Below, one piece after another: positions 1-64,000 of a stretch of 64,000 nucleotides of DNA (its first letter is position 1; each line of letters opens with the position of its first letter). The notes under the pieces are model-generated. The model did not search any database. It saw only the letters and a list, made by a program, of their open reading frames with translations, and had not been told where the DNA came from. The DNA is from Paracoccaceae bacterium (lineage in GTDB: Bacteria; Pseudomonadota; Alphaproteobacteria; Rhodobacterales; Rhodobacteraceae). The position numbers and the translations under genes are program-made. The DNA lies in assembly GCA_027013095.1 (NCBI GenBank), contig JALUYI010000042.1, positions 62,001-126,000 of the forward strand, written 5' to 3'.

Positions 1-858
1 GACCTGCAGGTTGGCCTCCAGCTCATCGGTGCACTCCAGCGCCGCCAGCGCCGCGATCTGGCTGGCGTGCGAGGCACAGATAAACATATTCTGGGCCAGC
101 CTTTCAATCGTGCGCACAAAGTCCTCGGGCACCACCATCCAGCCGATCCGCCAGCCGGTCATGGAAAAATATTTCGAGAACGAATTGATGACCACCACCT
201 CGTCAGACAGCTCCAACGCAGAAACCCCGCGGGCGCCGTAATGGAGGCCGTGATAGATTTCATCGGAAATGAACCGCGCGCCCCGCGCCTGACAGGCCGC
301 GATCAGGCCGCCAAGGGCCACACGGTCCAGCATCGTTCCGATCGGGTTGGCGGGTGATGCCACCAACAGACCGTCCAGACCGGGCACCGCCGAGACCTCC
401 TGCGGCGTCGGCTGAAAGCGGTTTTCGGCACCGGTGGCAATCCCGACCGGCACCAGATCCAGCGCCGACAAGATATTGCGATAGCTGGGATAGCCCGGCT
501 CTCCCACAGCGACCCGCGCGCCGGGATCGAAAAGCGCCGTAAAAGCCAGCACGAACGCCGCCGAGGATCCGGCCATGACCACGATACGCTCGGGCGACAG
601 ATCCAGACCGTACCAGCGCTGATAAAGCGCGGCAATTCCGGCCCGCAAATCCGGGCGGCCCAGCGCCACCGTATAGCCCAGAGGGTCGCTCTGCATGGCC
701 GCGCCAAGATGCGCCACCGCTTTGCGCGGAGCCCCGGTCGCCGGCTGGCCGACCTCCATATGAATGATGTGTTGGCCGGCCTCCTCGCGTTGCCGCGCGG
801 CCTCCATCACATCCATCACGATGAACGGAGCGACATCTCCACGTCTTGATTTCTGCAT
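1..858 (-). CDS. Class I/II pyridoxal-phosphate aminotransferase (C-terminus cut by window edge)
   Basis: A fold-type I PLP aminotransferase of the aspartate/aromatic aminotransferase superfamily. It would exchange an amino group between an amino acid and a 2-oxo acid in the cytoplasm. The frame is open from an ATG at 858 to the window start, giving 286 residues of an expected ~390. Visible family blocks are the N-terminal HMEVGQPATGAP, the LGYT substrate-loop region, VASPANPIGTM, and the PLP-lysine block INSFSKYFSMTGWRIGW, where the Lys of SFSKYF would form the Schiff base. The substrate cannot be told from sequence. It is divergent from the M48 protease gene that follows. Confidence 0.9.
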   Translation of the reverse strand, partial: MQKSRRGDVAPFIVMDVMEAARQREEAGQHIIHMEVGQPATGAPRKAVAHLGAAMQSDPLGYTVALGRPDLRAGIAALYQRWYGLDLSPERIVVMAGSSAAFVLAFTALFDPGARVAVGEPGYPSYRNILSALDLVPVGIATGAENRFQPTPQEVSAVPGLDGLLVASPANPIGTMLDRVALGGLIAACQARGARFISDEIYHGLHYGARGVSALELSDEVVVINSFSKYFSMTGWRIGWMVVPEDFVRTIERLAQNMFICASHASQIAALAALECTDELEANLQV

Positions 859-929
859 CACTTTTTCTCTAAGCTCACCTAGGTTCGATATGTTCCATCC
901 GCTTGTTTCAGGGGGCGAAGATAACGTCA

Positions 930-2291
930 ATGGTCCGTCGCTCCCACCCTTTTGCGTGCCCGCGGTTGTTGCTGTGCGTGCTGATCGGCGTCGCCCTTCT
1001 GGTGCAGGGGGGAACACCGGCCACAGCCCGCGGCCTCATCCGCGACGCCGAGATCGAAAGGACTCTGGCCCGGATTGCCCGACCGCTGTTCAACGCCGCG
1101 GGAATCAGCCCGGGGCGCATTGATGTTCTGGTCGTCGATGACCCGACACTGAATGCCTTTGTCATCGACAACCACACCATATTTCTGCACTCGGGGCTGA
1201 TCCGGCGTCTGCCCGACATCCCGATGTTGCAGGCAGTCATGGCCCACGAGCTGGCCCATATCACCAGCGGCCATACCGTGCGGCGCACCCTGAATCGGCG
1301 CAGCTCCAACACCGTCGCCGGACTGGGCATGCTTCTTGCCGCCGCAATCGCCGCCAGCGGGGGCGGCAACGCAGCCGCCGGGGTCGCGATCGGAACCACC
1401 AGCGCCGCCAACCGGAACTTTCTGGCCCACACCCGCGCCGAAGAGGCCACCGCCGATCAGATCGGCGCACAATACATGGTCCGGGCCGGGATCGATCCCC
1501 GGGCCGCGATCAAGGTTCTCGATATCTTTCGCGATCAGGCGGTGCTGTCAGCGGCGCAACAGGACCCCTACAGCCGCACACACCCGCTCAGCCGGGATCG
1601 TATCCGCGCCCTAAAGGGCGCCATCGCCGCCTATGGCGGGCGCCATTTCACACCGCCTTCGCCGGATATGACCTATTGGTTCGGGCGAATGCGCGCCAAG
1701 TTTCGCGGCTTTGTCGGCAATCCATCCGCGACCCTGCGCCATCTGAAACGCGGTGATACATCAGAGGCAACGCGCATGGCTCGGGCCATCGCCCTGCACC
1801 GTCAAGGCAAGCTGAAAGAGGCCATCGCGCTGATGGATACGCTTTTACGCGCACGCCCCAAGGATCCCTTTTATCACGAGTTGAAGGGCCAAATCCTGCT
1901 GGAAGGACGCCAACCGAAGCGGGCGGTGAAATCCTACCGGACAGCGGTTTCTCTGGCCCCGCGCCAAGCCCTGATTCGCGCCGGTCTGGGCCGCGCACTG
2001 TTGTCCCTGCGAACAAAAAGCGGCAATCGCGCCGCCCTGAAAGTGTTGAAAAAGGCGCGGCAAATGGACCCGCGCGACGCACGAATGATGCGCGATCTGG
2101 CGCTGGCATGGGCCAAAAACGGCAACAACGGCATGGCCTCGCTGGTCACCGCCGAGAGATATGCCTTACTCGGCCTCTTCAAGGATGCTAAGACCAATGC
2201 AACGCGCGCCGAGGGGCTGCTGCCGCGAGGATCTCGCGGCTGGCTTCGCGCCGAGGACGTCCTAGCGACCAGCAAGGTCGCGCTCAAATAA
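930..2291 (+). CDS. M48 family periplasmic metalloprotease with TPR tail (BepA-like)
   Basis: Secreted zinc metalloprotease likely acting in envelope protein quality control. The N-terminus is a signal peptide (hydrophobic LLLCVLIGVALLVQG, then an Ala-rich cleavage region). The M48 zinc motif HELAH lies at residues ~106-110, and the third ligand is probably the Glu in the RAEEATADQIGAQYM block. The C-terminal ~170 residues are TPR-like repeats, the architecture of BepA/YfgC. I chose the ATG at 930 rather than the upstream in-frame TTG at 903 because it puts the signal peptide at the normal position. It ends 10 bp before the DsbA-like gene, so both probably share a transcript. Confidence 0.9.
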   Translation: MVRRSHPFACPRLLLCVLIGVALLVQGGTPATARGLIRDAEIERTLARIARPLFNAAGISPGRIDVLVVDDPTLNAFVIDNHTIFLHSGLIRRLPDIPMLQAVMAHELAHITSGHTVRRTLNRRSSNTVAGLGMLLAAAIAASGGGNAAAGVAIGTTSAANRNFLAHTRAEEATADQIGAQYMVRAGIDPRAAIKVLDIFRDQAVLSAAQQDPYSRTHPLSRDRIRALKGAIAAYGGRHFTPPSPDMTYWFGRMRAKFRGFVGNPSATLRHLKRGDTSEATRMARAIALHRQGKLKEAIALMDTLLRARPKDPFYHELKGQILLEGRQPKRAVKSYRTAVSLAPRQALIRAGLGRALLSLRTKSGNRAALKVLKKARQMDPRDARMMRDLALAWAKNGNNGMASLVTAERYALLGLFKDAKTNATRAEGLLPRGSRGWLRAEDVLATSKVALK

Positions 2292-2301
2292 CGGAGACCT
2301 T

Positions 2302-3051
2302 ATGAAGAACCTGATCCTGACCCTGTTTTTGACGTTGCTCGGCATGCCCGCGTCGGCCGCCGGGCTGACCGACATGACCGCGGCCGAACGCACCGCCTTT
2401 CGCGCCGAGGTGCGGGCCTATCTTCTGGATAACCCCGAGGTTCTGATGGAGGCATTGCAAGTCCTCGATCAGCGCCAAAAAGCGGCCAAGGCGCAGGGTG
2501 ATGCCGATCTGGTGGCCACCAACGCCCATGCGATTTTCAACGATGGGTTTTCGTATGTCGGCGGCAACCCCAAGGGCGACATCACTCTGGTCGAGTTTCA
2601 GGACTATCGCTGCACCTATTGCCGACGCGCCCATAACGAGGTCAAGGAGTTGGTCAAAAGCGACGGGCGCATCCGTTTCGTCCTTAAGGAATTTCCGATT
2701 CTGGGGCAGAACTCGACCATCTCCTCGCGGATGGCCGTAGCCACCCTGATCAAGGCCGGCCCCGCAGCCTATGTCCGTCTCACCGATTTTCTGATCACCT
2801 TCAACGGCACCCTGAACAAGCCGACGATCCGCGCCATTCTGAAGAAATTCAAGATCGACGCCGATGTGGTCATGAACTTCATGGACAGCCCCGAGGTCAG
2901 CGCCCGGATCGCCAAGACCCACGCGCTGGCCCTGCGCCTCCAGATCAGCGGCACGCCAACCTTCGTTCTGGGCGGACAGATGCTGCGCGGATACGTGCCC
3001 CTTGCCACCATGCGCAAACTGGTCGCCGCCGCGCGTGAACGCACGAATTAG
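2302..3051 (+). CDS. DsbA-family periplasmic thiol-disulfide oxidoreductase
   Basis: Thioredoxin-fold oxidoreductase of the DsbA/Com1 type. It has a signal peptide (residues 1-20, ending ASAAG), an N-terminal helical segment, then the active site CTYC at residues 104-107 in FQDYRCTYCRRAH. The cis-proline loop GTPTFVLGG is near the C-terminus. The length of 249 aa fits the Com1-like subgroup with an N-terminal dimerisation helix. It would oxidise or isomerise disulfides in secreted proteins. The gene follows the M48 protease by 10 bp and is followed by a clear intrinsic terminator. Confidence 0.9.
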   Translation: MKNLILTLFLTLLGMPASAAGLTDMTAAERTAFRAEVRAYLLDNPEVLMEALQVLDQRQKAAKAQGDADLVATNAHAIFNDGFSYVGGNPKGDITLVEFQDYRCTYCRRAHNEVKELVKSDGRIRFVLKEFPILGQNSTISSRMAVATLIKAGPAAYVRLTDFLITFNGTLNKPTIRAILKKFKIDADVVMNFMDSPEVSARIAKTHALALRLQISGTPTFVLGGQMLRGYVPLATMRKLVAAARERTN

Positions 3052-3119
3052 GGTCAGGTCCCTGCCGCACAGGCCGATTTGATGCCCTTTCCCGGCGATT
3101 TCGGGTCAAAATAACCGCC

Positions 3120-3154
3120 AAACGGGGTGCGGATGCTTTCCTCGCCCCGTTTTT
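3120..3154 (+). terminator. Intrinsic terminator after the DsbA-like gene
   Basis: Perfect 8-bp stem AAACGGGG (3120-3127) / CCCCGTTT (3145-3152) with a 17-nt loop, ending in five T. It separates the protease/DsbA transcript from accBC. Confidence 0.75.
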
Positions 3155-3221
3155 GCGTATATTGAGAATCACCGGGACAAGCCCGCTGCAAGACGGGCAA
3201 CATGAAAAGGTGAATTGATCC

Positions 3222-3710
3222 ATGTCCAGTAAAACTCACGCGGCCGATGTCGCCTTTGTGCAGGCGCTCGCCGAGCTTTTGCGCAAGAATGATCTGACCG
3301 AATTGGAGGTCGTGCGCGACTACGGGAGCGACAACACACTGAATGTGCGCGTCGCCCGGCAGATCGAGGCCGCACCGGCACAGATCGTGGCGGCGCCAGC
3401 GCCGGTTGCCCCGACACCCGCCGCAGCCGCGCCCGCACAAACGCCCGCACCGCCAGCTAGCGACCCTGCACAACATCCGGGGGCAGTGACCTCGCCAATG
3501 GTCGGCACGGTTTATTTGCAACCCGAACCCGGCGCACCGGCATTCGTATCGGTCGGAGACAAGGTCAGCGAAGGGCAGACCGTCTGCATTGTCGAGGCCA
3601 TGAAGACCATGAACCAGATCCCGGCCCCGCGCGCGGGAACCGTGAAACGCATTCTGGTCGAGGACGGTGCCCCGGTCGAATTCGGCTCACCCCTCGTCAT
3701 CATCGACTAA
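3222..3710 (+). CDS. accB: Biotin carboxyl carrier protein of acetyl-CoA carboxylase
   Basis: Carries biotin between the biotin carboxylase and carboxyltransferase halves of acetyl-CoA carboxylase, the first step of fatty-acid synthesis. The 162-aa protein has the usual layout: an N-terminal domain (1-45), an Ala/Pro-rich flexible linker (about 50-85) and a C-terminal biotinyl domain. The biotinylation motif is EAMKTM with the acceptor Lys at residue 128. The start is the ATG at 3222, preceded by AAAAGGTG. accC follows after 19 bp, the standard accBC operon. Confidence 0.97.
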
Positions 3711-3729
3711 GCCAAAAGGCCAGCACGCC

Positions 3730-5082
3730 ATGTTTTCCAAGGTTCTGATCGCCAACCGGGGGGAAATTGCCCTCCGCATCATCCGGGCCTGTCGCGAGAT
3801 GGGGATTGCAACGGTCGCCGTCCACTCTACCGCGGACAGCGACGCCATGCACGTGCGCATGGCCGATGAGAGCGTGTGCATCGGCCCGCCCGCCAGCGCC
3901 CAAAGCTACCTGTCGATCCCGGCGCTGATTTCGGCCTGCGAAATCACTGGCGCCGAGGCCATCCACCCGGGATACGGGTTCTTGTCGGAAAACGCCAATT
4001 TCGTGCAGATCGTCGAGGATCACCGACTGAAATTCATTGGCCCCACCGCCGAACATATCAGCCTGATGGGCGACAAGATTACCGCCAAGGACACCATGAA
4101 AAATCTCGGCGTTCCCTGTGTTCCCGGCTCGGCCGGAGCGGTTGCGAGCGCCGCCGAGGCCCTGCTCGTGGCCGAGGACATGGGCTTTCCGGTGATCGTC
4201 AAGGCGACCGCGGGCGGCGGCGGACGTGGCATGAAGCTGGCGAAAACCCGTGACGATCTGGACGAAGCCTTTCAGACGGCGCGAGCCGAGGCCCGGGCGG
4301 CCTTTGGCAATGACGAGGTCTATATCGAGAAATACCTGACCCTGCCGCGCCACATCGAGGTGCAGGTCTTTGGCGACGGCAAGGGAAACGCCGTGCATCT
4401 AGGCGAACGCGACTGCTCGCTGCAGCGCCGCCACCAGAAAGTCATGGAAGAGGCCCCCGGTGCGGGCATCACCCCCGAGCAACGGGCCCGGATTGGCAAG
4501 ACCTGTGCCGATGCGATCGCGGCGATAAACTATGCCGGCGCGGGCACGATCGAGTTCCTCTATGAAAACGGCGAGTTCTATTTTATCGAGATGAACACCC
4601 GCCTGCAGGTGGAACACCCGGTCACCGAGGCCATTTTCGGCATCGACCTTGTGCAGGAACAAATCCGCGTAGCCGCTGGCGAGGGCCTTTCGTTTACCCA
4701 GGACGACCTCTGTATCAAGGGCCATGCCATCGAGGTCCGGATCAACGCCGAGCAACTGCCGAATTTCACCCCTTGCCCGGGCAAGGTGACGACGTTCCAC
4801 GCCCCCGGCGGCCTTGGCGTGCGCATGGACAGCGCCCTTTATGACGGCTATGCGATCCCCCCCTATTACGACAGCCTGATTGCCAAGCTGATCGTCCATG
4901 CGCCGGACCGCAGGGCGGCGATTGCCCGCCTGCACCGCGCCCTTGGCGAGTTCATCGTGGATGGCATTGCCACGACCACGCCGCTGTTTCACGACCTTCT
5001 GAACGAGCCGGCCATCCGCACGGGCGATTACAATATCCACTGGCTGGAAAACTGGCTGGCACAGCGCGGCCGCGACTCCTGA
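3730..5082 (+). CDS. accC: Acetyl-CoA carboxylase, biotin carboxylase subunit
   Basis: ATP-dependent carboxylation of biotin on AccB. The 450-aa length and order of domains (N-terminal Rossmann-like MFSKVLIANRGEIALRIIR, ATP-grasp with the glycine-rich loop KATAGGGGRGMK, C-terminal biotin-carboxylase domain with EMNTRLQVEHPVTE) fit AccC exactly. It has no biotinyl domain, unlike the propionyl-CoA carboxylase alpha subunit at 46-48 kb. The ATG at 3730 was chosen over longer in-frame starts that would overlap accB, because the conserved N-terminus begins there. Confidence 0.97.
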   Translation: MFSKVLIANRGEIALRIIRACREMGIATVAVHSTADSDAMHVRMADESVCIGPPASAQSYLSIPALISACEITGAEAIHPGYGFLSENANFVQIVEDHRLKFIGPTAEHISLMGDKITAKDTMKNLGVPCVPGSAGAVASAAEALLVAEDMGFPVIVKATAGGGGRGMKLAKTRDDLDEAFQTARAEARAAFGNDEVYIEKYLTLPRHIEVQVFGDGKGNAVHLGERDCSLQRRHQKVMEEAPGAGITPEQRARIGKTCADAIAAINYAGAGTIEFLYENGEFYFIEMNTRLQVEHPVTEAIFGIDLVQEQIRVAAGEGLSFTQDDLCIKGHAIEVRINAEQLPNFTPCPGKVTTFHAPGGLGVRMDSALYDGYAIPPYYDSLIAKLIVHAPDRRAAIARLHRALGEFIVDGIATTTPLFHDLLNEPAIRTGDYNIHWLENWLAQRGRDS

Positions 5083-5100
5083 ACAAGGCGACGCCGCGCC

Positions 5101-5757
5101 ATGCCCGCGAGAACATCTCCGCCTCTAACCCCTGAACTGGTGCTGCGCGCCTACGCCATGGGCATCTTTCCCATGGCCGATGGGCGCGATAATCCCGAGA
5201 TCGTCTGGATTGATCCGACCCGGCGCGGAATCCTGCCGCTGGACGGGTTTCATATCTCGCGCTCGCTGGCCCGCGAGATCCGTCGCGCGCGCTACAAGGT
5301 CCGCATCAACAGCGATTTTCGGGGCGTGGTCGAGGGTTGCGCCGACCGGCCGGAAACCTGGATCAACGCCGAGATTTTCAATCTTTACCTGATGTTGCAC
5401 CATATGGGCTTTGCCCATTCAATCGAGGTTTGGGACGGGCCTCGGCTGGTTGGCGGCAGCTACGGCGTCGCCCTTGGCGCGGCCTTTTTTGGCGAAAGCA
5501 TGTTCTCGCGGCAGAGCAATACATCAAAAATCGCCCTCGCCTATCTGGTGGACCGCCTTGTAGTCGGCGGATTTACCCTACTCGACACCCAGTTTCTGAC
5601 CGACCATCTGGCCTCGCTCGGTGGGATCGAGATCAGCCGCGAGACCTATCACACCCGCCTGCGCGCGGCGCTAGAAAAACCGGCGGATTTCTTGCGTCAA
5701 CCGCCACTTGAGGTCTTGCCCGGCGGGATATTGCAGCGCAACACCCAGACATCATAG
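5101..5757 (+). CDS. aat: Leucyl/phenylalanyl-tRNA--protein transferase
   Basis: Adds Leu or Phe from charged tRNA to proteins with N-terminal Lys/Arg, producing N-degrons for ClpS/ClpAP. The 218-aa protein shows family signatures LRAYAMGIFPMAD near the N-terminus, GVALGAAFFGESMFS in the catalytic GNAT-like core and LLDTQFLTDHLASLGG. It lies 18 bp after accC and probably belongs to the same transcript. Its last 61 bp overlap the 3' end of the convergent DUF2155 gene. Confidence 0.95.
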   Translation: MPARTSPPLTPELVLRAYAMGIFPMADGRDNPEIVWIDPTRRGILPLDGFHISRSLAREIRRARYKVRINSDFRGVVEGCADRPETWINAEIFNLYLMLHHMGFAHSIEVWDGPRLVGGSYGVALGAAFFGESMFSRQSNTSKIALAYLVDRLVVGGFTLLDTQFLTDHLASLGGIEISRETYHTRLRAALEKPADFLRQPPLEVLPGGILQRNTQTS

Positions 5758-6119
5758 CGCGGATGATCCATGGCGCTAAGCGCCGGAGACGCGGCCGTCA
5801 TCCAGCCCTCAAAGCGGGGCTTGATCTCGCGAACATCACGAATGATGAGATAGGCATATGCGTCGCTCGACGGGTTGTCGACGGGATAGCGACAGGCCCG
5901 CATGGTGATGACCAGACGGCGAAAGGTCTTGGTCTGACCGTTCTTTATTTCGATGTCTTTCAGTTCCCCGGTCAGCATGTCAAGCGCGCGCACAACGCCG
6001 CCATCGGCCTCGGCCACGGCCACGCGCTGATCGCCGGCCGCGGCCCGCCCAACCGGCAGCGCCAGCAGTAGCGCCAACAGCACCGTCACGGGGCCAAACC
6101 CACGCCGCCAACCTGTCAT
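5697..6119 (-). CDS. DUF2155 family secreted protein
   Basis: A 140-aa protein with an N-terminal signal peptide or anchor (VTVLLALLLALPVGRAAAG) and a compact domain. That domain has the DUF2155 pattern: LDMLTGELKDIEI, CRYP.DNP.SDAYAYL.I, F.GWM.A.SPALSAMDHPRYDVWVLRC. The function is unknown; family members sit beside mlaD and NDUFA12 in alphaproteobacteria, as here. The start ATG overlaps the mlaD stop as ATGA, so it is translationally coupled. The 3' end runs 61 bp into aat on the other strand. Confidence 0.85.
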   Translation of the reverse strand: MTGWRRGFGPVTVLLALLLALPVGRAAAGDQRVAVAEADGGVVRALDMLTGELKDIEIKNGQTKTFRRLVITMRACRYPVDNPSSDAYAYLIIRDVREIKPRFEGWMTAASPALSAMDHPRYDVWVLRCNIPPGKTSSGG

Positions 6120-6562
6120 TTCGAGCCGCCCGCGGCGAATTTCATCAGCAGGGTGACGACACTGACCGCCCCTTGCGTCTCGGTGACCTCATCGCCGTTC
6201 TTCAGATTGCCCGGCGCGCCACCGGGGACAATTTCGACGAAATTCCCCCCCAGCAGCCCTTCGGACGAGATCAGCGCCTGGGTATCGGTGGCCAGTTCCA
6301 GATCGGCAGGAACCGTAAAGGTGGCGACCGCACGATAGGTTGCCTTGTCCAGAGTCAATCCGGTCACGGTGCCGATCTTTACCCCGGCCATGCGCACGTC
6401 CGTGCCCACGGACACCCCCTCGACCGAGCGGAAACTGGCGTGCAAAACATTGCTGCCAGAAGGCGCGGCGACCCCCGTTGACTGGGCCGCGAACACCAGA
6501 AAACCTATTGCCGCGGCCAGAACGACACCACCGATCAGGGTCTCGGTTGTATTTTCCGCCAT
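6116..6562 (-). CDS. mlaD: MlaD-like MCE-domain protein of the outer-membrane lipid transport system
   Basis: Periplasmic substrate-binding component of the Mla phospholipid transporter. The 148-aa length is typical. One N-terminal membrane anchor (about residues 8-27) is followed by a single MCE domain (LHASFRSVEGVSVGTDVRMAG, then GLLGGNFVEI). The ABC partners MlaE and MlaF are not next to it. It is the second gene of the operon NDUFA12-mlaD-DUF2155 and overlaps the DUF2155 start by 4 bp. Confidence 0.9.
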   Translation of the reverse strand: MAENTTETLIGGVVLAAAIGFLVFAAQSTGVAAPSGSNVLHASFRSVEGVSVGTDVRMAGVKIGTVTGLTLDKATYRAVATFTVPADLELATDTQALISSEGLLGGNFVEIVPGGAPGNLKNGDEVTETQGAVSVVTLLMKFAAGGSK

Positions 6563-6586
6563 CGCGTCTGTTCCTTTGATTCGGCG

Positions 6587-6961
6587 TTATTCCGGCTGCC
6601 ACGCCTCGTAATCCGTGCGCTCCACCGGATGCTGGCGCAGGATCGAACCCGCCGGCACATAGGCGGCGCGGGTTCCGGTCAGATTCACGTGATGAGGTTT
6701 TTCCCACGGCTTGTGGGGCAGCGGCGCCGATGTTGGCGGGCTGTCGAATGTATGGTGCAACCAGCCGTGCCAGTCTGGGGTCACACGGGTGGCCTCGGGC
6801 TCACCGTTGTAAATGACCCAACGGCGCGTGTCGGATTTGTCGTGATAGAACCGGTTGCCTTCGGCGTCCTCACCGACATAAATCCCGTTGCGCCAAGTGA
6901 ACAACTGGGTGCCAATGGTTTCCCGGCCCCACCACGTCAGCATTCTCAGCAGAAATTTCAT
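6587..6961 (-). CDS. NADH:ubiquinone oxidoreductase accessory subunit, NDUFA12 family
   Basis: A 124-aa homologue of mitochondrial complex I subunit NDUFA12 (B17.2). Recognisable blocks are [46 protein letters not shown]-type (here [14 protein letters not shown]), [14 protein letters not shown] and the Pro-rich tail with YEAWQP. It occurs in alphaproteobacteria with a mitochondrial-type complex I. It is the first gene of the three-gene minus-strand operon, 24 bp upstream of mlaD. Confidence 0.92.
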
Positions 6962-7152
6962 CGCGAACCCCTAGAATTCATGGCTTCGATATGACGCGGA
7001 TGCGCGCAGAAGTCCAGCGGAAATACCGATGGGCCGGAGCCAGATCGCCGGAAACCGCGGGCCATTGCGTTGGGCCCGACCACGGCCCCGGCTTGCCTGC
7101 GGGGCACCGGATCGCTAGAGCAGGGAGAGGTCTTTCAACTGGCGGCGCAAAA

Positions 7153-8136
7153 ATGCAGATCGAAACCGTTTCAGGCTATCAGTTTCACCCGGACGATCTG
7201 GCGATTGGCGAGCGCAAGAGCGGGATCAGCGCCTTCCTGCGCACCCGAAACGGTGCGGATTTCCTTGCCGCAACGATCCGCAGCCACATGCCGTTTTATG
7301 ACGAGATCGTCGCAGTCTATAACCAGTGCGAAGACGACACCCCCGCCATCCTTGCCGGTCTGGCACAAGAGTTCACACCCAGATTACGCGTCTTTCACTA
7401 TACCGACCGGGTGCAGCCCCTCGGCAGTGCAGCCCATGCCCGCACGCCGGGAAATTCGCCCCAGAGCATGGTTAACTACTCGAATTTCGCACTGAGCCGC
7501 ACGCGCCACAGGATCGTTGTCAAGCTGGATGATGATCATCTGGCCATCCCCGAACGCGTTGCCCCGCTCTGCCACACGCTCCGTAACGAGGGCTTGGGCG
7601 CGGGCCTGTTCCGGTGTTTCTCGGGTCTTAATCTGGCGCGCGCGACCTCGGGAGAGCTTGGAATCCCCGCTCACGAGATGCTCTCGGGCGGCGGCGACAT
7701 CGGCTATTTCGAGGTCGCTCCTGACACGTTCTTTTATCACGACCGCCGATTTGAACGATTCGCCCGCGGGCGCTTGCGCCGGGTCTTCGCCGGCTTTCTC
7801 TATTGGCACCTGAAATTCCTGAAAACCGGCGGCGGCTTTGTCAATTATGAGCTGGGGGCCAACCCCGACAGCCGCTTTGCCCGCAAGCGGAATGCCTTTG
7901 TCCGGACGCGGCTCCTTGAGTTGCCCGAGGCGCGGCGGGCGTTGCGCCCGAATGCTCTGGCTGCCATCGGGGCACGGCTGGGGGCGGGCAAGGCGCGGCT
8001 GAATTACGCCCGCAACCAAGCGCTTGGCGCCGCCTTTCCAGACCCCACGCTGGTGGCCGCGCTGGATCGGCTCAGCCCCGGCTGGCGCGATATTCCCGGC
8101 CTGTTGCACCCGCTTGCCCGACAGGACAGCGGCTGA
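7153..8136 (+). CDS. Glycosyltransferase family 2-like protein
   Basis: A 327-aa protein resembling GT-A fold glycosyltransferases. It has an N-terminal FLRTRNGADFLAATIRSH block, ~ residue 50 YDEIVAVYNQCEDDT, and a metal-binding acidic cluster KLDDDHL at 126-128. The acceptor and donor are unknown. A membrane segment is not obvious. An in-frame open region extends upstream to 6991, but the conserved part begins near the ATG at 7153. It is divergent from the NDUFA12 gene and upstream of tig with a 141-bp gap, so it is probably a separate unit. Confidence 0.75.
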   Translation: MQIETVSGYQFHPDDLAIGERKSGISAFLRTRNGADFLAATIRSHMPFYDEIVAVYNQCEDDTPAILAGLAQEFTPRLRVFHYTDRVQPLGSAAHARTPGNSPQSMVNYSNFALSRTRHRIVVKLDDDHLAIPERVAPLCHTLRNEGLGAGLFRCFSGLNLARATSGELGIPAHEMLSGGGDIGYFEVAPDTFFYHDRRFERFARGRLRRVFAGFLYWHLKFLKTGGGFVNYELGANPDSRFARKRNAFVRTRLLELPEARRALRPNALAAIGARLGAGKARLNYARNQALGAAFPDPTLVAALDRLSPGWRDIPGLLHPLARQDSG

Positions 8137-8277
8137 CCGCACGCCGACCCATGGGCCGGGACACAGCCCGCTCTCACCGAATCCCCCTTGCACCCACGCC
8201 GCCCCACCACTAGAAGGGCGGCTGAATTCCCGGTTCCCACAGGTTCCGGCGCGCGAACCTTTTGTCACGAGGATACC

Positions 8278-9609
8278 ATGCAGGTTACCGAAACCCTGAA
8301 CGAAGGCCTGAAACGAGGCCACAACATCACCGTCACCGCGAAAGAGCTGGAAGACAAGGTGAACGCCAAACTGGTCGAGGCCCAGCCCGAGATCGAGATC
8401 AAGGGCTTTCGCAAGGGCAAGGTTCCCATGGCGATCCTGAAAAAACAATTTGGCCAGCGCGTCATGGGTGAAGCGATGCAGGAAAGTATCGACGACGCCC
8501 TGCGCCAGCATTTCGACAAAACCGGCGACCGCCCGGCGATGCAGCCGGATGTGAAAATGACCAATGCCGACTGGAAAGAGGGCGACGACGTCGAAATCTC
8601 GTTGACCTACGAATGTCTGCCAGAGATCCCCGAGGTGGACTTTAAGAAAATCCAGCTTGAGCGTCTGGTGGCCGAGGTAGAAGACGGCGAAGTCGATGAA
8701 GCAATCGAAAATCTGGCCAGCTCGGCCAACAATTTCGAGGACCGCAAAAAGGGCGCCAAAGCCAAGGACGGCGATCAGGTCGTGATCGATTTCCTCGGCA
8801 AGGTGGACGGTGAAGCCTTTGACGGCGGCGCGGCCGACGATTACCCGCTGGTTCTGGGCTCGAACTCTTTCATCCCCGGCTTTGAAGAGCAGCTGGTGGG
8901 CGCAAAAGCCGGTGATGAAATCGAGGTCAAAGTAACCTTTCCGGCGGAATACGGCGCCGAAGATCTGGCAGGCAAGGATGCGGTCTTTACCTGCACGGTC
9001 AAATCCGTAAAGGCCCCCAAGCCCGCCGAGATCAACGATGATCTGGCCAAGCAATACGGCGCCGAAAATCTCGCCGCGTTGAAAGACGAGGTCAAAAGCC
9101 GCCTCGCCGCCGAATACGCCGCCGCCGGTCGCACCCTGTTGAAACGGGGGCTGATGGATGCGCTTGACGATGTGGTCAAATTTGATCTGCCGCCCAGCAT
9201 GGTCGAGGCCGAAGCCCAGCAGATTGCCCACCAGCTCTGGCATGAGGACCACCCCGAAGAGCATGACCACAACCACGACGAGGTCGACATCACCGACGAG
9301 CACCGCAAGCTGGCCGAACGGCGCGTGCGCCTCGGCCTGTTTCTGGCCGAACTGGGCGGCAAAGCCGAAATCACCGTCTCGGACACCGAGCTGCAGCAGG
9401 CGGTAATGCAGCAGGCCCAGCAATATCCGGGTCAGGAACAGCAATTCTTTGAGTTCATCCAGCAGAATGAACAAGCCCTGCAACAAATTCGCGCCCCCCT
9501 CTTTGAAGACAAGGTCGTGGACTATGTGCTGGAATTGGCGAATGTCTCGGACAAGGCCGTCAGCAAGGAAGAGCTGCAGAAAACACTGGAAGACCTCAGC
9601 GACGAATAA
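8278..9609 (+). CDS. tig: Trigger factor (ribosome-associated chaperone, PPIase)
   Basis: Ribosome-bound folding chaperone. The 443-aa layout is complete: N-terminal ribosome-binding domain with the signature GFRKGKVPM (about residues 44-52), a central FKBP-type PPIase domain ([20 protein letters not shown]), and a C-terminal chaperone domain. The C-domain carries a His/Asp/Glu-rich segment ([14 protein letters not shown], about residues 321-334). The ATG at 8278 follows a GAGGATACC ribosome-binding region; longer in-frame starts lack family similarity. A strong terminator follows, and clpP comes next, the common tig-clpPX order. Confidence 0.97.
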
Positions 9610-9636
9610 CCGCCGAGCCCTTGGGAAACCCGGAGA

Positions 9637-9661
9637 GGGCCGCGCCGCGCGGCCCTTTTTT
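9637..9661 (+). terminator. Intrinsic terminator after tig
   Basis: Perfect 8-bp GC stem GGGCCGCG (9637-9644) / CGCGGCCC (9648-9655) with a 3-nt loop, followed directly by six T. It separates tig from clpP. Confidence 0.9.
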
Positions 9662-9780
9662 CATGTCCGCCCTGCGTCATCCTGCCAGCGCCCCTTGCAC
9701 GCCCCGATATGCATCACTAAGACTCTGTAAAGAACTGTCCGGTATTGCGGACGACAGAAGCAAACAAAAAGGCAGGCCGG

Positions 9781-10410
9781 ATGAGAGATCCCCTTGAAAC
9801 CTACATGAACACCCTTGTGCCCATGGTGGTCGAACAGACATCGCGGGGCGAGCGCGCATACGATATCTTCTCGCGCCTGCTGAAGGAGCGGATCATTTTC
9901 GTCTCGGGCCCCGTGCATGACGGCATGTCCACCCTGATCGTGGCACAGCTTTTGTTCCTTGAGGCGGAAAACCCCAGCAAGGAAATCTCGATGTATATCA
10001 ATAGTCCGGGCGGCGTCGTCACCTCGGGCCTGTCGATCTACGACACGATGCAATATATTAAACCAAAGGTCTCGACCCTGTGCATCGGGCAGGCCGCCTC
10101 GATGGGGTCCCTGTTGCTGGCCGCTGGTGAAAAAGGCATGCGCTTCAGCCTGCCCAACTCACGCATCATGGTGCACCAGCCCTCGGGCGGATTTCAGGGG
10201 CAGGCCAGCGACATCGCACTGCATGCCAAGGAAATTCTGGAACTGAAGGACCGGCTGAACAAGATCTACGTCCGCCACACAGGCCAAAGCCTGAAAAAGG
10301 TGGAAAATGCGCTGGACCGGGACAATTTCATGACTGCCGAGGAGGCCCTGGATTTCGGCCTGATCGACGAAATCGTCAACCATCGCAACCTCGACGACGA
10401 AGAAAGCTGA
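9781..10410 (+). CDS. clpP: ATP-dependent Clp protease proteolytic subunit
   Basis: Serine protease barrel that works with ClpX (next gene) or ClpA. The 209-aa protein has the catalytic triad Ser107 (GQAASMGS), His132 (MVHQPSGG) and Asp181 (DRDNFM). The ATG at 9781 gives the usual alphaproteobacterial N-terminus [18 protein letters not shown]; an upstream in-frame TTG at 9745 adds only residues without homology. The 151-bp gap to clpX suggests clpX may also have its own promoter. Confidence 0.97.
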
Positions 10411-10561
10411 GTGGTGCCAATTTCCCCCATACCCGAAATGTTGCACTTTTGTGACGGCAAAAGGAATTGTCTGCCACAGAAATCTGCCATACTGTCGAGG
10501 GGGAGAACGACAAGCGGTCGCAAAGGCCCGTACGAAATGTTGAGCAATGTAAAGGTGAGCA

Positions 10562-11827
10562 ATGGCGAACTCCAACAATAGTGACAGCAAGAATACCCTT
10601 TACTGCTCGTTCTGCGGCAAGAGCCAGCATGAGGTCAGAAAACTTATCGCCGGGCCGACCGTGTTCATCTGCGATGAGTGTGTCGAGCTGTGCATGGACA
10701 TCATCCGCGAAGAAACCAAATCCTCAATGGTGAAATCTCAGGACGGGGTGCCGACTCCGACCGAGATCTGCAAGGTTCTGGACGATTACGTCATCGGTCA
10801 GGAAATGGCCAAGCGCGTGCTGTCCGTGGCCGTGCACAACCACTATAAACGCCTGAACCACGCCGCCAAGTCCAGCGATATCGAGCTGGCCAAATCCAAC
10901 ATCCTGCTGATCGGCCCGACCGGCTGCGGCAAGACCTTGCTGGCCCAGACATTGGCGCGCATCATCGACGTGCCCTTTACGATGGCCGACGCAACGACGC
11001 TGACCGAGGCGGGCTATGTCGGCGAGGACGTGGAAAACATCATCCTGAAACTGCTGCAAGCATCGGAATACAACGTCGAGCGCGCCCAGCGGGGCATCGT
11101 CTATATCGACGAGGTGGACAAGATCACCCGCAAATCCGACAACCCCTCGATCACCCGGGACGTCTCGGGCGAGGGCGTGCAACAGGCGCTCCTGAAAATC
11201 ATGGAAGGGACCGTCGCCAGCGTACCGCCGCAAGGTGGGCGCAAGCACCCGCAGCAGGAATTTCTGCAAGTGGACACGACCAACATCCTGTTCATCTGCG
11301 GCGGCGCGTTTGCCGGTCTGGAAAAGATCATCGCCCAGCGCGGCAAGGGCAGCGCCATCGGCTTTGGCGCCGACGTCAAGGACGAGGATGAGCGCACGGT
11401 CGGCGAAATGTTTGCCGAACTCGAACCCGAAGACCTCCTGAAATTCGGCCTGATTCCTGAATTCGTCGGGCGCCTGCCGGTCATTGCCACCCTGACCGAT
11501 CTGGATGAGGACGCGCTGGTCACCATCCTCAGCCAGCCGAAAAACGCGCTGGTCAAACAGTATCAGCGCCTGTTCGAACTGGAGGACGTGCAACTGACCT
11601 TTACCGACGAAAGCCTGAGCGCCATCGCAAAGCGGGCCATCGCCCGCAAAACCGGCGCGCGGGGCCTGCGCTCGATCATGGAGGACATTTTGCTGGACAC
11701 CATGTTCGACCTGCCGGGCCTCGACAACGTCTCGGAGGTCGTGGTCAACGAAGAGGCCGTTGGTGGCGACAGCGCCCCCCTGATGATCTACGCCGACCGC
11801 AAAGAGGAAAGCGCCACCGCGTCCTGA
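10562..11827 (+). CDS. clpX: ATP-dependent Clp protease ATPase subunit ClpX
   Basis: AAA+ unfoldase that feeds substrates into ClpP. The 421-aa protein has the N-terminal zinc-binding domain with Cys15, Cys18, Cys37 and Cys40 (CSFCGK...CDEC), Walker A GPTGCGKT, Walker [11 protein letters not shown], the pore loop GYVG, and sensor regions RNPGARGLRS-like (here [17 protein letters not shown]). It follows clpP, as is standard. The start ATG at 10562 has AAAGGTGAGCA just ahead. Confidence 0.98.
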
Positions 11828-11861
11828 AACAGCGCCCCGACGGGTTGCAGATACACCGATA

Positions 11862-11888
11862 AGCGCACCCCGGATTGGGGTCTGCGCT
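11862..11888. terminator. Hairpin between convergent clpX and asparaginase genes
   Basis: Inverted repeat AGCGCA-CCCC / GGGG-(TC)-TGCGCT with a 5-nt loop. It lies between the two converging genes and touches the asparaginase stop codon. There is no clear T tract on either strand, so its strength as a terminator is uncertain. Confidence 0.4.
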
Positions 11889-12873
11889 AAATCAATACGC
11901 GCATATGTCCGGTTTCGATTCCGCGCCAGTTGGTGATCGGGCCGTAGGTGTATTGCCGGACCACGGGGGCGTCGGCCTCGAGCATTCCCTCGCGCACCAG
12001 AAGGGCCGTAATGACCGCTTCGGCAGCGCGGGTCGTTCCATCCTCGATCTTGACCGCAATCCCCAGACCCGGCCCCGGCAGGATCGCCACAAACACCGCC
12101 TCGGCCCCGGTCTTGACGCTGGCCGCCCCGCCCATTGCCCGCATGAGGTTCGTACACGAGCGCCCCTCGCCGGCGACCAGATCGGGATGCCGCGCCATTG
12201 CGGCAACCAACCGGGCCGAAGCCAGATTACGACTGTCGCTGCCCGTGGCCCCGGCCGCCATTTTCGCCATCGCCCAGGCCATCCCGTGCAGGGTCGTGGC
12301 AAAATTTGGTGCCGAGCAGCCATCAATCGCATAGCCCGGACTATCCATGCCGGTCATCTCCTCAAACGCCTCACGCACCGCCTTTTGCAACGGGTGCTCG
12401 GGGTCCACATATTCGGGACCAGCGCCAAGATGCTTTGTCACCGTCAGAAATCCCACATGCTTGCCCGAGCAGTTGTTATGCACTTGGCACGGGGCCTTGC
12501 CGGCGCGGATCAGCTCGTTTCGCGCATCAATGTCCTTTGGCTCATGCGCGCCACAACGAAAATCATCATCGCTCAGCCCCAGATTGTCCCGCCACTCGAC
12601 CACCCGCGAGGTGTGAATCGCCGCACCATTGTGACTGGCACAGGCCAGCGCCAGTTGCTCGGGACGCAGACCAAAATGCGCCGCGGCGCCGGTCTCAACC
12701 AGGGGCAGCGCTTGCAGCATCTTGCTGGCCGAGCGCGGCAGGAACACCAGATCGGGATCGCCCCACGCGCTGCGGATTTCACCCCGCGCATCGCAGATCA
12801 CCGCATGCCCGCGATGCTGGGATTCCAGTATCGGCCCGCGCCAAATTTCGACCAGTCTTGCCGCATGTCCCAT
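11887..12873 (-). CDS. Asparaginase of the Rhizobium etli AnsA/ReAV type (class 3)
   Basis: Hydrolyses L-asparagine to aspartate and ammonia. The 328-aa sequence belongs to the asparaginase family typified by R. etli ReAV, unrelated to E. coli AnsA/AnsB. With the start at 12873 the catalytic residues reported for ReAV fall at identical numbers: Ser48 and Lys51 in RSASK, Ser80 in CASHNG, and Cys135 in HNNCSGKH. A second conserved Cys is in YAIDGCSAPN (186). This agreement supports the chosen start over the longer frame to 12942. There is no signal peptide, so it should be cytoplasmic. Confidence 0.9.
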   Translation of the reverse strand: MGHAARLVEIWRGPILESQHRGHAVICDARGEIRSAWGDPDLVFLPRSASKMLQALPLVETGAAAHFGLRPEQLALACASHNGAAIHTSRVVEWRDNLGLSDDDFRCGAHEPKDIDARNELIRAGKAPCQVHNNCSGKHVGFLTVTKHLGAGPEYVDPEHPLQKAVREAFEEMTGMDSPGYAIDGCSAPNFATTLHGMAWAMAKMAAGATGSDSRNLASARLVAAMARHPDLVAGEGRSCTNLMRAMGGAASVKTGAEAVFVAILPGPGLGIAVKIEDGTTRAAEAVITALLVREGMLEADAPVVRQYTYGPITNWRGIETGHMRVLI

Positions 12874-13036
12874 GTTTTCTCCCGTTGATCCGCTAAAATC
12901 CGATTCTGTCTGCACAGCCGCGCGCCCCCCGATCACCACCACGGATCCGCGCGGGGAAAACTATGCGCCCGCCCGCCCATCGCTTGCAAGTGCCATTGTT
13001 GTGCGCCTTGAAAAGACAAACCCGCGTACCGTCAAC

Positions 13037-14035
13037 TCAGGGCTTTGCGGCACCAAAAACGCCCCGCAGCGCCCCCTTGACCAGCGCTGTAACCCCAGGG
13101 CGGGGCAGCGCCACAAAGGGTAGCGGGCGGCAGACATCCATTGCCGCCACGCCAACCCGCGCCGTCAAAGCGCCATTGACCACACCCTCACCAAAGCGCC
13201 GCGACAGCTTGCCCACCAGACCACCGCCAAGAACCGCCTGAATCATGTCGTCGCCGACCGAGACAGCCCCCGTTGCAACCAGATGCACCATCACCGTACG
13301 CAACAGCCGCCACGACCCGAACACGCCGGCGCGTCCGCCATAAATCTCGGCAATCCGCCGGATCATGCGCATATTGGCAACCAGCGCCGTCAACACATCC
13401 GCCAATGCCAGCGGAACGATGGCGGTGATCGTGGCGACCTGACGCGCCGCCACCTCGACCTCGCGCCGCGCTGCGCGATCGAGACCTGTCATCAGATCGC
13501 TCTCGATCTGTCCGATCAGCCCCTCCGCGTCCAAAATATCTGGCCCATGCGCCCGTAAGTTTTCCAGCGCCCATTCCATGTCCCGACGCCCGTGGTAAAG
13601 ATGCGAAACCTCGGCCATCAACCCCCGCGCCGCATCAAGATCCCCTGTCTCGCCAACCGCAACGGCCCGTTGGCGCAAACGATCCACCCGTTTCAACCGG
13701 GCAAAGGCCACCCACTCACGAAAGGCCAGACCAAGCCCCGTCACCAACAGAATCGCCAGCCCCGACATGGCCACGCGCCCCAGCCAGAGATTGCGCTGAA
13801 GCAGGCCTGCGGCAAAATCCCACAGCCCCACCGCAACCATCCCGCCGACCAGCGCAAGGGCCACCCCCCAAAAGGCGCGCGCCAGTACCGACGGCCTCTG
13901 CGAGGCCAGAACCGCCAGTGCCGCCCCTGCCCCGGGACCGGCTGCGTCACTGTCCCCCACCGGCGGCACCTGCGCCGGGCTAACCGCCGCTGTCGGGTCC
14001 AGTTCGATCACGACTGGCCTGTTTTTCTCTTTCAT
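13037..14035 (-). CDS. ycjF: YcjF/DUF697 family inner-membrane protein
   Basis: A 332-aa membrane protein of the YcjF/TIGR01620 family. Two hydrophobic segments lie near residues 50-110 (LARAFWGVALALVGGMVAVGLW and GRVAMSGLAILLVTGLGL). A C-terminal DUF697-like domain (about 190-320) follows, with AARQVATITAIVPLALADVLTALVANMRMIRRIAEIYG. The role is unknown; in enterobacteria ycjX-ycjF sit beside the phage-shock psp genes, which are absent here. Its ATG overlaps the ycjX stop by 4 bp, so the pair is co-translated. Confidence 0.88.
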   Translation of the reverse strand: MKEKNRPVVIELDPTAAVSPAQVPPVGDSDAAGPGAGAALAVLASQRPSVLARAFWGVALALVGGMVAVGLWDFAAGLLQRNLWLGRVAMSGLAILLVTGLGLAFREWVAFARLKRVDRLRQRAVAVGETGDLDAARGLMAEVSHLYHGRRDMEWALENLRAHGPDILDAEGLIGQIESDLMTGLDRAARREVEVAARQVATITAIVPLALADVLTALVANMRMIRRIAEIYGGRAGVFGSWRLLRTVMVHLVATGAVSVGDDMIQAVLGGGLVGKLSRRFGEGVVNGALTARVGVAAMDVCRPLPFVALPRPGVTALVKGALRGVFGAAKP

Positions 14036-15456
14036 CGCAATCGATCCCCCAACAAGAACTCGGCCGCCTTGTCCAGCCGAATGTGCGGTGGCCCTTCACC
14101 GGGCCGCAGCTCCAGTCGCGCCGGAGAAAAGCGCATAACATCAAAATCCTGATCCAACCACTTTTCCGCCCCCTGCCGGGCCGGTGTCAATAATTGCGCC
14201 GGGTCTTGCGGCAATTCTCCGGCATACATCAGGGCCGGTTTGCCAGTCTTGGCCAATATCCCGCGCACACAATCCAGACGTCGGCCGTCGTGGGTGATGC
14301 TCTCTTCGACGGTTGCGCGAACAGCCGCGATGGGCATTGACGCCGTCAGCGCCCCCGAGAATTCCGCGCGTTCACGTGCTTCACGCAACATCGCTTCGAC
14401 AATTGCCCCAAGCCGGGTATGCTGGCTGTGATGCAGATAATCCGCCTTCGTCGCGGCAAAAAGAATCCGCGAAACCCGGGTCCCCACGAGCGCCGACAGC
14501 CAGGAATTGCGGCCCGGCCGAAAGGCACGCAGCACGTCCTGCATGGTCCTGCGCATATCCTCTACCGCCGCCGGTCCGTCATGGATCGCCCCCAACGCGT
14601 CCAAGAGAACGATTTGCCGGTCGATACGGGCAAAATGATCGCGGAAAAACGGTTTAACAACCTTGGCCTTATAGGCATCAAAGCGCCGCTCCATTTCCCT
14701 CCAAAGCGATTTGCGTGACGCACGCTCGGGCCGAACCAGCGGCGAGAACGTCAGCGCCGGACTGCCCTCCAGATCCCCCGGCATCAGGAACCGCCCCGGG
14801 GCACAGGCGGAAAATCCCGCAGTGCGGGCGCTCAACAGATATGCTCGGAACGCTTCGGCAAGATCCTGCGCGCGCCCCGCCTCCAGCGCCGCGCTGGCGT
14901 CCTCGGCCTCGACCCGACGTCGCCAGACGGCCGACAGTTGCGCCCGCGCTGGGCGCGCCGCCAAATCCAGCGCCTCAGCGCTCCATTGTGCAAAGCTCTG
15001 CGTCATCAGGGGCAGGTCCAGCAACCACTCGCCCGGGTAATCGACAATGTCCAGATGGACCGTGCGCAGCCCGCCAAGCCCAGCCAGAAACCCCGTCGGC
15101 TGGACCCTCAGAGACAGGCGCAACTGGCTGATTGACCGGGTCGATTGCGGCCAATGCGGCGTTGGGCCCGTCAGCGCCGCGAGGTGACGCTCAAACTCGA
15201 ACCGGGGCACGGTATCATCGGGCTGCGGACGAAGGCAGGCCGCCCGGATCGCCCCTGAACTGGCCCCCAACAGCTGTGGCATCCGCCCCCGCTCCAGAAG
15301 ATTGGCAACCAGAGAGGTGATAAAAACCGTCTTGCCCGCGCGCGACAACCCCGTCACACCCAGCCGGATAACGGGCTCGAACAAGGCCTCGTGCACCCCC
15401 GCCGCGCCGTCCTCGACACGCCGCGACAGCACATCCGCAATATCTGCTAGTCCCAA
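14032..15456 (-). CDS. ycjX: YcjX family P-loop NTPase
   Basis: A 474-aa protein of the YcjX (DUF463) family. The N-terminal P-loop GLSRAGKT is at residues 36-43, followed by YPGEWLLDLPL and a long helical C-terminal part (VVLLDALGAIHDG, LFAATKADYLHH typical of the family). The function is unknown; homologues are GTPase-like and stress-associated. It forms an operon with ycjF, overlapping by 4 bp. It is divergent from truA, with 157 bp between. Confidence 0.9.
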   Translation of the reverse strand: MGLADIADVLSRRVEDGAAGVHEALFEPVIRLGVTGLSRAGKTVFITSLVANLLERGRMPQLLGASSGAIRAACLRPQPDDTVPRFEFERHLAALTGPTPHWPQSTRSISQLRLSLRVQPTGFLAGLGGLRTVHLDIVDYPGEWLLDLPLMTQSFAQWSAEALDLAARPARAQLSAVWRRRVEAEDASAALEAGRAQDLAEAFRAYLLSARTAGFSACAPGRFLMPGDLEGSPALTFSPLVRPERASRKSLWREMERRFDAYKAKVVKPFFRDHFARIDRQIVLLDALGAIHDGPAAVEDMRRTMQDVLRAFRPGRNSWLSALVGTRVSRILFAATKADYLHHSQHTRLGAIVEAMLREARERAEFSGALTASMPIAAVRATVEESITHDGRRLDCVRGILAKTGKPALMYAGELPQDPAQLLTPARQGAEKWLDQDFDVMRFSPARLELRPGEGPPHIRLDKAAEFLLGDRLR

Positions 15457-15613
15457 ACCGTCTGCCTTTCCTCAACTCCCCCATAGATAGGCCGAATTAT
15501 TGCAATAAACAGACCGTCCAGCTGCATCTTCTTTGTAAAAATACTCACTTGCGCAGCGCTGCCCCCGTCGAACGGGGATTGGCAAGGCGGCACGCAAATA
15601 GTATCGCACAGGA

Positions 15614-16396
15614 ATGCCCCGTTACGCACTGAAAATCGAATATGACGGCCGCCCCTTCTTTGGCTGGCAACGGCAAAAGGAGCTGCCAAGCGTTCAGGCC
15701 GCGGTTGAATCCGCCCTTGCCATGATCGCGCCCGAGCGCCCCATCGTCGCCGCTGCCGGACGAACCGATACCGGCGTTCATGCCACCGGCCAGGTGGCGC
15801 ATTGCGATCTGGCGCGGCGCTGGGATCCATTCCGCCTGTCCGAAGCCTTGAACTATCATCTGAAACCCGCGCCCATCGCCATTCTCGCCACCGCCGAGGC
15901 CTCCGCCGATTTCCACGCCCGCTTTTCCGCGATCGAGCGGACATATGTCTTTCGCCTGCTCTGCCGGCGCGCGCCAGCAACATTCCAAAAAGGGCAGGTC
16001 TGGCAAATCGCCCATTCTCTGGACGTCGCGGCCATGCAAACGGCGGCCAGCTATCTGCTGGGCCGGCACGACTTTACCACCTTTCGCGCCAGCCAGTGCC
16101 AGGCCCGCTCGCCGGTCAAGACGCTGGATGAGGCCAGCCTGCAGGCGATCCCGCAGCCCGAGGGAACCGAGATCCGCTTTCGCTTTCGCGCCCGCTCGTT
16201 CCTGCACAGCCAGGTGCGCTCGATGGTGGGCACGCTCGAGCGCGTTGGCAGCGGAGCATGGCGCCCCGAAGACGTCCGCACGGCCCTCGAAGGAAAAAAC
16301 CGGGCTCTCTGTGGGCCGGTCTGCCCACCCGAAGGCTTGTACCTGACACATGTCACCTACCCGAAAGACCCGTTTTCGCCCAACAGCCCCGAATGA
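15614..16396 (+). CDS. truA: tRNA pseudouridine(38-40) synthase
   Basis: Converts uridines 38-40 of the tRNA anticodon arm to pseudouridine. The 260-aa length and motifs fit Tru[13 protein letters not shown] near the N-terminus, the catalytic Asp in [14 protein letters not shown] (about residue 56), and [16 protein letters not shown]. The start ATG at 15614 is clear. It converges with the FAD-linked oxidase gene, leaving only 6 bp between stops. Confidence 0.97.
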
Positions 16397-16402
16397 GCGG
16401 CA

Positions 16403-17845
16403 TCACCCCTCGGGCAGGGTCTTGCCCGGATTCATGATGTTTTCAGGATCGACCGCCGCCTTGATCCGGCGCATCAGGGAAACGGCGGCCCTGTTCTTGC
16501 GCCGCGCCATTGTGCCCTTTTTGGCCAACCCGATCCCGTGTTCGGCGGAAAAACTGCCGCCCAGGCTCTCGACCACGTCCTCAACCAGCGTATAGATACG
16601 GGTCTTTGTCGCCGGATCCATGACTCCGCTTGCATCAGGATCGACCCAAACCGAATAGTGCAGGTTTCCATCCCCCAGATGCGCGACAACGATCGGCTCG
16701 ACCGAGCCAAATTCCCGGCGCAAACTTGCATCCGCACGATTCAAAAAGTCCTCAACCTTGTCCAGCGGCACCGCTACATCATTGGTGACCGGCATCCCCA
16801 GATGCATCGAAACCTCAAAAGCCATCTCGCGCTGGCGCCACATTTCAGCCCGCTGCGCTTCCGAACGCGCCACGACCGCGTCGAGAATCTCGCCGCTCTC
16901 CAGAAACCGCGCCAGAGTTTCCTCAAGGCGGTTGGCCACCGGCAGGCTGCCATCGGGCAGCGGCGTTGCATCCCCCGGCATCGTCGCAGCCACCTCGATC
17001 ATGATATTGATATCGGCAAGCGGCGCAAAGGGCATGGGCGCCTTTGGATCAATCGCCTGCAAATGCGCGAAATAGCCGCGCGGCATATATTCGAATGCCT
17101 CGACCCCACCGCCACTGGCCGCCTGCATCGCGTGCAGCAGGGCCAGCGCAGCAGCCATATCCGAAACCGCAACCATCGCGGTCGCATAGGCTTTTGGCTT
17201 TGGAAACAGCTTCAGGACGGCACCGGTGATCACCCCCAGCGTGCCCTCCGAGCCGATGAACAGGTCGCGCAAATCATAGCCGGTATTGTCCTTGTGCAGT
17301 TCACTCATCATATCGACGATCTCGCCATCGGGCAGAACCACCTCCAGCCCCAGACACAGGGCACGTGTGTTGCCGTAACGCACAACGTTCGAACCGCCGG
17401 CGTTGGTGGCCAGATTCCCCCCGATCATGCAGGACCCGCGGGCCCCGAAGAGCAGCGGAAAGACCAGATCATGCGCTTCGACCGCCCTGTGCAAATCGGC
17501 CAGAATGACGCCCGCCTCGACAATGGCGATATGGCTTTTGGTGTTGATCTCGACAATCTTGTTCATGCGCTCCAGCGACAGGATAATGCTGCGGCCGTCA
17601 TCTCCGGGATAGCCACCACCAGCCAGCCCGGTGTTGCCCGACAGCGGCACGACGGGTACCCTTGCCCCATACGCCGCTGCCATGATTGCCGCGACCTCGG
17701 CCGTATTTTTCGGGCGCACCACCGCTAGCGAGCGGCCCTTGTAGAACCCGGTAATGTCCCGGTCATATTTCTGCCGGGCCTGATCCTCGGTCAGACAATT
17801 CCCGGCACCCACGATTTCAGCCAGTGTTTCAAGAAAATCCCGCAT
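16403..17845 (-). CDS. FAD-linked 2-hydroxyacid oxidase/dehydrogenase (GlcD/D-lactate dehydrogenase family)
   Basis: A 480-aa flavoenzyme of the vanillyl-alcohol-oxidase superfamily. The N-terminal PCMH-type FAD-binding domain contains VVPLSGNTGLAGGGYP, GGNLATNAGG and IGSEGTLGVIT. The C-terminal cap domain contains VAHLGDGNLHYSV and AEHGIGLAKKGTM. Relatives oxidise D-lactate, glycolate or D-2-hydroxyglutarate; the substrate cannot be fixed here. No glcE/glcF partners are adjacent, which favours a single-subunit dehydrogenase. The start at 17845 has GAGAGGA seven bases upstream. Confidence 0.88.
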   Translation of the reverse strand: MRDFLETLAEIVGAGNCLTEDQARQKYDRDITGFYKGRSLAVVRPKNTAEVAAIMAAAYGARVPVVPLSGNTGLAGGGYPGDDGRSIILSLERMNKIVEINTKSHIAIVEAGVILADLHRAVEAHDLVFPLLFGARGSCMIGGNLATNAGGSNVVRYGNTRALCLGLEVVLPDGEIVDMMSELHKDNTGYDLRDLFIGSEGTLGVITGAVLKLFPKPKAYATAMVAVSDMAAALALLHAMQAASGGGVEAFEYMPRGYFAHLQAIDPKAPMPFAPLADINIMIEVAATMPGDATPLPDGSLPVANRLEETLARFLESGEILDAVVARSEAQRAEMWRQREMAFEVSMHLGMPVTNDVAVPLDKVEDFLNRADASLRREFGSVEPIVVAHLGDGNLHYSVWVDPDASGVMDPATKTRIYTLVEDVVESLGGSFSAEHGIGLAKKGTMARRKNRAAVSLMRRIKAAVDPENIMNPGKTLPEG

Positions 17846-17973
17846 GTTTCATCCTCTCGCCACCACAAGGCACAGACTATCCCCCTCAGGGCTTTGGCTG
17901 CAACCGGCATATGGCCCTTAGCGGAAAATCACGGTAAAGAGACCTCCAATGCCAGAGAAAACAGGAGGCACGC

Positions 17974-18870
17974 ATGGGCGATACCGTCACGGATGCGCAT
18001 AAAACCCGGGCCGCAAACTGGTTTCGCGGCTTGCGAGACCGGATCGTATCCGCCTTTGAAACCCTTGAAGACACGCAAACCACCGGCCCCTTCAGCGACC
18101 GCCCCGCCGGACGCTTTGAGCTGCGTGAAACCAGACGCGCCTCAAAAGACAACAGCGACGCTGGCGGCGGCCTGATGAGCGTGATGCGAAACGGCCGCGT
18201 GTTTGAAAAAATTGGCGTCAATGTTTCGACGGTTCACGGCACGCTCGGCCGCCGGGCGCAGGCGGCAATGGCCGCGCGCAAGGGGCTGGAGGGGATGGCC
18301 GACGACCCGCGGTTTTGGGCCTCAGGAATATCTCTGGTGGCGCATATGCAAAACCCTCATGCGCCGGCAATCCACATGAACACGCGCATGTTCTGGACCC
18401 CGCATGGCTGGTGGTTCGGCGGCGGCTCGGACCTGAACCCCTGCATTGAATACGCCGAGGATACAGCCGAGTTTCATGCCGTGCAAAAGGTCCACTGCGA
18501 CCGCCATGACCCCGCCTATTACCCGCGGTTCAAGGCTTGGGCGGATGAGTATTTCTACATCCCCCACCGCAACCGCGCCCGCGGCGTGGGCGGGATATTT
18601 TTCGATGATCATTCAACCGGCGATTGGGAGGCGGATTTTGCCTTTACTCAGGATGTAGGGCGGGCCTTTTTGCCAGCCTTCCTGCCCATCACCGAGCGGC
18701 GGCGCAACACGCCCTTCAATGACCACGACAAGGACACCCAGCTGATCCATCGCGGCCTCTATGCGGAATATAATCTGGTTTACGATCGGGGAACCAAGTT
18801 CGGCCTTGAAACCGGCCATGACGCCGATGCGGTGTTGATGAGCCTGCCGCCTCTGGCCAAATGGGTCTGA
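17974..18870 (+). CDS. hemF: Oxygen-dependent coproporphyrinogen III oxidase
   Basis: Aerobic oxidative decarboxylation of coproporphyrinogen III to protoporphyrinogen IX. The 298-aa sequence has the HemF signatures MNTRMFWTPHGWWFGGGSDLNP, FYIPHRNRARGVGGIFFDD and RGLYAEYNLVYDRGTKFGLETG. It is divergent from the FAD-linked oxidase. Its TGA stop directly abuts the stop of the convergent FAD oxidoreductase gene (sequence TGATCA). hemC and hemE lie within 4 kb, so haem genes are loosely clustered here. Confidence 0.97.
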   Translation: MGDTVTDAHKTRAANWFRGLRDRIVSAFETLEDTQTTGPFSDRPAGRFELRETRRASKDNSDAGGGLMSVMRNGRVFEKIGVNVSTVHGTLGRRAQAAMAARKGLEGMADDPRFWASGISLVAHMQNPHAPAIHMNTRMFWTPHGWWFGGGSDLNPCIEYAEDTAEFHAVQKVHCDRHDPAYYPRFKAWADEYFYIPHRNRARGVGGIFFDDHSTGDWEADFAFTQDVGRAFLPAFLPITERRRNTPFNDHDKDTQLIHRGLYAEYNLVYDRGTKFGLETGHDADAVLMSLPPLAKWV

Positions 18871-20229
18871 TCAGAAAACCCGCACCCCCTGACGCCCCAG
18901 CTCGGCCTGAAGCACAGCGATCGGCAATTCGGAAAGCCCGAGACCCGATTTGACCGACAGGGCCGCCGCGACCCCCGCCCCCTGCCCCACCACCGCGCAG
19001 CAGGACATGTTGCGCGTGCCGGCATGGGCGATCCGATCCCCGCCAATGGCGCGTCCTGCAACCAACAGGTTTTTCACCTTTTGCGGCAGCAACGCCCGAT
19101 ATGGAATCTGCACATAGCGCCCGGTCGTAGGTAGGATCAGAACGCCATAGCCGTCGATGAATTCGGGATAGATTCCTATTGAATCGTCAAAACGCCCCTG
19201 ATGGCGCATATGGTCCTCGGTCAGGTTGTAAACCGCGTCAATCTTGCGGGTATCCCGAATGCCCACGCTCATACCGAAATTTCTGAGCCGTGCCGCCTCG
19301 CATCCCGGGGCATAAGCCCGCAGCGCCTTGATCGCCTGCATCACCTGCGCCCTGCCTTCGATTTCAAACCGCGTCAGGCTATCGGGATCGGTGCCATCAC
19401 AGCCATCCAGCTGCACCAAATTCATATAGGTCATCTCGCCGGTATCATGCACCGCCCCCCACGTTCCACCTATGGTGACCAGATGGGCGGGGATCAGCCC
19501 CTCCTTGATGGCACGCTCGAACGGCTTGCGCAGAAACGGCGAAAACATGCTGTCCTCTTTGCCGCTGGTCTCGATCTCCCACTCTCCCACCGCCCAGTCG
19601 GCATAGGTCTGTGGGTCGTCGCGAACCGCGGCCAGAAATCTCTGTTTGTTTATGCCGGCAAGGTGGAACATGACGCTGGCGGCCTGCATTTCTTCGACCG
19701 GCGTCTTATTCGTCGGCGCGCCGGCACGATGGGCAACATCGGCATCCCCCGTCGCGTCAATTACCCGACGCGCAAGGATAGCTTCACGACCAGCTTTGCT
19801 TTCGGTGATAATGCCGGTAATCGCGTCACCTTCCATGATCGGGGCGACGAATTGGCGGTGCAACATGGGGTGGATGCCCGCTTCGGCAACCAGTAGGTCG
19901 GCAACCACCTTGAACCCTTCGCTGTCCAGTTCATAAGACAGCGACTGGCTTTCCGGTACGGCAGCCCCCATGTCACGCGCGCGCTCTTCGAACTCGCGCC
20001 CGATCCCGCCTGCCTCAACCGTTTTTTCATGGCGATACCAAGCAAAGCCCTCGACCCCGACAACCGTGATATTGCCGCCAAAACAGCCAAAGCGTTCAAC
20101 CAACGTGACACACACTCCCGCGCGCGCAGCCGCGATTGCCGCCGCCAGGCCGCCAGGACCCGAGCCGACCACCAGAACGTCAGTCTTGTGGATCACATCG
20201 ATCTGCCGGGCGGGTTCGGTTATTTTCAT
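18871..20229 (-). CDS. FAD-dependent oxidoreductase (FAD_oxidored family)
   Basis: A 452-aa flavoprotein. The N-terminal dinucleotide-binding motif is DVLVVGSGPGGLAAAIAAARAG (residues ~17-38), with the family block RFGCFGGN after it. RRVIDATGDADVAHRAGAP and the C-terminal second FAD-contact region LLVAGRAIGGDRIAHAGTRNMSCCAVVGQGAGVAAAL are also typical of pfam12831 proteins. The substrate is unknown. It is a cytoplasmic protein with no signal peptide. It sits between hemF and hemC but is not itself a known haem gene; its stop abuts that of hemF. Confidence 0.85.
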   Translation of the reverse strand: MKITEPARQIDVIHKTDVLVVGSGPGGLAAAIAAARAGVCVTLVERFGCFGGNITVVGVEGFAWYRHEKTVEAGGIGREFEERARDMGAAVPESQSLSYELDSEGFKVVADLLVAEAGIHPMLHRQFVAPIMEGDAITGIITESKAGREAILARRVIDATGDADVAHRAGAPTNKTPVEEMQAASVMFHLAGINKQRFLAAVRDDPQTYADWAVGEWEIETSGKEDSMFSPFLRKPFERAIKEGLIPAHLVTIGGTWGAVHDTGEMTYMNLVQLDGCDGTDPDSLTRFEIEGRAQVMQAIKALRAYAPGCEAARLRNFGMSVGIRDTRKIDAVYNLTEDHMRHQGRFDDSIGIYPEFIDGYGVLILPTTGRYVQIPYRALLPQKVKNLLVAGRAIGGDRIAHAGTRNMSCCAVVGQGAGVAAALSVKSGLGLSELPIAVLQAELGRQGVRVF

Positions 20230-20389
20230 GATGCGAAACTCCAGCGCAAGGATCCCGCGCCCAGTTCCAGCTATTTTTCACCCGGGGTCAAGTCTGTTGT
20301 GCCAACGCCAGGCCAATACGGTTTTGGATCAAACCCCGGGGTTCATCAGGTCTGGCCTGCTGTGAACAAGCCTCAGCCCCCAAAAGCCG

Positions 20390-21328
20390 TCAGTCAAAAA
20401 AATACGGTCCAGCATTATCTAGCAGAACCTTGCCCAGCTCGACCCCCAGCGCCTTGGCATCGGCGATGTCTCCCAGAACCTCATGGGCCAGACATTCCGA
20501 GCCATCCGGGCGCAGGATCTCGCCGCGCAGCCAGATTTGATCCCCGTTCAGCTCGGCAAGCCCGGCAATCGGCATCTCGCATGAACCGTCGAGCGTGCGC
20601 AGGTAGGCGCGCTCGGCCTCAAGACGATAGCCGGTTGGAAAATCATGGATCGGTTGCAGCAGGTCCTTGACGGATTCATCGTTCCGTCGCCGCTCGATCC
20701 CGATCGCGCCCTGGGCAACCGCCGGCAGCATTTCGCCAACCGCGACGGGCGAGTTTGCCGCCTCCTCCATGCCCAGACGGTTCAGGCCCGCCATGGCCAG
20801 AAAGGTGCAATCGGCAACCCCCTCATCCAGCTTGCGCAGGCGCGTTTGCACATTGCCGCGAAACTCGACCACCTTCAGGTCGGGACGTTTGTATAGGATT
20901 TGCGCCCGCCGCCTGAGGCTACTTGTGCCGACCTTGGCCCCTGCAGGCAGGCTGGTTAGCGTCTCGAATCTTGGCGACAGGAACGCGTCCCGCACATCCT
21001 CGCGCGGCAAAAAACAATCCAGTGCCAGACCCTCGGGCTGCTCCACCGGCATGTCCTTCATCGAATGCACGGCAATGTCGATCCGCCCGCCCAGCAACGC
21101 CTCCTCGATTTCCTTTGTAAACAGACCCTTGCCCCCGAGATCGCGCAGCGGCTTGTCCTGAATCCGGTCCCCGGTGGTCTTGATGACGATCACCTCAAAG
21201 CAGCTCTGCTCAAGGCTGTGCATCTGGATCAGGCGGCGGCGCGTCTCATAGGCCTGCGCCAAAGCCAGCGGCGAACCGCGGGTGCCGATGCGCATGGGAG
21301 AGTCGGGGGTGGGCCAGAGAACTTGCAT
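20390..21328 (-). CDS. hemC: Hydroxymethylbilane synthase (porphobilinogen deaminase)
   Basis: Polymerises four porphobilinogen molecules into hydroxymethylbilane. The 312-aa protein has MRIGTRGSPLALAQA near the N-terminus, the substrate-binding KTTGDRIQDKPL, HSMKDMP, GTSSLRRRAQ, and the dipyrromethane cofactor Cys in GSCEMPIAG. The start is the ATG at 21328; an alternative ATG 11 codons later would also be possible. A much longer open frame runs upstream but is antisense to hemE and has no homology. It is divergent from hemE with a 174-bp spacer. Confidence 0.95.
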   Translation of the reverse strand: MQVLWPTPDSPMRIGTRGSPLALAQAYETRRRLIQMHSLEQSCFEVIVIKTTGDRIQDKPLRDLGGKGLFTKEIEEALLGGRIDIAVHSMKDMPVEQPEGLALDCFLPREDVRDAFLSPRFETLTSLPAGAKVGTSSLRRRAQILYKRPDLKVVEFRGNVQTRLRKLDEGVADCTFLAMAGLNRLGMEEAANSPVAVGEMLPAVAQGAIGIERRRNDESVKDLLQPIHDFPTGYRLEAERAYLRTLDGSCEMPIAGLAELNGDQIWLRGEILRPDGSECLAHEVLGDIADAKALGVELGKVLLDNAGPYFFD

Positions 21329-21502
21329 GCGCCACCATCTAATGGGCGCTGGCCCCCCTGACAATGACAAATTCGCCGCGCCCCGGACAGCCAACGAGCG
21401 CCTGAGTGCCTGCACAACCGGCCGGGCACGTCGTAACGACACATTGACATCCCCGCCCCAAACCCCGAGGGAGGGGCATACGGCCCAAGGCCGATAAAGA
21501 CG

Positions 21503-22546
21503 ATGGAGGCAAGCGTGCGCGAAGAGAAACTGATGATGCGGGCCCTTGGAGGCGAAACCCTGCCGGTGCCCCCGGTCTGGATGATGCGCCAAGCCGGACG
21601 TTACCTGCCGGAATACCGCGAAACGCGCGCCAAGGCCGGAGATTTCCTGTCCCTTTGCTACAATCCCGAGCTGGCCGCCGAGGTAACGCTGCAACCGATC
21701 CGTCGCTATGGCTTTGATGCGGCAATTGTTTTTGCCGACATCCTGCTGTTGCCGCAGGCCCTTGGCGCCGAACTGTGGTTTGAAACCGGCGAAGGGCCGC
21801 GCCTCTCCCAGATCAGGACCAAGGCGGATCTGGCCCGGCTGAAACCCGCCGATGCCATCCACGAGCATCTGGCCCCGGTCTATGAAACTGTGCGGATTCT
21901 GGCCGAGGAACTGCCGCGCGAGACAACCTTCATGGGCTTTGCCGGCGCCCCCTGGACGGTCGCCACCTACATGATTGCCGGGCGCGGCACACCGGATCAG
22001 GGGCCGGCTCATGCGCTGATGCAACAGGACCCGACCTGTTTCGATGCCCTTATCGACCTTTTGACCGCGGCCACCACCGAATATCTTCTGGCCCAGATCA
22101 AGGCCGGGGCCGAAGTGGTCAAGCTGTTCGACAGTTGGGCCGGCTCGCTGAAAGGCGCCGCATTTGACAAATACGCCATCGCCCCCACGCGCCGGATCGT
22201 GGCCGGACTGAAGGCGGTTTATCCCGACGTGCCGGTCATCGCCTTTCCGCGCGAGGCAGGGACGCGTTTTCAGGGTTTTGCCAAGGCGACCGGCGCGGAT
22301 TGCGTGGCGCTGGACACGGCGGTGGATGCCCAATGGGCGGCCAAGGCAGTGCAGGTGGACGGCTGCGTGCAGGGCAATCTGGACCCACGCCTGCTGGTCT
22401 CGGGCGGCGACGATCTTGTGCGCGAGGCCCGACGCGTCGCCGACGCCTTTGCAGGCGGGCCCTATATCTTCAACCTCGGACATGGGATCACACCGGATGC
22501 CGATCCCGCCAACGTCGATCTGATGTTGCGCGCTGTCCGGGGGTAA
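21503..22546 (+). CDS. hemE: Uroporphyrinogen decarboxylase
   Basis: Decarboxylates uroporphyrinogen III to coproporphyrinogen III, the step before HemF. The 347-aa protein shows [18 protein letters not shown] (substrate-binding Arg residues), [25 protein letters not shown] and the C-terminal [16 protein letters not shown]. The divergent arrangement with hemC suggests a shared control region at 21329-21502. I see no convincing -10/-35 pair there, although a TTGACA is present at 21444. Confidence 0.97.
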
Positions 22547-22561
22547 AGGGGCGCGCTCACC

Positions 22562-23854
22562 TTGAACGACGATATCCGAAATTTCCTGATCGGCGGGCAG
22601 GCCACCATGCTGGCCCTTGTGACGATGGTCATGGTCGCCATCTCGTGGGGCGTGTTCGCAACGGCGCCATCCTCGGACCTGATGGCCCTATATCTGGCGG
22701 GACAGGCCTTTGGCACACATCATCTTGACCAGATCTATCCCGCCGCCGCACCGCTCTTTGATCTGTCGATCCCGCAAAGCTGGCCCGATCTTGCCCGTCA
22801 GGCGGGGCTTGGGGATCTACAACTTTACCCCTATATCTACCCGCCCCTCTGGGCCGGGCTTGCCGCACCGCTGACAAAGCTGATAAGCGCGCACGAGTTT
22901 TTTGCTTTGGCACGGATCCTGAACGCCCTTCTGATGACGCTGTCTGCAGTTCTGGCGTGGCGGATCCTGCGCCCGCACATGTCACTGGCACGCTGGGTCA
23001 TGGCGGGGCTGGCACTGGCGCTGATCACGCCCATCGGCTTTGTCGCGCTCTATCAGAACCAGCCGCAAATTCTGGTCTCGGCCCTGATCCTGCTGGCCAT
23101 CGAACGCAGCCGGGCCAAGGCCCCGGTGAGCGCCGGGATAGCCTTGGCGCTGGCCGCGTCGATCAAGCTCTATCCGCTGCTTTTCATCGTGATCTGGCTG
23201 GGCCGACGTGAACGCGCGGCGCTGCTCAGTTTCGGCGCAAGCGGAGCGGTCTTGGCGCTGGCCTCTCTGGCCATCGGCGGGCTGGCCCTGAACCTTGTAT
23301 TTCTGGAGCGGATCGCGATGATCGCCCACACCGTTCTGGTCACCCAGATTACCTTTAATTTTGCCTCTCTCTTTGGGCAGTTCCTGTCGCCAGACCTGCA
23401 TGCGCTGGCCTCTGCGGATCACGCCAACGCCGTCCTGATCGCCGGGGTTTACGGTAGCAAGACGCTGCTGGCCAGCCTGACCGTCAAGGCAGTGCTGCTG
23501 GCCGGGCTGGCCCTGGCCTGGCTGGGGGCCCGCCTCAGCCGGGACGAGCGGACCCTTTATGGTGCCATCTGGCCAGCGCTCTTGATCCTTGTTTCGCTGA
23601 CCAGCCCGCTCAGCTGGGCGTACCACTACCTCAGTGTTGTGTTCCTGTTTCCCGCCCTCCTGATCGCCCCGCGCCAACCGCGCCAGAGGATCGTGGCGGC
23701 GCTGGCGCTGGCCGCAATCAGCCTGCCGGTCATGGTGTTTCTGTCGCGCCTGCCGGTTCCCTTCATGCTGGCGCAAACCGTCGGCACAGTGGCGCTGACG
23801 GTGCTGATCGGCAGCTTTCTTCGGATGCCCTCAAGCGACCCACAGCTGCCGTAA
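22562..23854 (+). CDS. Glycosyltransferase family 87 (DUF2029) membrane protein
   Basis: A 430-aa polytopic membrane protein with about ten hydrophobic segments, matching GT87/DUF2029 polyprenyl-phosphate-dependent mannosyltransferase-like proteins. Typical blocks are an N-terminal TM, DLMALYLAGQAF, LYPYIYPPLWAGL, and ALAASIKLYPLLFIVIWLGRR. The TTG at 22562 is taken as the start because AAAGGGG lies about 10 bp upstream; the first in-frame ATG is at 22607. It begins 15 bp after hemE and is probably co-transcribed with it. The physiological acceptor is unknown. Confidence 0.8.
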   Translation: MNDDIRNFLIGGQATMLALVTMVMVAISWGVFATAPSSDLMALYLAGQAFGTHHLDQIYPAAAPLFDLSIPQSWPDLARQAGLGDLQLYPYIYPPLWAGLAAPLTKLISAHEFFALARILNALLMTLSAVLAWRILRPHMSLARWVMAGLALALITPIGFVALYQNQPQILVSALILLAIERSRAKAPVSAGIALALAASIKLYPLLFIVIWLGRRERAALLSFGASGAVLALASLAIGGLALNLVFLERIAMIAHTVLVTQITFNFASLFGQFLSPDLHALASADHANAVLIAGVYGSKTLLASLTVKAVLLAGLALAWLGARLSRDERTLYGAIWPALLILVSLTSPLSWAYHYLSVVFLFPALLIAPRQPRQRIVAALALAAISLPVMVFLSRLPVPFMLAQTVGTVALTVLIGSFLRMPSSDPQLP

Positions 23855-23886
23855 TCCGAAAGAACACCCTTCGGAACGCCGCCCCT

Positions 23887-24822
23887 TCAAGGCGAGGGCA
23901 TGACATAGTCGGGCCACAGACCCGAGGCCTTGGCATAGGCGGCATAGTCCTGCCCCTGAAACACACCGTGCCCGGTGACCAGCGCCGTTTTCACCCCGTA
24001 GGCGGCGCCGCCCAGAATATCCGTATGCAGCGTGTCGCCAACCATCAGAATCCGCGTCCGGGACATCGCGCCCAGCCGCGCCAGAGCAAGGTCATAGATA
24101 TTGGCAAACGGCTTGCCGAAAAACTGCAAGTCAAGCGGCGCCCGGTCCGCCAACTGATGGGCGTAATAGCCCGGTTCGAGGCTCAGCCCTCCTTCGCGCG
24201 GGGCCACGATATCGGGGTTTCCGACATAAACCGGCCGCGGGTTACAGGCCAGACTGTCGGACAGCATCTGCTGGCGCTGTGCATCCCAATCCGCAGTGCT
24301 GAGCAGGACAAAACCCTTTACCGCATCGTAAACCGCCGGATCAAACCCCAGAATCCGGGTTTGCAGCGGGATATCGCCCAGATCCGCCTTGGCCGGGGCC
24401 ATAACACCCCAGACGCCGCTCTGGCACCGCAGCCCGGCAATCAGCGCATCCCGGCTGGCGACCACATCGGCAAGCGCAAAGGAAAACCCGAGGCGGGTGT
24501 ATTTTGCCAGCGCCGCCTGCGCCGGAAAGGTCGCGCCATTGGTCAAAACCATCACCCGCTTGCCCTGCGCCTGCAAACCGGCAACCGCTATCAGCGCGCT
24601 TTCGATCACCCGCTCGCCGACATTCAGAACCCCGAAAGCATCCAGCAAAAACGCATCGAACCGATCCGCCAGCGTCAACAACGAAGGCACCATGACCGGC
24701 GATTGTGCAAATCGGGCACTTGGCAGGCGCGTCCGCACCGCCTCATAGGCCCGAAACGCCCAATCTGAATCCCGCGCTGCCATCCATTCGATCCCACTGG
24801 TGAGTCCCGGCCCGAAACCCAT
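23887..24822 (-). CDS. HAD-superfamily hydrolase of the NagD/TIGR01459-like type
   Basis: Putative sugar-phosphate or nucleotide phosphatase of the class IIA HAD group. Motif I is DAFLLDAFGVLNVGE, motif II KRVMVLTNGATFP, an internal cap covers roughly residues 110-220, and the C-terminal block has FGKPFANIYDLALARLG and the acidic motif ILMVGDTLHTDILGGAAYGVKTALVTGHG. The N-terminal start is uncertain: ATGs at 24888, 24822 and 24783 are in frame. I use 24822 because the region before it has no recognisable conservation. Confidence 0.8.
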   Translation of the reverse strand: MGFGPGLTSGIEWMAARDSDWAFRAYEAVRTRLPSARFAQSPVMVPSLLTLADRFDAFLLDAFGVLNVGERVIESALIAVAGLQAQGKRVMVLTNGATFPAQAALAKYTRLGFSFALADVVASRDALIAGLRCQSGVWGVMAPAKADLGDIPLQTRILGFDPAVYDAVKGFVLLSTADWDAQRQQMLSDSLACNPRPVYVGNPDIVAPREGGLSLEPGYYAHQLADRAPLDLQFFGKPFANIYDLALARLGAMSRTRILMVGDTLHTDILGGAAYGVKTALVTGHGVFQGQDYAAYAKASGLWPDYVMPSP

Positions 24823-24949
24823 GACGAGCGGTTCGCAAGTCCTATTGCCTCGGGCGTGGCAAGGCAAGAGTCCCCAAACCGTTTCCAATTTCGGCGTACC
24901 TGCTCAGAAAACAGGCAAATATCAACGTTTTCCGCACAGTAGAGAAAAA

Positions 24950-24989
24950 ATTCCTGCGAATTTGATCTGGTTACTGGTAATTCGCGAAT
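24950..24989. promoter_or_regulatory. Two ATTC...GAAT palindromes ahead of the ArsR-type gene
   Basis: ATTC-CTGC-GAAT at 24950-24961 and the perfect palindrome ATTCGCGAAT at 24980-24989 lie 43-82 bp upstream of the repressor start, in an AT-rich gap. They are candidates for autoregulatory operator half-sites of the adjacent ArsR-type repressor. Binding is inferred only. Confidence 0.35.
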
Positions 24990-25031
24990 CAAGGAATTAC
25001 ATCCTGCCCGAACCCTGCAACGGAGCGGACT

Positions 25032-25433
25032 ATGCCCTTACCGGTTATCACTGATGATCTCAGCGAGGACGAACTCGATCAGATCATGGACAATGCCTAT
25101 GAGGCGTCAAACTTTCTCAAGGCTATCAGCCATGAGGGCCGCCTGATGATTCTCTGCCACTTGTTGTCCGGGGAAAAATCCGTCACTGAGCTTGAAAACC
25201 TTCTGCACGCGCGTCAGGCGGCGGTCTCGCAACAGCTGTCGCGACTGCGGATCGAGGGGCTGGTGCGCCCCCGGCGTGAGGGCAAGGCCACCTATTACAG
25301 CCTATCGGACAACCGCCCCAGAAAGGTGATCGAGGTGGTCTATGACCTCTACTGCAGGTCCGAAAATGGCCAGCCGATGATCCCCGAGACACGACGCACC
25401 AACACCAAACCCCGTCCCATCGGCCACCATTAG
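25032..25433 (+). CDS. ArsR-family repressor of the SqrR/BigR (persulfide-sensing) type
   Basis: A 133-aa winged-helix regulator (wHTH about residues 25-100: FLKAISHEGRLMILCHLL, then recognition helix RQAAVSQQLSRLR and wing RREGKATYY). It has exactly two cysteines, Cys42 in the MILCHLLSGE helix and Cys108 in VVYDLYCRSE. These positions coincide with the redox pair of BigR (Cys42/Cys108) and correspond to Cys41/Cys107 of Rhodobacter capsulatus SqrR. They do not resemble the metal site of ArsR/SmtB. It should therefore repress DNA in the reduced state and release on persulfide modification. No sulfide oxidation genes are adjacent. Confidence 0.85.
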   Translation: MPLPVITDDLSEDELDQIMDNAYEASNFLKAISHEGRLMILCHLLSGEKSVTELENLLHARQAAVSQQLSRLRIEGLVRPRREGKATYYSLSDNRPRKVIEVVYDLYCRSENGQPMIPETRRTNTKPRPIGHH

Positions 25434-25565
25434 GGTACAGGACCGACGTCATATTCCCGCGGCTCGGCGGCTCCCAAGGCCCCCCGCAGCGGATCTGGGG
25501 CGACCCGATCAAGCAGTTGAACTTTGCCAAGATTGCCATATTCTGCCAGCGTGAAAGGATATGAC

Positions 25566-26003
25566 GTGCAACAGACGGTTTACATTCTGAACGGACCCAA
25601 CCTCAATCTTCTGGGGCTGCGCGAGCCCGAGATCTACGGACACGAAACGCTGGATGACGTGATCGAGTCCTGTGCGCGGCTGGCCACCGAATTGGGTCTT
25701 TCAACCCGTGCGTTTCAGTCCAACCACGAGGGCGTTCTGATCGAGCATATCCACGAGGCCCGCGATCAGGCGGCAGCAATCATCATCAATCCGGCAGCCT
25801 TCAGTCACAGCTCGATTGCCATTCTGGACGCGCTTAACGCCTTTTCCGGCCCGGTAATCGAGGTCCATATCTCGAATATCCACAAACGCGAACACTTTCG
25901 TCACCATTCATTTGTATCGGGCCGTGCAGATGGCGTGATCGCCGGCCTTGGAACCCAAGGCTACCTGTTGGCGCTGCGCCACCTCGCCACGCGTCTTGGT
26001 TAG
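25566..26003 (+). CDS. aroQ: 3-dehydroquinate dehydratase, type II
   Basis: Dehydrates 3-dehydroquinate in the shikimate pathway. The 145-aa protein begins [23 protein letters not shown], with the active-site Tyr in the EIYG loop. It has the [14 protein letters not shown] block, [12 protein letters not shown] and [17 protein letters not shown]. The GTG at 25566 is used because AAAGGAT at 25554-25560 is ideally spaced; longer in-frame starts would place the ribosome site inside the gene. uraD follows after 12 bp. Confidence 0.95.
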
Positions 26004-26015
26004 GACAGAAATTCC

Positions 26016-26528
26016 ATGATAAGCAACCTTTCCCGCGATGCCTTTCTTGAACGATTCGCCGGCGTCTATGAGCACAGCCCATGGATCGCCGCGAAATGCT
26101 TTGACGAGGGCGGCCACCTGAACGCGACTTGCGCTGCCGATCTGGCCGGACCATTTGCAAATCAGGTCGAAAGCGCCGGTTACGAGCCGCAGCTTCTGCT
26201 TTTGCGCGCCCACCCCGATCTGGCAGGAAAACTGGCGCGCAAGGGCAACCTGACGCAGGACAGCAGCGCCGAGCAGGCCAGCGCCGGGCTGGACGCCTGT
26301 ACCGATGCGGAATTTGACACGTTCACCCGCCTGAATTCGGCTTATCGGGACAAATTCGGATTTCCCTTCATCCTAGCGGTCAAGGGCCGGAGCCGCCCCG
26401 AGATTCTGGCCAATTTCAAAGCCCGCCTTGATAACGATCTGGCCGAAGAGTTTCGCGAGGCCCTCAATCAGGTTCACCAGATCGCCCGGTTGCGCCTGCA
26501 GGCTCTGGATGAAGCCGAAGCTATCTGA
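26016..26528 (+). CDS. uraD: 2-oxo-4-hydroxy-4-carboxy-5-ureidoimidazoline (OHCU) decarboxylase
   Basis: Completes urate degradation to S-allantoin by decarboxylating OHCU. The 170-aa helical protein shows the family blocks LLRAHPDLAGKLA (catalytic His in RAHP), LTQDSSAEQASAGLD and YRDKFGFPFILAVKG. Other purine-catabolism genes (uricase, hiuH, allantoinase) are not in this window, so it is an orphan placed behind aroQ with 12 bp between. Its last 8 bp overlap the convergent SPOR-domain gene. Confidence 0.9.
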   Translation: MISNLSRDAFLERFAGVYEHSPWIAAKCFDEGGHLNATCAADLAGPFANQVESAGYEPQLLLLRAHPDLAGKLARKGNLTQDSSAEQASAGLDACTDAEFDTFTRLNSAYRDKFGFPFILAVKGRSRPEILANFKARLDNDLAEEFREALNQVHQIARLRLQALDEAEAI

Positions 26529-27927
26529 CCAGAAACGCGTCTGAAAATCCGGCGCGACGGGCGCTCTGCAGCCCGGCATTCAGACCCGACTGGTCAGCGA
26601 ACGGGCCCAACAGCACGATATCATAGGATCGGCCGGCGCGACGCAGCGGGCGCGAGAGCGTCGGTAACCCCTTGGCACGGAACCGCGACAGGGTGCGCGT
26701 GGCGTTGGCCGGCACCCCAAAGGTCGCTACCTGTATGAACCGCGCGCTTGTCCCGGTCGGCGCCTTGGCTGCGGCCTTGGGCGACGTCGTCTTGCGCGCG
26801 ACATCCCTTCTAACACTGGGGTCAAACGCCGAAACGTCGCTGACCTTGTGAAACTTTTTCATGTTATAAGGCGCAGCCTCGTCCTTGAGAATCCGTTTTT
26901 TCCGGGGCACGTAGGATCTGTGCACACGGCTGCTGTTGGCCGGAACATAGGAGCGGGTCGAGACCCGAACCACCGAAGTATAGGGATAGTGGATCTGTGC
27001 CAGTTGCCGCGTCATATCCCGCCCCGTGGTCACGTCGATCAGACGCCGCGGCATGGTCTGGGTCCAGAGCAGGTCCATAGCCGCCTCACCCGCCGCGGTT
27101 CCCCGCCCCCGATAGGCAGGATTAAACTCGGCCGGCAAAAGGCTCTTGTAGCCAGGGGGCAGCGGAATCTGTTGCGGTGTTACCTCGATTTTCAGCGGCG
27201 CGCGAGCGGCAACGGCGGCCCCGCTGGCCACCACCACCTGCCGAGACGCGCCCCGGGTGGCAAAACCCAGCGCGATGGCCCGGCTCCGCGCGATGATCGG
27301 GGCCGGATCGACCCAAGCGCCGTGTGTCCTGCTGCTGGCAACGGGAACGGCAGGCGCAACCCTGACCACCTGCCGAGGCGCGACGACCGGCGCTGCAAGC
27401 GCAACCCGAGGTGAGGGTTGCCGGACCGTCGAGCGCAAAGGCGCGCCCAAAAATACCGTACGCCAGTTGATTGCAGCGCGGCGGCGCATCTTTTGCGGCG
27501 CAGGTTGGCGCGCCACATAGGCCGGGCGCGCAACGGTATTTCCCGTCGCCGAAATCACCAGCGGGCGACGCGAACGCGGCTCTGCCGTAACTGTCGTCAC
27601 GCCTTTGAAACGACGCACCAGACGCGCCTTTGGCCCAACCTTCTGCACCGGGGCCGGACGCGCTCCGGCCACTCTGCTCGGCGACATCCCGCACACCACA
27701 CGCCGGTTGCGCTGCACCCGCGGCACCCACTGCACCGAGCCGCCATATCCGGCACGAATGAACGCACAGCCCCGGCTGTCCACATATTGCGACCCCTTAT
27801 AGCTGGCCGGTGGAATCTCGGCCGGTCCTCTGGATGTGCGAAGGGTCTGCGCCCCAGCGGCAAAACCGCTCAAAAAGCCCGTCGAAAAAACCACGATTCC
27901 AATGAGAACTGCGTTTACTGCCCGCAT
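26521..27927 (-). CDS. Exported SPOR-domain protein
   Basis: A 468-aa protein with an N-terminal signal peptide or anchor (AVLIGIVVFSTGFLSGFAAGAQ) and a long, low-complexity Ala/Pro/Arg/Val-rich middle (about 90-270). The C-terminal SPOR domain (about 395-468) contains ARFIQVATFGVPANATRTLSRF and YDIVLLGPFAD. SPOR domains bind denuded peptidoglycan at the division septum. There is no RlpA or amidase catalytic domain that I can recognise. The reading end overlaps uraD by 8 bp. Confidence 0.82.
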   Translation of the reverse strand: MRAVNAVLIGIVVFSTGFLSGFAAGAQTLRTSRGPAEIPPASYKGSQYVDSRGCAFIRAGYGGSVQWVPRVQRNRRVVCGMSPSRVAGARPAPVQKVGPKARLVRRFKGVTTVTAEPRSRRPLVISATGNTVARPAYVARQPAPQKMRRRAAINWRTVFLGAPLRSTVRQPSPRVALAAPVVAPRQVVRVAPAVPVASSRTHGAWVDPAPIIARSRAIALGFATRGASRQVVVASGAAVAARAPLKIEVTPQQIPLPPGYKSLLPAEFNPAYRGRGTAAGEAAMDLLWTQTMPRRLIDVTTGRDMTRQLAQIHYPYTSVVRVSTRSYVPANSSRVHRSYVPRKKRILKDEAAPYNMKKFHKVSDVSAFDPSVRRDVARKTTSPKAAAKAPTGTSARFIQVATFGVPANATRTLSRFRAKGLPTLSRPLRRAGRSYDIVLLGPFADQSGLNAGLQSARRAGFSDAFLVR

Positions 27928-28002
27928 TATTGCCCCCTTTTATTGCAGGGGAGTGTGCCGAAATATAACCAATGTGTAAAGAGAAAATGGCCTTATTTTC
28001 GC

Positions 28003-28635
28003 CTATTTTGTGCCAAACATACGATCACCCGCATCACCTAGCCCCGGCAGGATATAACCGACGTCATTCAGGCGTTCATCCAGCGCGGCGGTCACGATCG
28101 GCACATCCGGGTGGGCCTCGGCCATTCTTCTGACCCCTTCAGGGGCTGCCAAAAGGCATAAAAAGCGGATGTCGCGCGCCCCTGCCCCCTTGAGCAAATC
28201 AATGGCCGCAGCCGAAGAATTGCCGGTTGCCAGCATCGGATCGACCGCAATCACCCGGCGGTTTTCCATCTCTTCGGGGACCTTGAAATAATATTGCACC
28301 GGCTGCAGGGTCTTTTCGTCCCGATAAAGGCCAACAAACCCCACCCGCGCCGAGGGAATCAGCTCCAGCACACCATTCAACAGCCCGTTTCCGGCCCGCA
28401 GGATCGAGACCAGCGCCAGTTTCTTGCCTTCCAGAACCGGCGCGTCCATCTGTGTCAGCGGGGTCTCGATACTCTTGGCCGTCATCGGCAAATCGCGCGT
28501 CACCTCATAGGCCAGCAGCATCGAGATCTCATGCAAAAGTTGGCGGAAAACGGCGGTTGAGGTTGTTTTCTCACGCATCAGGGTCAGCTTGTGCTGCACC
28601 AGCGGATGGTCAACGATTGTCAGATTTTCGTGCAT
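28003..28635 (-). CDS. upp: Uracil phosphoribosyltransferase
   Basis: Salvages uracil to UMP using PRPP. The 210-aa protein begins [21 protein letters not shown], has [31 protein letters not shown], the PRPP-binding loop [15 protein letters not shown], and the C-terminal uracil-binding [18 protein letters not shown]. It is the last gene of the nucleoside-salvage cluster cdd-deoA-deoB-upp, 69 bp after deoB, and receives the uracil released upstream in the pathway. Confidence 0.97.
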
Positions 28636-28704
28636 GTGGCCCCCCTCATTTCCCCTTGCTTAACTCAAGTCAGACCAAACGGAAAGCGCACAAAGCAACC
28701 GCAA

Positions 28705-29913
28705 TCACAAAAAACTGCACCCGACCGGGCCAAAGGGGACGTCCAGCCACGCCGCAACGCTGGCCCCGACATCGGCAAAGGCGCAGAGGCCAATCTCGCC
28801 GGTGCCAACCCCTGCTCCGGCCACCACGACCGGCACCCGCTCGCGGGTATGGTCGGTTCCGCGCCAGCTGGGGTCATTGCCATGATCGGCGGTGAAGATG
28901 AACAAATCATCCGGGCGCGCCGATGCCATCAGATCGGGCACCCGGGAGTCGAACCATTCCAGCGCCCGCGCATAGCCCGCAATGTCGCGCCGATGCCCGA
29001 AACTGGAATCAAATTCGACGAAATTGGCAAAAACCAACCCACCCTCGGGGGCCGTCCCGACCTCAGCCACAAGGCGGTCCATCAGCGAGGCATCACCGCT
29101 TCCCTTGAACGACTCGCCAAGGCCCCGGCCCGAGAAAATATCGCTGATCTTGCCGATCCCCAACACCCGCCGTCCGGCACCGGACACCCGATCACACAGC
29201 GTCGGTTCAGGAGGAGAAATCGCGAAATCGCGCCGGTGGGTGGTGCGTTGAAAGCCACCCTCGGGATCGCCAATGAACGGGCGCGCTATCACCCGCCCCA
29301 CCTTCATCTGGTGCAGAACCGGCGCAATCCCGCGGCAAAGATCCAGCAAACGATCAAGCCCGAAATGTTGTTCATGGGCGGCAATCTGAAAGACGCTGTC
29401 GGCTGACGTGTAACAGATCGGCCAGCCTGAACGGATATGTTCCGCCCCCAGCTCGTTGATGATCGGCACGCCCGACGCGTGACAATTCCCCAAAATTCCC
29501 GATACTCCGGCCAGCCTGCAAACCTCGGACACCAGTGAATCGGGAAAGGCGGGCGTGGTCTCGGGAAAATAATGCCAGTCCCAGGGAACCGGTACCCCCG
29601 CCAATTCCCAATGGCCCGAGGGCGTGTCCTTGCCTTGCGAACCCTCCTCGGCCGCGCCCCAGCGCCCGCGCGCAGTCGCCGACAAGCCGGGGGTTGCGAT
29701 TCCCGTTGACAGGCGCACCGCCGCCCCCAGCCCCAGCGCATCCAGATGCGGTACCGAAAGCGGCCCGTGACGCCCGCCCTCGTCCGCGCGCCCGGCGGCA
29801 CAGGCCTCGATGATATGGCCCAGCGTATTGGCCCCGAGGTCGCCAAACGCCGCTGCATCGGGCGCCCCGCCACAGCCGACCGAGTCTAGAACCGTCAGAA
29901 AAACCCGTGCCAT
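28705..29913 (-). CDS. deoB: Phosphopentomutase
   Basis: Interconverts (deoxy)ribose-1-phosphate and -5-phosphate. This 402-aa alkaline-phosphatase-superfamily metalloenzyme has the N-terminal metal motif LDSVGCGGAPDA, the phospho-acceptor Thr region GKDTPSGHWELAG, and the C-terminal metal site DLFIFTADHGNDPSWRGTDHTRE. Its ATG overlaps the deoA stop (TAATG), showing tight coupling of sugar-phosphate processing to thymidine phosphorolysis. Confidence 0.96.
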   Translation of the reverse strand: MARVFLTVLDSVGCGGAPDAAAFGDLGANTLGHIIEACAAGRADEGGRHGPLSVPHLDALGLGAAVRLSTGIATPGLSATARGRWGAAEEGSQGKDTPSGHWELAGVPVPWDWHYFPETTPAFPDSLVSEVCRLAGVSGILGNCHASGVPIINELGAEHIRSGWPICYTSADSVFQIAAHEQHFGLDRLLDLCRGIAPVLHQMKVGRVIARPFIGDPEGGFQRTTHRRDFAISPPEPTLCDRVSGAGRRVLGIGKISDIFSGRGLGESFKGSGDASLMDRLVAEVGTAPEGGLVFANFVEFDSSFGHRRDIAGYARALEWFDSRVPDLMASARPDDLFIFTADHGNDPSWRGTDHTRERVPVVVAGAGVGTGEIGLCAFADVGASVAAWLDVPFGPVGCSFL

Positions 29914-31220
29914 TACCCTATCCTTTCGACGATCGGAGGCACCATATCCGGGGCCGTATCAGAGAGTTTCGCCGCCGCCAGCACCCCGGCCCGTGCCCGG
30001 GCCAGAGACTCGGGGTCCCGCGCAGCAACCAGCGCCAGATGATCCCCAGCACCAAGATGCGCCCCCAAGGGGGCAATATCGCGCAGGCCGACTGCGTAAT
30101 CCAGTTTGTCCGTCTGCCGTCGCCGCCCGCCGCCCAGCTGCACGACAACCTCGCCCAACGCGCGCGTGTCCCACGCCCCAAGAAACCCGGCGCGCGGCAC
30201 CGTCACCTCGGCCACGATGGCAGCGCGGGGTAGGTATTTCTCTGCCCGCTCGACAAAATCGGCAGGCCCACCAAGGGCCTTGACCATGCGGGCAAACCGC
30301 TCGGCGGCCGCGCCACTCTGAAACGCCGTGGCAATTTTATGCTGACCCTCGGCGGCACTGTCGCAAAGGCCGCCAAGCGCCAGCAATGCCCCGCCCAGCG
30401 CCACGCTCACGTCCCAGAGGCGCCCGTCAATCGCGTCTCCGCGCAGGAATGAAACAGCATTTTCGACCTCCAGCGCATTGCCCGCAGCCGAGGCCAAAGG
30501 CTCATTCATATCGCTGACCAACGCCCCCGTGCGGCACCCCGCACCTTGGGCGACCGAGACCAGAATCCCGGCCAGATCATGGGCCTCTGCAGGGCCTGCC
30601 AGAAACGCCCCCGAGCCACATTTGACGTCCAGCACCAGCCCCTGCAACCCCGCAGCCAGCTTTTTTGACAGGATCGAGGCGCAAATCAGATCGACACTTT
30701 CCACCGTTGCCGTCACATCGCGCACCGCATAAAGACGCTTGTCCGCCGGCGCGATATCCCCCGAGGCCCCGACAATCGCACAACCGCAGACCTCGACCAC
30801 CTCGCGCATTCGTGCAATTTCGACCTCGCTGCCATAGCCGGGGATGGCGTCCAGCTTGTCAAGGGTTCCGCCGGTATGGCCCAGACCACGGCCCGAGATC
30901 ATCGGCACATACGCTCCGCAGGCCGCCAGCGCCGGGGCCAGCATCAGCGAAACATTGTCGCCAACGCCGCCGGTCGAGTGTTTGTCCAGAACCGGCCCCG
31001 GCAGATCCCACTGCTGCACCGTGCCGCTGTCGCGCATGGCCTCGGTCAGCGTCACCCGCTCGGCGGTACTCATCCCGTTCAGAACCACCGCCATCGCAAA
31101 AGCTCCGGCCTGCGCGTCGGTCACATCGCCGTTGGCCAGGCCGTTTGCAAACCAGCGGATCTCATCTCGATCCAAGGTTTGGGCGTCCCGCTTGCGGGCA
31201 AGGATCCTGCGCGCGTCCAT
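29913..31220 (-). CDS. deoA: Thymidine phosphorylase
   Basis: Phosphorolysis of thymidine or deoxyuridine to the base and deoxyribose-1-phosphate. The 435-aa protein shows ARKRDAQTLDRDEIRWFANG, the phosphate-binding DKHSTGGVGDNVSLMLAPALAACG, and GRGLGHTGGTLDKLDAIPGY. Family length and motifs are complete. Its ATG directly follows the cdd stop (TAGATG) and its own stop shares a base with the deoB start. Confidence 0.97.
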   Translation of the reverse strand: MDARRILARKRDAQTLDRDEIRWFANGLANGDVTDAQAGAFAMAVVLNGMSTAERVTLTEAMRDSGTVQQWDLPGPVLDKHSTGGVGDNVSLMLAPALAACGAYVPMISGRGLGHTGGTLDKLDAIPGYGSEVEIARMREVVEVCGCAIVGASGDIAPADKRLYAVRDVTATVESVDLICASILSKKLAAGLQGLVLDVKCGSGAFLAGPAEAHDLAGILVSVAQGAGCRTGALVSDMNEPLASAAGNALEVENAVSFLRGDAIDGRLWDVSVALGGALLALGGLCDSAAEGQHKIATAFQSGAAAERFARMVKALGGPADFVERAEKYLPRAAIVAEVTVPRAGFLGAWDTRALGEVVVQLGGGRRRQTDKLDYAVGLRDIAPLGAHLGAGDHLALVAARDPESLARARAGVLAAAKLSDTAPDMVPPIVERIG

Positions 31221-31613
31221 CTAGTGTGCGTCCAGATGTGTGGTAGAAAAGGCGCCGGGCAGCAATGCACCCACTGTCGTGCGCACCGTTTCGCCGTCAA
31301 GACCCGCCAGAATGACCGGCACCTCGGGGGCGGCAAACTCGGCCAGCTTCTGACGACATCCACCACAGGGGGTGATCGGCGTGGGGCTGTCCGCGACGAT
31401 CACGATTTCAGCAATTTCATGCTGCCCCGCGGCGATCATCGCGGAAATTGCCCCCGCTTCGGCGCAGGTACCCTCGGGGTAGGCCACATTCTCGACGTTG
31501 CAGCCGGCAAAGATGGCCCCGTCCGCCGCCTTCAATGCGGCCCCGACCTTGAAACCGGAATAGGGTGCATAGGCATTTTCACGCGTTTTTCGGGCAAGTT
31601 CCAACAAATCCAT
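31221..31613 (-). CDS. cdd: Cytidine deaminase
   Basis: Zn-dependent deamination of (deoxy)cytidine to (deoxy)uridine. The 130-aa homotetrameric type has NAYAPYSGFKVGAAL, the catalytic CNVENVAYPEGTCAEAGAI (Glu proton shuttle and first zinc Cys) and the PCGGCRQKLAEF zinc ligands. It is the first gene of the salvage operon and feeds uridine or deoxyuridine to the downstream enzymes. Confidence 0.97.
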   Translation of the reverse strand: MDLLELARKTRENAYAPYSGFKVGAALKAADGAIFAGCNVENVAYPEGTCAEAGAISAMIAAGQHEIAEIVIVADSPTPITPCGGCRQKLAEFAAPEVPVILAGLDGETVRTTVGALLPGAFSTTHLDAH

Positions 31614-31680
31614 GCGCGCCGCTCCTTCGGTTCTGAAGGCCCTATCCTAAACGCTATTTTGACCAAGGCCAATGACCCCG

Positions 31681-31733
31681 GGCGTGGATTGCGCCAAATT
31701 TCCAGCCTGCCGAGGCGCAATCAATTCCACGCC
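31681..31733 (-). terminator. Long imperfect hairpin at the end of the sigma-54 regulator gene
   Basis: Arms GGCGTGGA-TTGCGCC (31681-31695) and GGCGCAA-(TCAAT)-TCCACGCC (31714-31733) can form a 15-bp stem with a 5-nt bulge. The stem includes the stop codon of the response regulator gene. No T run follows, so it may be a weak terminator or a barrier ahead of cdd. Confidence 0.4.
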
Positions 31734-33109
31734 TCACGTTTGCGATAAATGGTTGAGGGCGAGACATCCAGCACCCGCGCCGCGCGGGTGACCGAGCCCC
31801 CCTCGCGCGCGATGGTTTCCTCGATCACAAAACGCTCGATCTCGGCCAGCGGGCGGCCAATCATCCCGGCGACCGGATCGTCTCCGGGCAGGGTAAGCGT
31901 CGGCACCGGTTGTTGCGGCAGGGCGGTTGCGTTTTCTTCGCTCAGGTGCAGAATCTCCAGCGGCAGCATCGTTGTCGTCACGATCCGCCCCTCGTTCAGC
32001 ACCACGACATTGCGCAGAACATTCAGCAGCTGCCGGACATTTCCCGGCCAGGGCAGGCGCCGGAACAGCGCGCGCACATCGGGGTCCAGAGCCTCGATAT
32101 TGCGGCCTTCTTCGCGGGCGAAAACCGCCAGCATGTGATCCGCGATTTCCAGCACGTCATCGCCCCGCTCGCGCAGGGGCGGCAGGTGGATCGGGACGAC
32201 GTGCAGCCGATAGAACAGGTCCTCACGAAAGCGGCCGGCCTTGACCTCTTCGTAAGGGTCGCGATTGGTGGCGCAAATGATCCGCACATTCACTTTGCGC
32301 GCCACCTCGGCGCCGACCGGCTTGATCGTCGATGTTTGCAGGAACCGCAGCAGCTTGGTCTGCAGGTTCATGTCCATCTCGCAGATTTCATCCAGAAACA
32401 ATGTGCCACCATCCGCCGCACCCGCCGCACCCACTTTGTCTGCAATGGCCCCGGTGAACGACCCCTTGAGGTGGCCAAAAACCTCGGATTCCAGCAAATC
32501 CGGCGGGATCGCACCACAGTTCAGCGGCACGAACGGCCCCTTGGCCCGGGTCGAGGTGTCGTGGATTGCCTGCGCACAGACCTCTTTGCCGGTGCCGCTC
32601 TCGCCGGAAATGAACACGGTCGCCATCGAGCCCCGGATCGAGCGGATCTTTTCATAAATCTCGCACATCTTGTCGCAAGAGCCGATAAACCCCTGAAACC
32701 GCGCGCCGCCACTATCCGCAAAGGGCTCGACCACCGGCAGCAGGCCCGATTGCATCCGGGCATTTTCAACCGTCGCAATCAGGCGCGCCTCATCAAACGG
32801 TTTGACCAGAAAATCAAAGGCCCCCCCGCGCATTGCCTCGACCGCCCAGTTGATCGAAGCGTTGGCTGTGATTACGATCACCCGCGAATCCGGCGCGATC
32901 CGCAGCATGTCCGCCATCAGATCCAGCCCCGGCCGGTCCGGCAGCATCAGATCCAGCAGCACAACCTTTGGCCCATGCGCCTGAAACATCGCCAATCCGT
33001 CAGCCGCGGTTCCCGCGCTGAGGACCGAGAACCCTGCCTTGGCGAGGACGGCCTCATAGACCATCTGCAGGGACAGCGTGTCCTCGATCAATAAAACCGG
33101 CTCGGTCAT
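31721..33109 (-). CDS. Sigma-54-dependent response regulator (NtrC/LuxO-like)
   Basis: Transcription activator of the NtrC class, output of the adjacent phosphorelay. The 462-aa protein has an intact receiver (acidic pair IED, phospho-acceptor Asp53 in VVLLDLMLP, Thr81, Lys103 in LVKP) and an AAA+ domain with Walker A GESGTGKE (169-176) and Walker B GTLFLDE. The sigma-54 contact loop reads GSFTGA rather than the usual GAFTGA. A C-terminal Fis-type HTH follows (GGSVTRAARVLDVSPSTIYRKR). The ATG at 33109 starts at the receiver; a longer frame to 33250 would overlap the upstream hybrid kinase. Target promoters are unknown. Confidence 0.92.
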   Translation of the reverse strand: MTEPVLLIEDTLSLQMVYEAVLAKAGFSVLSAGTAADGLAMFQAHGPKVVLLDLMLPDRPGLDLMADMLRIAPDSRVIVITANASINWAVEAMRGGAFDFLVKPFDEARLIATVENARMQSGLLPVVEPFADSGGARFQGFIGSCDKMCEIYEKIRSIRGSMATVFISGESGTGKEVCAQAIHDTSTRAKGPFVPLNCGAIPPDLLESEVFGHLKGSFTGAIADKVGAAGAADGGTLFLDEICEMDMNLQTKLLRFLQTSTIKPVGAEVARKVNVRIICATNRDPYEEVKAGRFREDLFYRLHVVPIHLPPLRERGDDVLEIADHMLAVFAREEGRNIEALDPDVRALFRRLPWPGNVRQLLNVLRNVVVLNEGRIVTTTMLPLEILHLSEENATALPQQPVPTLTLPGDDPVAGMIGRPLAEIERFVIEETIAREGGSVTRAARVLDVSPSTIYRKREAWN

Positions 33110-33128
33110 GGCAGAACCTTGATTTGCG

Positions 33129-34679
33129 TCACGGCGACGGATGTTCCTTCGCTTGTTCGCCCAGTATAAACGCCTGCAGGTCCGATAGGCCAGACAGGCA
33201 CTTGGCACAGAGCGCTTCGATGGTTGCCTGATCGCGGGAATGGGCAGCACTGTTCAACTCTTGCGCAAGCCGCTGCAGGTCGGTGGCGCCAATCGCCCCG
33301 GCAATGGAGATCAGGATATGGGTCTGGGCCCGGATCTCAGCCAGATCCAGTGTCTTTTGCCCGCGGGCCAGCCCCTCGGCCACCGAATCAGAGTCAGATT
33401 GCAGCTTGCCCAGCAATTCGGCCGTCGAATCAGGCCCGATGGTTTCGATCAGGGCATCAAATATACTGCGATCAACTATACTGCGATCAACAATTTCACC
33501 GGCCGCGACAGCCTGCGCCTCGGCCTGCGCCGTGTCGCCATTTCGGCCGCTCAGGCCGGTTGATGACGGCGACTGAGTGCCCCCATCCGGCTTCAGAAAT
33601 GACAGGACGTCCCGTCCCAGATCCTGCAGATCCATGATCGGCTTTGCAATGATGCCATTGGCCCCGGCAGCCAGAATCCGCTCGCGATGTTCGCGCATGA
33701 CATAGGCGGTCAGGGCGACCAGAGGCATTTCTGCAACCGGACCGGTCTTTCTCCGAATCGCGCGCATCAGTTCGATCCCGCTCATTCGCGGCATTTCGAT
33801 ATCCAGAAGCGCGATGTCAAACCGCTGATGCTCGAGCATTTCCAAGGCCTCCAGCCCGTCTGAGGCAACGGCATAATCCGCGCCCAGCGCCTGCAGCATC
33901 TGCGTCGCCACCAGTTGGTTGGTCTTGTTGTCCTCGGCCAGCAGGACACTGACACCCGCCAGGCGGACCGGAGCATCGTGCGCGCTGGTTGCGGTGACGC
34001 CATCCCGGCGTAAACTGCGCTCGAACCAGCGCGCCTTTGGCAAGGTCAGAACCGCCTCTGCGCCGCCCTCGTTCCGATTGGAAATGGTCAGTTTTGCCGC
34101 CATCGCCCCGGACAATTTCTTGGCGATAAACAGGCCCAGACCGCTGCCGGGTTTTCGGGCATCCTTGGGGCGCCCTTCGTATTCGAACAATCGCGACAGC
34201 GCATCGTCAGACAGCCCGGGGCCGGTGTCCGCAACGACAAATGTCAGGGCAAGATCGGCGTCGCAATCCACCGCCAGCACAACCTCGCCACGGTCGGTGT
34301 ATTTGATCGCGTTTTCGATCAGGTTTGCGAGGATCCGCTCCAGAGTCACCCGGTCCAGGGTCGCAATCGCCGGCAGGTCTCTGGGCATATCAACGCGAAA
34401 GACGATGTTCTTTTGCGCCGCATGCGCCCCCCAACGCTTTTTCAGATCGGTCAGGAAATCCGCCAGATTGATATTGACCGGACGGGCATTCGCAGGGCCA
34501 ATGTCAAGCAGATCATCGGTGCGGCCCTTGTCAAGAAGGCGCGCAACGGTGCCGGCCGCCGCCTCGATCCGGTCGATCTGCAACTGGATTTCGGGGGCAA
34601 GCTCACTGCCCCTGAGCAGGCTGATCCCGCCCAGAATATCGGTCAGGGCCGAGCGCAAATCATGCGAGAGCAGGGACAA
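33129..34679 (-). CDS. Soluble hybrid histidine kinase with receiver and HPt domains
   Basis: A cytoplasmic phosphorelay protein without membrane segments. From the TTG at 34679 the order is HisKA (H-box SHDLRSALTDI, His6), HATPase with intact N-box LERILANLIENAIKYT, DTGPG and GSGLGLFIAKKL, receiver (Asp293 in LLDIEMPRMSG, Lys346), an Ala/Ser linker with a duplicated IVDRS, and an HPt-like end with candidate His454 in AQTHILISIAGAIGATDL. All catalytic residues are present, unlike the membrane kinase upstream. The frame is open above the TTG: a Shine-Dalgarno AAGGAGGA points at an ACG at 34742, which would add 21 residues (SELPENPAIEGD...). The true start is therefore uncertain. The regulator gene follows after 19 bp. 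Confidence 0.88.
   Translation of the reverse strand: MSLLSHDLRSALTDILGGISLLRGSELAPEIQLQIDRIEAAAGTVARLLDKGRTDDLLDIGPANARPVNINLADFLTDLKKRWGAHAAQKNIVFRVDMPRDLPAIATLDRVTLERILANLIENAIKYTDRGEVVLAVDCDADLALTFVVADTGPGLSDDALSRLFEYEGRPKDARKPGSGLGLFIAKKLSGAMAAKLTISNRNEGGAEAVLTLPKARWFERSLRRDGVTATSAHDAPVRLAGVSVLLAEDNKTNQLVATQMLQALGADYAVASDGLEALEMLEHQRFDIALLDIEMPRMSGIELMRAIRRKTGPVAEMPLVALTAYVMREHRERILAAGANGIIAKPIMDLQDLGRDVLSFLKPDGGTQSPSSTGLSGRNGDTAQAEAQAVAAGEIVDRSIVDRSIFDALIETIGPDSTAELLGKLQSDSDSVAEGLARGQKTLDLAEIRAQTHILISIAGAIGATDLQRLAQELNSAAHSRDQATIEALCAKCLSGLSDLQAFILGEQAKEHPSP
33462..33491. repeat. 15-bp tandem duplication inside the hybrid kinase gene
   Basis: TATACTGCGATCAAC occurs twice head-to-tail (33462-33476 and 33477-33491). 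It keeps frame and encodes IVDRS twice in the linker before the HPt domain, so it is a length-variable linker rather than a damaging mutation. Confidence 0.9.
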
Positions 34680-34748
34680 TCCGGTCTTGTCTCGCGCCGG
34701 GTGATCGCCCTCAATCGCTGGGTTTTCTGGAAGTTCTGACGTGACCCA

Positions 34749-34756
34749 TCCTCCTT
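34749..34756 (-). promoter_or_regulatory. Strong Shine-Dalgarno for the hybrid kinase without a standard start codon
   Basis: On the minus strand AAGGAGGA is followed by six bases (TGGGTC) and then ACG in the kinase frame. An ATG overlapping the end of this sequence is in another frame and stops after 12 codons. No ATG, GTG or TTG occurs in frame between the upstream gene's stop (34818) and the TTG at 34679. Confidence 0.6.
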
Positions 34757-34817
34757 GACTGGGCTGGCATGACCGGGTTGACAGGATCAGACTGGCCCGG
34801 CCGGCCTGGAGCTCTCC

Positions 34818-36527
34818 TCAGGGCGTTTCATTTGAGGCAGCGTAGGCTGCGGGGTGGTGTTCGGCAACCGCCCGTGGCGCGCGGCTCGCCAATTGCATGA
34901 ACCGCGCCTTGCGGATGCGGGACACATCGATGGGAACCTCGATCATATCGTCAAACAAATCCGGATATTGCGCGCGCCCCACGGCCACAATGATCGCCTC
35001 GGGGTAAAGCCGGGACAGCGAGCGCGCCAGAACCGCCTCCTGCGCACCTCCCGCCTCGATCATCACGACATGGGGGATCAGGCGCGTATCGGGCGCAACG
35101 AACTTGACATTTTCGGCCCGCAAAGCCGCCTTGCAAATCGCCTCGAGGGCCGCCGAGCGACAGGCAATGCGGATCAGCAGCACATCGACCGCCAACGCCC
35201 GGACCGGGACCGATACCAGAACCGAGATCCTCTCGTCTGACGGGGTGTTCAGCCGGACCTGCCCGCCCATGCGTTCGATCAAGCCGCGTGAGACCGCCGG
35301 GCCAAGGGCCTCTGAGGCCAGAGAATTCTCGGTCTCCTCAGCCCCCCCCATGATCAGTGAGGGCTGCCACTCTCGCCCGTCTTTTTTGTATTCAAACGAG
35401 ATTTCAGCGTTCAGCTTGCCTGCACTGCACGAAATATCCAGTGTGATATTTTCGGTGCCGGCGGTCTCCAGAATATAGGTTGCCAGATGGGTCAGGGCCT
35501 GCCGCAGTCGGGCAAAATCTCCCAGGACCTGCGGTGGGCAGGACGGATCGACATGGGTCGAAAAGGCGATACCTTCGCGCAATGCAACAGGCGAGAACAT
35601 ATCGCCCACTGCTTCGGCCAGACGCTCGGGCTCAAACGGTTTGTTTTCTAGGTGCAACCGCCCCTCCTGCAGAGCGGCAAAATCCAGAATGTCCCCGAGC
35701 AAGCCGATCATCTGATGCCCCGAGCGCTCGGCCTGCTCCAACAGGCGGGCCTGATGCCCGCTCAGACCCTGCTGCCGAATAAGCGCGAGAAGCCCCAGAA
35801 CCCCGTTCATGGGCGTGCGTAATTCATGGCTCATCATTGCCAGAAATTGCGACTTGGCCCGGCTGGCTTGATCCGAGGCGCGCAACAATTTCTCGTTCGC
35901 CCGCGCCAATATGCGGAATTGCTGCGAATCGCGGGCAAACACGATGATCATCAAGAGGCTGCTCAGAACAGCGATCACGCTGATGATGGTTAACAAGTTC
36001 GAGCTTTGTGCCAGATTTTCACGCAAAACCGCATGGTTGCTTTCCTCGCCATGCAGGACCGTCTGGCTGAGATGGCGCAACTTTTTGGTAAACGGAGAAA
36101 ATTCACGGTAGAGCGCCCGCGCTTTGGCCTGATCCCCCGGTTTCAGGTTGACGACCTGATCTTCGACCTTCTGGATCTTGGCAAACAACGCCGACAGAAT
36201 CGTGCCGTCGGTGTCATAGGCACGCAGCCGCGCCCCCACGGTGCCCTGTCGAAACAGCGAAACCCTGCTCCACAGCAGATCATATCTGTCATTGACCGAA
36301 GCGGGCGAGGCCGTTCCCCGTCCATTGGCAAAGGCCGCCAGTTCACGCTGAAAGCGCATAAGCTCGATCTGGATCTGCAAGGCGTCCCACAGAATATTCT
36401 CGCGTCCAGCATCGCGCATCTGGTCAATATCGTTGCGCACAACAAAAAAACCGACGCCCGCGACCGAGATCGTCAGGGCAACGATCACGGCGCCGACGAT
36501 CCGCGTGACGATGGGAACCTTTTTCAC
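34818..36527 (-). CDS. Membrane histidine kinase with degenerate ATPase domain
   Basis: A 569-aa sensor. TM1 covers about residues 8-30, an extracytoplasmic helical domain 31-175, TM2 178-198. HisKA carries an intact H-box MMSHELRTPMNG with His234. The following HATPase-like region lacks the normal residues: the N-box reads LRQALTHLATYILETAG, without either Asn, and there is no DxGxG or GxGLGL block. The last ~120 residues look like a receiver remnant (PHVVMIEAGG) without a phospho-acceptor Asp. I infer a pseudokinase or phosphatase-type sensor that works through the competent hybrid kinase downstream. Its ATG overlaps the stop of the secreted-protein gene by 4 bp. Confidence 0.85.
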   Translation of the reverse strand: MKKVPIVTRIVGAVIVALTISVAGVGFFVVRNDIDQMRDAGRENILWDALQIQIELMRFQRELAAFANGRGTASPASVNDRYDLLWSRVSLFRQGTVGARLRAYDTDGTILSALFAKIQKVEDQVVNLKPGDQAKARALYREFSPFTKKLRHLSQTVLHGEESNHAVLRENLAQSSNLLTIISVIAVLSSLLMIIVFARDSQQFRILARANEKLLRASDQASRAKSQFLAMMSHELRTPMNGVLGLLALIRQQGLSGHQARLLEQAERSGHQMIGLLGDILDFAALQEGRLHLENKPFEPERLAEAVGDMFSPVALREGIAFSTHVDPSCPPQVLGDFARLRQALTHLATYILETAGTENITLDISCSAGKLNAEISFEYKKDGREWQPSLIMGGAEETENSLASEALGPAVSRGLIERMGGQVRLNTPSDERISVLVSVPVRALAVDVLLIRIACRSAALEAICKAALRAENVKFVAPDTRLIPHVVMIEAGGAQEAVLARSLSRLYPEAIIVAVGRAQYPDLFDDMIEVPIDVSRIRKARFMQLASRAPRAVAEHHPAAYAASNETP

Positions 36528-37000
36528 TTGTATTCCATCTTGACCAGTTGCCAGATCAGGCGACTGTTATAAACGGAGTCGCGCAATTCGGCATGCTGGC
36601 TCATCGGATAAATCATCCAGATTGGCCCCTTTCCGCGTTTTGACAGTGCCTTTCCATCCATGCTGAGTGCCAGTATGGCGTCGTATTTTCTGAGTTCGGA
36701 TACCGCAATCGAGACCTGATAGTCATTGGCTGCCGTCAGCGTAACGGTTTTTGCATCCTTACCGCCCGAGCGGTCCAGAACCAGCCGGGCCAGCGGTCCG
36801 CGAAAATCCCGGGTTCCGTCAACAAACTCATTGGCGGTCCGAACATCCGTCTGCGGCAAGGCACGCAAATCGGACAGGGTGAACCGCTTTTGTATCTTTC
36901 CCTCGGCATCCTGAACCGTCAGAGCGGTTTGGGCGACGGTGACACTGCCGAAAAAGACGGCGAACAAAAATACAAGAAAACCAGGGATTTGCTTGCTCAT
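36524..37000 (-). CDS. Small secreted protein with sulfite-oxidase (molybdopterin-binding)-like fold
   Basis: A 158-aa protein with a signal peptide (FLVFLFAVFFGSVTVAQ, about residues 8-24) and a domain resembling PF00174 oxidoreductase molybdopterin-binding proteins: FTLSDLRALPQ, FRGPLARLVL, VTLTAANDYQVSIAVSELRKYDAILALSMDGKAL, GKGPIWMIYPM. The whole protein contains no cysteine, so the Cys ligand of molybdenum in sulfite oxidase/YedY is missing and a catalytic molybdoenzyme is unlikely. As the first gene of the phosphorelay operon, overlapping the membrane kinase by 4 bp, it is probably the periplasmic ligand-sensing partner. The ATG at 37000 follows GAGGATGCA. Confidence 0.78.
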   Translation of the reverse strand: MSKQIPGFLVFLFAVFFGSVTVAQTALTVQDAEGKIQKRFTLSDLRALPQTDVRTANEFVDGTRDFRGPLARLVLDRSGGKDAKTVTLTAANDYQVSIAVSELRKYDAILALSMDGKALSKRGKGPIWMIYPMSQHAELRDSVYNSRLIWQLVKMEYK

Positions 37001-37116
37001 TGCATCCTCACATTTTTCATGTGACGTAACGTTAGCCGCGTCTTTACCATAAACGCAATGGCAAAATAGCACCAATTTGATGCTTTAACCTGTTGTTAAG
37101 ATATCGTTAATTTGTG

Positions 37117-37149
37117 CTCCCGGGGAAAAGGCACCCTTAGCCCCGGGAG
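37117..37149. terminator. Perfect 9-bp hairpin between prpE and the phosphorelay operon
   Basis: CTCCCGGGG (37117-37125) and CCCCGGGAG (37141-37149) with a 15-nt loop, just past the prpE stop. No T tract follows on the minus strand, so this is a tentative terminator. Confidence 0.45.
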
Positions 37150-37160
37150 AATTCGTCGCC

Positions 37161-39050
<1,890 letters not shown>

Positions 39051-39063
39051 CACTTCGCTCCTT

Positions 39064-41343
39064 TCATCCGTAATGTTGTACCGGCGTCCCCGCCAGAGCT
39101 GCGATATTCAACAGGCCCCGCGCCGTGATTGCAGGCGTCACGATATGCGCCTGATTCCCCATCCCCATCAGGATTGGCCCCACTTCCAGCCCGTGGGCCG
39201 AAATCTTCAAAACGTTTTTCACCCCGCTGGCCGCGTCAGTAGAGGCAAAGACCAGAACATTGGCGGCACAGTCAAACCGCGCATTGGGAAAGACGCGCGC
39301 CCGGATTTCCGGGTCCAGCGCCGCATCCGCATGCATCTCGCCTTCATAATCAAAATCCCGCGGTTCGCTGTCCAGAATCGCCAGAGCGGCGCGCATCCGT
39401 TCTCCGCTGTTGCTGCCCAGATTGCCAAATTGCGAATGGGAGCAGAGCGCAATTTTCGGCTGCACGCCAAACCGGCAGACGTGGCGCGCCGCGGCAATCA
39501 CGGTCTCGGCAATCTGTGCGGGGGTCGGCACCGGATTGACCTGCGTGTCGGCGATGAACAGCGGGCCGTTTTCCAGGATCATCAGGCTGAGCGCGCCGAC
39601 CGGGTGCAGATCGTCGCCGGCCAGAACCTGCGTGACGTAATTCAGATGCCACAGATATTGACCAAATGTGCCACAGATCAAGCTGTCGGCCTCGCCGCGA
39701 TGCACCATGACCGCGCCGATCGCGGTCGAGTTGGTGCGCAGGATCGCCTTGGCCAGATCCGGGGTCACGCCGCGGCGCTGCATCAGCTCGTGATAGGTGC
39801 CCCAATATTCACGAAACCGCTCGTCAAACTGCGGGTTGACCAGATCGAAATGCTCACCCTCGCGGATTTTCAGGCCGAAACGCTCGATCCTGCGGGCCAC
39901 CACCTCAGGGCGCCCGATCAAGATCGGCCGATCCGGCGTTTCATCGACCATCGCACCCGCCGCGCGCAAGACCCTCTCATCCTCGCCCTCGGCAAACACG
40001 ATCCGCCGCTTGGCGGTTCGCGCCGCCTCGAAAACCGGGCGCATGATCAGCGAGGTCTTGAACACGGCACCATCAAGATCGGCCCGATAGGCCGCGATAT
40101 CCTCGATCGGGCGACTGGCCACACCGCTGTCCATCGCCGCCTGTGCGACCGAGCCTGCGACAATTCCCATCAGCCGCGGATCAAACGGTTTGGGGATCAG
40201 ATAGTCGCGACCAAAACTCATGCGTTCCCCCTGATAGGCCGCCGCCGCCTCGGCGCTGGTGGTCGAGCGCGCCAGTTCGGCAATTCCGGCGATACACGCC
40301 AGCTCCATCGCACTGTTGATCTCGGTAGCCCCGACGTCCAGCGCGCCACGGAAAATAAACGGAAAGCACAGGATGTTATTGACCTGATTGGGAAAATCAG
40401 ACCTCCCCGTAGCCATGATCGCATCATCCCGCACCAATTTGACCTGATCCGGCAGGATCTCGGGCGACGGGTTGGCCAGCGCGAAAATAACCGGCTGATC
40501 AGCCATTTTGGCAACATGCCGGGGTTTCAGAACGTCCTTGGCCGATAGCCCCAGAAACAGATCGGCGCCTTCGATCACATCATCCAACATTCTGAGGTCG
40601 GTGTCTTGCGCATACTCCGCCTTTTGCGGGGTCATTTCAGCGTCACGTCCCTTGTAAACCAGCCCGGCGATGTCGCAAAGCCAGACATTTTCGCGCCTGA
40701 CCCCCAGTTTCAGCAGCATGTTGAGGCAAGCAATCCCCGCCGCCCCGCCGCCGGTCGAAACCACCTTGATATCCGCGAAATTCTTGCCGGCGATGCGCAT
40801 TGCATTGGTGGCCGCCGCTCCGACGACGATTGCGGTGCCGTGCTGATCGTCGTGAAAGACCGGAATATTCATCCGTTCACGGCAAAGTTTTTCCACCACG
40901 AAACATTCAGGAGACTTGATGTCCTCAAGATTGATCGCACCAAAGCTGGGTTCAAGCGCGCTGACGATATCTGCCAGTTTTTCTGGGTCGTTCTCGTTCA
41001 ACTCCAGATCAAAGCAGTCGATCCCGGCGAATTTCTTGAACAGGACAGCCTTGCCCTCCATCACCGGCTTGGCCGCCAACGCGCCGATATTTCCCAGACC
41101 CAGAACCGCGGTGCCGTTGGTGACCACCGCCACCAGATTGCTACGTGCGGTGTATTTTGCAACGCTCCTCGGCGTGGCGACGATTTCATTGCACGCTTCG
41201 GCAACGCCGGGGCTGTAGGCCAGGGCCAGATCGCGGCCGTTGGCCAAGGGCTTGGTCGGGCGGATTTCCAGTTTACCGGGGCGAGGAAACTGGTGATACC
41301 TCAATGCAGCCTTGCGCAGTTCCTCGCTTTTGTCCTCAGCCAT
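39064..41343 (-). CDS. maeB: NADP-dependent malic enzyme with C-terminal phosphotransacetylase-like domain
   Basis: Oxidative decarboxylation of malate to pyruvate. The 759-aa MaeB-type architecture has an N-terminal malic domain ([18 protein letters not shown]), an NAD(P)-binding domain with [21 protein letters not shown], and from about residue 430 a PTA/PTB domain ([28 protein letters not shown]), which in this class is regulatory. The ATG at 41343 is preferred to an in-frame start nine codons upstream. With prpE and the Pcc/Mcm genes it drains C4 acids made from propionyl-CoA back to pyruvate. Confidence 0.95.
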
Positions 41344-41374
41344 GGCGCCATCCTTCCCGATGATTTTCAACGTG

Positions 41375-41388
41375 GTTTAATATTAAAC
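41375..41388. promoter_or_regulatory. 14-bp AT-rich palindrome upstream of maeB-prpE
   Basis: GTTTAATATTAAAC is a perfect palindrome 31 bp before the malic enzyme ATG. On the minus strand it follows TATAGT, a plausible -10 element, so a bound regulator would sit at the transcription start. The regulator is unknown. Confidence 0.45.
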
Positions 41389-41509
41389 TATACTGAACTC
41401 CCCAAAAAGAAACCAGCGGACAACGCGGGAAATCCGGGTCATTATCCTTGAAATATCCGGCATCAGCCCCATTTTCTGTCAAACGTCGAACACCGATGAT
41501 CGGAGAGAT

Positions 41510-42703
41510 ATGCTGCTGGATGCCCTGAACCGCTTTTTTCGCCATGATGCGGCGGGAGGCGTTCTTTTGATTCTGTCGGCGCTGGCCGCCATGATCGCCG
41601 CCAACAGCGTTCTGGAGCCAATGTATGCGCATTTCCTTGGCGCCAATTTCGCAATTACGCTGGATGGGGCTGGCCTTGGCAAACCGCTGCTGCTGTGGAT
41701 CAACGATGGCCTGATGGCGGTATTCTTTTTCCTGATCGGCCTTGAGCTGAAGCGCGAATTGCTGGAAGGCAGACTTAAAAAATTCAGCGACGTCATGTTG
41801 CCGGGACTTGCGGCGGTTGGCGGCATGGCGGTTCCGGCAATTATCTTTGTCGCTCTGAACTGGGGCAGCGCCGAGACCCTGCGCGGCTGGGCCATTCCGT
41901 CGGCCACGGATATTGCCTTTGCCCTCGGGGTTCTGGCCCTGCTTGGCACCCGCGCGCCCGTGGGCCTGAAACTGTTTCTGCTGACGCTGGCCATTCTCGA
42001 CGATATGGGCGCAATCGTGATTATCGCGCTGTTTTACACTTCGGACCTGAACCTTGGCTACATTGCCCTTGCGCTGCTGCCGATTGCGGGAATGTTCTGG
42101 CAAAATCGCCGCGGCGCGCATCGCGTGGCCCCGACCCTGATCTTGGGGACAATTCTGTGGGTTCTGGTCCTGAAATCCGGCATCCATGCGACACTGGCCG
42201 GGGTTCTGACGGCATTTTTCATCCCGCTTACGGACCGGACCGGAAAATCGCCATTGCATGCGCTCGAAACGGCGCTGGCGCCTTATGTCCTGTATCTGAT
42301 CGTGCCGCTCTTTGCCTTTGCCAACGCCGGTGTTGCGCTGTTGGGCCTCAGTCCCCGAGACCTTATTCAACCGCTGCCGCTGGGCGTGGCCGCTGGCCTT
42401 GTGCTGGGCAAGCAGCTGGGCGTGTTCGGAGCAACATGGATCGTCATCCGCCTTGGCCTTGGCCGCTTGCCCGAGGGCGTCCGCTGGGTGCATATCTACG
42501 GTCTGGCCTGCCTTGCCGGGATTGGATTTACCATGTCCCTGTTCATCGGCGGCCTCAGTTTTCAGGCCGACGCACATATGAACGCCGTGCGTCTCGGGGT
42601 TCTGGCGGGCTCGATCATATCGGCGGTTCTGGGCTATGGGGTGCTGTTTCTGGCCAGCACCCGAACCCGCCCCCGCCAAGAGGGCCCCCGCGCGCGGACC
42701 TGA
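41510..42703 (+). CDS. nhaA: Na+/H+ antiporter NhaA
   Basis: Inner-membrane sodium/proton antiporter for Na+ and alkaline pH homeostasis, fitting a marine or saline lifestyle. The 397-aa protein has about 12 hydrophobic segments. The ion-binding aspartates are in the motif LAILDDMGAIVIIALFY, and the conserved ATDIAFALGVLALLG and C-terminal AGIGFTMSLFIGGLSF are present. The ATG at 41510 follows GGAGAG. It is divergent from maeB and converges on the methylmalonyl-CoA mutase gene. Confidence 0.96.
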   Translation: MLLDALNRFFRHDAAGGVLLILSALAAMIAANSVLEPMYAHFLGANFAITLDGAGLGKPLLLWINDGLMAVFFFLIGLELKRELLEGRLKKFSDVMLPGLAAVGGMAVPAIIFVALNWGSAETLRGWAIPSATDIAFALGVLALLGTRAPVGLKLFLLTLAILDDMGAIVIIALFYTSDLNLGYIALALLPIAGMFWQNRRGAHRVAPTLILGTILWVLVLKSGIHATLAGVLTAFFIPLTDRTGKSPLHALETALAPYVLYLIVPLFAFANAGVALLGLSPRDLIQPLPLGVAAGLVLGKQLGVFGATWIVIRLGLGRLPEGVRWVHIYGLACLAGIGFTMSLFIGGLSFQADAHMNAVRLGVLAGSIISAVLGYGVLFLASTRTRPRQEGPRART

Positions 42704-42729
42704 GGCCCGGGCCCAAGCTGTCGTCCCCC

Positions 42730-44862
42730 TCATCCTCGAGCCTCGCGGATGATCGACAGGATGTTTCGCGCCGCCTCGGGGATGTTCGTTCCCGGCCCGA
42801 AAATTGCCCGAACGCCTCGTTTGATCAGGAAATCGTAATCCTGCTGGGGAATAACCCCACCGCAAATGACGATGATGTCCTCGGCGCCCGCCGCCTTCAG
42901 CGCCTCGATCAGTTTTGGCGCCAGCGTCTTGTGCCCCGCTGCCTGACTGCTGATTCCGACCACGTGAACATCATTGTCGATGGCATCCTGCGCCGCCTCT
43001 TCAGGAGTCTGAAAGAGGGGCCCGACATCGACGTCAAAACCGATATCGGCAAATGCGGTGGCGATGACCTTGGCGCCGCGATCATGGCCATCCTGCCCCA
43101 TCTTGACCACCAGCATGCGCGGACGACGCCCCTCAGCGGCGGCAAAATCCTCGACCTCCTGCTGAATGGCGGCAAAGTCCGCATCGCCCTCATAGGCGGC
43201 ACCATAGACCCCCGCCAGCGTTTTCACCTCGGCGCGGTGCCGGCCAAATGCTTTTTCCATGGCGTCCGAAATCTCCCCGACTGTTGCGCGCGCGCGCGCG
43301 GCCTCGACGGCCAACTCCAAAAGGTTGCCCTGTCCTGTGCGCGCCCCCGCCTCAAGAGCAGTAAGGGCCGCCACGCAGGCTGATCCGTCCCTGGTCTCGC
43401 GAAGTTTTCGCAACCGCGCAAGCTGCGCATCACGCACCGCCGTATTGTCGATCTCGCGCACATCGATTTCTGGCTCCTGCTCCAGACGAAAGCGATTCAC
43501 GCCAACAACGACCTCGTCCCCGCGATCGATCGCGGCCTGCCGACGCGCGGCGGCCTCCTCGATCCTCAGCTTGGGCATGCCGCTGGCCACCGCCTTGGTC
43601 ATCCCGCCCATTGCATCCACTTCCTCGATCAGCTCCCAAGCCGCGTCGGCCAGATCGTGGGTCAGCCGTTCAACATAATAAGAGCCCGCCAGCGGATCGA
43701 CGACATGGGTGACCCCGGTCTCATGCTGCAGGATCAGCTGCGTGTTGCGCGCCAGGCGCGCCGAGGCCTCGGTGGGCAGGGCAATCGCCTCGTCAAAACT
43801 GTTCGTGTGCAGGGACTGGGTGCCGCCAAGAACGGCGCTCAACGCCTCATAAGCCGTGCGCACCACGTTGTTATAAGGGTCCTGCTCCTGCAGGCTGACC
43901 CCGGAGGTTTGGCAATGGGTACGCAACATCGAGCTTTGCGGTTTTTTCGGCTCGAACTCGGCCATGATCCGGGACCACAGCAGGCGCGCAGCCCGCAACT
44001 TGGCCGCCTCCATGAAGAAATTCATCCCGATTGCAAAGAAAAACGAAAGCCGTCCGGCGAAACTGTCCACGTCCATGCCCCGGGCAATCGCCGCGCGCAC
44101 ATATTCGCGCCCATCTGCGAGGGTAAAGGCCAGTTCCTGCACCAGCGTCGCACCGGCTTCCTGCATGTGGTAGCCGGAAATCGAGATCGAGTTGAATCGT
44201 GGCATTTTATGAGAAGTGTATTCAATGATGTCAGAAACGATCCGCATCGAGGGCTCAGGCGGGTAAATATAGGTGTTGCGAACCATGAACTCCTTCAAAA
44301 TGTCGTTCTGGATCGTCCCGGACAGCTGCGCCTGTGTGACCCCCTGTTCCTCTCCGGCAACGATAAAGCTGGCCAGAACCGGAATGACCGCGCCATTCAT
44401 CGTCATCGAGACCGAGACCTTGTCCAGCGGAATTTCGTCAAACAGCACCTTCATGTCCTCGACGCTGTCAATCGCAACCCCGGCTTTGCCCACATCGCCA
44501 ATGACCCGCGGGTGATCGCTGTCATAGCCCCGGTGGGTGGCCAAATCAAAGGCCACGGACACCCCCATCTGCCCCGCCTCCAGCGCGCGCCGGTAAAACG
44601 CGTTGCTCTCTTCAGCGGTCGAGAACCCGGCATATTGACGGATCGTCCACGGGCGGTTGGCATACATCGTCGCCCGCGGCCCGCGCAGGAACGGCGCAAA
44701 ACCCGGCATGTTGTCCAGATGCTCCAGCCCGGCAAGGTCACCGGCATCATAAACCGGCTTGACCGCGATCCCTTCCGGGGTGTGCCAGGTCAGATCCTGC
44801 AGCGGCTTGTCCCGCAATTCCTTTTCCGCCAATTTGCGCCAGTCACTCGTCCCGTTCGTCAT
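42730..44862 (-). CDS. scpA: Methylmalonyl-CoA mutase (B12-dependent)
   Basis: Converts (R)-methylmalonyl-CoA to succinyl-CoA with adenosylcobalamin. The 710-aa single-chain type has an N-terminal TIM-barrel substrate domain ([47 protein letters not shown]) and a C-terminal cobalamin domain with the axial-ligand motif [11 protein letters not shown] (His), then GG at [12 protein letters not shown]. It is the last gene of the pcc cluster; its ATG overlaps the stop of the sulfotransferase-like gene by 4 bp. It contains a 15-nt alternating GC run at 43286-43300. Confidence 0.97.
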
Positions 44863-45836
44863 CCCAATCCCCGTTTGATCAACCGCATCGCCGCGGGTTT
44901 TCTCTCGTCACCGTCGGCAAAGCTAACGCGTGCCATGTTCTGGCTGCGCAGCCAGTTCAAATCGGCCTGATACTGCGTGTCAAACGCCGCCAGATGCGCA
45001 GCGTGAAACGGCTGATACGGCCCATCCCCCGTCGGGATCATCGCTGCGGCCGAGGCAAGGCCCCGCTCAAGCAGCAAGTCGCGCAACCCCTCGCGCCCGG
45101 GCGAGGCGTTGGCCTTTTGCGTCATCGGCGCGATCCAGCCGCGCCGCGCCGCCGTCAGCAGACGATACTGGACCTGCGGGCGCCCGATCAGCCGGTCGAA
45201 ATCCCAGACCGTGATGTCAATTCCCGGAAACGCCAGAGCCACATCCGCAACCACCCGTCGCCACGGTCGGGGCAGCCGCGCCAGCCGCTCCAGAACCTCG
45301 CTATCCGCCAGCACGCGCCCGCTTCGCAAGCCATAGCTCAGCACCGAGGCCCAGTAGTCCCCATAGGGCCGAATGGCCATGCCGACCCGCACCAGATGGC
45401 CGCGAAACACGTCAAAAAACGGACCAAGCCGGCGGTCCAGCCCCGGATACAACAGCCCGGTTCGCAGGTTTTCAACCATTGTGCCGATGATGTTTTCCTC
45501 GCTGATCACGAGAGTCCGGACACCACGTGCCTGAAGGCGTTGCAATTCGATCGAGATCAGACCGCGGTTGCGCGCCACCCGTTTTTCACGCGCCAGATCA
45601 AGGCCGCGACGATGGCGCAACAGGCCCGAGAACATCCCAGCGCGGGTCTCTCGCGGGCCCCAGAAAACGACCCCATTTTTCATCAAATTTTGCCGGTTTT
45701 GTCGTAGCGCCAGTTGCAGTGAACTCGTCCCGGTGCGATGCGCACCAATATGAAGGATGACCTCCAAAAAGCTCCACAGTCCCTCTCGCGCCGACCGGAC
45801 AACAGGCCCGATCCCATATGCAATCGCAAGGAACAT
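44859..45836 (-). CDS. Sulfotransferase-like / unknown P-loop protein in the propionyl-CoA cluster
   Basis: A protein of up to 325 aa with an N-terminal beta-strand and phosphate-binding loop [15 protein letters not shown], which resembles the 5'-phosphosulfate loop of PAPS-dependent sulfotransferases, followed by [15 protein letters not shown]. Later conserved motifs are weak: [10 protein letters not shown], and YLR-like [14 protein letters not shown]. The acceptor is unknown. The conserved domain begins near residue 24, so a TTG at 45767 preceded by GGAG is a possible start instead of the ATG at 45836. It is translationally coupled to methylmalonyl-CoA mutase by a 4-bp overlap and lies 124 bp downstream of pccA. 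Confidence 0.65.
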
Positions 45837-45960
45837 TAGACCGCCCCCCTCAGTAGCCCGTTAACGGCTGCCGAATATTGCCCGCGCCGGGCGTAAAAAA
45901 TACCGCCATTTTGAATCAAACCCGATGGGGCAAAAGCCAAAGTGGCACCACGCCAGACCA

Positions 45961-47958
45961 TCACGCAAACTCCATGATCACATCATCCACCGCCAGCGAG
46001 GCTCCAACCTCGGCGTTGATCCGGGCCACCACCCCGCGCTTTTCGGCGCGCAAGACATTCTCCATCTTCATCGCTTCAACGGTGCACAGGGCCTGACCCT
46101 CCTCGACCGTGTCGCCCTCGGCCACCGCCAGTGAGACCACCAGCCCCGGCATCGGGCACAGCAGATATTTCGACGTATCGGGCGGCGTCTTTTCGATCAT
46201 CCATTTTGACAGCGCGAATTTGCGCGGGGTTTGCACGCGCACCTTCAGATCAGCGCCGCGGTGGCGCATCCGATAGCCATAGGGCGTGCGCTCGACCTTT
46301 ATCACCAGACGCTGGCCGTCCACGTCCATCACCGCCAGACTGACCCCCGGCACCCAGTCCGAGGCGACCCTGTGGGTCTCGCCATCCTCAAACCTTACCG
46401 TTGCCCCGGCCCGGTCGGCGTCGATCGTCACCCCAATATCCTGACCGCCGAGCGAGATCACCCAGTCACTTCCCACCTCGCGTTCGTGGTTGTCCATCCG
46501 CCCCGAGATTCGGGCATCGCGGATTTCCTGCACCCGGTACATCGCCGCCGCCGCCGCCGCCAGACGCCGCAACGTCGCTGTGTCCAGCGTCGCACCGCAA
46601 AACCCGTTCGGGTATTCCTCGTCGATAAAGGCCGTAGTCACCTCGCCGGCGACAAATTTCGGGTGATCCATCACCGCCGAAAGAAACGGGATATTGTGAC
46701 CGATCCCCTCGACCTCGAATTCATCCAGCGCGTCGCGCATGGCGCGGATTGCCAAGGCGCGATCCGGTGCCCAGGTGCAGAGCTTGGCAATCATCGGGTC
46801 ATAGAACATGCTGATCTCGCCACCCTCAAACACCCCGGTATCGTTGCGCAGGACCGCCTCGCCCAGCGCCCTTTCCGGCGGGCGATAGCGGGTCAGCCGC
46901 CCGGTCGAGGGCAAAAAGTTCCGGGTCGGATCCTCGGCATAAAGCCGGCTTTCGATGGCCCAGCCGTTCAGCGGCACGTCTTGTTGTGCAAGCGTCAGGC
47001 GCTCACCGGCGGCGACGCGAATCATCTGCTCGACCAGGTCGATGCCGGTGATCAACTCCGTGACCGGATGCTCGACCTGAAGGCGGGTGTTCATTTCCAG
47101 AAAATAAAAGTTGCGCGCTGCGTCCACGATGAACTCGACCGTTCCGGCACTCTGGTATTCGACCGCCGCCGCCAGCGCGACCGCCTGAGCACCCATCGCG
47201 GCCCGTGTCGAGGCGTCCATGAAGGGGCTGGGGGCCTCCTCGATCACCTTCTGGTTCCGGCGCTGGATCGAACATTCCCGCTCATTCAGATAGATCAGGT
47301 TCCCGTGGGAGTCGCCCAGAACCTGAATTTCGATATGACGCGGCTGGGTGATGAATTTCTCGATAAAGATCCGGTCGTCGCCAAAGCTGCTGGCCGCTTC
47401 GTTCTTGCTGCTTTGAAAACCCTCGCGCGCCTCGCTGTCGGACCATGCGATTCGCATCCCCTTGCCACCGCCCCCGGCGCTGGCCTTGATCATCACAGGA
47501 TAGCCGATCTCGCGGGAAATCTGCACCGCTTGCTCGGCATCGGCAATTAGCCCCATATGCCCCGGAACGGTCGAGACCCCGGCCTTGGCGGCCAGCTCCT
47601 TTGAGGCAATCTTGTCGCCCATGCACTCAATGGCCCGTGGGCTGGGACCGATAAATGCGACCCCCGCGGCGGCCAGAGCCTCGGCAAACAGGCGGTTTTC
47701 CGACAGGAACCCATAGCCGGGATGCACCGCCTCGGCGCCCGTCTCGCGCACCGCCTGCAGGATGCGCTCGGATAAAAGATAGCTTTCGGCCGCCGGCGAT
47801 GGGCCGATATGCACCGCCTCGTCCGCCATCTCGACATGCCGCGCATTACGGTCGGCATCGGAATAGACGGCAACCGTGGCAATTCCCATCCGGCGGGCGG
47901 TCTCGATCACGCGACAGGCAATTTCGCCCCGGTTTGCAATCAGGATTTTCTTGAACAT
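45961..47958 (-). CDS. pccA: Propionyl-CoA carboxylase alpha subunit (biotin carboxylase + BCCP)
   Basis: Carboxylates biotin and, with PccB, converts propionyl-CoA to methylmalonyl-CoA. The 665-aa protein has a biotin carboxylase N-terminal half (MFKKILIANRGEIACRVI, KASAGGGGKGMRIAW, EMNTRLQVEHPVTELITG), a BT linker domain, and a C-terminal biotinyl domain with the acceptor Lys in VEAMKMEN. The ATG at 47958 begins the conserved N-terminus. Its coding sequence includes a (GCC)n run at about 46544-46562 encoding an Ala stretch. Confidence 0.95.
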   Translation of the reverse strand: MFKKILIANRGEIACRVIETARRMGIATVAVYSDADRNARHVEMADEAVHIGPSPAAESYLLSERILQAVRETGAEAVHPGYGFLSENRLFAEALAAAGVAFIGPSPRAIECMGDKIASKELAAKAGVSTVPGHMGLIADAEQAVQISREIGYPVMIKASAGGGGKGMRIAWSDSEAREGFQSSKNEAASSFGDDRIFIEKFITQPRHIEIQVLGDSHGNLIYLNERECSIQRRNQKVIEEAPSPFMDASTRAAMGAQAVALAAAVEYQSAGTVEFIVDAARNFYFLEMNTRLQVEHPVTELITGIDLVEQMIRVAAGERLTLAQQDVPLNGWAIESRLYAEDPTRNFLPSTGRLTRYRPPERALGEAVLRNDTGVFEGGEISMFYDPMIAKLCTWAPDRALAIRAMRDALDEFEVEGIGHNIPFLSAVMDHPKFVAGEVTTAFIDEEYPNGFCGATLDTATLRRLAAAAAAMYRVQEIRDARISGRMDNHEREVGSDWVISLGGQDIGVTIDADRAGATVRFEDGETHRVASDWVPGVSLAVMDVDGQRLVIKVERTPYGYRMRHRGADLKVRVQTPRKFALSKWMIEKTPPDTSKYLLCPMPGLVVSLAVAEGDTVEEGQALCTVEAMKMENVLRAEKRGVVARINAEVGASLAVDDVIMEFA

Positions 47959-48024
47959 CAGGCCAACCTCGTCAACGGCACGCGCCAAGGATCGCGCCCA
48001 TGGGTTACAAAATCAGAAGACAGG

Positions 48025-48058
48025 AAAAAGGGGCCCGTCCGGCAAAAGAACGGGCCCC
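48025..48058 (-). terminator. Strong intrinsic terminator upstream of pccA
   Basis: On the minus strand GGGGCCCGT and ACGGGCCCC form a perfect 9-bp stem around an 11-nt loop, followed by five T. It lies between the 118-aa unknown gene and pccA, so transcription from pccB would be reduced or regulated before pccA. Confidence 0.85.
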
Positions 48059-48226
48059 GAAGGAGGGGAAGGGTATCTCGATGTAACCTTTGGGGCAGGG
48101 CGTTTGAGACGCAATTCCCTGCCACACCCTCAACATAGGCCCGAAAGCGCGCTTTTCCAAACGGCAAATTCAGGCGCGCAAGGCGGTCGGCGGCAAATTG
48201 CCAAATGCCAAAACCGATAGGCAAAA

Positions 48227-48583
48227 TCATGCCGATTCCTCCGAGAACACATCCGGAAAGGACGCCATCGCCCGCGAGACATCAATCTTGAGCAGCGCGT
48301 CATAGCTTTTGTTATCAAAGGGTTGCTCAGCAGGAATCACTTCGCGCCCGAACAGCCAGCTCAGTCGCCCGGCGTCCAGATTCCCGCGTGGAAATGGTTC
48401 GTTTCCAAAATGCGCCCAAAGCGCCGCCATGAACCCGGCATCGGCGCGCCGGTCGGCCGGGCGCCGGTCGGCATAACGATCACGCGCAATCAGAGGCGTT
48501 ACGCCTTTGGGATTGGCCCGCCGGATGGTGAACTGGAAATCCGAGTGCGGCAGGCGCGAGGGGAATCCCCGGTGCTTCAGCAT
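48227..48583 (-). CDS. Uncharacterised 118-aa protein in the pcc cluster
   Basis: A short soluble protein with no signal peptide, membrane segment or domain that I recognise. Features are a basic N-terminal half (FTIRRANPKGVTPLIARDRYADRRPADRRADAG) and an aromatic block FMAALWAHFGNEPFPRGNLDAGRLSWLFGREV. The ATG at 48583 has GGGAG about 11 bp upstream; an ATG at 48607 would overlap the preceding gene. It is followed 169 bp later by the intrinsic terminator ahead of pccA. Its placement suggests a role tied to propionyl-CoA carboxylase, but that is inference from position only. Confidence 0.65.
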   Translation of the reverse strand: MLKHRGFPSRLPHSDFQFTIRRANPKGVTPLIARDRYADRRPADRRADAGFMAALWAHFGNEPFPRGNLDAGRLSWLFGREVIPAEQPFDNKSYDALLKIDVSRAMASFPDVFSEESA

Positions 48584-48591
48584 GTCGTTTC

Positions 48592-49032
48592 TTACTCCCA
48601 TTCGCATCTCCCCGTCTTGATCCGGTAGGCGCTCATGAATTTCGTCACCGCCGGGTTATGCGCTCCACGCGCCAGCGGCTGATCCAGCAGAACGACCAGA
48701 ATCTGATCGACCCCGCCACCGGTCAACGCGGCCAGCGGCAGGCCCACATCCTTGCACAGCGAATCGAGATCCGGTGCCGCATCGGCAAAGCGGATCTTGC
48801 CCTTGTCCCGGGCAATATCAGGGGCCAGAAACCGCAGGACCAACCAGGTTTCCTGCGGCATACCGGCCTCGGCGTGGTCCTCCCAGAGGGCCTCATAAGG
48901 AATGACAAGCTGCCCGGACGGAACCGCGATCGTGCCGTCAAGGGCGTGATTGAGCGGGTTCGTAACCGCGCCCTTGGGTGCTGCCTCTGCCGCCGCTGCC
49001 GACAGGGCCAACCCGGCAAACAGCGCCGCCAC
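48592..49032 (-). CDS. Small exported protein in the pcc cluster (DUF6497-like)
   Basis: About 146 aa starting at a GTG, with an Ala-rich signal peptide (VAALFAGLALSAAAAEAA) and a small domain: VPSGQLVIPYEALWED, ETWLVLRFLAPDIARDKGKIRFADAAPDLDSLC, QILVVLLDQPLARG, KFMSAYRIKTGRCEWE. This pattern resembles the small periplasmic DUF6497 proteins of Rhodobacteraceae as I remember them. Two cysteines (in DSLCKD and GRCEW) could form a disulfide. A longer open frame extends upstream but crosses the neighbouring gene. The start codon is uncertain. Confidence 0.6.
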   Translation of the reverse strand: MAALFAGLALSAAAAEAAPKGAVTNPLNHALDGTIAVPSGQLVIPYEALWEDHAEAGMPQETWLVLRFLAPDIARDKGKIRFADAAPDLDSLCKDVGLPLAALTGGGVDQILVVLLDQPLARGAHNPAVTKFMSAYRIKTGRCEWE

Positions 49033-49052
49033 CGCGACCTGAAACCGCCCCC

Positions 49053-49304
49053 TTACGGGCCGTCGTCGCGCAGATTCATCACCGCAACCCCCATGGCGAC
49101 GCCGCCAAAGGTCAGGCTGGTCTGGAAAAACAGCAGAAACGTGGCAATCCCGCTTTCGTCGCGGGCCAGCAGGCTGCCGACGCCCAGAAAATCGGTCCAG
49201 ATCAGGGCCAGAACGAAGGCGCAACCAAAGGTAAAGCCCCAGAGCATATGCAGCGCCAAAAAGCGCACGAGCTTTGGCAGGCGGTGTTTTGTGTTTCGCT
49301 TCAT
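49053..49304 (-). CDS. Small two-helix inner-membrane protein in the pcc cluster
   Basis: An 83-aa protein with a basic start (MKRNTKHRLPKLVR) and two predicted membrane helices: FLALHMLWGFTFGCAFVLALIW (about 15-36) and GIATFLLFFQTSLTFGGVAMGVAV (about 53-76). The function is unknown. It follows pccB by 189 bp and precedes the exported protein by 20 bp, in the same direction. Confidence 0.65.
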   Translation of the reverse strand: MKRNTKHRLPKLVRFLALHMLWGFTFGCAFVLALIWTDFLGVGSLLARDESGIATFLLFFQTSLTFGGVAMGVAVMNLRDDGP

Positions 49305-49493
49305 GTCCCCGAACCCGGACCTGTTGACGATCGCCAAGGCGCGCCGGAGTTACGCCGATTGCACTCGCGCCTGCTTGACTCTCGCAGACCCGGCGCGTCC
49401 CTTGCAAGCGGTCTTTTCGCCGCAAGGCCGCCGCCCCGCGGCACCCCCCGGCAAGGCACCAAGATCGCGCCAATCCTCGCATCCATCGCGCCG

Positions 49494-51026
49494 CTAGAGG
49501 GGAATGTTGTCGTGCTTTTTCCACGGGTTCTCCATCCGCTTGCCGCGCAGGCTGGCAAAGGCCCGGGCCACCCGTTTGCGGGTCGCATGGGGCATGATTA
49601 CATCGTCGATAAATCCCTTTTCCGCTGCCACGAACGGATTGGCAAACCGGCCCTCGTATTCGGCGGTATGGGCGGCAATCTTGTCGGCATCCCCAAGATC
49701 CTGACGATAGAGGATCTCGACCGCCCCCTTGGCCCCCATCACCGCAATCTGCGCCGTTGGCCAGGCATAGTTGAAATCGCCCCGCAGATGTTTGGAGGCC
49801 ATCACGTCATAGGCGCCACCATAGGCCTTGCGGGTGATCACCGTCACCTTAGGCACCGTCGCCTCGCCATAGGCAAACAGCAGTTTTGCACCATGCTTGA
49901 TGACGCCGCCATATTCCTGCGCCGTGCCGGGCAGAAAGCCGGGCACGTCAACCAGCGTCAGGATCGGAATGTCAAATGCATCGCAAAAGCGCACGAACCG
50001 TGCCGCCTTGCGGCTGGCATCGATGTCCAAACACCCCGCCAGCACCAGCGGCTGGTTGGCAACAACCCCGACGCTGGCCCCCTCGAGCCGGATAAACCCG
50101 GTCAGGATATTGCCCGCAAAGGCGGCTTGCATCTCCAGAAAATCGCCCTCGTCAGCGATCTTTTTTACCAGTTCCCTCATATCATAGGGCTGGTTCGGGC
50201 TTTCCGGAACCAAGGTGTCCAGAGATGGCTCAAGCCGGGCGTTGTCGTCGAAAAAGGGCCTGACCGGCACGCCCGCGCGGTTGTTGAGCGGCAGGAAATC
50301 GAACAGGCGGCGAACCTCGGTCAGGGTCTCGATATCGTTGTCGAACGCCCCGTCGGCAACCGAGGATTTCGTCGTGTGGGTCTTGGCCCCGCCCAGTTCC
50401 TCGGCCGAGACGATCTCGTTGGTGACGGTCTTGACCACATCGGGACCGGTCACGAACATATAAGAACTGTCCCTGACCATATAAATGAAATCGGTCATCG
50501 CCGGGCTATAGACCGCCCCACCGGCGCAAGGCCCCATGATGACGCTGATTTGCGGAACGACGCCGCTGGCAAGGATGTTCTTTTGAAAGACATCCGCATA
50601 GCCGCCAAGGCTGGCGACGCCTTCCTGAATACGGGCACCACCACTGTCATTCAGCCCGATCACGGGGGCGCCCGCCTTCATTGCCATGTCCATGATCTTG
50701 CAAATCTTCTCGGCGTGGGTTTCCGACAGCGAGCCGCCCAGAACGGTAAAGTCCTGACTGAACACATAGACCTGCCGCCCGTTGATCGTGCCCCAGCCGG
50801 TCACCACCCCGTCGCCTGGGATCTTGACCTTGTCCATGCCAAAATCGACGCAGCGATGCGCCTTGAACATATCGAATTCTTCAAAGCTGTCCTCGTCAAG
50901 CAGCACTTCGATGCGCTCGCGCGCGGTCAGCTTGCCCTTTTTGTGCTGTGCATCGATACGCCTCTGCCCACCGCCAAGGCAGGCTTCGCTGCGGCGGCTT
51001 TCAAGCTCGCGCAAGATATTTTTCAT
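49494..51026 (-). CDS. pccB: Propionyl-CoA carboxylase beta subunit (carboxyltransferase)
   Basis: Transfers the carboxyl group from biotin on PccA to propionyl-CoA. The 510-aa protein shows the carboxyltransferase blocks [66 protein letters not shown], and [18 protein letters not shown]. The ATG at 51026 starts the conserved [12 protein letters not shown]; the longer frame has no homology. It is the first gene of the minus-strand cluster, and a PccR-type operator lies 86-105 bp upstream. Confidence 0.97.
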
Positions 51027-51111
51027 GGACAGCCCCTTTGCCTTTCCAACCCGCATCGACAGGCCGCAGACTAGCCAATTCCGCGGCACGGGAAAAGCAA
51101 AACATAGCATA

Positions 51112-51131
51112 TTTGCAAACCACTTTGCGAG
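51112..51131. promoter_or_regulatory. PccR-type (ScfR) operator upstream of pccB
   Basis: TTTGCAAA-CCAC-TTTGCGAG fits the published Rhodobacter sphaeroides PccR motif (TTTGCAAA, four bases, TTTGCAAA) with two mismatches in the second half. It is placed between pccB and ctaG, and a PccR-like regulator is encoded at 53788. Confidence 0.75.
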
Positions 51132-51187
51132 ATGTGTTTGCTAATTGAAAATCTGCGAATTATAGCCGCCGCGACAGCACCCTGCCC

Positions 51188-52303
51188 CTATTGCGCGGCG
51201 TGCATCACCACCATCGTTGACATCAGCAGCACAAAGATCGACAGCGTCAGGGTGGCCAGCCCGAAGGCCACTGCACGGTTGGGCTTTTCGACCTTGATCC
51301 ACAGCTCTTCGGCGGTTTGGGGTTGGGCCAACATTGCCGCCATGTTCGAGCCGCTCGCCATCGCCTTGTCACGGGCCACGCGGCGGGTCTCGGATTCATT
51401 CCAGCCATAGATCGCCAGCATGATCGAAATGATCAGCATCATCGAGCCGGGCACCCAGATGACATAGCCGCCGATCTGCTCATCCATGAGGGGAGATTGG
51501 GAAAACAGGCGCCCATCGACGTCGTAGGCGGTATACCAGACGGCGCTCTTCAGCGCGGTTGCGGCCCCGATGGCGATATTGGAAAAGACGCTGAGCAGCA
51601 GGATGATCTGGCGCACGCCATAGCCCAGCGAGGCCGGCGGCAAACGCCGATCGAAAATGGCGTGAAAAAAGATCAACCCAGCCAGCAGCATGGTCACATG
51701 CATGAGATAGTGCAGCGCCGGATTTTCCAGCGCGGCGTCGTGATAGGGCGGATATTCCCAGACCGCCAGCGACAGCAAAAAGATCAGAAAGACCGGCACC
51801 GGGCGGGCCAGAAGGCGCCCCAGCCCCTGCATCGCACCGTTGCCCGCAAGGGGGCGCACAACGCCGTGGCGCAACGCCTTTGGCAGACCTGCCATAAAGG
51901 TCGTGTCGGGTCCGGCCAGCATGATCAGCATCGGCCCGGCCATGCGCAGCAAGAGATGCTGGATCTGGTGCACCCAAAAGGCGCGCTCGGCAATCGGATC
52001 GACCGGCGATTCCAATGCCAGAAAGACCAGAGCCAGCCCGGCAAAGAACAGAAGATGCCGCCACCAGACCGGGGCGTTGCGTGCCCGCCAGCGGCGCCAC
52101 ATTCCGGTCAGGTAGATCAACGCAGCCAGCGCCGTCACAAGATAGATGTCGGCATCATAGCGCCAGGCCTGAAGGGCCGTTTTCTCGGGCAGCTCAACCC
52201 CGCCATCATGGGCTAGAACCACCGTCGGAAGCATCCAGAAGAGCAGCGCCGAAATAAACCGCCCGGGCCTCAGGCGCAACAATCGGCTGGCAATAACAGA
52301 CAT
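51188..52303 (-). CDS. Cytochrome c oxidase assembly factor, caa3-type CtaG family
   Basis: A 371-aa polytopic membrane protein with about 7-8 TM segments, matching the caa3_CtaG family associated with copper insertion or assembly of haem-copper oxidases. Family blocks are LALVFLALESPVDPIAERAFWVHQIQHLLLRMAGPMLIMLAGP and HYLMHVTMLLAGLIFF, with His residues in HQIQHLLL and HYLMHV suited to metal binding. The ATG at 52303 follows AAGGAT. No oxidase genes are adjacent. It is divergent from the MFS transporter. Confidence 0.85.
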   Translation of the reverse strand: MSVIASRLLRLRPGRFISALLFWMLPTVVLAHDGGVELPEKTALQAWRYDADIYLVTALAALIYLTGMWRRWRARNAPVWWRHLLFFAGLALVFLALESPVDPIAERAFWVHQIQHLLLRMAGPMLIMLAGPDTTFMAGLPKALRHGVVRPLAGNGAMQGLGRLLARPVPVFLIFLLSLAVWEYPPYHDAALENPALHYLMHVTMLLAGLIFFHAIFDRRLPPASLGYGVRQIILLLSVFSNIAIGAATALKSAVWYTAYDVDGRLFSQSPLMDEQIGGYVIWVPGSMMLIISIMLAIYGWNESETRRVARDKAMASGSNMAAMLAQPQTAEELWIKVEKPNRAVAFGLATLTLSIFVLLMSTMVVMHAAQ

Positions 52304-52433
52304 CGCAAGATCATCCTTTCGTCGCCCCTCTAACCGCCCATGGGGGGCGCGGCAAGAGAACAGGTTGTCCCAGTGGCGCGGCGAATCGCCCGGTCGCGAA
52401 ACCTGCCGGGCTGAAACCGATGCCGCAAATTTT

Positions 52434-52447
52434 ATTGCAAATGCAAT
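52434..52447. promoter_or_regulatory. Inverted repeat upstream of the MFS transporter
   Basis: ATTGCA-AA-TGCAAT lies 35-48 bp before the transporter ATG in an AT-rich patch. It has the form of a repressor site, but no regulator can be assigned. Confidence 0.3.
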
Positions 52448-52481
52448 GGACATCCCCGATCTGGCGACCTAAGCCTTTCTG

Positions 52482-53717
52482 ATGTCGCGCTTGCCAACGA
52501 TCCGTTTTCTTGACCGCAGCACCCCGCCGCACATCCTTTCGCTGGTGCTGCTGGCGGGTCTGTCGGCGCTTTCGATGAATATCTTTCTGCCCTCGTTGCC
52601 CAACATGACCGCGTATTTCCACACCAATTACGCGCTGATGCAGTTGTCGGTCTCGCTCTATCTGGCGGTCACGGGGGTATTGCAGCTGATCATCGGGCCG
52701 GTCTCGGACCGCTATGGCCGCCGCCCGGTGATTCTGACCGGCGTTCTGGTTTTCCTGCTGGCGACACTGGGGTGCCTGCTATCCACCAGCGTCCAGATGT
52801 TTCTAGTCTTTCGCATGATTCAGGCGGCCATCGCCTCGGGGATTGCCCTGTCCCGCGCCATTGTGCGCGACATCGTCCCGGCCAACGAGGCGGCCAGCAT
52901 GATCGGCTATGTCACCATGGGCATGTCGCTGGTCCCGATGATCGCGCCGGGAGTGGGCGGTTATCTGGACATGTGGTTCGGCTGGCAGGCCAATTTCAGC
53001 ATCCTGCTGATCCTTGGTGCGCTGGTCTGGACGATCCTGTGGTTTGACCTTGGCGAGACGCACCGCACGCGCGCGGTCAGTTTCATGGCACAGGTGCGCG
53101 ACTATCCCGAGTTGTTCAAGTCCCGCCGCTTTTGGGGATACGCACTAACGGCAGCCTTTGCCTCGGGCGCATTCTTTGCGTTTCTGGGCGGCGCGCCCTT
53201 CGTGGCCACCCACAGCTTTGGTCTGAACGCATCGCAGCTGGGGTTGTATTTCGGCATCGTTTCCATCGGCTACATGGCCGGAAATTACATCTCGGGGCGC
53301 TATTCGGTGCGGCTGGGGATCAACCGCATGATCCTTTATGGCACCATCGTCACCCTGCTGGGAATGAGCCTGTCCACGGCCCTGATCTGGGGCGGGGCGA
53401 TGGTTCCTCTGGCCTTTTTTGGGCCAATGCTGACGGTGGGACTGGGCAACGGCATGGTGCTGCCCAATTCCAACGCCGGGATGCTGTCGGTGCGCCCCAG
53501 TCTGGCGGGCAGCGCCTCGGGTCTGGGGGGCGCGATCATGCTGGGGGGCGGCGCCGGTCTGGCGGCAGTCACCGGCGCGCTGTTGACACCACAATCCGGA
53601 CCCTATCCGCTGCTTTATCTGATGCTGGGAACCTCGGTTCTGGCCATGGTGACAATCCTTTATGTGATGCGGGTTGCGCGTCAGGCCGGACCGCTGGAGG
53701 ATGGCGGGATCTCCTGA
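52482..53717 (+). CDS. Bcr/CflA-type MFS drug exporter
   Basis: A 411-aa proton-driven efflux protein with 12 predicted TM helices. MFS signatures are GPVSDRYGRRPVILTGVLVF (loop 2-3 motif A) and the Bcr/CflA pattern LSTDMYLPSLP-like, here LSMNIFLPSLPNMTAYF. Substrates are unknown. It is followed 70 bp later by the PccR-like regulator on the same strand, with its own likely regulatory region between them. Confidence 0.88.
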   Translation: MSRLPTIRFLDRSTPPHILSLVLLAGLSALSMNIFLPSLPNMTAYFHTNYALMQLSVSLYLAVTGVLQLIIGPVSDRYGRRPVILTGVLVFLLATLGCLLSTSVQMFLVFRMIQAAIASGIALSRAIVRDIVPANEAASMIGYVTMGMSLVPMIAPGVGGYLDMWFGWQANFSILLILGALVWTILWFDLGETHRTRAVSFMAQVRDYPELFKSRRFWGYALTAAFASGAFFAFLGGAPFVATHSFGLNASQLGLYFGIVSIGYMAGNYISGRYSVRLGINRMILYGTIVTLLGMSLSTALIWGGAMVPLAFFGPMLTVGLGNGMVLPNSNAGMLSVRPSLAGSASGLGGAIMLGGGAGLAAVTGALLTPQSGPYPLLYLMLGTSVLAMVTILYVMRVARQAGPLEDGGIS

Positions 53718-53727
53718 GATTTCTTGA

Positions 53728-53764
53728 TTTGCATGGCAATATTGCCTAGGTGCAAAGTTGCAAA
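53728..53764. promoter_or_regulatory. Cluster of TTTGCAAA-like half-sites before the PccR-like gene
   Basis: TTTGCATG (53728-53735) and TATTGCCT (53740-53747) have the 4-bp spacing of the PccR motif but are degenerate. GGTGCAAA and GTTGCAAA follow at 53749-53764. This may be a weak autoregulatory site. Confidence 0.35.
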
Positions 53765-53787
53765 CAACAGAGACCGGAGCCCGACCC

Positions 53788-55191
53788 ATGGCGGTTCAGA
53801 AACTTTACGCAGGTGTCAAGCTGCGCGAGACACGCACCCGTCTGGGCCTGACGCAAAAGGATTTCGCCGCCAAGCTGGGGGTCTCGCTGCCCTATCTGAA
53901 CCAGATGGAGAACAACCGCCGTCCGGTCTCGACCGGGGTAGTTCTGGCGCTGGCGCATGAGTTCGGCTTTGACGTCACCGAGCTGTCAAGCGGCGACACC
54001 GAGCGGATCGTGACCGACATGCGCGAAGCGCTGGCCGACCCGATGTTTGCCGAGATCAGTCCACCACTGGCCGACCTGCGCCTGACCGCCAGCAATGCGC
54101 CGGCGCTGGCGCGGGCCTTTCTCGAGCTGCACCGGGCCTATCGGCAAAGCCACGAACGTCTGGCCTCGCTGGATGACATGCTGGGGCGCAGCGCCCGCAG
54201 CGATGCCCTGTCCCCGTGGGAAGAGGTCCGGGATTTCTTTCACTATTGCGACAATTATATCGACGCCGTGGATCGGGCCGCCGAACATTTTGCCGGCGGT
54301 CTAAACCTTGGCGGGCGGCAGGGGATTGCCCGGGTTGCCGATCACCTGAACCGGCGCGGCATCGCCACCCATATTACCGACAGCGCCCCCTTGCGGCGGT
54401 ATGATGCCGAGCGCAAAAGCCTGCTGATCTCGGCCCGCAGCCCGGTGGCGACGCAGATGTTCCAGATGCTGCACCAATGTGCCCTGATCGACCACGCCGA
54501 CCTGATGGAAGCAACGCTGGATCTGGCGCGGTTTCAGTCGGCCGATGCGCGAGCCATCTGCAAGATCGGGCTGGCCAATTACTTTGCCGGGGCAGCGCTG
54601 TTGCCCTATCGTCAGTTTCTGTCAGCAGCGGTGGACACGCGCCACGATCTGGAGGTTCTGGCGGATCGGTTCGGCGCCTCTCTGGAGCAGGTGGCCCATC
54701 GTCTGTCCACCCTCCAACGCCCGGGGGCCAAGGGGGTGCCGTTCTTTTTCGTGCGCGTCGATCAGGCTGGTACCATTACCAAGCGCCACTCGGCCACGCG
54801 GCTGCAATTTGCCCGTTTTGGCGGCGCCTGCCCGCTGTGGAATGTGCATCAGGCCTTCGAGACGCCGGGGCGGTTCCTGCGGCAACTGGCCGAGACCCCG
54901 GATGGCGTGCGCTATTTCTGTCTGGCGCGGGATATCAGCAAATCGGGCGGCAGTTTTCGCGCCCCGATGCGTCGTCTCGCTATCGGGCTGGGCTGTGAGG
55001 TGGCCCACGCAAGCGCTCTTGTTTATGCCGACGATCTGGACGTCAGCAATGCGCAGGCCTATCAGCCAATCGGGATTTCCTGTCGTATTTGCGAGCGCGC
55101 CACATGCCATCAACGCTCGGTCCCGCCATTAGAGCGCGCCATCCGCGTCGATCATGACCAGCGCGACGTGCTGCCCTATGAGATCGGTTAG
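53788..55191 (+). CDS. pccR: ScfR-family transcriptional regulator, PccR-like
   Basis: A regulator of short-chain acyl-CoA metabolism. The 467-aa protein has an N-terminal XRE HTH (LRETRTRLGLTQKDFAAKLGVSLPYLNQMEN, about residues 11-41), a central IrrE-like (M78) region and a C-terminal DUF2083 domain ending in the family Cys cluster CRICERATC (Cys432, 435, 440) followed by HQRSVPP. In Rhodobacter sphaeroides the relative PccR senses propionyl-CoA and activates pcc genes. The matching operator at 51112 supports that assignment. Other ScfR members (RamB, MccR) act on different pathways, so the symbol is tentative. Confidence 0.8.
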   Translation: MAVQKLYAGVKLRETRTRLGLTQKDFAAKLGVSLPYLNQMENNRRPVSTGVVLALAHEFGFDVTELSSGDTERIVTDMREALADPMFAEISPPLADLRLTASNAPALARAFLELHRAYRQSHERLASLDDMLGRSARSDALSPWEEVRDFFHYCDNYIDAVDRAAEHFAGGLNLGGRQGIARVADHLNRRGIATHITDSAPLRRYDAERKSLLISARSPVATQMFQMLHQCALIDHADLMEATLDLARFQSADARAICKIGLANYFAGAALLPYRQFLSAAVDTRHDLEVLADRFGASLEQVAHRLSTLQRPGAKGVPFFFVRVDQAGTITKRHSATRLQFARFGGACPLWNVHQAFETPGRFLRQLAETPDGVRYFCLARDISKSGGSFRAPMRRLAIGLGCEVAHASALVYADDLDVSNAQAYQPIGISCRICERATCHQRSVPPLERAIRVDHDQRDVLPYEIG

Positions 55192-55211
55192 GGGATAAAT
55201 GGGCCTACGCC

Positions 55212-56900
55212 CTAACGCTGCGCGGTTTTCCAGCGTGGGCTGATCCAGGGCGGGCGGGGGTCCGCGGGCAGCGGGGTGCGGCCAAGGATATGATCGCTGG
55301 CCTTCTCGCCAATCATGATCGACGGCGCGTTGATATTGCCATTGGTGATGCGCGGGAAAATCGAGCTGTCAGCGACCCGCAGCCCCTTGACTCCGATCAC
55401 GCGGCATTCCGGATCCACCACCGCCAGCGGATCGTCGGGGGCACCCATCTTGCAGGTGCCGCAGGGATGAAAGGCGCTTTCGGCATTGTCACGGATGAAC
55501 GCGTCAAGCTCGGCATCGCTGTTGAGGTGGCGGCCGGGCTGGATCTCGGCCCCGGCGTAGGGTTTGAAGGCCGTTTGGGCGAAAATCTCGCGGGTCAGAC
55601 GGATCGCGGTGCGAAAATCGCGCCAGTCCTCGGGCTGGCTCATGTAATTGAAGCGGATCACCGGCGGGGCGGCGGGATCGGCGCTGGCCAGTGTCACGGC
55701 ACCGCGCGAGGCCGAGCGCATCGGGCCAACGTGGGCCTGAAACCCGTGCCCCTCGGCCGCCGCCTTGCCGTCGTAGCGGATCGCCATAGGCAGAAAATGA
55801 AACTGGATGTCGGGATATTCGACCCCCTTGGCCGAGCGGATAAAACCGGCGCTTTCGAACTGGTTGCTGCTGCCAAGGCCGGATTTGGTCAGCAGCCATT
55901 GTGCGCCGATCAGCGCCTTGGACCAGAGGTTCCAGTGTTTGTAAAGAGTGATCGGTTGCAGGCTGGCATACTGGATATAAAGTTCAAGGTGATCCTGCAA
56001 ATTCTGTCCGACGCCGGGACGCGCGGCGATGACCTCGATTCCCTCAGCGCGGAGCTGCCCTGCCGGGCCGATCCCTGAAAGCATCAGGAGTTTGGGTGAG
56101 TTGAAGGCGCTGGCAGAAATGATGATCTCGCGGTGCGCCGTCAGGGTCCGGGTCCGTCCGTGGCAGAGGATTTCCACTGCCACCGCGCGACGCTGGCGGA
56201 TCACCACGCGCTTTGCCAACCCCCTTAGCAGCCGGACATTGGGGCGCTTCAACGCAGGGTGCAGATAGGCGCTGGCCGCGGACCATCGCCGACCTTTCCA
56301 GATAGTCTGCTCCATGGGGCCAAAGCCCTCCTGCTTTTCGCCGTTATAGTCGGGCGTCACCTCATAGCCGGCCTCGGCACCGGCGCGCACAAAGGCGGCG
56401 TAGAGCGGGTTTCGCCGCGGCCCCCGGATGACATGGAGTGGACCGTCAGAGCCGCGCCAGAGAGCCCCGCCCTTCCCGGCCCCGATCCGCGCGTCCGGGG
56501 CGGGGTCGCCGTGCCAGTGCTCCATGCGCCGGAAATAGGGCAAAACATCGCGATAGGCCCAGCCGCGTGCGCCCGAGGCGGCCCAATGGTCGAAATCGCG
56601 CGCATGGCCGCGCACATAAACCATCCCGTTGATACTGGAGGAGCCGCCGATCACCTTGCCCCGGGGCGCAGCCAGACGGCGATTGCCGAGATGCGGCTCG
56701 GGCGCGGTCTGAAAACCCCAGTCATAATGGCGCATGTTCATCGGATAGCTGAGGGCAGCGGGCATCTGGATGAACGGCCCGGCGTCCGAGCCGCCGTATT
56801 CGACCACCAGAACGCGGTTTTTGCCGTCCTCCGACAGGCGCGCGGCCAATGCACAGCCGGCGCTGCCCGCCCCGATGATGATGAAATCGGCCTCGGTCAT
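55212..56900 (-). CDS. betA: Choline dehydrogenase (GMC flavoprotein)
   Basis: Oxidises choline toward glycine betaine, an osmoprotectant. This 562-aa GMC oxidoreductase has the N-terminal FAD motif [64 protein letters not shown], and the C-terminal active-site region [12 protein letters not shown] with the catalytic His. The ATG at 56900 overlaps the betI stop by 4 bp. betB (betaine aldehyde dehydrogenase), normally part of betIBA, is not between or beside them. Other alcohol-type GMC substrates are possible, but betI next door favours choline. Confidence 0.88.
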
Positions 56901-57532
56901 TGGCGGCTCGGGCCTTGAGGTGACGGGGCGCTCATTTTGACTGCACCGTGACTGACGTCGCCCAGCTTCAGGTCGAGATAATCCCAGACCAGACCCATCG
57001 TCTGAAAGCGGTCCAGCGGGTTCTTGCGCAGGGCCTGCCGGATATAAAGCCCGTCAATCAGGGCGGCAACCGCAGCGGCAATCAGCTGGGCATTGGCGGG
57101 GTTTATCAGCTGTTTCAGATTGAACACGAGGTTCGAGTGCAGGCGCCTTGTGTAGATCCTGAGCAGGCGGCGCGCGCCGGGATTTTTCTGGGCCTGCACA
57201 TAAAAGGACAGCCACGACGAAATCACCTCGGGTTGGAACTCATCCGCATCAAAACTGGCGGCAATAATGGCGTTCAGGCGCTCACGCGGGGTCCCGGCCT
57301 CGTGCAGTTCAGCGCGGACACGATCTCCGAAACTTTTCAGGATATGGGCCATCGCGGCCAGAAATATCCGGTCTTTCGAGCCGAAATAGTGATGCGCAAG
57401 CGCGCTGGACATGCCGGCGCGGCGGGCAATCTGGCTGACGGTGACATCAAGCGAGCCCGCCTGACCGATCTCGGCAATCGTTGCCTTGACCAGAGCGGCC
57501 TTGCGCAGGGGTTCCATTCCAAGTTTGGGCAT
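56897..57532 (-). CDS. betI: TetR-family repressor BetI
   Basis: Choline-responsive repressor of bet genes. The 211-aa protein has an N-terminal TetR HTH ([54 protein letters not shown]) and a BetI-type ligand domain ([49 protein letters not shown]). I chose the ATG at 57532; a longer frame to 57592 would run through the operator. It is translationally coupled to betA. Confidence 0.9.
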
Positions 57533-57572
57533 GAGTCCTCGATCTTGCGGGTTTTGCTCTTTCTGGCCGGTC

Positions 57573-57592
57573 TTGATTGACTCGTCAATCAA
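57573..57592. promoter_or_regulatory. BetI-type palindromic operator
   Basis: TTGATTGA-CTCG-TCAATCAA is a perfect 8-bp inverted repeat 41-60 bp upstream of betI. It agrees with the known BetI box core (TTGATTG...CAATCAA) and should autoregulate betI-betA. Confidence 0.8.
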
Positions 57593-57674
57593 GAAACGCC
57601 GCAGACGGCGGAAGAGGGACAGCCAGGAGCCATCTGTGCCAAAAAAAGGGGAAGAGAAGGCGAGCCAACCGCCT

Positions 57675-58592
57675 CTATTTCATCGCCGCCGCCGGAGGGG
57701 TTGCGGCACGGCGCGAGATCACCCATTCGCGGTAGGAGATGAAACTGACCGAGGTGATGACCACGCCGCCACCCAGCAGCACCCAGATGTCCACCGGCTC
57801 ATCAAAAACCAGAGCGCCAAGGGCCGTTGCCCAGACCAGTTGCAAAAAGGTGACGGGCTGCGTCACCATCAGCGGCGCGGCATGCAGCGCCTTGGTCATG
57901 GTGAAATGGCCGAGTGTTGCAAACACCGCAACCACGCCCAGCCACAGAACCGCGGACAGCGCCGGCGGCTGCCATACCGCGATTGCAAAGGGCGCGAGGC
58001 CAAGCGTGACAAAGGCCGAGAGCATGGCCACCACCAGAGTCGGATCCTCTTTCATGCTCAGGCTTTTGGCAATCAGGTAGGAGACCGCAAACAGCGGCGC
58101 CGAGATCACCTGTGCCATCTGCCCGGCGTTGATATGCTGAATCCCGGGACGCAGGATGATCATGGCGCCGACAAAGGCCAGAAAGATCGCGATCATCCGG
58201 CGTGCGGCCATGCGCTCGCCAAAAAAGATGGCGCCGCCGATGGTGATATAGATGGGCGAGGTATAGCCGATCGCCGTAACCTCGGCGATGGGGATGTTGG
58301 CCATCGCATAGAACCACAGGATCACCCCCAAAGCGTGCGAAAACCCACGCACCGAGAACACCGCCAGCGTTTTGATATCAATGCCCTTTTTTATGCTGCG
58401 CAGCAGAAACGGGGACATCAAAAACAGGCCAAAGACATAGCGCAGAAAGGCCGCCTCGGCGGCCGGCAGATCACGGCCGATGTAACGCACGACCCCGGTA
58501 ACCGCGACAAACAGCACGCCGGTCAGCACCATCCAGGCGATGCCCACCCAGGGAGCGCCGGTTTCGGGTATGGCTGTGTGTGGTTGCGCCAT
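57675..58592 (-). CDS. DMT-superfamily (EamA) permease
   Basis: A 305-aa membrane protein with ten predicted TM helices in two EamA repeats (for example GIAWMVLTGVLFVAVTGVVRYIG at the start, and IPIAEVTAIGYTSPIYITIGGAIFFGERM closing the first half). It is probably an exporter of small metabolites; the substrate is unknown. A 22-bp palindrome sits just upstream of its start. It follows yebC on the same strand by 95 bp. Confidence 0.85.
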   Translation of the reverse strand: MAQPHTAIPETGAPWVGIAWMVLTGVLFVAVTGVVRYIGRDLPAAEAAFLRYVFGLFLMSPFLLRSIKKGIDIKTLAVFSVRGFSHALGVILWFYAMANIPIAEVTAIGYTSPIYITIGGAIFFGERMAARRMIAIFLAFVGAMIILRPGIQHINAGQMAQVISAPLFAVSYLIAKSLSMKEDPTLVVAMLSAFVTLGLAPFAIAVWQPPALSAVLWLGVVAVFATLGHFTMTKALHAAPLMVTQPVTFLQLVWATALGALVFDEPVDIWVLLGGGVVITSVSFISYREWVISRRAATPPAAAMK

Positions 58593-58600
58593 GCTTTGCC

Positions 58601-58622
58601 TGACATACCGTTGCGTATGTCA
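58601..58622. promoter_or_regulatory. Palindrome directly upstream of the DMT permease
   Basis: Perfect 8-bp arms TGACATAC (58601-58608) and GTATGTCA (58615-58622) with a 6-nt spacer, starting 8 bp before the permease ATG. It suits a dimeric repressor site, or an RNA hairpin over the ribosome-binding region. Confidence 0.45.
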
Positions 58623-58687
58623 CTGACCCAAGCGCAGATTGCCCCGCCCCACAAGCAAAATCGTCATCGCAGGGCAGGAACGGTGCG

Positions 58688-59428
58688 TCAGAGCTGCTCC
58701 ATCACCTCGTCGGAGATGTCGAAATTGGCGGTCACCGTCTGCACGTCGTCGTCGTCCTCGAGTGCGGAGATCAGCTTCATCAGCTTTTGCGCCCCGGCCA
58801 GGTCCAGCGGCGTTGTCGTCGTCGGCTTCCAGATCAGTTTCGAGCTTTCGCTTTCCCCCAAGGCCGCCTCTAGCGCGTTGGAGACCTCGTTGAGGTCGCT
58901 CGCCGCGCAGAAGATCTCATGGCCGTCCTCGGAACTGTCCACATCCTCGGCACCGGCCTCGATCGCTGCTTCGAAAATCGTGTCAGCATCCCCGGCGCTG
59001 GCCGGATAGGTCACAAGGCCAACCCGGTCGAACATGAACGAGACGGCGCCGGTCTCGGCCAGATTGCCGCCGGACTTGGTAAAGATCGAGCGCACCGAGC
59101 TGGCCGTGCGGTTGCGATTGTCGGTCATCGCTTCGACGATCACTGCGACCCCCTCGGGGCCGTAGCCCTCGTAACGGATCTCGTCATAGTTTTCTGCATC
59201 CCCCCCCACGGCCTTGTTGATGGCCCGTTCGATCACGTCCTTGGGAACGGATTGCGATTTGGCCTCTTTCACCGCAAGGCGCAGGCGCGGGTTCTTTTCC
59301 GGGTCGGGATCGCCCATCTTGGCGGCAACGGTGATCTCCTTGGCCAGCTTGGAAAACAGCTTGGAGCGGGCCGCATCCTGACGCCCCTTGCGATGCTGGA
59401 TATTTGCCCATTTTGAATGGCCGGCCAT
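58688..59428 (-). CDS. yebC: YebC/PmpR family DNA-binding or translation-associated protein
   Basis: A 246-aa protein with the family start [28 protein letters not shown], the middle block [26 protein letters not shown], and [18 protein letters not shown]. YebC proteins were described as transcriptional regulators; recent work also links them to relief of ribosome stalling. Complete length. The 101-bp gap downstream of the SLC13 gene's 3' side is empty of other features. Confidence 0.96.
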
Positions 59429-59529
59429 TGGAGTCTCCGTCTTGCGAGAAATATGTCCGGGCTTCTATAGGACAGGCAGGGCCAAAGGTTCAAGGGCCCG
59501 GTTTCAAGGGCTCGGCGGCGAACTTGATC

Positions 59530-61308
59530 TCAAAGCGGCCAGATCAGCGGGATGATCGCGCTGGCCAACAGCCCGACCGACAGGTTCAGGGGCACGCCAA
59601 TGCGCAGGAAATCGCTGAACTTGTAGCCCCCCGGCCCATAGACCAGCATGTTGGTCTGATAGCCGATCGGGGTGGCAAAGCTGGCCGAGGCGGCAACCAT
59701 CACCGCCACCACCAAGGGGCGCGCGTCCACCCCGAGCGCCTGGGCCAGTCCGATCGCCACCGGGGTGAGGACCACCGCGACCGCGGTGTTGGAGACCAGC
59801 TCGGTCAGAACCGAGGTCAAAAGGTAGATGGCCCAGACAACCAGAACCGGCGGCAGCATCCGCAAAACCGGCGTCAGAGCGCCGACAATCAGCGTCACCG
59901 CGCCCGAGCTTTCCAGCGCAGCACCCACGGCCAGCATGGAAAAGATCAGCGCCAGAAGCCGCCCGTCAACAAAGCCAAAGGCCTCTTCGGCGTCTATGGC
60001 GCGGGTCACAAGGATGATCGCCACCGCCACCACTGCCAGCAGAAAGAGCGGGGCAAGGCCAAGGGCGGCGAACAGCACAAGGCCCGCCAGAACCGCCAGA
60101 ACCAGCGGTGCATGGCGACGCCGGTAAGGCTGATCGGACGGGCGCGCGATATCAACCATGTCCATGTCCCGCGCCAGCCGCGCGATATCCTCGGCCGCCC
60201 CCTCAAGCAGCAGCGTATCGCCAACCCGCACCACCAGATCATCCAGCTGCCGACCGATGTTCTGGTTGCGCCGATGCACCGCCAGCGGATAAACGCCATA
60301 TCGCCGCCGCAACCGCAACGCCCCCAGCGTACGCCCGATCATCTTGCAACCCGGCGAAATCAGCGCTTCGACGGTCGTGGTCTCGACCGAGGACAGCTTG
60401 TCCAGCTCGCGCAGTTGTGGATTTTTTTGCAAGCTCAGCAACTCACCCACACCGCTGCGCAGAACCACCCGGTCGCCCGCCGCCAGCACCACCTCGGCAA
60501 GGGAGCGGCGCAACGACATGTCTCCACGCAGGACATCGACCACGCGCAGTCCATCACGTTTGAAAATGTCGATCCCGGGCAGGTTTTGCCCGATCAGGGT
60601 CGAGCCCTCGGGCACCGCAACCTCGGTAAAAAAGCGGCGCGCGCGGCGGTCGCTGAGAAGATTGGTCATCGACATCCGGTCCGGCAACAGCCGCGGCGCA
60701 AACAGACGCAGATAAAGCAGCCCCCACGCGACCAGCACAAGGCCAAGCGGCGTGATCTCGAAAATCGAGAACGGCTGCAGGCCAAGGTCCCGGGCCACCC
60801 CGTCCACAAGCAGGTTGGTCGAGGTGCCGATCAGGGTTAGCGTCCCCCCGAGGATCGCCGCATAGGACAGCGGAATCAGCAACCGCGACGGCGCCATCCC
60901 GAGGCGCCGGGCCAGCCCCACAGTCACCGGGATCATCACCACGACGACCGGCGTGTTGGAGACAAAGGCCGACGCGGTAACGACAAACAGGCTGAGGAGC
61001 GCCAGCACCGCCAGCGGGGATTGCTCGGCGTGGCTCTCAACCTTTTGGGTGAACCATTGCAACGCGCCGCTGCGCACCAGTCCTCCCATGACAATAAACA
61101 TGGCCGCAATCGTCCACGGCGCCGGGTTCGAGAAAACCGCCAGCGCGCGCGGATAGGGCAACAGGCCGCTGCCCAGCAGAACCGCCGCGCCAGCTACCGC
61201 CACGACCTCGGCGGGATAGCTTTCGCGCAAGAACAGCACAAACATCGCCGCCACCACCAAGAGGGTTGCGATGGCGTGAAAATTCTGGCTGTCAAAAAGG
61301 TTCGACAT
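59530..61308 (-). CDS. SLC13-family anion permease with RCK_C (TrkA-C) domains
   Basis: A 592-aa membrane transporter (DASS/ArsB-like). Two blocks of about five TM helices (residues 10-190 and 400-592) flank a soluble middle with two TrkA_C/RCK_C domains (LIGQNLPGIDIFKRDGLRVVDVLRGD and MIGRTLGALRLRRRYGVYPLAVHR). Family motifs are SNTPVVVVMIPVTVGLARRLG, GTLTLIGTSTNLLVDG and SNTAVAVVLTPVAIGLAQALG. It may carry sulfate, dicarboxylates or arsenite; no neighbour decides which. It is transcribed independently upstream of yebC. Confidence 0.88.
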   Translation of the reverse strand: MSNLFDSQNFHAIATLLVVAAMFVLFLRESYPAEVVAVAGAAVLLGSGLLPYPRALAVFSNPAPWTIAAMFIVMGGLVRSGALQWFTQKVESHAEQSPLAVLALLSLFVVTASAFVSNTPVVVVMIPVTVGLARRLGMAPSRLLIPLSYAAILGGTLTLIGTSTNLLVDGVARDLGLQPFSIFEITPLGLVLVAWGLLYLRLFAPRLLPDRMSMTNLLSDRRARRFFTEVAVPEGSTLIGQNLPGIDIFKRDGLRVVDVLRGDMSLRRSLAEVVLAAGDRVVLRSGVGELLSLQKNPQLRELDKLSSVETTTVEALISPGCKMIGRTLGALRLRRRYGVYPLAVHRRNQNIGRQLDDLVVRVGDTLLLEGAAEDIARLARDMDMVDIARPSDQPYRRRHAPLVLAVLAGLVLFAALGLAPLFLLAVVAVAIILVTRAIDAEEAFGFVDGRLLALIFSMLAVGAALESSGAVTLIVGALTPVLRMLPPVLVVWAIYLLTSVLTELVSNTAVAVVLTPVAIGLAQALGVDARPLVVAVMVAASASFATPIGYQTNMLVYGPGGYKFSDFLRIGVPLNLSVGLLASAIIPLIWPL

Positions 61309-61371
61309 TCTGTGCTGTCATGCTCCCCTTGCCCGTGCGGGGCGATCCGGCATTTCCGGTCAGCCTCGCCC

Positions 61372-62274
61372 TCATGATGATGAAATGCAAGGGGGTGCTT
61401 GGCGCGGACGCACGAGGAACAGGCCCGCCATCATCAGGAGCAACGCCCCCCAAACCCAGACCGAATAGCGCTCGGATAACAGCAACATCGCCCAGAGGAC
61501 CCCGAACCCGGTCACCAGATAGCTGACTTGCGCGGCAAAGACCGAGCCAGCATGCGCGATCAGCCAGATATAGGCGGAATAGGCAAGGCTGCTGATCAGT
61601 GACAACAGCACCAACGCCCAGAGCGGACGGCCCCATGGCTGGCTGATGTCGATCCACTGGCCACTGAAAACCGCCAATGGAACGGCAAAGACCAGCGCGA
61701 CCAGCACTGCCCCCAGTAGAAACTGCACCGGATCAAGGTCGAGGCGACCGTATTTTGCCACCCACACCCCCTCGATCGCATACATCAGGGGCGACAGCAT
61801 CAACAGCAGAACCCAGATCGCCATGGCCGGATCCGGCAGGCTGCTGTTGGGCACGGCCAGCAACAGAATGGCCGTGGCGCCAAGCAGGATTCCGATCAGG
61901 CGCGGGGGCGAGAACCTCTCCATTCCGATTCCGATGGCCAGCGGCAGTGCAAACATCGGCACCAGTGAAATCACGATCGAAAGAATGCCCGACGGCAGAT
62001 GCGCCGAGGCCGCATAGGAGATCGAGTTCGGAACGACCGTACCCACCAGCGCCACCACCAGATAGCGCCAGAGGTAACGCCAGCCCAGTGGCAGGCGGCG
62101 ACCCCGAAAAAGCGTCAGCGCCGACAGAAACAGCGCCGAGACCACCAGTTGCCACATGATCAGACCAAACGGGCGATACCCCGTCGAGACCGCGACCTTC
62201 ATCAGCGGTTGGGTCAGCCCCCAAGCCGCGCCGGTTACGCCAAGAAGGGCAAAGGCACCAAGATCGCGCCTCAC
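61372..62274 (-). CDS. DMT-superfamily (EamA) permease
   Basis: A ~300-aa membrane protein with ten predicted TM helices in two EamA repeats (LGAFALLGVTGAAWGLTQPLMKVAV start; SYAASAHLPSGILSIVISLVPMFALPLAIGIGMERF). The GTG at 62274 is preferred because it overlaps the stop of the YmdB-like gene as GTGA, the usual coupling pattern. An ATG at 62316 lies inside that gene and would add 14 residues. The substrate is unknown. Confidence 0.85.
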   Translation of the reverse strand: MRRDLGAFALLGVTGAAWGLTQPLMKVAVSTGYRPFGLIMWQLVVSALFLSALTLFRGRRLPLGWRYLWRYLVVALVGTVVPNSISYAASAHLPSGILSIVISLVPMFALPLAIGIGMERFSPPRLIGILLGATAILLLAVPNSSLPDPAMAIWVLLLMLSPLMYAIEGVWVAKYGRLDLDPVQFLLGAVLVALVFAVPLAVFSGQWIDISQPWGRPLWALVLLSLISSLAYSAYIWLIAHAGSVFAAQVSYLVTGFGVLWAMLLLSERYSVWVWGALLLMMAGLFLVRPRQAPPCISSS

Positions 62275-63083
62275 GGTCGGCTCTCTTGCAGGCGCCCGCC
62301 GATGCGAATCGGACAAACCCGGACAGCACGTCCGCTGGCATCATCGGTCTCGACATATACGCCCGACAGCGTCGCCTGACCCTTGGCGGGGGTAAATCGT
62401 TCCTTGTTCATGCCGGTCACAAAACGGCGCATCGGCTCGGCCTTGTCCATGCCGATCACGCTGTCATAATCGCCGCACATGCCCGCATCGCTCTGAAACG
62501 CGGTGCCGCGGGGCAGGATCTGCGTATCCGCCGTCGGCACGTGGGTGTGCGTGCCCACGACCAGCGATGCGCGCCCATCGCACCAATGCCCCATGGCCAT
62601 TTTCTCGCTGGTGGCCTCGGCGTGGAAATCGACGATCACCGCCGCGGCCAGTCGCCCGAGAGGATGGGCCTTCAAGACCTGATCAACGGCGGAATAGGGG
62701 TCGGCAAAGGGCTTTTTCATAAACACTTGTCCCAGCGCCTGCAGGACCAGAACCCGTTTGCCGTTCTGTGCGGTGAACAGACGATGCCCGACACCGGGGG
62801 CGCTGCGCGCCAGATTCAGCGGACGCAGGATGCGTGGCTCGGATTCGATCGCGCCCAGCATGTCCCGCTGGTCAAAGGCGTGATCGCCAAGGGTCAGGCA
62901 ATCGGCCCCCGCAGACAGCAGGCTCTGGGCGTGGCCAGCGTTCAACCCCATGCCGCCGGTGGCGTTCTCGCCATTGACGACAACAAAATCCAGCGCCCAG
63001 TCGGCGCGCAGACGCGGCAGGGTTTCGGTAATGGCCCGGCGCCCGGCCCGACCCATGACATCGCCAAGGAACAATATTTTCAT
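62271..63083 (-). CDS. YmdB/TIGR00282-type calcineurin-like phosphoesterase
   Basis: A 270-aa metallophosphoesterase of the family that includes Bacillus YmdB, a cyclic-nucleotide phosphodiesterase. Metal-binding motifs are MKILFLGDVMGRAGRRA, DFVVVNGENATGG, LGDHAFD, VDFHAEATSEK and GTHTHVPTADTQILP. The ATG at 63083 starts at the first metal motif; a TTG two codons earlier is in frame. It ends in a 4-bp overlap with the DMT permease and follows the cyclo-ligase gene by 54 bp. Confidence 0.92.
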   Translation of the reverse strand: MKILFLGDVMGRAGRRAITETLPRLRADWALDFVVVNGENATGGMGLNAGHAQSLLSAGADCLTLGDHAFDQRDMLGAIESEPRILRPLNLARSAPGVGHRLFTAQNGKRVLVLQALGQVFMKKPFADPYSAVDQVLKAHPLGRLAAAVIVDFHAEATSEKMAMGHWCDGRASLVVGTHTHVPTADTQILPRGTAFQSDAGMCGDYDSVIGMDKAEPMRRFVTGMNKERFTPAKGQATLSGVYVETDDASGRAVRVCPIRIGGRLQESRP

Positions 63084-63137
63084 GGGCAACGATTACGCGG
63101 CCAATCGGCCAAGGACAAGATGCTTTGGAACGGCCTC

Positions 63138-63704
63138 CTAAAACCGGCTGAGGCCGTTTTCCGTCACCAGCGCATCCAGCGGCTGGTCTGTCGGCTCGAC
63201 CGGCAACGCCTCGGCCTGTTGTCCGCCGTAGGCAAAGCCCACGGCAAGCGTCATCTTTTTGGCCCTGAGGCGGGCGAGGCTGCGGTCATAGAACCCGCCG
63301 CCATAGCCAAGGCGAAAGCCGTTGGTGTCAAAGGCAACCAGCGGCACAATAAGAAGGTCAGGCTCAAGAAACTCCTCCGATCGCGGGATCTTTGCGCCAA
63401 ACGGCCCGTCGATCATCGCCGCATCCGGGCTCCAACGCGCAAAACGCAGGGGCCGGCCCGCCGCCTCGATCACCGGCACGACAACGGATTTTCCCGCCAC
63501 ATGGAGATCACGCATCACCGGAATCGGATCGATCTCGGTTCGGATCGGCATGTAGCCGGCGATCACGTCGCACTGGTGCTGACCGGCCAAAAACGAGCGC
63601 AGATGTGTTTGCGCGCGGCCGTCCAGCCCCGCCCGATGCGCCGCTGCCCGCGCGGCAAATGCCCGCTTGCGCGCCGCTGCCTTTGCCGTGGTTGTGTCCG
63701 ACAT
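63138..63704 (-). CDS. 5-formyltetrahydrofolate cyclo-ligase
   Basis: Converts 5-formyl-THF to 5,10-methenyl-THF with ATP. The 188-aa protein has an N-terminal basic region (AAARKRAFAARAAAHR), VIAGYMPIRTEIDPIPVMR, and the ATP/phosphate loop NGFRLGYGGGFYDRSLA. The ATG at 63704 gives the usual length; the longer frame to 63755 reaches into the RNA leader. As in many proteobacteria (ygfA/ssrS), a structured RNA lies just upstream on the same strand. Confidence 0.93.
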   Translation of the reverse strand: MSDTTTAKAAARKRAFAARAAAHRAGLDGRAQTHLRSFLAGQHQCDVIAGYMPIRTEIDPIPVMRDLHVAGKSVVVPVIEAAGRPLRFARWSPDAAMIDGPFGAKIPRSEEFLEPDLLIVPLVAFDTNGFRLGYGGGFYDRSLARLRAKKMTLAVGFAYGGQQAEALPVEPTDQPLDALVTENGLSRF

Positions 63705-63784
63705 GTCCGCCCCTCCGTTCCCGCCGTTCTTGCCATCGCCGCAGGCCCGAGGCAATCAGGAATACGGGGAGGGACAAGGGATCA

Positions 63785-63979
63785 GGGTTGTGGCGAGGTC
63801 GTGGCGGGCCCGCGTACGCAACCGTGGAGGTTGGGTATTCCCGGAGCCTGGTCTAACCAGGTGGGCACCAGGTGCGATAGGCCACGACCAGTCGCAGAGC
63901 CAGTTCCCGTACGAAAATTTAAGGCCACTGGAAAAGGACCTCTCACGAATTGGGCAGAACCCGCCACGCCTCAACCTAG
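63785..63979 (-). ncRNA. ssrS: Candidate 6S RNA
   Basis: The ~195-nt region directly upstream of the 5-formyl-THF cyclo-ligase, co-oriented with it as ssrS is with ygfA, can form a long closing stem. Read on the minus strand, GTGGCGGG pairs with CCCGCCAC, GAGG with CCTC and GGTTG with CAACC. The middle has no coding potential and contains a perfect apical hairpin CCTGGT-TAG-ACCAGG. This is the rod-with-bubble shape of 6S RNA, which sequesters sigma-70 RNA polymerase in stationary phase. The call rests on synteny and hand folding only; the ends are approximate and the promoter probably lies beyond the window. Confidence 0.6.
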
Positions 63980-64000
63980 GCAGAGGCACCGCCAGACACA

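Follow-up and report, generated by a model that had tools for sequence, protein, structure and literature searches.

Within the window (the whole stretch analysed, 64,000 nucleotides of a contig from a marine Paracoccaceae bacterium), four genes that we refer to as M, A, B and C follow one another on the reverse strand, downstream of a gene for an acyl/acetyl-CoA synthetase (Table 1). The second of them, A, is the subject of this work; its start codon is GTG and overlaps the stop codon of M (GTGA). The same arrangement, with acyl-CoA synthetase, M, A, B and C in that order, is the usual one in relatives. M adjoins A in 42 of the 44 loci with enough upstream sequence, B adjoins A in all 43 loci with enough downstream sequence, and C is found near A in 32 of 37 loci, five having no C nearby. 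Two loci (L040 and L067) carry A but no M.

Table 1 Features of the M–A–B–C locus, in positions of the window and in the order of the genes.
Feature	Position	Strand	Basis
Acyl/acetyl-CoA synthetase, frequent upstream neighbour of the operon	37161..39053	-	Pfam; positions in relatives
M: PruR-like periplasmic pterin-binding protein (SUOX fold), predicted	36524..37075	-	Pfam Oxidored_molyb; PDB sequence matches
A: membrane sensor pseudokinase (TM, periplasmic domain, DHp, pseudo-CA, pseudo-receiver), 569 aa	34818..36527	-	ORF; HisKA match; AF2 pLDDT 83.3
A, WX7E motif (Trp47...Glu55) of DcpA/DTB periplasmic domains	36363..36389	-	Alignment; motif as described in PMC13259868
A, DHp (HisKA) domain, residues 215-290	35658..35885	-	Pfam HisKA 224-289; best-conserved domain of A
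A, HELRTP box, His234-Pro239, phosphoacceptor and HExxT phosphatase motif	35811..35828	-	Alignment of 45 sequences
A, pseudo-CA, residues 296-441, HATPase fold without N, G1 and G2 boxes	35205..35642	-	Alignment, AF2, dN/dS
A, pseudo-receiver, residues 447-548, Glu491 replacing the phospho-Asp	34884..35189	-	AF2; REC fold matches; alignment
B: soluble hybrid kinase HisKA-HATPase-REC-Hpt, start uncertain	33129..34745	-	Pfam; motifs intact
C: LuxO/NtrC-type sigma-54 response regulator	31721..33109	-	Pfam REC, Sigma54_activat, Fis HTH; NCBIfam LuxO

The original prediction described A as a histidine kinase with His234 in a perfect SHELRTP box, replaced N-box Asn residues, no DxGxG or GxGxG box and a receiver-like tail without its Asp, and this description holds throughout. 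The box is present in the A open reading frame, where residues 224-289 match Pfam HisKA (2.6e-17) and the HisKA core is TorS-like, TorS being the best NCBIfam model. The N, G1 and G2 boxes expected of an active HisKA histidine kinase are missing: residues 345-357, which align with the N-box, read LTHLATYILETAG, with Tyr351 in place of the second Asn of intact relatives, and in an alignment to intact sensor kinases DxGxG and GxGxG are absent, the G1 Asp is gone and a relict 'SEALGPAV' aligns with GxGLGLxI at the place of G2, GxGLGL having become EALGPA. With hmmscan, HATPase_c scores 22.7 bits, below its cut-off of 26.4, and in a search of the whole genome it is borderline and only just passes (26.3 bits, or 26.5 with neighbours). 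The genome holds 21 HisKA matches, of which the other 20 carry HATPase_c at 54 bits or more compared to 26.3 for A, and A is thus an outlier among the HisKA proteins of its genome. From the loss of the boxes we infer that A does not use ATP in the normal way, and self-phosphorylation does not appear plausible for a protein of this sequence.

An AF2 model of the whole protein, based on 22 sequences (mean pLDDT 83.3, pTM 0.54), has a HATPase-like fold at residues 296-441, followed by another alpha/beta domain that spans about 447-548. Predicted alone, the latter reaches a pLDDT of 90.8, and its top REC fold match is 2qxy (Z 12.4, rmsd 2.3, 101 aligned), with an archaeal CheY, Spo0F and DivK close behind. 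Glu491 stands at the acceptor position; across 45 orthologous rows this column holds Glu in 37, Asp in 3, Gln in 2, Ala and Ser in 1 each and a gap in 1, and there is no Lys in any of the 45 in the column before the conserved Pro, the place assigned to the receiver Lys. The tail is a pseudo-receiver.

Orthologues of A were collected in two ways. A is present in all 10 genomes of the genus, that of the window included, and at least 17 of the 394 genomes of the family give a match at 1e-40, with the best 3 candidates per genome scored; among these 17 matches are an intact DTB-like kinase (L068, genome G392) and a divergent sequence (L066, genome G116). The periplasmic domain was also used to scan named genomes, which yielded 42 loci, including ones from Oceanicella sp., Oceanomicrobium pacificus, Thermohalobaculum xanthum and Limibaculum sediminis; 35 of the 42 are titled Rhodobacterales or belong to genera that we take to be placed there, 6 are titled 'Alphaproteobacteria bacterium' and 1 is from Stappia. 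Fragments shorter than 300 aa (L085 and L104 among them) and loci duplicated between the two collections were removed before alignment. The alignment has 49 rows, of which 45 were counted after dropping L068, L109 (Sulfitobacter) and L110 (Stappia) as intact, more distant DTB-like sensors and L066 as divergent; L066 keeps the box, has lost the ATPase boxes, and has no pseudo-receiver and no adjoining B. The 45 rows include the A of the window and two broken copies, L039 (an N-terminal piece) and L058 (a C-terminal piece). L039 (genome G004) carries a frameshift, L058 (G195) is broken by a stop, and the copies in G295 and G090 are flagged with one stop each.

Alignment of orthologues had been proposed as the check on a functional pseudokinase, and its outcome is the one expected of such a protein. 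His is found in 45/45 rows, followed at H+1 by Glu in 44 and Asp in 1, at H+4 by Thr in 44 and Asn in 1 and at H+5 by Pro in all, so that the HE/DxxT/N pattern is kept in 45/45, compared to 0/45 both for the N-box Asn and for a G2 box in its place. The Asn column is occupied by Tyr in 39, His in 4 and Phe in 2, the second Gly of G2 is Ala in 39 and Gly only in the frame-shifted row of L039, and Pro410 is present in 44. Five rows contain DxGxG or GxGxG strings by chance. In L040, L087 and L108 these are remote from the positions of the boxes, in L039 they fall within the frame-shifted tail, and in L056, which has neither an N nor a G2 box, DYGHG is found six columns away from where G1 begins in intact relatives. 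Orthologues with normal boxes, which would have marked this copy as a decayed allele, were not found among these sequences. In a midpoint-rooted FastTree of A, B and other kinases, which left out L039 and included L066, A forms one clade of 45 (local support 0.93) and the intact L068, L109 and L110 fall outside it. Since A forms one clade, its sequences are consistent with a single loss of the ATP boxes.

Mean pairwise identity among 44 A sequences is 0.59 in the DHp domain, 0.39 in the pseudo-CA and 0.30 in the pseudo-receiver. For nine hand-chosen close pairs that share members, dN/dS of the pseudo-CA is 0.05-0.21, which indicates purifying selection on this domain, although five of the pairs have dS above 1. 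In the pseudo-receiver it is 0.11-0.70 over the 8 computable pairs, values that are imprecise as several pairs have dS above 1, and its constraint appears looser than that of the pseudo-CA.

Upstream of A, M is most similar in the PDB to the pterin-binding proteins 7kos, 7kom, 7kp2 and 7rkb (E 7.5e-18 to 3e-15). The account of PruR in PMC13259868 ties an Asn, a Tyr and a Trp to pterin binding, and the counterparts of these residues in M, assigned by alignment, are present in 42, 42 and 43 of 44 rows, respectively. The same source describes WX7E as a mark of the periplasmic domain both in DcpA and in DTB sensor kinases linked to PruR, the latter of which can have the full set of domains or part of it. 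In A, the Trp of this motif is found in 43 and the Glu in 44 of 45 rows, one row having a gap at both, and the genome of the window encodes one such WX7E-type periplasmic domain. PruR-linked DTB sensors, as described in PMC13259868, share with A a PruR-like gene directly upstream, the WX7E motif, a HisKA core and a receiver tail. The DTB protein described from Ruegeria pomeroyi combines a PAS domain with an ATPase domain and a REC that keeps its Asp (PMC13259868), whereas A lacks the ATP boxes and the Asp; there is no PAS match in A with Pfam. What A retains of a DTB-type kinase core is the HisKA match and the HATPase fold, with the catalytic boxes absent. Because A carries the WX7E motif of PruR-linked DTB sensors, the best reading is that it is such a sensor turned into a conserved pseudokinase, an assignment made by motif. 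In the two loci with no M, B is also reduced to REC-Hpt, and L067 has in addition lost the Trp of WX7E; the pattern in L067 and L040 suggests that these loci may have lost a pterin input.

Downstream of A, B has REC and HATPase_c matches above the Pfam cut-offs and HisKA and Hpt matches below theirs. The phosphoacceptor His of its HisKA is present in 39/39 A-linked sequences with that domain, and the G1 Asp, the REC Asp and the Hpt His are kept in every A-linked row with a letter there; in G2, substitutions affect the first Gly in 4 A-linked rows and the second in 1. B consists of REC-Hpt only in 4 of 43 loci (L040, L063, L105 and L067, with Thermohalobaculum and Limibaculum among them). There its frame opens directly before REC, at most about 90 bases from the end of A or overlapping it, which leaves no room for a kinase between the two, and the box of A is intact in all four. 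B in the window (34679-34745) has no standard start codon at the place where V or L precedes a TPEKP-like stretch in aligned relatives; AAGGAGG leads there into GTC and then ACG. The first standard in-frame start is a TTG at 34679, five codons before the His, and would shorten the protein.

The next gene, C, has LuxO as its best NCBIfam model (3.2e-159), with 530.6 bits, below the equivalog cut-off of 800. In Vibrio, LuxO receives its input from a hybrid kinase and a phosphotransfer protein. The operon resembles that circuit in pairing a LuxO-like regulator with hybrid-kinase and phosphotransfer input, and differs from it in the sub-threshold score of C and in its sensors. Sigma-54 is encoded in the genome of the window, and a scan of the window for sigma-54 promoters gave 3 sites compared to 2.27 expected, no signal.

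The best structural matches of A are GacS (Z 20.2) and RetS (19.6 and 19.4), with DivL at 18.1, level with active kinases. The sensor of RetS differs from that of A. In other respects RetS of Pseudomonas aeruginosa is closely comparable, being described in PMC5992135 as a membrane sensor with a degenerate HATPase that has no G-boxes, a retained HExxT and a receiver tail. By the same account it dephosphorylates the receiver of GacS, an activity lost with T428A, drains phosphate onto the Asp of its own REC2 and inhibits GacS autophosphorylation (PMC5992135). Its partner GacS carries REC and Hpt as a hybrid kinase (PMC5992135), and so does B beside A. RetS has D858 as the REC Asp of this phosphate sink; A has Glu491 there. 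As A has no receiver Asp, a drain of the RetS type would be unavailable to it, and phosphatase activity and inhibition would remain available. Unlike RetS and GacS, A and its presumed partner B are encoded in one operon, B is soluble and output would be through a LuxO-like sigma-54 regulator. By analogy, the best reading is that A, with its receiver Asp missing, is not a member of the RetS family and only works like RetS.

The original prediction proposed trans-phosphorylation or a phosphatase or adaptor function, and with an H-box kept in 45/45 and no N or G2 box this remains the right set of options. It can be narrowed, because a PruR-like gene lies upstream, A carries WX7E, a complete hybrid kinase and a sigma-54 regulator lie downstream, and RetS provides a precedent. 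A most likely controls the working kinase of the next gene instead of acting as a kinase. More specifically, and with only slightly more confidence than doubt, we favour A as a RetS-like regulator that reports the PruR/pterin state and acts through its HExxT motif on the receiver of B, on the kinase of B or on both. Following the precedent of PruR and DcpA, M, probably with a reduced pterin, would engage the periplasmic WX7E domain of A, and the signal would pass through the intact DHp helices. The HELRTP box would then dephosphorylate the REC of B, and, in the manner of RetS with GacS, the DHp and pseudo-CA may in addition bind to B and change how it autophosphorylates. B itself would run a relay from His to Asp (REC) to His (Hpt) and on to C, the sigma-54 activator, and thereby to the presumed targets of C. 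Action on the receiver is favoured over simple pairing with the kinase core of B, as the REC always stays with A, even where the kinase of B has been lost, and since a HExxT phosphatase needs a receiver, the constant receiver of B fits a phosphatase. Against this reading stand the two loci with A and no M and the five with no C nearby. HExxT is, further, not specific to phosphatases, as ordinary HisKA kinases also carry it: among 19 loci of background kinases tried, H+4 is Thr in 13/13 where the pattern was found. A phosphatase, moreover, does not need strict conservation of His234, which would be expected just as much if this residue were a phosphoacceptor.

That last role is the one proposed by the first alternative, which we consider possible but rather unlikely: the ATPase of B, or another kinase, would phosphorylate His234 in trans, and A would hand the phosphoryl group to the receiver of B under the control of pterin. 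His234 is invariant (45/45) in an intact H-box and a complete ATPase domain is encoded next door, but B has no ATPase in four loci where the box of A is unchanged, so the donor there would be another kinase. Further, the kinase regions of A and B fall into two distinct clades, and outside its own clade A is nearest in tree distance to kinases other than B, so that ready formation of an A–B heterodimer is not specially expected. Trans-phosphorylation of A by a distant kinase would be compatible with the kinase-less B loci. We would only tentatively describe the system as a pterin-gated split phosphorelay, with sensing and the phosphoacceptor or phosphatase helix in one protein and ATP chemistry in another. 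A similarly guarded proposal concerns the four loci with truncated B and no ATPase in M–A–B–C, where the His of A might be served by, or police, a receiver charged by a kinase elsewhere.

A second alternative, less likely again, does without phosphoryl chemistry. A would be an allosteric sensor like DivL of Caulobacter that switches B, or a phosphorylated regulator, by conformation, with its box conserved for binding and its Glu pseudo-receiver as a fixed mimic of the phosphorylated state. Glu does occupy the acceptor column in 37/45, and A is similar in fold to DivL (4q20, Z 18.1), but this score is within 1 of several active kinases and thus not specific to DivL. DivL has itself lost the phosphoacceptor His of the H-box, whereas A keeps it in 45/45, and pure binding would not obviously need Glu or Asp at 235 and Thr or Asn at 238 in all 45. 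DivL provides an alphaproteobacterial pseudokinase precedent as described in PMC4211667, and its regulation of the hybrid kinase CckA is described in PMC9430884.

It is very improbable that A is an unusual kinase that still binds a nucleotide or another ligand in a remodelled pocket: it retains the HATPase fold, and new conserved residues stand in the old boxes (FASDALGP, ETAG), but the residues by which Mg-ATP is held, namely the Asn, the Asp and most of the Gly, have been replaced. That A is a decayed gene or a sequencing artefact is hardly credible, for all the frameshifted, stop-broken and flagged copies in G004, G195, G295 and G090, given the uniform loss of boxes in 45 distinct sequences, the low dN/dS, the conserved operon position and the conservation of the replacement residues (Tyr351 in 39 and Pro410 in 44 of 45).

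Taken separately, the sensor type and the strategy of using a pseudokinase are each already known. We did not find the combination of a PruR-linked DTB sensor with a pseudokinase, nor a path from PruR to a sigma-54 regulator, in the literature searched; the passages of PMC13259868 on DTB sensors make no mention of dead kinases among them, and the word 'degenerate' is absent from its main text. The M–A–B–C operon is a candidate for such a path and looks like an independent case of a pseudokinase. Here, A is inherited in one operon with its presumed kinase, a receiver, a phosphotransfer domain and a regulator, and its sensor type has a known candidate ligand class, the reduced pterins. Such a system would allow direct study of the way in which a periplasmic signal reaches a live kinase through a dead one.

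The downstream genes also occur apart from A. C is found in at least 93 of the 394 family genomes at 1e-120 (best 4 candidates per genome), compared to at least 17 for A at 1e-40. We collected the neighbourhoods of C from 60 of the 93 matching genomes, namely 58 with no match to A together with G392 and G116, and neither M nor A was found in the stretch around C in these 60 loci. The gene before C is a full hybrid kinase in 28, degenerate in 1 (L154) and REC-Hpt, Hpt or no detectable B in 31, among which at least L143 ends at the end of its contig. In a midpoint-rooted tree of B, the A-linked sequences group together except for the truncated L058. Since B and C occur in relatives that have no M or A, and since the A-linked B sequences group together, B–C looks like the core relay and M–A like an input that was joined to it or lost from it on few occasions.

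Two further relationships between A and B were considered. B as a duplicate of A has no support, with A (45) and B (67) in separate clades of the midpoint-rooted FastTree. A division of labour, in which B would have lost the Thr or Asn at H+4 only where A is present, was likewise not supported: T/N is found at this position in 3/39 B sequences with A and in 7/28 without, the 7 all being Asn and in one clade (Fisher p 0.08, a value that ignores relatedness). As H+4 of B is mostly not T/N with or without A, there is no clear sign that the presence of A led B to abandon phosphatase activity.

Rhodobacteraceae that have no M and A beside C keep C, preceded by anything from a full hybrid kinase to REC-Hpt, to Hpt, to nothing detectable; examples of this varied gene between acyl-CoA synthetase and C are seen in L152, L153, L158-L161, L163, L165 and L169, among others. 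In L154 (positions 6066-7613), the B homologue has Arg in place of the phosphoacceptor His and eroded ATP boxes and keeps the Hpt His, a putative second route to a dead kinase at this locus.
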